Below are positions 1 through 28,475 of a stretch of DNA of 28,475 bases, piece by piece. The position numbers and the translations under genes are program-made. The DNA comes from a virus: IMG/VR virus record IMGVR_UViG_3300006749_000083, positions 1-28,475 of that record. One strand, 5' to 3'. Under the pieces are notes generated by a model that was not told the DNA's origin, did not search any database, and saw only the letters and a program-made list of their open reading frames with translations. Numbering within the stretch: position 1 is the first letter of the stretch; each line of letters starts with the position of its first letter.

Positions 1-425
1 GCTATGGCATCTCCTGCGTTCTCACCTATTCTTACATTAGATGTACCACTTGTAGATGTTATTATCTCACCACTAAATGTTGTATTTCCTGATACACCAC
101 CTGCTAATGTAACTGCACCATCAAATGTACCACCATTAGTCTTGCTTACTGTATCTGCCACCGAAAAAATATCATAAACTATGACCACCAAGAGGTCATC
201 TGCCGATGCTCCTTGTGACAATACAACAGACGTACCACTGGTACTTGTATAGTCTGCACTTCCTAGCAGAACACCATTCTGAAATACATCAATGTAGTTT
301 GTATCTGCATAAGATAGAGTTACACCCTCGCTACTAGCACCAGTAAATATAGTCTGACTAGCAGTAGCAGTATAGGTATGTACTCGTCTTACTCCATTGC
401 TTGGACTTGTTCCTATATATGGCAT
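1..425 (-). CDS. Tail protein, 3' end cut by the window edge
   Basis: The minus frame is open from an ATG at 425 to the window edge (141 codons, no stop). The protein begins MPYIGTSPSNGVRRVHTYTA and continues with a beta-rich, Gly/Ser/Thr-rich sequence including FTGASSEGVTLSY and YIDVFQNGVLLG. From memory, this N-terminus recurs in structural or tail-fibre-like proteins of many marine phages. The part after about residue 100 (DTVSKTNGGTFDGAVTLAGG) looks like the start of a repetitive fibre shaft. The start lies 3 bp after the stop of the preceding gene, so it is co-transcribed with the tail genes. Exact role (fibre or other distal tail part) is not determined. Confidence 0.8.
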   Translation of the reverse strand, partial: MPYIGTSPSNGVRRVHTYTATASQTIFTGASSEGVTLSYADTNYIDVFQNGVLLGSADYTSTSGTSVVLSQGASADDLLVVIVYDIFSVADTVSKTNGGTFDGAVTLAGGVSGNTTFSGEIITSTSGTSNVRIGENAGDAI

Positions 426-428
426 TGA

Positions 429-719
429 TTATATCCCTTGTGATTCCACAAATGTTTTATAATTAGCTTTGACTGTATCTGTCCATACTGCATTGGCTAC
501 TGCTTGTACTTCGGTAGCTTCTTTGCTTATGTCAATGTCTGTGTGTGTCCATTTACCATCTTTATCTTTTGACGATGTGCATGGCTGTAAAATATGCCTA
601 TGCCTTGACCTGCTAATCTCTATGTCATTTTCTTTAATAACTGTATCTGTAGCTATTTGAACATTCCAACTACTTATGACTTCTATTTTTCCTATTACTA
701 TTTCTTTAGTTATTGCCAT
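429..719 (-). CDS. Small hypothetical protein of the tail module
   Basis: A 96-residue protein beginning MAITKEIVIGKIEVIS, with no signal peptide or membrane segment. The first half is beta-prone and charged (EIVIGKIEVISSWNVQIATD). The C-terminal half (VQAVANAVWTDTVKANYKTF) looks helical. Small proteins of this kind commonly sit between tail-fibre genes of marine phages, but I know no function for them. Tight spacing to both neighbours (3 and 12 bp) supports it being a real gene. It could be a fibre chaperone or a minor tail component; that is inference from position only. Confidence 0.65.
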   Translation of the reverse strand: MAITKEIVIGKIEVISSWNVQIATDTVIKENDIEISRSRHRHILQPCTSSKDKDGKWTHTDIDISKEATEVQAVANAVWTDTVKANYKTFVESQGI

Positions 720-731
720 TTTTTCTCCTAT

Positions 732-1346
732 CTAAACTAAATAATCAAAAGCACCATATATATATCTGCTATTACCAAATTCATTAAAACTTACATAAGA
801 CGCACTTCCACCAGTTTTTATAAAATACAGTTGAGAATAACTACTTGGCAAATATAACATACATCTAATATCAGAGCTTGAATTATCAATCCAACATTGT
901 CCAACAACAGCAGGAATAGCTTTATGAGCAAAGGGTAAACCTCCTAATATCATTGGTGCTGTGTTACTTGCTGAGTCATTTCTTTGAAGATAAAATTCTG
1001 CATGAACAGAATTTCCTGCTTTTGTATAATGTGCATTAGGTGAAGCAATAGTAATAACAGTACTTCCATCATGAAGAGATGGTGTCCAAGTACCTTCTTC
1101 ATAGTCATCAATCAGATTAGATGCAGTAGCAGTAGTCACACCAAGATGAACACCTTTACTTGATGCACCAAAAACAATGTTATCTGACAAAGTAGATACA
1201 CCAGTTACACCTAATGTGTTTGATAAAGTAGTTGCACCAGTTACACCTAACGTACCACCTACACTAGCATTACCACTTATCGTTGCACTATCAACACTAA
1301 TAGACGTAGGAAATACTGTTGTTATTTGATTGCCAAGATAACCCAT
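732..1346 (-). CDS. Tail fibre/spike-like protein with DDYEEGTWTP motif
   Basis: A 204-residue protein starting MGYLGNQITTVFP. I chose the ATG at 1346 because it overlaps the previous stop (TAATG) and has GGAG about 9 bases upstream; an upstream in-frame extension to 1400 would run into the neighbour. Residues about 15-70 form a repetitive shaft (ASVGGTLGVTGATTLSNTLG). DDYEEGTWTPSL follows, a motif I recognise from marine-phage tail proteins, where it precedes a beta-rich C-terminal head. The likely role is a distal tail appendage that contacts the host surface. The receptor is unknown. Confidence 0.7.
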   Translation of the reverse strand: MGYLGNQITTVFPTSISVDSATISGNASVGGTLGVTGATTLSNTLGVTGVSTLSDNIVFGASSKGVHLGVTTATASNLIDDYEEGTWTPSLHDGSTVITIASPNAHYTKAGNSVHAEFYLQRNDSASNTAPMILGGLPFAHKAIPAVVGQCWIDNSSSDIRCMLYLPSSYSQLYFIKTGGSASYVSFNEFGNSRYIYGAFDYLV

Positions 1347-1705
1347 TATGTAATCTCCATGATAGATAATGTAATCGATACCTTGTCTGCCACAGAACAA
1401 TCTACTTGTAATTTATCAGTAGTTTCTAAAACAACTTTGTTTCCAGCTAATATTTCTAATGATGATCCTACTGGTATAGGTGCATCTTTTAGTAAGAATG
1501 TTGTTGTGTTTGTAGCTGCTCTACCACCACCACTTGTATCAGAAACCAACTTTACATCTGCTGTTACCTGGCTTGTATGAACATTTGCTATAACCATTCC
1601 TAATACAACAGTTGTCGTGCTACTGGGTGTAGTGTATAAATCTTCAGGTGTTCCTGCACTTGCAGGCATAACATCATGTGATACTACCTTAAATGTATTT
1701 GGCAT
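1346..1705 (-). CDS. Small beta-rich tail-associated protein
   Basis: A 119-residue protein, MPNTFKVVSHDVMPAS at the N-terminus, dominated by predicted beta strands (TTTVVLGMVIANVHTSQVTADVKLV; DKLQVDCSVADKVSITLSIMEI). It has a clear ribosome site (GGAGAAGTAA before the ATG). It is co-directional with the fibre gene upstream and overlaps the next gene by one base. It resembles small virion proteins I have seen beside marine-phage tail fibres. Function is not established; a fibre-associated or decoration role is an inference from fold propensity and location. Confidence 0.65.
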   Translation of the reverse strand: MPNTFKVVSHDVMPASAGTPEDLYTTPSSTTTVVLGMVIANVHTSQVTADVKLVSDTSGGGRAATNTTTFLLKDAPIPVGSSLEILAGNKVVLETTDKLQVDCSVADKVSITLSIMEIT

Positions 1706-1714
1706 TTACTTCTC

Positions 1715-3253
1715 CTATCCTAAAGCTATTGCAAGAGCAACTATATCATCAGTAGTTGCTGCTCCAATATCACTTGCTAATTCACTTGCACTTCTACCCT
1801 CAATCGTTGTGCCATTTACCCTTAGAAAATCATCATCTGCTACACCTGATGTAAATGTAGCAACATTACCACTAGATATTCCTGATGTTGGTAATTGTGA
1901 TGTAAGGGCAAGTGTTCCAGCAGTAGCTGGTAAAACTACAGTTATGTTACCTGAAAAATCAGAATGTGCTGGTGCAGTGAACTGAACATAGTGTGCATTG
2001 CTTGATTCACAGTATAAACGTATATATGATTGTGAACCACCATTCTTGATTGATATTGCACCCTGGGATATATCAACACCAGTTGATCCGTCTATTCTGA
2101 CAACACCACTACCATTTGGTGTTAATGCAATGTTGCCATTACTTGTAGATACAATTTCATTACCATTTACATCCAAATCTCCACCTAGTTGTGGTGTGCT
2201 ATCTCCTGATACTTCTGTCAAAGATGTCTGTGTTGTGATTTGCCAAGCTGAACCTGAGTAAACTTTAAGTGCGTTTACTGACGTATCGTAGAATAAATCA
2301 CCAGCATTTAGTGCATCACCATCATTGTCTACTGATGGCTCACTAGACTTTGCACCTAAATATACATCATCAAAATTATCAAGAATAGTAGCTGCACTTG
2401 TTGCACTTGCTGCTGCTGCCGTAGCACTATTCGCTGCATTTGTTGCTTGCGTAGATGCTGCACTTGCACTTGTGCTTGCATTTGATGCCTGAGTAGATGC
2501 TGTGCTTGCACTATTTGCTGCGTTTGTTGCTGATGTTGCTGCTTCACTTGCTTTTGTTGTAGCTGTTGTAGCAGAAGATGCTGCTGATACTGCATCAACT
2601 AATAATGCAAAATGGTCTGTATCTGTAAGACTATCTCCAACAACAGAAGCTGCCACACATATATAAACATTGTTGAGTTCAGCAGTAGTAGTTGATTTGA
2701 TTATGTCTCTTTCAACATAGGCTGCTGTTGTTACTGTTGCATCTGATCCTTTGAAAGTTCCTAATTCTTGCGTAACAGACAACTCTCCTGAACTGTCAAA
2801 TGCTAGGACCTTACTTGCTCTATCTGTTGCTCCTACTGTAAATTCAGTAGATGTCATAGTGTTAGTTCGTGATAGTTTTATTGTTCTATCTACTTCTTCC
2901 TGCATCTGTTGACTGATAAATGTCAGCCTATCTAACGCATCTTCGTGTGTAGCAGCAGGAAATGGATCGTTTGCAACATAGTCCGTAGACTGTGTCAGTG
3001 CCATGTTTCTTCTAATAACAACAGTAACACCACTTGCAGGAGCAGAGCCAAATACAACATTACCACCACTGGCATTACCAGCATTTGTCACTGTATAGTT
3101 TGTTGTTAGTGACTGTACTGTTTCAACGCCTGTGCTTGATCTAAGTATAACAGTTAGGTCTGCATCAGCGAATATTTTGAATCCGTATGCAAATGTTGTG
3201 GTACTTCCGTTACCACTATAACTGTTTTTTGTGGTCGTACTACTTACTGTCAT
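1715..3253 (-). CDS. Tail fibre protein, T7 gp17-like N-terminus
   Basis: About 512 residues from the ATG at 3253 (GAGGTG just upstream; a GTG six bases earlier is in frame but overlaps that site). Residues 1-135 match the T7 tail-fibre anchor domain: FAYGFKIFADADLTVIL, then VVIRRNMALTQSTDY and HEDALDRLTFISQQMQEEVDR. This domain joins the fibre to the tail tube. About residues 220-300 are an Ala/Ser/Thr-rich repeat (blocks such as ATSATNAANSAST), typical of a trimeric coiled shaft. It is followed by FDDVYLGAKSSEPSVDNDG, a fibre segment I have seen in other phages. The C-terminus ends TTDDIVALAIALG without an obvious chaperone domain. Receptor-binding tips may be on the downstream proteins. 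Confidence 0.88.
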   Translation of the reverse strand: MTVSSTTTKNSYSGNGSTTTFAYGFKIFADADLTVILRSSTGVETVQSLTTNYTVTNAGNASGGNVVFGSAPASGVTVVIRRNMALTQSTDYVANDPFPAATHEDALDRLTFISQQMQEEVDRTIKLSRTNTMTSTEFTVGATDRASKVLAFDSSGELSVTQELGTFKGSDATVTTAAYVERDIIKSTTTAELNNVYICVAASVVGDSLTDTDHFALLVDAVSAASSATTATTKASEAATSATNAANSASTASTQASNASTSASAASTQATNAANSATAAAASATSAATILDNFDDVYLGAKSSEPSVDNDGDALNAGDLFYDTSVNALKVYSGSAWQITTQTSLTEVSGDSTPQLGGDLDVNGNEIVSTSNGNIALTPNGSGVVRIDGSTGVDISQGAISIKNGGSQSYIRLYCESSNAHYVQFTAPAHSDFSGNITVVLPATAGTLALTSQLPTSGISSGNVATFTSGVADDDFLRVNGTTIEGRSASELASDIGAATTDDIVALAIALG

Positions 3254-3304
3254 ATTCACCTCATTGTTTGTTTTTACAATATTTTTTGTTTTTTAACAAG
3301 ATAC

Positions 3305-6300
3305 TTATTCAAAAGCAGAAACTATATTCAATCCTTCTTTAGCTAATAAAATCATACTTCTGTAACTTTCATCAATCATTTGTCTTTTATCAGTAGCACT
3401 AAATCCATCATTGTTATATATCAATCTTATTGTTGATTGTATGTTTGACATGGCTTCTGCAATCTCGACAAGAGGTAATTTGTTATATTCTGTTTGCCTA
3501 AATACTTCTTTTACTTCTTCAAAATTCAAATCTTTACTTAATTTTTTTGCAGTAGTTACTCTATCTTTTATTTTGTTGTACTCTTTGTAAAATCTTGTTA
3601 TTGGCTCTGCACCCATACTTGGATGCCTTACAATAAATGCTTTGATAACAGGTGTATCTGCTAGAGTTTTTGCTGGTTCTATAGGCTCTTTGATAAGTCC
3701 AAGTTTTTTTATTGCAACATCACTCAACTCTAAAGCATATTGTCCTAAAGTTCCTGTCCAACCTCTAATAAGATGATCTATTTTTGCAGGAGATGCCATT
3801 GGAGAATCAGCAACACCTATTGCTAAATTCAGTTCTGCTATTGTTTTTCCTAAAAGTTTTGCTGTAGCACTTGTATATTCTGTATATTCATATTGAGAAA
3901 GCAAAGGCTCTACTCTTCTTGGAACTATTGGTCGATCTGAGAATAAACTCCTATTTGCGTAAAATTCAATGAAAGGTTTTATGAAATCTGGTATTGGTCC
4001 AAGATTAAATAGATTATCTTTGCCCATTTCTGCAAAAAACTTTGTTACACTCTGAGGGTCTTTTTCAAATGCAAAATCTAACATCCTTTCTGCACCTGTA
4101 CCAAACAATAGTCCAGGTTCAAAAGGTTTAGGTATTCTATAAACAATTTCGTTTTCACCTTCTCCTGTAATGACTATCCAAAAAAGATCTTTTTGCCATT
4201 GTGGTAGTTCTCTGTATGTTGGGTTATCGTGATTTACCGACCACAATAAAATACTTGGAAGTGTAATTGTAGTAAATATTGCAGCACTTGTCTTGACAGG
4301 TCTTTGTTTAAAAGCATCAACTATCTTCACATAACCTTGTAATCTAGCATTGAAAAAGGATGTTATTCTGTTCCAACCTTGTATTTTATTACCCATTTTT
4401 GCAAAGTCTATGGTTATGTCTCTTGCATCAAAACCACTTTTTTCAACAACATCACGATCTGTCAAACGACCTCTTTTTTTGTATGCGTCAAGTGAAATTT
4501 TATATTGACCAATTCTTGACCCACTCTCAAAAATTTCTGACAATATTCGCAACATCTCTATCGGATTAGACACTTGATTTCTTACTTTACCTTTTGTGAG
4601 TTGTGCCTTCAAATCTTTTGAAAAATATCTTCTATCCATACTTATAAACATAGATTGCATAGCACCTGATCTAGTCCATTCTTTGTAAAGATTTGTTTTA
4701 CCAAGCATGTGCCAAAAACCCATAGCCGTATGATAGAGTGGTATAAAGTTTTTATCACTAAATATAGCAGCAGAAACAGTATCTCTTTGAAAATTACGCA
4801 ATATAAAATCAGGAGACAGCGTTGATCCTGCCCTCAAAAGCCTTGATGGTGTAGACAAAAATCTCATCAAAATGTTTTGTGATGTTCCACTTGCATCTTT
4901 GAGTGCTGTAGCAACCTCTGTACCTACTTCCCATACCTCCCTTTTACCATTTCTAAAAACAACAATCTCTGATGGTCCTGCATCCTGTGAGTTTCTTCTA
5001 AATACAGAAAATCCTTGTAACGCTTCAGGTTTTATCGCACCAACATCTTCTAAAACTTTTGACAACTCTTCTACTGTAACTCTTGTTTGCTTGAGTTTGC
5101 TTGGTACTTTACCCATTTCTGGAAAAACATCAGGTGTCTTTTCGATCATCTCAACAAATTTTATATTTGTTCTGTTTCTTTCTGCTAGTGTTATGAAATG
5201 GATTGTATTTAAATGCACACTTTCAAGTGGATTGATTATTTTTTTTTCACTGCCTTTAAAAGTTTTGAGTGGATTTGTAATACCTTTACCAAATTTTGCA
5301 TTTGCATCAGATAAACCCTCTTCTAAAACTCTGTAGAATGGCACATAATCTTTGTTTGCTTCAAATATCTTTGCAGCAGTTTCTTTTGATATGATACCAG
5401 AATCAACAAGATATTGAGTTAACTTGCCTTGATATTCATTTAACTCTCTAAAAGTTGCTTCGTACTTGTCATTAAAATTTTTAACAACATCTCTAGCTGC
5501 TGCTTGATCTATACCTGTTTTTTTACCTTGTGCTTCTTTTTCAATGCTTCTTTTTGAAACGACATAAGATGTAAAATCTTTGTAATCTTTTTCAGTTTTT
5601 ATTGGCTCAAGTATTTTTAGTAAACTTTTGCCACCATCTAATTTAAGTGTGTTTGCCTTGAAAGTTCCAAACTGAATAAAGTGCATGGCTCTTCCAATCA
5701 TCCCTGGTTGTACTCTTGCTTGCACATAAGGATCGACTGTGTTCTCAAACTTATTACCAGCTTCTCTTGCTTTTCTTACAACACTTAATATAGGGTGTAG
5801 TTTATCAAAGTATTGAGTGACTATCTGACTTTTGATGTTAGTTAAACCTTCAGTCTGTTTTGGCATCTCAAACTGGATTTGCTCGTTTACTTTGTTGACT
5901 GATTCTCTTGTTTCAATAGTTGGTTTTTCTACCTCTACCTTTTTTTCTTGTGTTAGAACACTTTGTTTTGGCTCTGTATTTGGTTTAAAAGGTTCAGGTT
6001 TCTCAGAGCCTTTAGGGGAATCTCTAAACTTTTCTATATTAACTGAAGCAGCATCTTCTAATTTTCGAGGTTCGTTAAGTATTTCATCAACAACTTTGCT
6101 ATGTGTTTTGTCGGTTTCTTTCACTCTTTGTGTGACCATTCTTGCACCTTTTTCTCCAATGCCGAATGTTCCTAAAACAAGAGCAGTATTTATGAGTTCA
6201 TCTCTTGATGGAAGCTGTCCTTCCAATATTGTACCCATGCCTGTAAATGCACCATACTGAGCAGCATATTTACCCATCAAAGTTTTTGCACCTACCCAAC

Positions 6301-7015
6301 CAGGCAAAGCCATAGCTGTTCCTAATGTGAGACCTGACTTAACACCCTCTTTGAAACCATGATCTATGAATATATCCCACCACTCTGAAAATGTATTTAC
6401 TTGTCCTCTTTGTAATGCTTCTATATACATACCTCGTATAGACTCATTAACAAATCCAGCAGTTGCACCACCAGCAAAAACATTACCACCTGTTGCTGCT
6501 GTTCCAAGAAATCCTGCTGGAAGATATACAGGAAGATCAGCACCAATATTAGAAATACTTTCAAACCATCTTTCTAAAACACCTGTATCTTCAGGTTCAG
6601 GCAACAAAGCATTTTTTGCGTCATATCCAACATCACCTTTTGAATGATATTGTAGGGCAAGATTTATAGTAGATTTACCAACACCTCTTTCCCAATATCT
6701 TTGCCACTCAGCATCCTCACCGACTAAAAATTGTTTAGTTTGTTTAACATCTTTTGTAACTTGCTCTTTCAATGCACCTGTTCGGAACTCTGCTTCATCC
6801 TTAATACCTTTCCATATTGATTGCCAATATGTTTGAATAGGCTCTACTGTTTTGTTTTTTTCTGTATTTGGGAAACCAAAACTATCTGTCAATTCATCAT
6901 CAGGAAACCCAGCATCTTTTAAAATTAAAAACTCTTCCTTGTTTTTTTCTTTTGTTTCTTCAGCATTATATCCTGCATCATTTAATATGAGATTTTGGAG
7001 TTCTCGTTGATTCAT
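3305..7015 (-). CDS. Internal virion protein D, T7 gp16-like giant core protein
   Basis: 1236 residues, the largest gene in the window. By position and size it is the counterpart of T7 gp16, which is ejected into the host to form the DNA-translocating channel. The N-terminus holds two short similar units (LILNDAGYNAEE and LILKDAGFPDDE). Residues about 155-290 are hydrophobic and Gly/Ala-rich (DLPVYLPAGFLG), suggesting membrane interaction. About residues 770-800, RLLRAGSTLSPDFILRNFQR matches the large polyvalent protein associated domain LPD38 as I know it. A further hydrophobic stretch is TTITLPSILLWS. I see no lytic transglycosylase motif, unlike T7 gp16. It overlaps gp15-like stop by ATGA, so it is translationally coupled. 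Confidence 0.8.
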   Translation of the reverse strand: MNQRELQNLILNDAGYNAEETKEKNKEEFLILKDAGFPDDELTDSFGFPNTEKNKTVEPIQTYWQSIWKGIKDEAEFRTGALKEQVTKDVKQTKQFLVGEDAEWQRYWERGVGKSTINLALQYHSKGDVGYDAKNALLPEPEDTGVLERWFESISNIGADLPVYLPAGFLGTAATGGNVFAGGATAGFVNESIRGMYIEALQRGQVNTFSEWWDIFIDHGFKEGVKSGLTLGTAMALPGWVGAKTLMGKYAAQYGAFTGMGTILEGQLPSRDELINTALVLGTFGIGEKGARMVTQRVKETDKTHSKVVDEILNEPRKLEDAASVNIEKFRDSPKGSEKPEPFKPNTEPKQSVLTQEKKVEVEKPTIETRESVNKVNEQIQFEMPKQTEGLTNIKSQIVTQYFDKLHPILSVVRKAREAGNKFENTVDPYVQARVQPGMIGRAMHFIQFGTFKANTLKLDGGKSLLKILEPIKTEKDYKDFTSYVVSKRSIEKEAQGKKTGIDQAAARDVVKNFNDKYEATFRELNEYQGKLTQYLVDSGIISKETAAKIFEANKDYVPFYRVLEEGLSDANAKFGKGITNPLKTFKGSEKKIINPLESVHLNTIHFITLAERNRTNIKFVEMIEKTPDVFPEMGKVPSKLKQTRVTVEELSKVLEDVGAIKPEALQGFSVFRRNSQDAGPSEIVVFRNGKREVWEVGTEVATALKDASGTSQNILMRFLSTPSRLLRAGSTLSPDFILRNFQRDTVSAAIFSDKNFIPLYHTAMGFWHMLGKTNLYKEWTRSGAMQSMFISMDRRYFSKDLKAQLTKGKVRNQVSNPIEMLRILSEIFESGSRIGQYKISLDAYKKRGRLTDRDVVEKSGFDARDITIDFAKMGNKIQGWNRITSFFNARLQGYVKIVDAFKQRPVKTSAAIFTTITLPSILLWSVNHDNPTYRELPQWQKDLFWIVITGEGENEIVYRIPKPFEPGLLFGTGAERMLDFAFEKDPQSVTKFFAEMGKDNLFNLGPIPDFIKPFIEFYANRSLFSDRPIVPRRVEPLLSQYEYTEYTSATAKLLGKTIAELNLAIGVADSPMASPAKIDHLIRGWTGTLGQYALELSDVAIKKLGLIKEPIEPAKTLADTPVIKAFIVRHPSMGAEPITRFYKEYNKIKDRVTTAKKLSKDLNFEEVKEVFRQTEYNKLPLVEIAEAMSNIQSTIRLIYNNDGFSATDKRQMIDESYRSMILLAKEGLNIVSAFE

Positions 7016-8871
7016 CTCTGAGTCCTGAGTTTAAGCCATACTGGATATTTACCACTTGTAAACCATAGTTGATAAGGTCCTGAGTTTAGATAGTCTTGTT
7101 GAGTAAAAAGATCTATATTAGTAACACCAATTAGTCTTGCAACCTCTTCTCTTGTAGGTGGTCGAACTTGGTCAAGAGTTAAATCGTTTTGATTATCAAT
7201 TCTTAAACTGTTTTGATAGTTTTTAAGTATTTCTTTACTTGTTATTCTATAAAAATTTTCGTCTTTTAAAATATAATCATTACTTCTTCTATCAAGCAAT
7301 GAAATTGCTGACTTCCCTTCTGCTAATCCTCTTTCAAATCTTTTTCTCATTTGGATAGAAAAGTCAAAAAATCTTGCTTCACCACCATTATCAAACTGCC
7401 TATATATTTTTGTACCAAGAATAAGATCTTTATTACCATTAAGAAATTGACCAAATAATTTAAAATCTCCTGCTGTATCAGGTTTTTGAAAAGAATTTAT
7501 ATCACTTACTAATGTTCTAAATGTAGCGTTATCAATATCATCTCTTTCAAGAATACTTTTTGCTTGTGTTTCACCCTCAATCAAAAACTTATCATTTATT
7601 GATCTTACTTCTCTTGAAACTATTTTTTCAAATATTCGTCTGTAAACTACTGGTGCTGTTTCATCAGCGAAATTACCATCAACATTTTTCATTAATATTG
7701 TTTGTAAATTGTTTCTCAAAGTTGCACCACCTGAACCCTGAAACTCTAATTTTTTAATTTTATCAAAAGTAAGTGTGCCATCTAAAGCTGCTGGGAGATT
7801 ATCATTGAAAATTGTTTCATTGTTTTCTCTTATCTGATTATTTTTTTCAAACTGTCTAAATCTAATTTCAGATTCAACTTGTGTTGCTTTCTGTTCTGCA
7901 AGTGCAATCACTTTACTCTTTTCACTTTCAGACAAAGTTTTCCATACTTTTTGTTTATCTTCATCACCACCAAAAGTGCCATCTTTTACTTCTGATACTT
8001 TATCATTTATAATAGAACTGTTTGTATTTGGCTCTCTGTTAAGGTCAAAATCAACATGATTACTAAGTGAAGCAATATTATTATTTGTTATAATAGTTTT
8101 TTGTTGTGTTAAAAGTGTTGATAAAACACTCCCCTTTGATGTTGAAAACTCTTTACCTGACTTTGATGTGATCTCTTTTTGTATTGTGTTTAAATCTGTT
8201 ATTGATGTTGAATTTGTTATTTTGTTTTGAATTTGACTAACTGCATCCTCAGAAGTTTTGTTCTTCAAAAATGTTCTAATTTGTGATGATGTGTATGATA
8301 TTGGAATACCTGATACTTTTGCTTCGTTTATTGTATCAATTATTTTTTTTCTTTTGATCTCATACTCAGGGTCTTTGGAGTTGATTGACCTCAAGTCAGA
8401 CAAACCTTTGTCTATATTGCTATCAATTTTTGTTCCTGCAATTATGTTTCCACGATTAAAAGCATTTTGTTTTGCCTTCAACTTAAAAGAGTCAAAAGTT
8501 GATGAAAGTTTTTGTTTTAAAAGATTCGATCTTCTTGAATCATAGTCTTTATCAAACCTTCCTTTAAATTTGTTTATTATTTTATTAATTCTTTCTGTAG
8601 CATCACCGACTGTAGTATCTTTTGTTTGAAGTTCGTTTGATCCTGCTAAATCTAAAAACTTAGACTCCTCTTCTGCTATTATGGCTTTATCTTCTCTATC
8701 TCTTTCAGCCATGCCAAAATTAAAAGCTATTTGTTGTGCTGAGTCTGCGAATGATGCCAATGCTTGTCCAGGAGCAGCAAACGCACCTGTATTGGCAGCA
8801 GGAGACAATGATCCTGTAGCTAACTGTTGCGTTGTTCCTCTTCCTTGATTATATATTGGTATTTTTGCCAT
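7012..8871 (-). CDS. Internal virion protein C, T7 gp15-like
   Basis: A 619-residue, Lys/Asn/Asp-rich, largely helical protein with no signal peptide. It starts MAKIPIYNQGRGTTQQL; residues 30-90 include FADSAQQIAFNFGMAERDRE, a helical N-terminal region seen in core proteins of T7-like marine phages. It sits between the gp14-like and gp16-like genes in exactly the T7 order, one base after the former and overlapping the latter by four. The expected role is the middle ring of the internal core and the periplasmic part of the ejection tube. Sequence identity to T7 gp15 is not apparent by eye, so the call rests on synteny, length and composition. Confidence 0.7.
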   Translation of the reverse strand: MAKIPIYNQGRGTTQQLATGSLSPAANTGAFAAPGQALASFADSAQQIAFNFGMAERDREDKAIIAEEESKFLDLAGSNELQTKDTTVGDATERINKIINKFKGRFDKDYDSRRSNLLKQKLSSTFDSFKLKAKQNAFNRGNIIAGTKIDSNIDKGLSDLRSINSKDPEYEIKRKKIIDTINEAKVSGIPISYTSSQIRTFLKNKTSEDAVSQIQNKITNSTSITDLNTIQKEITSKSGKEFSTSKGSVLSTLLTQQKTIITNNNIASLSNHVDFDLNREPNTNSSIINDKVSEVKDGTFGGDEDKQKVWKTLSESEKSKVIALAEQKATQVESEIRFRQFEKNNQIRENNETIFNDNLPAALDGTLTFDKIKKLEFQGSGGATLRNNLQTILMKNVDGNFADETAPVVYRRIFEKIVSREVRSINDKFLIEGETQAKSILERDDIDNATFRTLVSDINSFQKPDTAGDFKLFGQFLNGNKDLILGTKIYRQFDNGGEARFFDFSIQMRKRFERGLAEGKSAISLLDRRSNDYILKDENFYRITSKEILKNYQNSLRIDNQNDLTLDQVRPPTREEVARLIGVTNIDLFTQQDYLNSGPYQLWFTSGKYPVWLKLRTQR

Positions 8872-8872
8872 G

Positions 8873-9319
8873 TTACACCATCATTGCTCTTGAGCCACTT
8901 TCTAATAAACTTTGATAAGCCTTTGTTTTTAATGCTCTTGATCTTGCTGCACCCTCTGTTCTTAATAAAGTTGCAGCAGCTATTTGTCTTGTTTGTTCAA
9001 TGTCAGAAGCGTACTGAATACGCAGTGCATCTTTTTCTGTATTAAAATAAGCATCAGCCAAGGCTAACATTGGACTGCCACTCATAGTTATACCAGAAGT
9101 AGCCGTTGCAACTCTTTGAGTGCCAACTAATCTTTCTGATTGTTTTCGTAAATTGTTTTCTTCATCAATTTTTGCTCTTTGCAAAAGTATAGCTTCATTT
9201 TCTTCTACTTGAGCATTATACTCTGCTGTTTGTTTAGCTGCTCTGGCTGCTGCCATATTCCCTTTGTAACTTAGGAATCCTGACCCTGCTATTGCTGCTA
9301 CTACAAATGGATCAGCCAT
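8873..9319 (-). CDS. Internal virion protein B, T7 gp14-like
   Basis: 148 residues from the ATG at 9319, which overlaps the preceding stop as TAATG; an in-frame GTG lies 12 bases upstream. The N-terminus DPFVVAAIAGSGFLSYKGN is hydrophobic, and the rest is a long Ala/Arg/Gln-rich helix (AAKQTAEYNAQVEENEAILL) with TATSGITMSGSPMLALADAY in the middle. T7 gp14 is a similar-sized core protein that forms the outer-membrane channel during DNA ejection. Position between a gp13-like and a gp15-like gene supports that role. Confidence 0.72.
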   Translation of the reverse strand: MADPFVVAAIAGSGFLSYKGNMAAARAAKQTAEYNAQVEENEAILLQRAKIDEENNLRKQSERLVGTQRVATATSGITMSGSPMLALADAYFNTEKDALRIQYASDIEQTRQIAAATLLRTEGAARSRALKTKAYQSLLESGSRAMMV

Positions 9320-9738
9320 TATTTCACCCACGCATAACGAATATAATCTGCACCATCAGGACCAAACTTCTTCATTATTCCCTCTTCCTCAAACTTTAGC
9401 CACTTTATAAATCTAACAGCTTTTTCATCATTTGAACATATACTTGCTTGTAGTCTAAACAGATTGTTCTCTTCTATCATAGTCATTATCATCTTTTTTA
9501 CAATCTTAGCCATCCTATACGGAAACTCTTGTCCTTTGACTCCTAGCACAAACCATGCTTCTGCTACACCATCCCACAACAAACTTATACCACCGATAGC
9601 TGCAATGATGTCTTTATACATAGCAACATATCCATTTACCTCGTCTTTACAAAACGCATCTCTGTGCGATTGCAAAAACTGAAAGTCAGTAGCTATAGCC
9701 TGAACATGATATTTCTCTAGCTTTTCAAGTCTAAGCAT
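9319..9738 (-). CDS. GNAT-like protein at the internal virion protein A position
   Basis: 139 residues from the ATG at 9738, which overlaps the upstream stop by 8 bases. The sequence has a GNAT layout: WFVLGVKG strand, then RMAKIVKKMIMTMIEENNLF helix, LQASICSNDEKAVRFIKWLKF and a C-terminal KKFGPDGADYIRYAW strand. T7 gp13 at the same position, and its relatives in marine phages, are acetyltransferase-like proteins. The classical acetyl-CoA loop (Q/RxxGxG/A) is not clear, so it may be structural, not enzymatic. It precedes the gp14-like gene. Confidence 0.65.
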   Translation of the reverse strand: MLRLEKLEKYHVQAIATDFQFLQSHRDAFCKDEVNGYVAMYKDIIAAIGGISLLWDGVAEAWFVLGVKGQEFPYRMAKIVKKMIMTMIEENNLFRLQASICSNDEKAVRFIKWLKFEEEGIMKKFGPDGADYIRYAWVK

Positions 9739-12124
9739 CAAAAGTATTTGACCTCCTCATTATCGCAAGAACTGTCATAGGCAAAGGCTGTGATTGCTGT
9801 ATTACAACCTGTGCTTCATTCTCATATCCTGCTGGAAAAGATATTTCCTTATCTCCTGTAAACATTGGTACGGCTGTGTCCATAGCCATACTACTGTCTC
9901 TAAATGGTATTCTATCCAAGTTACTCACATCTGGTCCTAGTTCTGCACCCACTGTATCAAGAAATCTTGCAGTAACACCATGTATTCTTTTAATCTTGCC
10001 CTGTGATGTACCATCATTTGCACCACCTTCCAACCTCAAAGTTTTTATAAAACTTGTATATCCAAGACCTATGTGTGCTTTTGTAACTGATCTATCTAAT
10101 GTTATTGATCCACCTGAGACTGTTTTGTCTGCATGTGCAGAACCATCTGCAAGTATTTGTACTGACTGCCCTTCAAGGTGATTAAGTCCTGTGATTGTTG
10201 TTGTGGCTGATCCTGAGTATGTCAATCCACTATCAACAAAAAAAGCATCTGTAATATCTGATCCAAAGTTTATTGATTTAAGAAATACTATGTGTCTTGT
10301 TGTTACACTGTTTATTGTTAGTTTTACACTTAGATAAACCTGATCTTCTGCACCACTAGGTATAGCTGTGATACTTTCTACAACACCACTGCCACCAAGA
10401 ACATGACCATGCCATCCAACAGTTCCATTTGCTCTATCGTATGTAAGACCTATCAACTCACCATTTGCACTTACAAACCAAAGTATCAACTCAGGCTCTT
10501 GTTGCCATATCATATCTGTCAAACCACCTCTAGTAATGTGATCTGCAAGCACAGTCAAATCTACACCAAGTAATCCATCTGTATCTAAATCAAATGTAAT
10601 CTCTTTAACTTTCTCTGTGCCTTTCTGCACAAGTATAGTTGAGTTTCCTGCTCTAAGTGGTCTTACCTGTGATGTTCCAAATGTTGTTTCTCTCAAAACA
10701 TTTACATTTGTTGGTGTTACTGGTTGTGTTCCTGTGCCACCTGACAAAGTAAACTCAGCACTTGTTGTAAGTATCTGAAGAAATCTACCTGGCAAAAGAT
10801 GTTTGATAACATTGACTTGATCTGATGCTATAGTGATATTCACAGCATCATCATCATTTATACCTGGTGTATGATTCTCAAAGTCAGCAGACACACTGCC
10901 AAATATACTTTGTGGTTGATGTGTTGTTCCTGCAAAGAATAATCTTTCTTCATAAAAAGCTAATGCCTTTGGAAAGCCACGAACAGAACTAAATGCACCC
11001 TCACTCCACTTTGTCGTAGGATTACTTGACCCAACTACTGAAGCTGGTAGTGTGCTTTTTACATCTGCTGTTACCTGTGTTGCACTTGTAAAACCAGTAA
11101 TCTTGATAAATCCAGTACCACTATGTAAAAACTCCCAGTCTATATCACCATAAGTCTCTGTGCCTTTTGTGTGGACTGGTGCTGTTGTGCTACTTGTATG
11201 TGATCCTGAGTTTGATTTCTTGTAAACATTATCACCATTACGAACTGTAGCATTTTGTGCATAACTTGTTGATGCTGCCCACGCATCATGGTTTACCTCT
11301 ATGATTTCTCTAAACCTGAACAATGCTCCAACATGACCAGACTCAAACGTATCTGCTGATGCAACTATTGTTATACCTGTGCCTGTAGTCGCACTTGCAT
11401 ACAAAGTAGTTGTAGTTAGGTTTTCATCTAGGTAAGGACCATCTGTAAAATCTATATCTGTAAGTGTAAAACTTGTTGCTGAAGTTCTTGTAAGTTTTGC
11501 TGGTTCATGTGACTTGTGAGCAATAAACAATACATCTGCTGACTGTGCAAAGTTAATCTCAAATATCTCAGTTACGCTATAAGTCGTTGTAACTTCTACT
11601 ATTTTTCCACTTGTGCCACCTGAAGTATAAGTTGTAAATGCAGAACTGTTTATACCTGATAGTTGAAATGTATTTGCAGTTTTTCCTGCAACAGTAAACT
11701 CACGATTGTTTACCTCTGTCATGCCTACAACACCTGATATAAATACTCTATCACCATTGTTATAGCCATGAGATGTAGCTGTAACTACTGCTGGGTTTGC
11801 TTTTGTTATGGCACTTATAGTTTTTGTTGCTTCTGTAAGAATACCACCATCTTTGAAGAACCTTACATAGTTTGCACCAAACTCAAGCACATAAGCCTGC
11901 TCATCTGAAAACTCAAAGTTGACTAGCTTGACTTTGCCGTTGTCTTTGGATGTTCCTGCAAATGTTGTTCCAGGTCTGCGAGTAATGCCACCTGACGGAA
12001 ACACCAACATATTCTCTAGTGTATCACAACCCTCACTATATTTCTGTAGATCAATCCTGCCTGATAGTTTAGGCGATAGTTCTCCTGCTCTGAAATTAGT
12101 TAAGATTGTCGATACTCTTGCCAT
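9731..12124 (-). CDS. Tail tubular protein B-like nozzle protein
   Basis: 797 residues, close to T7 gp12 (794). The N-terminus FRAGELSPKLSGRIDLQKYS followed by GGITRRPGT is typical of this phage nozzle family. Two inserted domains can be seen. Residues about 103-171 (TSHGYNNGDRVFISGV, NTFQLSGINSSAF) resemble the E1-FCCH beta domain known from many phage tail proteins. Residues about 281-336 (WAASTSYAQNATVRNGDNVY, then GDIDWEFLHSG) resemble a chitin-binding type 5/12 module. The C-terminal region (PLRAGNSTILVQKGTEKVKE) returns to the nozzle body. It lies one base after the gp11-like gene, as in T7. Confidence 0.85.
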   Translation of the reverse strand: MARVSTILTNFRAGELSPKLSGRIDLQKYSEGCDTLENMLVFPSGGITRRPGTTFAGTSKDNGKVKLVNFEFSDEQAYVLEFGANYVRFFKDGGILTEATKTISAITKANPAVVTATSHGYNNGDRVFISGVVGMTEVNNREFTVAGKTANTFQLSGINSSAFTTYTSGGTSGKIVEVTTTYSVTEIFEINFAQSADVLFIAHKSHEPAKLTRTSATSFTLTDIDFTDGPYLDENLTTTTLYASATTGTGITIVASADTFESGHVGALFRFREIIEVNHDAWAASTSYAQNATVRNGDNVYKKSNSGSHTSSTTAPVHTKGTETYGDIDWEFLHSGTGFIKITGFTSATQVTADVKSTLPASVVGSSNPTTKWSEGAFSSVRGFPKALAFYEERLFFAGTTHQPQSIFGSVSADFENHTPGINDDDAVNITIASDQVNVIKHLLPGRFLQILTTSAEFTLSGGTGTQPVTPTNVNVLRETTFGTSQVRPLRAGNSTILVQKGTEKVKEITFDLDTDGLLGVDLTVLADHITRGGLTDMIWQQEPELILWFVSANGELIGLTYDRANGTVGWHGHVLGGSGVVESITAIPSGAEDQVYLSVKLTINSVTTRHIVFLKSINFGSDITDAFFVDSGLTYSGSATTTITGLNHLEGQSVQILADGSAHADKTVSGGSITLDRSVTKAHIGLGYTSFIKTLRLEGGANDGTSQGKIKRIHGVTARFLDTVGAELGPDVSNLDRIPFRDSSMAMDTAVPMFTGDKEISFPAGYENEAQVVIQQSQPLPMTVLAIMRRSNTFDA

Positions 12125-12125
12125 A

Positions 12126-12722
12126 CTACAACCTTACGTTTGTAAACTCATCAGCCACCAATTTGTCAGGTTTTCCTTCAAGTGCATCCATTGCTCTTGC
12201 TTCTTTTACCTTTTGCTCATACATACCATACATTGATTGTGCAACTGTTGTGCTGCCTGTGATTGCATACGCTGTCTCTGATGCAAGTCTGTAGGCTATA
12301 GCATTTGACAGTAGACTATCAAACTGTTCCGTATCTGTAACTCTTGCCAAGTAAACTATTCTGCATGTTGCTTCATCTGAAAGTATCTTTCTGCCTTCTA
12401 TCTTGAACATAACTTGACTATCATAAGGCGAAATCTCTGCATCTACGTTTGATGTAAAGAATGACAAGACACGCAAACAAAATGGGTCTGTTGGTAAAGT
12501 AAACTGATTGGCAAAACCAAAAGAAGGTGCTGTACTATCTGCTGCTAACTCTGCTCTTTCTATCGCACAGTTCCAAGGATGTGATCTAAGTGTTGCATCT
12601 CTTACTGTTGCAAACCTTCTGTTACAAAGTCTTGCTTCTTTTGAATTTTCTGTAAGAGCAGTAATAGTTGCTGCACCTAATAAATCCATAGCTTCATTAC
12701 ATATATCTACTACTGAGGGCAT
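12126..12722 (-). CDS. Tail tubular protein A-like adaptor
   Basis: 198 residues, matching T7 gp11 (196). The N-terminus VVDICNEAMDLLGAATITAL, then EARLCNRRFATVRDATLRSH followed by PWNCA, is the standard signature of the gp11/adaptor family, which forms the ring between portal and nozzle. It is immediately followed by the nozzle gene. It is the first gene after the terminator at 12736-12757, so its expression may depend on read-through from the capsid genes. Confidence 0.85.
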   Translation of the reverse strand: MPSVVDICNEAMDLLGAATITALTENSKEARLCNRRFATVRDATLRSHPWNCAIERAELAADSTAPSFGFANQFTLPTDPFCLRVLSFFTSNVDAEISPYDSQVMFKIEGRKILSDEATCRIVYLARVTDTEQFDSLLSNAIAYRLASETAYAITGSTTVAQSMYGMYEQKVKEARAMDALEGKPDKLVADEFTNVRL

Positions 12723-12735
12723 AATTAAACCTTTG

Positions 12736-12757
12736 AAAAAGGGGGATTGCTCCCCCT
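12736..12757 (-). terminator. Intrinsic terminator after the capsid genes
   Basis: Read on the minus strand: stem GGGGGA, loop GCAA, stem TCCCCC, then TTTTTC (one further A-T pair extends the stem). It is G/C-rich, has a stable GNRA-type loop and a U tract, and sits just past the stop of the gene at 12763. No gene starts inside it. T7 has its main late terminator (Tphi) at the same place, after capsid gene 10. The likely effect is partial termination that raises capsid over tail proteins. Confidence 0.8.
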
Positions 12758-12762
12758 CTTAG

Positions 12763-13245
12763 TTAGTTGATTACATACTCAATGATAAAAGACATATCAC
12801 CAGCAGTACCACCTGTTGCATTAAATGTTGCTGCAACATAATAGTACCCACCTGGGTCTGTAGACTCTCCTGCATTTTCGTAAACTTTAGCACCAATAGT
12901 ATTAATATTGGCAGCTTCAGTTCTTAAATCTGCAACGGCTGTAGTTCCGTCTGCAACTGATGTTGCATAGAAATCTTCATCTACAACTGTTCCGTTAGTC
13001 TGATAAAGTCCTACATTGAAAGTACAGCTTCCACCTAATCCATCTGCTGCAACCTTAATTGCAGTGATAGACGCATTACTTGGAATCGGAGCAAACATAA
13101 CAATATCATTGTCTGTACTGTCTCCTGCTGCCAAAGCTATCGTTCCTTGAGCCACACGCAAAACGCCATTAAGCTCTTGTGAATTACTAGCAACTTGAGG
13201 AGTAGCTTCAAAATTAGCTACAAGTGTTGAATTTTTTGTAGTCAT
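12763..13245 (-). CDS. Possible head decoration or head fibre protein
   Basis: A 160-residue beta-rich protein with a strong ribosome site (GGGAGAAGTAA), placed 11 bp after the major capsid gene and before a terminator, so likely made in large amounts. Sequence such as GVLRVAQGTIALAAGDSTDN, FAPIPSNASITAIKVAADG and GGYYYVAATFNATGG suggests a beta-sandwich. I have seen similar short proteins after the capsid gene in marine podoviruses. Decoration or head-fibre function is inferred from position and composition; no catalytic motif is present. Confidence 0.6.
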   Translation of the reverse strand: MTTKNSTLVANFEATPQVASNSQELNGVLRVAQGTIALAAGDSTDNDIVMFAPIPSNASITAIKVAADGLGGSCTFNVGLYQTNGTVVDEDFYATSVADGTTAVADLRTEAANINTIGAKVYENAGESTDPGGYYYVAATFNATGGTAGDMSFIIEYVIN

Positions 13246-13256
13246 TTACTTCTCCC

Positions 13257-14120
13257 TTATGCTGACTCATCACAGTCTATCTGAACGACTTTTTCTTCTT
13301 CCATTCTCGTAGCACCGATACTCATGCAATAGTAGACCTGAGTTGCGTAACCTTTGTCACTTCTCTCGTCTATTCTTGCCATCACATCTTTACCAATCGC
13401 TAATGTAAGACCATCCTCTGCCCACGCAAAACATGAACGGATGTTGCCAGTCTTTGATAGTCTGTTGGTTACAATGAACTCAAATCCCATGAAGGTATTG
13501 ATCTCACCCTGGACAAGTGCCTTGACTGTGTTGAAGTCAGAAGATGTTACATTTGTATCTCCTAACAACGCATCAATCTGCTCTGGACCAACGGCTATAT
13601 ATCTTGGGATTGAGGGATCAACTGATGCTAAGTCAAGAGTCTTTTTAGCTGTTCTTAACTTTGCAACTGTCAAATCAGCACTACCATTTGCTATCTGATT
13701 TCCAGCTAACATGGTTGTGGATGTTGAACCAGTCTCACCTGTAAACGCAGTTCCTGTTGCTGCTTCAATGATAACATCATCCATTGATCTTCCCATAGCT
13801 GCTGCTGCTGCTTGAGCATAAGCACTTGTTGGATCAATAAGCATACGAACTTTGTCTTGCTCATCTATGAGATCTGCGAACTCATAGTCTACTAATGACA
13901 CTCTTCTTCTAGCATGAGGAGTATCGATTTGGGGTGTATCAGAATGGCGAGTTGTACGCTTTTGAGCAGTAACTTTGCCGATCTGATCGAAAAAGGCATT
14001 TTTTCCTGTTACAGATTCTACCCTTACAGCATCTCTCAGTAATGAACCCATTTGCTGAGAAAGCATCTGCACATTGGCAGAATACTGTTGGACAAATGCC
14101 GTAGTTACGTTTATTGACAT
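13257..14120 (-). CDS. Major capsid protein
   Basis: 287 residues, starting MSINVTTAFVQQYSANVQML with GGAGAAAAAA before the ATG. The sequence RDAVRVESVTGKNAFFDQIG and RRVSLVDYEFADLIDEQDKV is characteristic of the phage capsid family that includes Bordetella phage BPP-1 Bbp17 (HK97-type fold). ERSDKGYATQVYYCMSIGAT near the C-terminus is also typical. It follows the scaffold gene and a small gene, in the order expected for head assembly. It likely forms the icosahedral shell around the gp13-16-like core. Confidence 0.88.
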   Translation of the reverse strand: MSINVTTAFVQQYSANVQMLSQQMGSLLRDAVRVESVTGKNAFFDQIGKVTAQKRTTRHSDTPQIDTPHARRRVSLVDYEFADLIDEQDKVRMLIDPTSAYAQAAAAAMGRSMDDVIIEAATGTAFTGETGSTSTTMLAGNQIANGSADLTVAKLRTAKKTLDLASVDPSIPRYIAVGPEQIDALLGDTNVTSSDFNTVKALVQGEINTFMGFEFIVTNRLSKTGNIRSCFAWAEDGLTLAIGKDVMARIDERSDKGYATQVYYCMSIGATRMEEEKVVQIDCDESA

Positions 14121-14139
14121 TTTTTTCTCCTGTTAATAA

Positions 14140-14373
14140 CTACGTTTTCATTTTAACTACTTTCGAGGTGCTACCCTTTCGGACACTCCTAGGATTTTCA
14201 GACTCGTTAGGTCTATCGTCTTTCCGATTGCCAGAAGGACTTGATGGCAAGCTACCCTTCACTACCCACTCGTAATATATATTAGCGAGTTCTTTGGGAT
14301 TCTGTAAGTTTCTTTGCGTTCCAAACTCTACTGCTAAACGCAAACACTCTAATCTAATTTCATGCTGCTCCAA
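14140..14373 (-). CDS. Small unknown protein between scaffold and capsid
   Basis: 77 residues. No ATG is available: the frame opens with TTG at 14373, inside the last 14 bases of the scaffold gene, and only a weak purine-rich ribosome site precedes it. The N-terminal half is a helix (EIRLECLRLAVEFGTQRNL) followed by PKELANIYYEWVVKG. The tail is basic and disordered (SSPSGNRKDDRP, then VRKGSTSKVVKMK). The helix plus basic tail could bind nucleic acid or the scaffold, but nothing proves it. The same arrangement of a small gene after the scaffold occurs in other marine podoviruses. It might also be reached by frameshifting from the scaffold frame, though no slippery heptamer is apparent. Confidence 0.55.
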   Translation of the reverse strand: MEQHEIRLECLRLAVEFGTQRNLQNPKELANIYYEWVVKGSLPSSPSGNRKDDRPNESENPRSVRKGSTSKVVKMKT

Positions 14374-15220
14374 CTGTCATCTCATATAAATCTTGTACTT
14401 CTTTAACTGCTTTCTCTCTTGCAACTGGATTTTTTCTATCCCAATAAGCATGAGACTTGTCATTCATTATAGTATCAATTCTTGACTTAGCATCAGCAGG
14501 ACTCATTCTATAATTCACAGAGTTTTCTGATATTGTATCTTCTTTTGTAACAGAAGTTTTAAAATCTGCAAAGTTTGCAAACGCTTTGATAAATGCAGGA
14601 TGATTGCCAACCTTAGTACCATCTTGTAAAACCATGTCTAACAAATCTTGACCAGCTATATCTGCAACTGCTCTGTTTGCTTGTGATACCTTTGCATCAA
14701 AGTCAGCACCCCACTCAGCTTTTAGACTTTGTTCAATCTGTTGTCTTTGTTGCTCAGAGTCTTTTGACATTGCTTCTGTTGTTTGTTGAATACTACTTCT
14801 GTAATAATCTAATATACCATTAGCCTGTGTCTTTGATAAACCAAGTTTGTGTGCAATATCTGTGTATGTATTGACATCTCCCTCAGTTAGTATCTGACCA
14901 TCAGCTTTTATTTCATAACCACTTGGTTGTTCAGGCTTACCTAACTTTGTATAAATATTATTTAGATCATCCTCTGTGGGATTTTTTGGTAATGGTATTT
15001 TATCTGCACCAATTAATCTTTGTGCGTTTACAAAGGAAAGTCCTAAGTTTCCTACGTCATTTATGCTTTGTAGACTTGGATGATCTCTGATTTCTTCAGG
15101 TAACTGTTGTAGAAACTCACTTCGAGATCCACTTCCACTGGCTAATTCAGCAGGAGTTTCAACTGGCACACTAGGTTGTGTTGGCTCAGTTTGGATTGCC
15201 TGTTGTTCTGTTTCGTTCAT
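14360..15220 (-). CDS. Scaffolding (capsid assembly) protein
   Basis: 286 residues, acidic and Gln-rich, with no membrane segment. The N-terminus is disordered (TEPTQPSVPVETPAELASGS). The middle, LGLSFVNAQRLIGADKIPLP followed by GKPEQPSGYE, is the hallmark of phage capsid-assembly scaffolds that act with capsid proteins of this type. The C-terminal part is helical (YWDRKNPVAREKAVKEVQDL). It precedes the capsid gene, as expected for an internal scaffold that is removed before packaging. The ATG at 15220 has GAGGAAACAA upstream and lies inside the end of the Bbp19-like gene. Confidence 0.85.
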   Translation of the reverse strand: MNETEQQAIQTEPTQPSVPVETPAELASGSGSRSEFLQQLPEEIRDHPSLQSINDVGNLGLSFVNAQRLIGADKIPLPKNPTEDDLNNIYTKLGKPEQPSGYEIKADGQILTEGDVNTYTDIAHKLGLSKTQANGILDYYRSSIQQTTEAMSKDSEQQRQQIEQSLKAEWGADFDAKVSQANRAVADIAGQDLLDMVLQDGTKVGNHPAFIKAFANFADFKTSVTKEDTISENSVNYRMSPADAKSRIDTIMNDKSHAYWDRKNPVAREKAVKEVQDLYEMTVGAA

Positions 15221-15428
15221 TTGTTTCCTCTTCTAACATATTTAAAATGTGCAAGTATACTGTTCTCTTGCCTTCTTCAAAAGCCGTTCCGTTACTATCG
15301 TTCTGAACGTATGTTGTATTACGATAATTACATCTTGCTTCTAAATCTTGTAACACCTTTTTTCCACTATCGGTAGTAAAAACTTGCCGATACATATATT
15401 TAATAGCTTCAATTTCCTTGACCACCAC
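15186..15428 (-). CDS. Bbp19-like small phage protein
   Basis: 80 residues starting at GTG 15428, preceded directly by an in-frame stop and a GGATGG site. The core YMYRQVFTTDSGKKVLQDLE followed by GKRTVYLHIL matches the Bbp19-like family, small proteins encoded between portal and scaffold or capsid in BPP-1-type and many other phages. The family's function is not known to me; head or head-tail assembly is inferred from conserved position. It overlaps the portal gene by 20 bases and the scaffold gene by 35, which suggests coupled translation. Confidence 0.7.
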   Translation of the reverse strand: MVVKEIEAIKYMYRQVFTTDSGKKVLQDLEARCNYRNTTYVQNDSNGTAFEEGKRTVYLHILNMLEEETNERNRTTGNPN

Positions 15429-17010
15429 CTACCATCCTTACTGCTTGTGATGCCTGTAAAGCTGTATTTACATCTTCCTGATCCTGTTGTCTTTCCATTT
15501 GCTCCTGTTGCATAATCTGTCTTTGTTCTCTGATTTCTGCAACTTCTGCATTTGTTTTCAAGACACTCTTTGGAACACCTAATGAATCTGTAACATGTCT
15601 GACAAGACCATCTGCATCTAAATGATCTCCAACTGGTAAACTCTGTGATAATGGTAACAATATCTCTAATGCTTTCATTGTTGAGTTTAGGCTTGTTGAC
15701 TTCTGTACCTTTGCAAGTGGTGATACATATTCGATATCTATGTCTCTGCCTTGCAGTATCTCTGGTGGTATAGCAAGCATTTCACTTCTAAGCATCAACG
15801 AAAACACTCTATCAATCAAAGGCTTTAACATCTCATTCATCAATCTTCCAAGCACAGGACCTATCACTCTCATTCTTTCTTCCTGTCTTTGCACAACTTC
15901 TGTGGCTGTCATGTTTGGAGATGTGCCACTTAGTAACTGGTCAACATAGAAAGCACCTCTGATTGCTTCTCGTCTTTGTTGCTCCATATTCAAACCAATA
16001 GGTATGTTAGCACCTGTATTCAGTGGTGATATTGTATCTCTTGTACCTGATCTAAAGAAGTTTAGTCCACCTGGTTGTGTTCTAACTGGCAAAATGAAGC
16101 CATCATCAGGAACTAATAGTGGAGGATCTATTTGCTTTTGTGCTGCCTGAATGATGGTCTTACTCATTAGGTTCAACATTTTCACATCAGCGAGAGCCGT
16201 CATGGCTGGGGAGCGACCCATGATCTCTCCTGTGCTTTTTAGAAAACGAGGAACAACATAAGGAAACTCCTCGAAACCACCAATAGACAAGAACTGTTTT
16301 GTCTCCATATCAATATAGAAAGATGCAAAAGGCATGTTCTGATTATCAGGTTTATCAGGATTCCTGTTCATCCTTGGCAACACCACATGAAGCAACTCTA
16401 CTTCTTCATCAGGTTTTTGCTCAAATTTCTTCTTGATATATTCCGTTACATTGTCCAAGCCAAATCTTTGAATGACTTGTCTAACTGGACTCTTGTACTT
16501 TCTGAATACAGTATCAACTAAACCAAATTGATTTTCCTGTATAAAAAACTCTGATATGTGTCTTGTAGAAAACCTTAGTGTTTTATCTTCCATCTCGATA
16601 AACATACAGCCAGTACCAAACACAACTAGGTCTACATACATACCATGCACTTCTGTTTCAAAGTTTGATCTGTTGAAGGCTCTCATCATACTCATTGATG
16701 AACTTTCAAGCCATTCACGCACCTCATCATCTCTACCTATGTTTTCATCTTTCATATCCAAATGAAACCAAGGTGTAGCACCTGATGTAAGCATACCATG
16801 CAAAGCTGAAGATAATAGATCAACAGCTAACTGTGATGTACTATCAAATATATTCTCTGATCTTTTTTCACCACGACTTCTTTTTCTTACAATGTCAGAC
16901 TTTTCAGGCAACATAAAGTCAGCTAGTTCCTGATAGTGTGTGTTCCAATACTTTCTGTAAGTCTCAAGATAATTAAGTCTGTTGACTAACTCTTTTGCAA
17001 AATCTGCCAT
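15409..17010 (-). CDS. Portal (head-tail connector) protein
   Basis: 533 residues, matching podovirus portals (T7 gp8 is 536). Near residues 50-80, SENIFDSTSQLAVDLLSSAL then GMLTSGATPWFHL is characteristic of this connector family. Conserved blocks continue: YVDLVVFGTGCMFIEME, GRSPAMTALADVKMLNLMSK, and NMTATEVVQRQEERMRVIGP with LGRLMNEMLKPLIDR. The C-terminus is Gln-rich (REQRQIMQQEQMERQQDQED), as in the barrel region of T7-like portals. It forms the dodecameric vertex through which the terminase packages DNA. Confidence 0.92.
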   Translation of the reverse strand: MADFAKELVNRLNYLETYRKYWNTHYQELADFMLPEKSDIVRKRSRGEKRSENIFDSTSQLAVDLLSSALHGMLTSGATPWFHLDMKDENIGRDDEVREWLESSSMSMMRAFNRSNFETEVHGMYVDLVVFGTGCMFIEMEDKTLRFSTRHISEFFIQENQFGLVDTVFRKYKSPVRQVIQRFGLDNVTEYIKKKFEQKPDEEVELLHVVLPRMNRNPDKPDNQNMPFASFYIDMETKQFLSIGGFEEFPYVVPRFLKSTGEIMGRSPAMTALADVKMLNLMSKTIIQAAQKQIDPPLLVPDDGFILPVRTQPGGLNFFRSGTRDTISPLNTGANIPIGLNMEQQRREAIRGAFYVDQLLSGTSPNMTATEVVQRQEERMRVIGPVLGRLMNEMLKPLIDRVFSLMLRSEMLAIPPEILQGRDIDIEYVSPLAKVQKSTSLNSTMKALEILLPLSQSLPVGDHLDADGLVRHVTDSLGVPKSVLKTNAEVAEIREQRQIMQQEQMERQQDQEDVNTALQASQAVRMVGGGQGN

Positions 17011-17241
17011 TTAATACCCTGACCCTGTTAATCCTGGTGTTCCTGTAGTTGTTGATGCAGAACCTGATGTCAAACCAGTTACTATTGTTGATCCACGACC
17101 TCTTCTTCTTCGTCTTTCATCTGCAACATTCTCTTCAGCCAAAGCTGCTGCTCTTTGTGTATCAGCATCATCAACCATCATTGGTGGATCAGGTGGAGGT
17201 GGTGGTGGAGGTATATTTACTTTTGGTCTTAAAAATGACAT
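17011..17241 (-). CDS. Small proline- and arginine-rich protein
   Basis: 76 residues with a strong ribosome site (GGAGAAGCAA). Residues 11-19 are a run of prolines (IPPPPPPPDPP), followed by MMVDDADTQRAAALAEE and an Arg block (ERRRRRGRGST), then a Gly/Ser/Thr-rich tail ending GTPGLTGSGY. It is likely disordered. Such a short P- and R-rich protein occurs just upstream of the portal in many marine phages and I know no function for it. Its stop abuts the portal ATG, so the two are co-translated. A packaging or portal-assembly role is inference. Confidence 0.62.
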   Translation of the reverse strand: MSFLRPKVNIPPPPPPPDPPMMVDDADTQRAAALAEENVADERRRRRGRGSTIVTGLTSGSASTTTGTPGLTGSGY

Positions 17242-17250
17242 TTGCTTCTC

Positions 17251-17874
17251 CTAAACTACTGACCTAGGTCCTTTACCTCTTTGTAAAGCACCATATCCTT
17301 CAATAAATGTTCCAGCTTGTCCTGCTCGTTTTGTTCTTCTTGTTCCTCTTGTTCTTGTAAGGATTGTTTCTTGTTCATCAGGAATAATCTCAGGTGTAAT
17401 CTCAGGTGTAACTTCAGGAGTCACATCAACTCTTTGCACTGGTGGTGGGTTGTCATCACTTCCTGAAGTACCACCCCCTATAGGATCAAAGTCTGGATTA
17501 CCACTAAATACTCTACCACCAAGAAAGTTTTTTCCAATAACACCTTGATAGTTACCTTTATCATCAGTAACCATCTCACCACCTCTTCTAAGTTCTCTTG
17601 CCTGTTGTTCTTTGGAAAACTGCGTTACAAGAGACAATGCTCCTGCACCTGGAACAGCAGCATCTAACAATTTGTTTCCTGTTATTGATGCAGCCTGTGC
17701 TTCTCTTTCTAATTTTTGTGCCTGTAAATTTTCTGCAAGTCTTGTAAATTCGTATGGATCTTGAACACCTGACTGTGCCATTGCCTTTCTTTCTCGGTCT
17801 GCTTTTTGTTTTGCAATACCTCTGACATCATCTTCAACACCCATTCCTGAACTGTTGCCATTACTACCACCCAT
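17251..17874 (-). CDS. Unknown protein, disordered tail with TPE repeat
   Basis: 207 residues starting at ATG 17874 with GGAGGT upstream. The N-terminal half is helical and charged (DVRGIAKQKADRERKAMAQ; NLQAQKLEREAQAASITGN), with PGAGALSLVTQFSKEQQARE in the middle. Residues 150-165 contain repeats of a TPE unit (DVTPEVTPEITPEIIPDE), followed by a basic C-terminus (TRTRGTRRTKRAGQAG, ending GYGALQRGKGPRSVV). No enzyme motif is seen. It may be a minor head protein or packaging factor, based only on its place between the acyltransferase and portal genes. Confidence 0.6.
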   Translation of the reverse strand: MGGSNGNSSGMGVEDDVRGIAKQKADRERKAMAQSGVQDPYEFTRLAENLQAQKLEREAQAASITGNKLLDAAVPGAGALSLVTQFSKEQQARELRRGGEMVTDDKGNYQGVIGKNFLGGRVFSGNPDFDPIGGGTSGSDDNPPPVQRVDVTPEVTPEITPEIIPDEQETILTRTRGTRRTKRAGQAGTFIEGYGALQRGKGPRSVV

Positions 17875-17876
17875 GT

Positions 17877-18281
17877 CTACCTCCTTGCAGACTTGACAAA
17901 GCCAAGTTTTTTATTTCTCTGTCTGAGCCAAAACGCAACCTGATACCCTTTTCTCTTAAAAAAATATCTAAAATGTTTCACTCCTTTTAAGGTATAATCT
18001 TTTTTTGAAATAAAATCAATCATCCAAACATCTTTTCCACCACCTTGATAACCACCATGAGGGAACTCTCCTGTTTTCATATACTCATCTAATTGCTTTT
18101 TATTTGGAAAACCCCAAGTGCCAAACATAACAAGTTCATGTTCTAATCGTATTACCTGATACTGATTTAACATCACTGGCACAACAATACATCTGCATAT
18201 CTGTTCCAAGTTATACGTCTTATGCAAGTCACTATACTGCATCAAGATCAGTATATCTCGCAAATCTTCATACTTACTCAT
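17877..18281 (-). CDS. HlyC-like lysine acyltransferase (toxin-activating family)
   Basis: A 134-residue protein I align with the HlyC/RTX toxin acyltransferase family. HlyC SPLHRNW corresponds to SDLHKTY here (catalytic-type His20). VLPAIRANQY corresponds to VVPVMLNQYQ, CSWANL to GTWGFP, and GDRKWFIDWIAP to GGKDVWMIDFIS (Asp89). The spacing His20-Asp89 (69 residues) equals that of the catalytic pair His23-Asp92 in HlyC. HlyC transfers fatty acyl groups from acyl-ACP to lysines of protoxin. The gene overlaps the terL stop by ATGA and lies in the late virion operon, so the substrate may be a virion or host protein. No RTX toxin gene is in the window. The family call is by eye, not by search. 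Confidence 0.75.
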   Translation of the reverse strand: MSKYEDLRDILILMQYSDLHKTYNLEQICRCIVVPVMLNQYQVIRLEHELVMFGTWGFPNKKQLDEYMKTGEFPHGGYQGGGKDVWMIDFISKKDYTLKGVKHFRYFFKRKGYQVAFWLRQRNKKLGFVKSARR

Positions 18282-19561
18282 GCAAAAATATTATAACTAT
18301 TATCAGCAACAGCTTGTGGTGGTCTTGTATAACTCTTTCTATTCTCAATACCTATAGCCAAATATCTAAACGCATCTGCTGCATGTGATGTATAGTCATG
18401 CCTTGGCTGATCCCTAAACCTCTTCTTCTTCTCATCCCACTCTTGCCTGTATTGTTTCATCATCTCAAGACCTAGATGACACTTATCCCTGTCAAAGTAA
18501 CACTTTGGCATCAACAATCTAGCAGCATTGATACCATCAGCTATCTTCATCTTCGAAACCACCTTGAAACGTATGCCAAGACTAAACGCTGTCTCCATCC
18601 GTGATTTGCCAGACCCCAACTCTCTAATTTCAATATCATGTGGAGCAAGGTGGTCTCCATAATGATAATCCTTCTTTCTAAGGACCTCTGCATAATGGTC
18701 CAATCCAAAACCAGTATTCTCATAATAGTCGATAACATTTACTGCTCCTCCTCTGTAAACCTGTGCAAACCAAATAGCTGTTGAATCATTGATACCTAAA
18801 TCCCAAGCTGTATGCACTGGCAACGCAGGATCATACGGCACTCTTGTAATCCTGCCTGCATCTTCAGCTTCTACAAGTAATCTTCCATAGTACGCACCAA
18901 TAATCGCAGCCGTAAACGAACATTCATACTCCTGCTCATACTGCTCTAACGTCATCTGTGACTTGGCAGCATCCAACTCCGTATCTTTTACCAACTGCGT
19001 TTCACTAGCCTTGGCAATCTTCCAATACCAATAATCACTTCCCTCTTCAGTCTCATGTTTAGCCTGAGTCAATATTTCATAAAAATGGTTATGTCCATTT
19101 GGTGTACCTAGAAATATAGCTGCACCCTCTCTATCCGATAGTGCTGGTCTTACAACCTCCCCCCATACCCTAGGATTCTGCATCCCATACTCATCAAACA
19201 CACACAAGTCCAAGTAAATACCTCTTAACGCATCAGGATTTTCACCTGACAACAACATAATCCTACCACCATTAGGAAAGTCTGCCCTCAGTTCAGTCTC
19301 ATTAAACGTAACTCCTGGTATCACACCAGCATAATACTTTACATAATCCCAACTAATCCTCTTAGCCTGACTAAACGTAGGTGCAACCAAAGCAACTCTC
19401 GGTCTTGGCAACGGACAAGTCAAAGCATGTTTTATCATGTGATTGACAGCAAACACAGTTTTACCAAATCTCCTGTGCATAACAAGCACATTCCATCTCT
19501 TCAAGTCTCTGTGCATCTCTGCCTGTAAGTCTCTAGGCTTATATGGTATCTTTACTTGCAT
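18278..19561 (-). CDS. terL: Terminase large subunit (packaging ATPase/nuclease)
   Basis: 427 residues. Walker A-like motif at 28-35 (MHRRFGKT), Walker B at about 118-123 (LCVFDE; D122, E123), and a coupling SGENPDALRG region. The C-terminal nuclease carries candidate metal ligands D253 (AWDLGINDST), D308 (PHDIE), D388 and D395 (RHDYTSHAADAFRY), the usual RNase-H-like arrangement. It pumps DNA through the portal and cuts concatemers. It starts inside the last 23 bases of terS. Confidence 0.95.
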   Translation of the reverse strand: MQVKIPYKPRDLQAEMHRDLKRWNVLVMHRRFGKTVFAVNHMIKHALTCPLPRPRVALVAPTFSQAKRISWDYVKYYAGVIPGVTFNETELRADFPNGGRIMLLSGENPDALRGIYLDLCVFDEYGMQNPRVWGEVVRPALSDREGAAIFLGTPNGHNHFYEILTQAKHETEEGSDYWYWKIAKASETQLVKDTELDAAKSQMTLEQYEQEYECSFTAAIIGAYYGRLLVEAEDAGRITRVPYDPALPVHTAWDLGINDSTAIWFAQVYRGGAVNVIDYYENTGFGLDHYAEVLRKKDYHYGDHLAPHDIEIRELGSGKSRMETAFSLGIRFKVVSKMKIADGINAARLLMPKCYFDRDKCHLGLEMMKQYRQEWDEKKKRFRDQPRHDYTSHAADAFRYLAIGIENRKSYTRPPQAVADNSYNIFA

Positions 19562-19934
19562 CTGTTTCCCACACTATCCTTATCGCACCATCAGTTAACT
19601 CAACACCTGTCCTTTGCTTGATCTCACCAAACTTCTCTGGTAACACCTTCTGCACCTTCCAGCGAACATGCGTGGCATAATCCCTCAGTAAGTTAGGATC
19701 GTACATCTTACGCTTATGCAACGTATCTAAGAACATAGTCTCCAACTCCTCTAAGGTTTTCTCAGCAGATTGCTTCTGTGCAGTACGAACTACATCATTT
19801 AACTGCTCATCCTTTGCCATGTGTCTGTAAAAGGTGGCTCTGCTAACCTTTTCGTCTTTGCAAGCCTGATACAGACTATATCCGTCTGTAATCTTGCTTA
19901 TTATCTTGTTTTTCTTGTATTTGCTAATCGTCAT
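19539..19934 (-). CDS. terS: Terminase small subunit
   Basis: 131 residues. The N-terminus has a helix-turn-helix of the resolvase/transposase type: ISKITDGYSLYQACKDEKVS then RATFYRHMAKDE. The C-terminal part (LEELETMFLDTLHKRKMYDP, followed by LLRDYATHVRWKVQKVLPEK) is like other small terminases that bind pac/cos DNA and regulate TerL. It is the first gene of the late operon, next to the divergent control region. The ATG has no good Shine-Dalgarno; the context before it is AAACACACA. Function is clear from structure and from position before terL. Confidence 0.85.
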   Translation of the reverse strand: MTISKYKKNKIISKITDGYSLYQACKDEKVSRATFYRHMAKDEQLNDVVRTAQKQSAEKTLEELETMFLDTLHKRKMYDPNLLRDYATHVRWKVQKVLPEKFGEIKQRTGVELTDGAIRIVWETDASKDTI

Positions 19935-19969
19935 TGTGTGTTTCTATGGTGTTATTAATACATATATAT

Positions 19970-19983
19970 AGACGCTGGCGTCT
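19970..19983. promoter_or_regulatory. GC-rich dyad upstream of terS, possible operator
   Basis: AGACGC TG GCGTCT is a perfect inverted repeat with a 2-base spacer, unusually GC-rich for this sequence. It lies about 36 bases before the terS ATG and next to a TATATATA run that could be a minus-strand -10. A protein dimer could bind here to control late transcription. No -35 match is convincing, so the promoter is not called. Confidence 0.35.
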
Positions 19984-20206
19984 GTTTGGGGTGTATGCCT
20001 TTTTATATACTCCCCCTATGCTATGCAATGCTTGCTGCTGCAATATGTTTTTTTTGTTTTTGCTCTGTTTTGTTACTATGCTGTGTATCATTGTCTCAAT
20101 ATATAGCAATAAGAATATAAACTATCCTTACCTATTATATATATACATTGCAAGTATAACTTTTTTCTGCTGGAAAAAATAAAACAAACTTTTTTTATAT
20201 TATTAG

Positions 20207-20233
20207 TTGACAATAATAAACCTATGGTATACT
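20207..20233 (+). promoter_or_regulatory. Sigma70-type promoter for the small-gene cassette
   Basis: Exact TTGACA at 20207-20212 and TATACT at 20228-20233 with TGg before it (extended -10). The spacer is 15 bp, shorter than the optimal 17, which the extended -10 can offset. Transcription would start near 20240 and read the gene at 20264. Consistent with host RNA polymerase driving early genes. Confidence 0.65.
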
Positions 20234-20263
20234 TATATTATTAACAACTATGAAAGGTAAACT

Positions 20264-20428
20264 ATGATTAAGAAATACAATACTAAAAAAGAATACATTG
20301 CAGCAGTTGCAAAGTATGTACCTGACCAAGACTACATTAATTATTTGCAAGCATCTAATAAAGATGTAGTTGTTGAATCATATCAAGAACTCGTACATTC
20401 AGAAGTAATCACAGAATATGCAAATTAA
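20264..20428 (+). CDS. Small early protein, unknown
   Basis: A 54-residue protein starting MIKKYNTKKEYIAAVAKYVP, ending SEVITEYAN. It has an AAAGGT ribosome site 8 bases before the ATG and is the first gene after the promoter at 20207-20233. It is acidic overall except for the basic N-terminus, with no cysteine and no membrane segment. Predicted helices follow each other (EYIAAVAKYVPDQDYINYLQ). Function unknown; position suggests an early host-takeover protein. Confidence 0.65.
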   Translation: MIKKYNTKKEYIAAVAKYVPDQDYINYLQASNKDVVVESYQELVHSEVITEYAN

Positions 20429-20434
20429 AAACCA

Positions 20435-20456
20435 GGTGCAGCAGCAATGCTGCACT
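20435..20456 (+). promoter_or_regulatory. Intercistronic hairpin 1
   Basis: Perfect 8-bp stem GTGCAGCA / TGCTGCAC with a GCAA tetraloop (a GNRA loop), extended by one G-U pair. It lies between the first two small genes, a few bases before the AACAAC-AAAGGT leader of the next gene. There is no U tract, so it may stabilise or process the RNA instead of terminating it. Confidence 0.6.
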
Positions 20457-20479
20457 AAACAACTATGAAAGGTAAAACA

Positions 20480-20665
20480 ATGAAATACGAAACAATATTA
20501 TTAATTGCTCTTGCTCAGTTCTTTTTAATGCTGCCAACAGCTTTTTATTTACTATCTTTAAACATGCCTAGCTTATTTTTTTCAATAATGATGCTATCTG
20601 GAATGTTTACAATAATAACTATTTACTATCCATTAATAACAATTCACAACAACGATAAGGAGTAA
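20480..20665 (+). CDS. Small membrane protein, two hydrophobic segments
   Basis: 61 residues from the ATG at 20480; an in-frame ATG at 20465 would place the AAAGGT site inside the gene, so I prefer 20480. The sequence is nearly all hydrophobic: ILLIALAQFFLMLPTAFYLL, then FFSIMMLSGMFTIITIYYPL, giving two likely transmembrane helices joined by a short loop, with a polar tail (IHNNDKE). It could be an inner-membrane protein such as a small toxin, holin or superinfection-exclusion protein. It sits in the early cassette, away from the endolysin at 27612-28055, so a holin role is only a possibility. Confidence 0.65.
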   Translation: MKYETILLIALAQFFLMLPTAFYLLSLNMPSLFFSIMMLSGMFTIITIYYPLITIHNNDKE

Positions 20666-20671
20666 CTAACA

Positions 20672-21193
20672 ATGAAACTACATCATACAAAATATAAACA
20701 AAACTATGTAAATTATATCTTAGATACAATAGACGAAGATATCAACGGCAAGCCATTAATAAATAAAAAAAATAAAATAAGTTATATCTTTGAAAGATTT
20801 TATAGTGAATATGGCTGGAACGTAGAGCAGCAAGGCAAGTTAAAAGCAATGACTGAATGGCTTTCTGGCTTAGCTTTAAATATTGATTACACATATTCAG
20901 ATATAATAAAACTTGCCATTGACATGGGAAGTATTGACGAAAACCCAAGCGACAAGCTGCAGGACAAAGTTTGTGAAAACTATTTTAATTTTATGGCTAA
21001 TATAATTTTATCTATAGAACCAACACACGCAATAACTAAAGACAATGAAACAATTTATTTTGGCAGCAATCAAGATTGTTTTTCTAAGTTATTAGATATT
21101 CAACCATTTAGTACAGATTATGCAATCAAACATGGTGGATATAATATAACAACTAATAACTTACATTGGAGGAGCATATATAAAACTGCATAA
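20672..21193 (+). CDS. Unknown protein, conserved-looking alpha-helical
   Basis: 173 residues with AAGGAG 11 bases before the ATG. The central part ISYIFERFYSEYGWNVEQQG, then KAMTEWLSGLALNIDYTY and IDENPSDKLQDKVCENYF, resembles a hypothetical protein I recall from cyanophages and other marine phages, where it is always of unknown function. It is rich in aromatic residues and predicted helical, with no signal peptide or catalytic motif. The C-terminal tail (TTNNLHWRSIYKTA) is basic. It is the longest gene of the early cassette. Confidence 0.7.
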   Translation: MKLHHTKYKQNYVNYILDTIDEDINGKPLINKKNKISYIFERFYSEYGWNVEQQGKLKAMTEWLSGLALNIDYTYSDIIKLAIDMGSIDENPSDKLQDKVCENYFNFMANIILSIEPTHAITKDNETIYFGSNQDCFSKLLDIQPFSTDYAIKHGGYNITTNNLHWRSIYKTA

Positions 21194-21203
21194 GTAAACC
21201 TCG

Positions 21204-21229
21204 AAAGGCTGGAGCAATACCAGCCTTTT
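21204..21229 (+). terminator. Hairpin terminator after the 173-residue gene
   Basis: Stem AAAGGCTGG / CCAGCCTTT (9 bp), loop AGCAATA, followed by a short T run (CCTTTTAAG). It starts 10 bases after the stop of the preceding gene. The T run is only four long, so termination may be partial. Confidence 0.6.
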
Positions 21230-21231
21230 AA

Positions 21232-21249
21232 GATTTACTTGCGTAAATC
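21232..21249 (+). promoter_or_regulatory. Second hairpin with alternative pairing
   Basis: GATTTAC / GTAAATC forms a perfect 7-bp stem with a TTGC loop. TTTAC in its left arm can instead pair with AAGTAAA at 21192-21198 (AAGTAAA / TTTACTT), which would enclose the terminator stem at 21204-21228. The two structures exclude each other. Confidence 0.45.
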
Positions 21250-21273
21250 ACAACAACAACAGGAGTATAAACA

Positions 21274-21417
21274 ATGACAAGATTAGATTTTTTAGCTTTA
21301 TGTAATCATTACAATATTGACGTAAATATTGCTTTAGAAAATGAAGAACTTAGAGAACTTTTAAAAACTAGAGCAAGTTATGAAACAATAGAAAACTTTT
21401 TGAAGGAGGAGTTTTAA
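21274..21417 (+). CDS. Small unknown early protein (47 aa)
   Basis: A 47-residue reading frame, MTRLDFLALCNHYNIDVNIA at the N-terminus, ending NFLKEEF. The leader is AACAACAACAGGAGTATAAACA, with AGGAG about 10 bases before the ATG, like its neighbours. Predicted to be one helical bundle with acidic character; no motif. Its last codons (AAGGAGGAG) serve as the ribosome site of the next gene, which suggests coupled translation. Confidence 0.6.
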   Translation: MTRLDFLALCNHYNIDVNIALENEELRELLKTRASYETIENFLKEEF

Positions 21418-21419
21418 CA

Positions 21420-21617
21420 ATGAATAGACACATAAATAACTTAGCAGAACTTTATCAAGATTGGTTATTTAATAACGATATTTCAACACCATACTCAGCA
21501 GAAGAATTGCTTTATGAAAACAAAACTTTAACAGAGCATCAAAAGAAGTTTTTACAATCGTTTATTAATATCTGGTCAACAATAGACAATAAAGATTATG
21601 AGGTAAACAATGAATAA
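21420..21617 (+). CDS. Small unknown early protein (65 aa)
   Basis: 65 residues, beginning MNRHINNLAELYQDWLFNND. The ribosome site AAGGAGGAG is inside the end of the preceding gene. The sequence reads as a small helical, acidic domain (YSAEELLYENKTLTEHQKKF, LQSFINIWSTID). Small proteins of this general kind are frequent in phage early regions. No function can be given. It overlaps the next gene by 8 bases (ATGAATAA). Confidence 0.6.
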   Translation: MNRHINNLAELYQDWLFNNDISTPYSAEELLYENKTLTEHQKKFLQSFINIWSTIDNKDYEVNNE

Positions 21618-21756
21618 AAAACTTTTAAAGCTGCATATAGAAAATGCAACACCAAAAAAATATACATTACATGACATAATAAAACTAAATGCTGAAATAT
21701 TATTGTTTCTAATGTTTTGTGTTTACTTATTCGTAATATACATAATTTGGGCATAG
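21610..21756 (+). CDS. Small single-pass membrane protein (48 aa)
   Basis: 48 residues starting at an ATG that overlaps the previous stop codon, with GAGGT nearby. The N-terminus is basic (MNKKLLKLHIENATPKKYT), followed by a single transmembrane segment (EILLFLMFCVYLFVIYIIWA) at the very end. A type II, tail-anchored layout, basic side in the cytoplasm. Such small phage membrane proteins may block other phages or act in lysis; neither is shown here. Confidence 0.55.
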   Translation: MNKKLLKLHIENATPKKYTLHDIIKLNAEILLFLMFCVYLFVIYIIWA

Positions 21757-21771
21757 AGAAACGAAACAAGT

Positions 21772-21814
21772 TACAGGCTGGTTTATATCCTAAAAACTAT
21801 TTAACTAGCCTGTA
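21772..21814 (+). promoter_or_regulatory. Intercistronic hairpin 3, long stem
   Basis: TACAGGCTGGTT pairs with AACTAGCCTGTA (12 bp with one G-U pair), with a loop of about 19 bases. It lies between the small membrane protein gene and the next ribosome site (AAAGGAG). It is large enough to be an RNase III-type processing site or an attenuator; no U tract follows. It shares AGGCTGG with the terminator at 21204. Confidence 0.5.
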
Positions 21815-21857
21815 GCCTTCTTAAATCGCTATTAAACAACTAAAGGAGTACATAACA

Positions 21858-22043
21858 ATGACTAAAAAATATTATCCCCATGTATGGGATTTAACATTTT
21901 GTCTTATGGATATAGACGGAAATCCAAAAAAAGACAAAGAGGGAAATATAATTTTGTATGAGGATCACAAGATGGATTGTAGTTCAATTTGTGATTTTGT
22001 TGATGAAAATAATTTAACACAGATAAAAGAGAAAGAGCAATGA
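21858..22043 (+). CDS. Small unknown early protein (61 aa)
   Basis: 61 residues, MTKKYYPHVWDLTFCLMDID, with AAGGAG about 10 bases before the ATG and the same AACAAC leader. It is acidic (ILYEDHKMDCSSICDFVDEN, ending KEKEQ) and beta-strand rich at the start. No motif recognised. Its stop overlaps the start of the HTH gene (ATGA), so both are probably made together; it might modulate the regulator, which is speculation. Confidence 0.6.
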   Translation: MTKKYYPHVWDLTFCLMDIDGNPKKDKEGNIILYEDHKMDCSSICDFVDENNLTQIKEKEQ

Positions 22044-22228
22044 TAAGAGAAAGCATAACCAAAGAACAGTATAAGCAAATACGAACACGGCTAAAATACA
22101 CACAAGCTGAATTTGCAACAGAACTGGGAATAGATAAACAAACAGTTTCCAGACATGAAACAGGAGAGAGAGGTATAAGTAAAACTATAGCTATCTTGAT
22201 TGGTTACATATTTGAGAAACAAAAATAG
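22040..22228 (+). CDS. Cro/CI-type helix-turn-helix DNA-binding protein
   Basis: 62 residues made almost entirely of an XRE/Cro-type HTH domain: EQYKQIRTRLKYTQAEFATE, then LGIDKQTVSRHETGERGIS. This is the size of Cro-like repressors, without a C-terminal dimerisation or protease domain. The dyad array at 22381-22551 lies 150 bases downstream, so it is the first candidate for its binding sites. It belongs to the rightward early cassette and may switch genes during infection. Start by ATGA overlap with the previous gene. Confidence 0.85.
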   Translation: MIRESITKEQYKQIRTRLKYTQAEFATELGIDKQTVSRHETGERGISKTIAILIGYIFEKQK

Positions 22229-22237
22229 GAGAGAAAG

Positions 22238-22369
22238 ATGAAAAGAGAGGATAAAATTAAATTTATTATTGAGCAAGAAAAAGCAGCAAATAACTCTTGG
22301 AAGTGGATTAAGACGGCAGATGATAAAACAATTAATGAACTTTATGATTATTGGACACAAGAATTATAA
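22238..22369 (+). CDS. Small unknown protein (43 aa) after the HTH gene
   Basis: 43 residues, MKREDKIKFIIEQEKAANNS at the N-terminus, then WKWIKTADDKTINELYDYWT. AGGAGAG is placed close before the ATG. It is helical and charged, with no known motif. It follows the HTH gene directly, so it is in the same transcript and could be an accessory to it. Confidence 0.5.
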   Translation: MKREDKIKFIIEQEKAANNSWKWIKTADDKTINELYDYWTQEL

Positions 22370-22380
22370 GAGAGAAAGAC

Positions 22381-22551
22381 GCATAGTATTACATACTAAG
22401 CATAGTATAATATGCAATACATAATATACTATTAGAGCAATACTATAATATAGTTTATTAATTATTATAGTAATAGATACTAAGCATAGTATATGCAATG
22501 CTTAGTATACTAAGCATAGTATATAAACTATTATAGTACTAGCATAGTATA
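22381..22551. repeat. AT-rich array of dyad repeats, possible operator or origin
   Basis: Three exact copies of ATACTAAGCATAGTAT, itself an inverted repeat (ATACTA / TAGTAT, spacer AGCA), at 22393-22408, 22477-22492 and 22507-22522. A fourth copy lacking one A is at 22537-22550, and a half copy (GCATAGTAT) at 22381. A larger inverted repeat, ATACTAAGCAT / ATGCTTAGTAT, covers 22477-22508. Another, TACTATAATA / TATTATAGTA, covers 22441-22472. No gene fits in 22370-22587. Repeated dyads in AT-rich DNA are what protein-binding operator clusters or iteron origins look like. The nearby HTH protein is the best candidate partner. Confidence 0.75.
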
Positions 22552-22587
22552 GTATATATGCCGTAGCATAATAGACTGGAGGGTAAC

Positions 22588-22722
22588 ATGGAAAGTAAAA
22601 ATCACCAAGAAAAAAATATTATTTGTTTTAGATGCAAAATTAAAATGAATAAAACAGAACTAAAAGGAGTTTACAAATGCCCAGCTTGTGATCTTGTAGA
22701 AGAGAAAGAGGAAGAAAAATGA
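22588..22722 (+). CDS. Small zinc-ribbon protein (44 aa)
   Basis: 44 residues with GGAGGG before the ATG. Cysteines C13, C16, C31 and C34 form two CxxC pairs (CFRC and CPAC), the pattern of a zinc ribbon, with an acidic tail (EEKEEEK). Such mini-ribbons bind nucleic acid or RNA polymerase. It is the first gene after the dyad array, so it may be under the array's control. Confidence 0.65.
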   Translation: MESKNHQEKNIICFRCKIKMNKTELKGVYKCPACDLVEEKEEEK

Positions 22723-22796
22723 GAGGGAAAAATTTCAATATAGGATATTTTGCCGTCTTAGGCAATGACGAACACGCAAAATTCAAAAAGAAATGA
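22719..22796 (+). CDS. Very short frame (25 aa), uncertain
   Basis: MRGKNFNIGYFAVLGNDEHA followed by KFKKK, read from an ATG that overlaps the zinc-ribbon stop. It lies between two direct copies of AAATGAGAGGGAAAAAT (22717-22733 and 22791-22807). Its stop falls in the terminator stem. It might be a leader peptide or just a by-product of the repeat. Confidence 0.3.
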   Translation: MRGKNFNIGYFAVLGNDEHAKFKKK

Positions 22797-22817
22797 GAGG
22801 GAAAAATCCCTCTCATT
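22792..22817 (-). terminator. Hairpin terminator between convergent blocks
   Basis: 11-bp perfect stem AATGAGAGGGA / TCCCTCTCATT with a 4-base loop. Read on the minus strand it is followed by TCTTTTTGAATTTT, a U-rich tract, so it should end the transcript from 24619-22876. On the plus strand no U run follows. Confidence 0.75.
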
Positions 22818-22875
22818 CTCACAACAACTAACGAAGTAAAACTTCTATTACATACTACACGAACACGCAAAAATA

Positions 22876-23070
22876 TCAATCAAAAACACTATCCTTGCTA
22901 ATTAAAGTTGGCTTTCTAATGACTCTGCCATACTCTATTTCTTTGGCTGCTCTTGGATCATCTTCGAACCTATCTTGGCTATCATCATACTTATACTTTT
23001 TCTTTTGCATGTCTTTGAAAAGCTGACGTAATTCATTGTACTCATTTCTTGTCTTGCTTTTCTTTCCCAT
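22876..23070 (-). CDS. Small charged protein, unknown
   Basis: 64 residues from the ATG at 23070 (GGAAG close upstream; a GTG two codons earlier is less likely). Basic N-terminus (MGKKSKTRNEYNELRQLF), then KDMQKKKYKYDDSQDRFEDD and a C-terminal IRKPTLISKDSVFD. Helical and highly charged, no recognisable domain. It overlaps the DUF6378-like gene by 29 bases and is last before the terminator at 22792. Confidence 0.55.
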   Translation of the reverse strand: MGKKSKTRNEYNELRQLFKDMQKKKYKYDDSQDRFEDDPRAAKEIEYGRVIRKPTLISKDSVFD

Positions 23071-23320
23071 TTTCACTTCCTAGGCTGCCATAACCACAAA
23101 TGTCTATCCAGCTATCTATGTGCTTTTCATTCTGCACAAGTCTGGCTATCTTTAAAGCTATCATACAAAGATAAACCATTCTAACAGAAACTTGCACACC
23201 AATAATAGCTGACCATAACTTAGCTATCCTTGCATGATTATCATACGCATTGCCATAGTCTTTTGCTCTATCCCCAGTAACAAGAGCCTTGGCTTTATCA
23301 AGTGCTTGTTTCCTGTTCAT
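23042..23320 (-). CDS. DUF6378-like phage protein
   Basis: 92 residues from MNRKQALDKAKALVTGDRAK; the ATG at 23320 has GGAG six bases upstream, and the ATG at 23332 overlaps that site. The pattern DYGNAYDNHARIAKLWSAII, then MVYLCMIALKIARL and HIDSWIDICGYGSL, resembles the small conserved phage family DUF6378 as I know it (YG...A.LWS, LKIAR, H.DS.D..GY). Function unknown; it often sits with nucleotide and DNA genes. Confidence 0.65.
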   Translation of the reverse strand: MNRKQALDKAKALVTGDRAKDYGNAYDNHARIAKLWSAIIGVQVSVRMVYLCMIALKIARLVQNEKHIDSWIDICGYGSLGSENGKEKQDKK

Positions 23321-23459
23321 TTTTTTCTCCATAGTAAACTAAAACAAAAGCGTTGCATTTTGGGCAAGACAAGTTTGTAACTATAAGGTATTCGTCATTA
23401 TCCTCACAATCGTGATCTCCACCCCATATTAATTCTGTATTACAATGCCAACATTTCAT
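23298..23459 (-). CDS. Zinc-ribbon protein (53 aa)
   Basis: 53 residues beginning MKCWHCNTELIWGGDHDCED, then NLSCPKCNAFVLVYYGEKNE. Two CxxC pairs (C3/C6 and C32/C35) form a zinc ribbon. I recall the same N-terminus in marine phage proteins. It overlaps the nuclease stop by ATGA and the DUF6378-like start by 23 bases, so all three are coupled. Role unknown, probably nucleic-acid or protein binding. Confidence 0.7.
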   Translation of the reverse strand: MKCWHCNTELIWGGDHDCEDNDEYLIVTNLSCPKCNAFVLVYYGEKNEQETST

Positions 23460-23827
23460 ATCTTTTCTCTAACAATATAAAACCAAGTATCAATATCAAC
23501 TTCACAAACTAGGTCCTGATTAGAAGAGAAACCATGCTCGAATACATCTAGCCTGATAACACACTTGATTGGGTGGTTGTTGTATTTGTAAATCAAAACA
23601 GGCTGCTTGTCTCCACAGTTACTTACTGCTTGATCCCACCAGCTTTGTTTGTAGGTAGTGCCTTTTTGATATGCCTTACATTCTATTGACCAGCCAGGTA
23701 TCTCTATATCTGCACCACCAACTTGATACTGGTCTAAGTTTCTTCTAGCATCATAACCAAGAGCATGCTTGATGAGTGAGCAAATCTTTCTCTCAAAAGA
23801 TGCACCTTTGTCTCTACTGTTTGGCAT
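23456..23827 (-). CDS. Holliday-junction-resolvase-like PD-(D/E)XK nuclease
   Basis: 123 residues with the archetypal small PD-(D/E)XK layout: E12 (GASFER), D40 (GGADIEI), then E49-x-K51 (WSIECKAYQ), followed by SWWDQAV. This matches Hjc/VRR-type nucleases, which cut branched DNA. In a phage it would resolve recombination or replication intermediates before packaging. It overlaps the GNAT gene by 14 bases and is close to the recombination block starting at 24670. Substrate not shown by sequence. Confidence 0.72.
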   Translation of the reverse strand: MPNSRDKGASFERKICSLIKHALGYDARRNLDQYQVGGADIEIPGWSIECKAYQKGTTYKQSWWDQAVSNCGDKQPVLIYKYNNHPIKCVIRLDVFEHGFSSNQDLVCEVDIDTWFYIVREKI

Positions 23828-24395
23828 CTTGCAAAACTTTTTTTCTATATATTAAAAGTTCTTTCCCTCTCTTAAAAGAACTGCCGATTGATATTTTTCT
23901 TTTTCTCCAATGACTTGAATCTTGCTTTTTTTCTGAAGGTAAAAATTCTGTAATAAACAAAGGTTTGACAATATCATATCTCCAATTATTTATGTCTCTC
24001 ATTCTTCTAACCCCACCTTGAGTTATAGATTCACAATAAAAACCCATTGCTTTCCAGAAAAAATTTGCTTGTATATCTGAGCCACATCTTAATGTTATTG
24101 ATAAAACATTTTTATTTATACAATGAGTTATTAAATCTCTTACTAACTTTGCTCCATATAGCTGTCCTCTTAAATCATATTCAATACACGCTTGATGGAT
24201 TTTGCAAAAAGTTTTTTCAGCACCATGATATAAATAACCACAAGGTTGATTGTTTATTTCTGCAAGTAATATTCTTTTTTTCTCTAACTCTCTTTCAAAA
24301 ACTATATTAGGATAGAAAGATAACTCTTCTGCGTTTTTCTTTTGCAAATAATCAATATAACTTAAATCTTTAAGAGTGCCATACCTTACTATCAT
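23814..24395 (-). CDS. GNAT-family N-acetyltransferase
   Basis: 193 residues. The acetyl-CoA motif is visible at about 73-84 (YDLRGQLYGAKL; R-G-Q-L-Y-G-A) and motif B at 107-120 (DIQANFFWKAMGFY). VRRMRDINNWRYDIVKPLF follows and then a basic C-terminal extension (HWRKRKISIGSSFKRGKELL). Its target is unknown. It overlaps the HTH gene by four bases. Confidence 0.8.
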   Translation of the reverse strand: MIVRYGTLKDLSYIDYLQKKNAEELSFYPNIVFERELEKKRILLAEINNQPCGYLYHGAEKTFCKIHQACIEYDLRGQLYGAKLVRDLITHCINKNVLSITLRCGSDIQANFFWKAMGFYCESITQGGVRRMRDINNWRYDIVKPLFITEFLPSEKKQDSSHWRKRKISIGSSFKRGKELLIYRKKVLQDAKQ

Positions 24396-24619
24396 CTACC
24401 TACCATTCTCTCCTGTGCTTCTTTCATAAAGTCATTAGCCTTTACTTGACCATCAGTAGCTAACTCTATCTTGTTGAGTGTATCAGGTCTAGGAAACCTT
24501 TTGCCTTGCAACAGAAGAGTAATAGCAGAACGATCTAAGTCGCACATCTTGGCAAACTTGTACTGCGATATATTATTTATTCTCAAGTAATCTTTTAGTT
24601 TCATATCTTCTTGTAACAT
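24392..24619 (-). CDS. Cro/CI-like HTH regulator
   Basis: 75 residues, with a lambda-repressor-type HTH: LKDYLRINNISQYKFAKMCD, followed by LDRSAITLLLQGKRFPRPDT. Likely a small DNA-binding repressor. Two starts are possible: ATG 24619 (no ribosome site) or ATG 24604 (AAGAAG just upstream). It is divergent from the exonuclease gene with a 50-bp gap, a typical autoregulated layout. Confidence 0.8.
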   Translation of the reverse strand: MLQEDMKLKDYLRINNISQYKFAKMCDLDRSAITLLLQGKRFPRPDTLNKIELATDGQVKANDFMKEAQERMVGR

Positions 24620-24669
24620 GTAGTTGACAAAATGTAAATACTATATTACAACTATCTTGGAGGTGCAAA
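24620..24669. promoter_or_regulatory. 50-bp divergent gap with possible operator
   Basis: TAGTTGACAA occurs here and also at the promoter at 20207. Downstream is an imperfect inverted repeat TGTAA (24633-24637) / TTACA (24646-24650), 8 bases apart. TTGACA and TATATT are separated by only 12 bases, too close for sigma70. GGAGGT precedes the exonuclease start. Probably holds the promoter and operator of the HTH regulator. Confidence 0.4.
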
Positions 24670-25557
24670 ATGGAAATACCAGATTATTGTAAAAACTTTG
24701 GTTTGTTTCATCAATCAGCAAGTACAGCTAACTTGCCAATAGATCAAGCCATACTTAAACTATATCTTAGACAAGAACATAAACTTAACTATCCTGATGC
24801 AGCACGAATGATGCTAGGCAGATTAGTACAAACTGCATTAGATCATCACTTAGGTTTGCATGACTTCTCACCAATCAAAGGACAACAGGAAGGTCTTGAG
24901 ATAAATCAGGCAATCAGGGAGTCGTTGACAGAATATCAACAGTACACACCAAGAACCTGGGATAACGGAAAAGACCAGTTAGAGTACGAAACATACCAAG
25001 ATTACCTACCTGATATGGTCAAGGTGGCAGCACAGGGAATCAAGGAATATTTTCAGAATGTCAACAGTATTGATGGAGAGTTTGCTCAACATCATATCGA
25101 AGAGCAGATAGACGTACCTGTATTATATTATCAGGATTATTCAGGTGGTGGCAGACAGATAGATTTAAAATGTCATGCACCAATCAAAAACCCTACAAAG
25201 AAAGATGGCACATCAACTTGGAGAATACCAAAGCCAAGGACAGAACCTTTGCCATCTTGGATTAGACAACAGGCAGTTTACTGGAAAGCAACAGGACAGA
25301 AACCAGCTTTGCTTTCAGTAACAGCATCAGATTATCATATCATTGATGAAAAGAATTGTGAGCAGATGCAAGATGAATACTTGCAAGTTGCTTACGATAG
25401 CGTGGTACATGACTGGAAAGTTATGCAAAACTTATTCAAAGATAGTCGAGGTAGCTGGATAGAACTCAAGAACAGAGCCAAACTGGACTATCCTGAAGTA
25501 TTGCAGAGATATGGACCTGACATTGCCAAATTAGCACAACAACTATGGAGTAAATAA
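24670..25557 (+). CDS. PD-(D/E)XK exonuclease (Cas4/RecB-like)
   Basis: 295 residues. Motif II/III: D156 (YYQDYSGGG), then D165-x-K167 (QIDLKC), with Q200/Q201 and Y204 (IRQQAVYWKATG), the layout of RecB/Cas4-type nucleases. An N-terminal block ending GRLVQTALDHHLG (His59-60) is like the helix that precedes the active site. It likely resects DNA ends for the Erf-type annealing protein at 26078. It has GGAGGT eight bases before its ATG. The next gene starts in its stop (TAATG). Confidence 0.78.
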   Translation: MEIPDYCKNFGLFHQSASTANLPIDQAILKLYLRQEHKLNYPDAARMMLGRLVQTALDHHLGLHDFSPIKGQQEGLEINQAIRESLTEYQQYTPRTWDNGKDQLEYETYQDYLPDMVKVAAQGIKEYFQNVNSIDGEFAQHHIEEQIDVPVLYYQDYSGGGRQIDLKCHAPIKNPTKKDGTSTWRIPKPRTEPLPSWIRQQAVYWKATGQKPALLSVTASDYHIIDEKNCEQMQDEYLQVAYDSVVHDWKVMQNLFKDSRGSWIELKNRAKLDYPEVLQRYGPDIAKLAQQLWSK

Positions 25558-25907
25558 TGACTGAAGTATATAAACTACACAGAAAAGATGCAGATACAAC
25601 TAGCATTGAGTCTGCTCAGAATGTCAAAGTAAATCGTCTGGAAAAAATAGTCTACGAAGTTATAGATAACTTTGGAACAAGTGGCTGCATACAAGATGAT
25701 GTACTACAAGAGTTACATGACTATCCTTATTCTACTGTTACTGCTCGTTTTAAAGCCTTGGAAGAGAAGAACATGATTGTCAGGTGCGAACATACACGAA
25801 AAGGTAAAAGAGGTCGTAAACAGCGAATTATGATGTCTAAAAGATTTTACGATCATAATGATGGTATGACTGACGAGGAACTACAACAGGGAATATTAGG
25901 AGTATAA
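25557..25907 (+). CDS. Winged-helix protein
   Basis: 116 residues with a likely winged-helix domain: NRLEKIVYEVIDNFGTSGCI, then QDDVLQELHDYPYSTVTARF and KALEEKNMIVRCEHTRKG (wing). KGKRGRKQRIMM is basic. It could regulate the recombination operon or act in replication; DNA-binding is inferred from fold and charge. Overlaps the exonuclease gene by one base. Confidence 0.65.
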   Translation: MTEVYKLHRKDADTTSIESAQNVKVNRLEKIVYEVIDNFGTSGCIQDDVLQELHDYPYSTVTARFKALEEKNMIVRCEHTRKGKRGRKQRIMMSKRFYDHNDGMTDEELQQGILGV

Positions 25908-25908
25908 A

Positions 25909-26085
25909 ATGGAATATAGTGCAAAAGAACAGGAGACAGAGCAGAAGTTAGATGATTTAGAGATGAGAGTAAATAATCTGACAAACCAAATATGTAAACT
26001 CAAAGCTGAGAAACAGGCTTTGTTAGACACATTAGAACTCTGTAACTCTCTATACAAACAAGCCAAAGGAGCAAACAATGGCTGA
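25909..26085 (+). CDS. Small coiled-coil protein (58 aa)
   Basis: 58 residues almost entirely coiled coil: EQETEQKLDDLEMRVNNLTN, then QICKLKAEKQALLDTLELCN. Heptads with Leu/Ile are evident. It is between the winged-helix and Erf genes, with GGAG upstream of the ATG, and overlaps the Erf gene by eight bases. It may dimerise or link the recombination proteins; no evidence beyond position. Confidence 0.65.
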   Translation: MEYSAKEQETEQKLDDLEMRVNNLTNQICKLKAEKQALLDTLELCNSLYKQAKGANNG

Positions 26086-26797
26086 TCTAAATAAAACTAT
26101 GGATGCAGTTGCAGAACTGCACAAATCACATGGAGTAAAACAAAAAGGTGGCAAACTTTATACACAGGTTGTCCACAGAATGGAAGCCTTTAGAAAGCAT
26201 CATGGCACAGACTTTGGTGTAGATACGTCTATACTTGTCAATGATGGACAAAAGGTTGTAGTCAAGGCAATCATCACAGACAAAGATGGTCGTACAGTTG
26301 GTGCTGGTATGGCTGAAGAAATACGAGGGCAAGGATTAGTCAACACAACATCTGCTCTGGAAAATGCAGAAACTTCTGCAATAGGTAGAGCATTGTCTAG
26401 TCTTGGTCTTGCTGGTGGAGAATACGCATCTGCAAACGAAATGGATGCAGTAGTACGCAAGACTGATGCCATCAAAGAAAAACCTCAAACAGAGGTTAAG
26501 AAACAGGAGATTGATTCAGCACCTCAAACAGATCAGTCTCCTGCTCAGTATTCACTTGAAGAAAGTCAAGCTGCTCATGCTAGGCTATCAAGTGCTATAG
26601 CAAACTCTGAAAGGATTAAGTATAATTCTGACAAAGAAAAAGGTAGAATAATCTATCTGCAAGGAATATTCAGAGAAAATCAGCAAGTGTTAAAAAAGAT
26701 GACTGATGAACACAGATCAGATATTCAAAAACAATTTGTTGATATGGAAACAAAACTTAAAAACATATACGATCAAACACAATTAGGAAGGTCTTAG
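26078..26797 (+). CDS. erf: Erf-type single-strand annealing protein
   Basis: 239 residues. VVVKAIITDKDGRTVGAGMA then NTTSALENAETSAIGRALSS and LGLAGGEYASANEM are the signature of Erf/Rad52-like annealing proteins (as in P22 Erf). The C-terminal region is variable and helical. It anneals complementary strands and may circularise or recombine phage genomes. Neighbours (exonuclease, SSB-like protein) form a complete recombination set. Good ribosome site (AAAGGAG). Confidence 0.9.
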   Translation: MADLNKTMDAVAELHKSHGVKQKGGKLYTQVVHRMEAFRKHHGTDFGVDTSILVNDGQKVVVKAIITDKDGRTVGAGMAEEIRGQGLVNTTSALENAETSAIGRALSSLGLAGGEYASANEMDAVVRKTDAIKEKPQTEVKKQEIDSAPQTDQSPAQYSLEESQAAHARLSSAIANSERIKYNSDKEKGRIIYLQGIFRENQQVLKKMTDEHRSDIQKQFVDMETKLKNIYDQTQLGRS

Positions 26798-26798
26798 A

Positions 26799-27122
26799 AT
26801 GAAAACATACAAAAAGTTATTAAGCATAGGTTTGTTTACAAACACAGGTGGTAAAGTCAAAGCTGGTAACAGTGGATGGAGTCCATACGTTGATGGCAAG
26901 CCTGGAGATGTTACACTCAAAGGAGATGTAAAGTATCAGGTATCTTTGTTTGAAAACGATAATGGATCTATGTCAATCTCAATATCAGAGATAGTCGATC
27001 CATACAAAGGTGTGGAGTTTGACTCTATATCAGAGCAAATATCACAAACTGGTATGAAATCTATTGCAGAAGCACTAGAAATCAAAAAGAAAGAAGATGA
27101 TGATGACGAAATACCTTTCTAG
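26799..27122 (+). CDS. SSB-like protein with acidic DDEIPF tail
   Basis: 107 residues. The last residues, KKEDDDDEIPF, match the acidic tip of bacterial SSB proteins (consensus ending DDDIPF), which recruits partner proteins. The body (KLLSIGLFTNTGG, GDVKYQVSLFENDNG, SMSISISEIVDP) is short and beta-rich, possibly a reduced OB fold, but no classical SSB domain can be read. Functional link to Erf and the exonuclease is strong because they are adjacent. The stop is shared with the convergent gene (CTAG). Confidence 0.72.
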   Translation: MKTYKKLLSIGLFTNTGGKVKAGNSGWSPYVDGKPGDVTLKGDVKYQVSLFENDNGSMSISISEIVDPYKGVEFDSISEQISQTGMKSIAEALEIKKKEDDDDEIPF

Positions 27123-27334
27123 TATTTCATTCTTTTCTTAGGCTTTTTACCAGCTTTCTTCATGGCAATGGCAGTAGCAGCTTGTTTCTTCATCTTAGTT
27201 GTTTTGCCTTTGCCTTTTTTTGTCATTCCTGGCATGATTCTCTCCTTTTCTAGTGTTTGCATTTTGATCTGCACTGTGTCTGATCTGAAACTATCAAACT
27301 TTTCTTTTATCCACAAATAAATTCTACCTATCAT
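27119..27334 (-). CDS. Small basic protein, possible internal start
   Basis: 71 residues from ATG 27334 (GGAG six bases upstream; the ATG at 27346 overlaps that site). MIGRIYLWIKEKFDSFRSDT is followed by a very basic part (MPGMTKKGKGKTTKMKKQAA, then AMKKAGKKPKKRMKY). A second ATG at 27235 has a good ribosome site (GGAGAGAATC), so the 38-residue basic part may also be made alone. Basic proteins of this kind are common in marine phages and may bind DNA. Stop shared with the convergent SSB-like gene. Confidence 0.6.
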   Translation of the reverse strand: MIGRIYLWIKEKFDSFRSDTVQIKMQTLEKERIMPGMTKKGKGKTTKMKKQAATAIAMKKAGKKPKKRMKY

Positions 27335-27336
27335 AT

Positions 27337-27615
27337 TCAACTCCATTTAGTTCTGTTTGCCCAGTAAGCAGCAGACATCTTACCTTTGGCTATGTTCTTT
27401 GCGTGTCTAGCCTTAAAAGATTTTTTTCTTGCTTTGTCTTTTGCTGACTTGGGATTAGCACCAGCACCAGTTACTCCTTGTTGTCCAAACCTAATTGTCT
27501 TTACTTTGTTTCCTTCTTTTGCCACAACAACATGACTTTTAGTAGGATGGTTTGGTGTTTTCTTTACCTTGTTGTAGCCTGACAATCCTAGTCTTTTGAG
27601 TGTTGCTTGACTCAT
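27337..27615 (-). CDS. Conserved small basic phage protein
   Basis: 92 residues from ATG 27615, which overlaps the endolysin stop (ATGA). The sequence LSGYNKVKKTPNHPTKSHVV and IRFGQQGVTGAGANP then KSFKARHAKNIAKGKMSAAY matches a small, strongly basic protein I have seen repeatedly in marine phages. Upstream in-frame extension into the endolysin gene is not credible. Function unknown; nucleic-acid binding is suggested by the charge. Confidence 0.7.
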   Translation of the reverse strand: MSQATLKRLGLSGYNKVKKTPNHPTKSHVVVAKEGNKVKTIRFGQQGVTGAGANPKSAKDKARKKSFKARHAKNIAKGKMSAAYWANRTKWS

Positions 27616-28055
27616 GCAATCAATCCATGCCTGTAACCATTTTGTTTGTCGTATGTCAAAGTTTCTTTTCTGCCATCTGGAACATACGAACAATGAATCC
27701 AACCTGTATTACCACCAGTAAAACATTCAAGTATTAGCTGATCGAACTCTAAGTTCTCCTCTATCCAACTAGCTAGTTTGTAGTTACTGACACCAGCTAC
27801 CTCAAAGTCTGCTGCCTGACCTTTTGCATGTTGACTGTCTTTACTGCTACCAATAGCAATACACAACTCAGGACAACGATAGCCACTAGATACAATAAAA
27901 GAACCATACTGATCTCTTACTGGCTGTAATATATTCTCACACAAAGCAACCATATTCTCTATGTGTTCAGCAGTAGGTTTGTTTTCAATACCTCTTCTTT
28001 CTGCTGTTTGACTCTTTGTTAACTCTAGTAAACTAAAGTTCTTGGATAAAAGCAT
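27612..28055 (-). CDS. Endolysin, peptidase M15 family (D,D-carboxypeptidase-like)
   Basis: 147 residues. SSGYRCPELCIAIGSSKDSQ then HAKGQAADFEV contains Zn ligands H76 and D83 with the S-x-H-x(3)-G/A-x-D pattern, and GWIHCSY gives the third ligand H121. This is the classic M15 peptidase metal site; R60 is the conserved arginine. It cleaves peptidoglycan stem peptides for lysis or penetration. No signal peptide or anchor, so a holin is needed. Start by TAATG overlap. Confidence 0.88.
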   Translation of the reverse strand: MLLSKNFSLLELTKSQTAERRGIENKPTAEHIENMVALCENILQPVRDQYGSFIVSSGYRCPELCIAIGSSKDSQHAKGQAADFEVAGVSNYKLASWIEENLEFDQLILECFTGGNTGWIHCSYVPDGRKETLTYDKQNGYRHGLIA

Positions 28056-28192
28056 TACGCTTTACCTCTTTTCTTTTTCATAACTTTCTTTGCCATAGTT
28101 GAGTTTCTGAGTTTCTTGAAGTCTGCTGCTGTTATCTTGTTTCTTGGTTCTGAAACTCTAGCTATCTTTTTTTGTTTGCTTGTCAATGGCAT
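28055..28192 (-). CDS. Small basic protein (45 aa)
   Basis: 45 residues: MPLTSKQKKIARVSEPRNKI, then TAADFKKLRNSTMAKKVMKK, ending KRGKA. Starts by TGATG overlap with the previous gene and runs by TAATG into the endolysin gene. Very basic, no cysteine, probably helical in the middle. No function known; one of a row of basic proteins in this block. Confidence 0.65.
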   Translation of the reverse strand: MPLTSKQKKIARVSEPRNKITAADFKKLRNSTMAKKVMKKKRGKA

Positions 28193-28350
28193 CACTTACC
28201 TACCTTTCTCATTGTCTGTTTGTGTGCTTCAGTAAAAGTTAATGGATTTCTTTTTCTTGTCATAAGTTGTGTCATCATATCCATGTGTTTTTTTGTATGG
28301 TGTTTCTTATGTCTTTTCATGGTATCTTGTTGTCTTTTTGTAAGAGCCAT
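28192..28350 (-). CDS. Small basic His-rich protein (52 aa)
   Basis: 52 residues: MALTKRQQDTMKRHKKHHTK, then KHMDMMTQLMTRKRNPLTFT, ending EAHKQTMRKVGK. I recall related short proteins (MALTKRQ then HSKHHT) in marine phages. Strongly basic, with many His and Met. Coupled to both neighbours by one-base overlaps. Function unknown. Confidence 0.68.
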   Translation of the reverse strand: MALTKRQQDTMKRHKKHHTKKHMDMMTQLMTRKRNPLTFTEAHKQTMRKVGK

Positions 28351-28475
28351 TATGCTTTCCTCTTCTTCTTGACTGTTTTCTTTTTACCTTTCAATAAATC
28401 TGAATCTGCTTTTCTTGCTCCACCTTTTCCAGTAACAAAAGATTTTACTCTTCCCATTGCCCATTGATGTGCCGA
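28350..28475 (-). CDS. Basic protein, 5' end cut by the window edge
   Basis: Open from the window edge to a stop at 28350 (41 codons plus stop). It reads SAHQWAMGRVKSFVTGKGGA then RKADSDLLKGKKKTVKKKRK. The GRVKSFVTGKGGARKAD segment resembles a short protein found in marine phages. The C-terminus is Lys-rich. Overlaps the next gene by one base. The beginning lies outside the window. Confidence 0.65.
   Translation of the reverse strand, partial: SAHQWAMGRVKSFVTGKGGARKADSDLLKGKKKTVKKKRKA

Follow-up and report, generated by a model that had tools for sequence, protein, structure and literature searches.

What does a cluster of short, repeated dyads do in a gene-free gap at the end of a phage's early operon? 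We examined such a cluster in virus record IMGVR_UViG_3300006749_000083; the window analyzed is this 28.5-kb record (28,475 nt), which is not a whole genome. It belongs to an uncultivated marine phage clade that is distant kin of the HTVC010P-type pelagiphages. The window's terminase is about 50% identical to the HTVC010P-type terminases, and more than 300 closer terminase kin are present in viral contigs (330 TerL relatives in one scan).

The late genes occupy the minus strand of the window, and the small early genes form a plus-strand operon with the array at its end. Beyond the array lies an opposing operon encoding a DUF6378 protein, a resolvase-like PD-(D/E)XK protein (23456-23827), an acetyltransferase, and a second HTH protein (HTH2, 24392-24619). 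It is followed on the plus strand by exonuclease-like, winged-helix, annealing, and SSB-like genes; the nuclease gene of this operon is 2.2 kb from the array. The names resolvase-like, DUF6378, acetyltransferase, and HTH are based on profile matches. The exonuclease-like gene is so called because it remotely matches a nuclease annotated in a pelagiphage, and the annealing and SSB-like genes are presumptively named from their position and from the annotation of their counterparts in HTVC034P and C72C1; one relative also shows a weak match to Rad52, which adds to the naming of the annealing protein. Searching for the host via the annealing protein gave weak matches only, to a Rhodobacteraceae MAG contig and an Albimonas prophage region, and comparable dyads were found in neither.

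The gap itself (22371-22587, 217 bp) extends from the stop of a 43-aa ORF (22239-22370) to the ATG of a zinc-ribbon gene at 22588, and is kept in relatives. It holds the whole element, a putative stand-alone origin. The array is noncoding and the zinc-ribbon gene follows it, both as described in the first-pass annotation. That annotation also placed an HTH gene about 150 bases upstream; the gene (22040-22228, encoding a 62-aa XRE-family protein with an HTH_3 match at E 2.7e-9) ends 152 bases before the array, but it is not the neighboring gene, as the 43-aa ORF intervenes.

A motif search recovered three exact plus-strand copies of the 16-mer ATACTAAGCATAGTAT (22393-22408, 22477-22492, and 22507-22522) and an inverted near-copy with two mismatches on the minus strand (22493-22508). 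Plus-strand half-sites GCATAGTAT mark the 5' edge (22381-22389) and the 3' edge (22542-22550). With up to three mismatches allowed, the 16-mer has eight strand-matches where 0.61 are expected, a number reached in none of 100 shuffles, and all eight exact GCWTAGTAT half-sites of the window lie inside 22381-22550. The repeat cluster reported for 22381-22551 is therefore real. The 16-bp unit is symmetric as claimed, but the symmetry is imperfect, with two mismatches between the 16-mer and its own reverse complement. The longer inverted repeats were also confirmed: an imperfect one, ATAGTATAATATGCAATACATAATATACTAT, at 22402-22432, and a 36-bp near-perfect palindrome at 22490-22525 that is made up of the inverted near-copy and copy 3. 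Another, TACTATAATA/TATTATAGTA, appears in the single-strand DNA fold around the AT-rich core (22441-22472, arms 22441-22450 and 22463-22472). The fold of the array as single-stranded DNA has a z of -4.2, and as RNA a z of -2.4. No Rfam family covers the array, matches up to E 1 all being under the gathering score and elsewhere, and a scan for promoters and terminators detected none there.

Duplex stability was calculated by the nearest-neighbor method for 50-bp stretches and ranked per genome. No other 50-bp duplex in the window is as unstable as the AT-rich core at 22444-22493, a putative unwinding element. The same locus is the least stable in G002, G005, and G008, and ranks second in G007 and third in G006 among the sites listed. 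The two arrays of G001, located at the overlapping contig ends, are the two least stable stretches of that record. The easily melted element that adjoins the sites of a lambda-type origin is thus found in the window; it is weaker in G003/G004, where the AT-rich core ranks only within the least stable 2% of the genome.

Among the relatives, the position of the element is kept while its sequence changes. In G002-G008 the palindrome at this junction ranks first or second in strength within its genome, and in the wider clade a strong dyad or iteron cluster of lineage-specific sequence is always present there. We distinguished four classes at the junction: class A, the window's array; class B, TATCTATGCACTGCTATAGCAGTGCATAGATA; class C, AGTATATCTATGCAGTACTGTACTGCATAGATATACT; and class D, ATTCATAG iterons. 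In class D (G003/G004), a T-rich core is surrounded by six ATTCATAG[CT] iterons, and the genome has no others. Classes A, B, and C have a GCATAG core in common, with GCATTG in the main dyad of G008. Class A arrays vary by symmetric changes, for example ATACTAAGCATAGTAT against the reverse complement ATACTATGCTTAGTAT in L015 and others. Across 16 sequences from two related dyad classes, symmetry was kept through some paired changes, a modest signal with only two pairs changed on both sides. In most relatives the array lies at a convergent operon junction, after the last early stop codon. The array of L011 is apparently shortened and without the core, possibly an assembly effect. The contig ends of G001, a 34-kb record, overlap, so this record covers about the full genome; each end carries an array, and the two represent two strains with different genes beside the array. 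G003 has a terminal repeat of 99 bp; records other than these two may be incomplete.

The helical phasing suggested from the 84- and 30-base spacings did not hold up, since these spacings are not conserved: the window's 84 becomes 86 in L009, L016, L022, L037, and L083, and 76 in L015 and L057. The phased direct repeats of a plasmid-type iteron origin are likewise not found here, the copies being dyads at spacings of 84, 86, or 76.

The 5' edge of the array (window 22370-22389) is a hotspot of gene turnover. Directly 5' of the array, class A relatives carry about 12 different small genes, some of which end in its first bases. At 22370 of the window, directly beside the array, is an orphan GAGAGAAAGA that looks like a ribosome-binding site, and the same sequence lies 5' of the gene at 22239, which suggests exchange through short homology.

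Other conserved hairpins were found in the early operon. One, at 21187-21245, just after a gene ending at 21193, has a constant AAACCT...AAGATTT and an inner stem that covaries (both sides changed in 8 of 19 pairs across nine sequences), with an RNA fold z of -6.8. It matched no Rfam family at the gathering threshold in two relatives, and the window gave sub-threshold matches only; it is possibly a new RNA element. The second, of the TGTAAAGGCTAG...CTAGTCTTTACA type, is located at 21771-21817 in the window (z of -4.3), and at 32091 in G005, 7808 in G008, and 1076 in G006.

The first-pass annotation offered two readings of the array, an operator cluster for the HTH protein or an iteron origin of replication, or both. 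Operator arrays of XRE/Cro proteins in temperate phages are AT-rich short dyads close to a small HTH gene, and the window's array is like them in both respects; 16-bp dyads would fit an HTH dimer, and the upstream gene with its HTH_3 match supplies one. In related phages, however, the array persists where the HTH gene is absent. Seven contigs (L013, L015, L025, L035, L049, L068, and L084) carry TerS and the array with no HTH match between them; the ORFs of L013 and L015 include no HTH family, and L015 has also lost the zinc-ribbon gene while keeping the array. No match to the HTH protein was found in G001. Furthermore, the site sequence does not track the recognition helix, which differs at the same or nearly the same dyad between L116/L117 and L139/L115 (class C), between L154 and L165 (class B), and between L129 and L189; an example from classes B and C at constant dyad is VDSVSISRYENGHRE versus ITIRMITYYESGQRP. 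Exact half-sites occur nowhere else in the window, so there is no regulon, and classes B, C, and D showed no plus-strand gene on the stretch from the dyads to the opposing operon. We therefore consider it very unlikely that the array is the operator through which the XRE-family protein controls the early genes. In relatives, an inverted repeat of the GGCGTTGCATACATGACAATGCAACGCC type just 5' of the HTH gene (G006 1412-1440, G008 7320-7347, G007 18375-18403, and G002 27338-27367) would be a likelier operator for this protein than the array. HTH2 was rejected as the binder as well: its recognition helix differs among members of dyad class A, and the divergent gap between HTH2 and the exonuclease-like gene (24611-24665) carries a different inverted repeat. 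This repeat, TAGTTG...CAACTA, is accompanied by a promoter-like TTGACA and is a possible HTH2 operator.

For the origin reading, we compared the clade with four phages outside it, three of the HTVC010P type (HTVC034P, Skadi-7, and HTVC010P) and C72C1. The first three encode an O-like replication initiation protein, and C72C1 has an annotated replication initiation protein. In all four, the gene contains tandem repeats: HTVC034P has 3 x 17 nt at 22/21 bp, Skadi-7 has 2 x 17 nt and HTVC010P 2 x 12 nt, both at 22 bp, and C72C1 has 2 x 24 nt at 24 bp. Because similar tandem repeats occur at 3 to 13 other places in each of these genomes, a single case says little; the weight lies in the O-like gene having one in all four phages. 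The repeats, which we take as predicted, apparent origins, lie in the same region as the window's array, with the early operon on one side and the HTH2/nuclease genes on the other, and like it are near AT-rich DNA in some of the phages. Their distance to the nuclease gene is 1.6-3.4 kb in HTVC034P, Skadi-7, and C72C1. Unlike the array, they are direct repeats phased at 21-24 bp and part of a gene encoding an O-like protein, whereas the window's array consists of noncoding dyads. Searches with two PHROG families and a profile built from the four proteins found no O-like protein in any of the nine clade genomes, the window and eight relatives; the DnaA-C domain, present in a protein of HTVC034P and Skadi-7, was likewise found in none of the nine. 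No polymerase or helicase was recognizable in the clade genomes examined, nor was a cognate initiator or helicase loader, with the window being only part of a genome. HTVC010P-type phages are reported to lack their own DNA polymerase and use that of the host, and Skadi to have a helicase loader (PMC10504331). The loss of the O-like gene against the presence of the element is a single clade-level contrast, not a replicated one. In the papers we searched, we found no description of an origin in HTVC010P-type phages.

The iterons of phage lambda are inverted repeats bound by O dimers, with an AT-rich element adjacent (PMC5043065). The window's array shares with ori-lambda, which is inside gene O, the several dyad-symmetric copies in one short region, fit for a dimer, and the adjoining AT-rich opening element (PMC5043065). 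It differs from ori-lambda in its location outside any initiator gene, in belonging to a clade in which no O- or P-like protein was found, and in repeat sequences that are different and lineage-specific. The iteron origins of plasmids and of the PLE satellite (RepA_N; PMC7145576) are alike in having repeated sites near an AT-rich tract, and the class D relatives resemble them most; in contrast to these origins, the window's sites are dyads rather than direct repeats, and no Rep protein was found.

We lean towards the array being a free-standing, lambda-like replication origin composed of dimer-binding dyads and an AT-rich unwinding element. A dimeric protein would bind the dyads that flank the AT-rich segment, binding would open this segment, the easiest to melt in the genome, and the opened segment would let the host replisome load. 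In the outside-clade phages, which have a similar recombination and replication module, the apparent origin would be inside the initiator gene; in the window's clade it would stand alone between the early and opposing operons. The architecture, the conserved position, the retention of the array in relatives without the HTH or zinc-ribbon gene, and the synteny with the O-gene repeats support the origin proposed in the first-pass annotation, but GC skew does not: the best-fit positions of a GC3-skew regression scatter and are confounded by gene strand. The failure to find an initiator, the stability rank of the core in G003/G004, and the apparently shortened array of L011 also count against it.

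The binder would perhaps be a clade-specific winged-helix protein or a host protein. The winged-helix gene (25557-25907, plus strand) lies between the exonuclease-like and annealing-protein genes and is present in all nine clade genomes, with a conserved recognition region. There was no convincing match to the protein in HTVC010P, HTVC034P, Skadi-7, C72C1, or HTVC106P, and a single-phage search of annotated phages gave no match. A winged-helix fold is predicted (mean pLDDT 70), with no PDB match below E 0.001.

Other explanations were also weighed. The array could be bound by a host protein, either a regulator or a nucleoid protein, and serve to control early-region or opposing-operon transcription rather than replication. 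The GCATAG core common to three classes would suit such a protein, as would the finding that no phage HTH tracks the dyad, with the helices of both HTH and HTH2 varying within one dyad class. However, the convergent junction in most relatives leaves no downstream gene to regulate, there is no excess of promoters, and the genome-minimum duplex stability is left unexplained; we regard this reading as unlikely. Somewhat less probable still is an origin without a sequence-specific phage initiator, in which palindromes kept for their symmetry would extrude as cruciforms and be recognized by shape. The PD-(D/E)XK enzyme would cut the hairpins, starting recombination-dependent replication by the host replisome with the phage annealing protein and exonuclease. 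Consistent with it are symmetry that outlasts sequence turnover, the single-strand DNA fold, the match of the enzyme to a RusA-like resolvase family (E 6e-19), the failure to find an initiator, and the turnover hotspot at the 5' edge. Against it, the GCATAG core in three classes and the recurrent ATTCATAG iterons of class D suggest recognition of sequence.

An element acting in RNA, with 3' end hairpins that terminate or stabilize the early transcripts, would agree with the location after the last early stop codon and with the RNA fold, but the DNA fold is the more unusual of the two, the dyads are symmetric through their own centers, and the array is not called as a terminator. A separate, perfect terminator-like hairpin, AATGAGAGGGAAAAATCCCTCTCATT, is located between the converging operons at 22792-22817, and we consider the RNA reading highly improbable. 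A DNA packaging or genome-end site has the smallest probability of all. Several contigs do end in the array, but they share no common position or side, with just 5 of about 50 ends in 22409-22499. This is the pattern expected of assembly breaks at variable repeats, and about 2.4 kb separate the array from the TerS-like gene; for the scatter of the ends we dropped this explanation.

The clade is numerous in public viral contigs. If the free-standing origin is correct, these phages would have an origin whose position outlasts, or does not depend on, an embedded initiator gene while its sequence changes quickly, and the candidate locus would be a defined 217-bp segment with one candidate binder.
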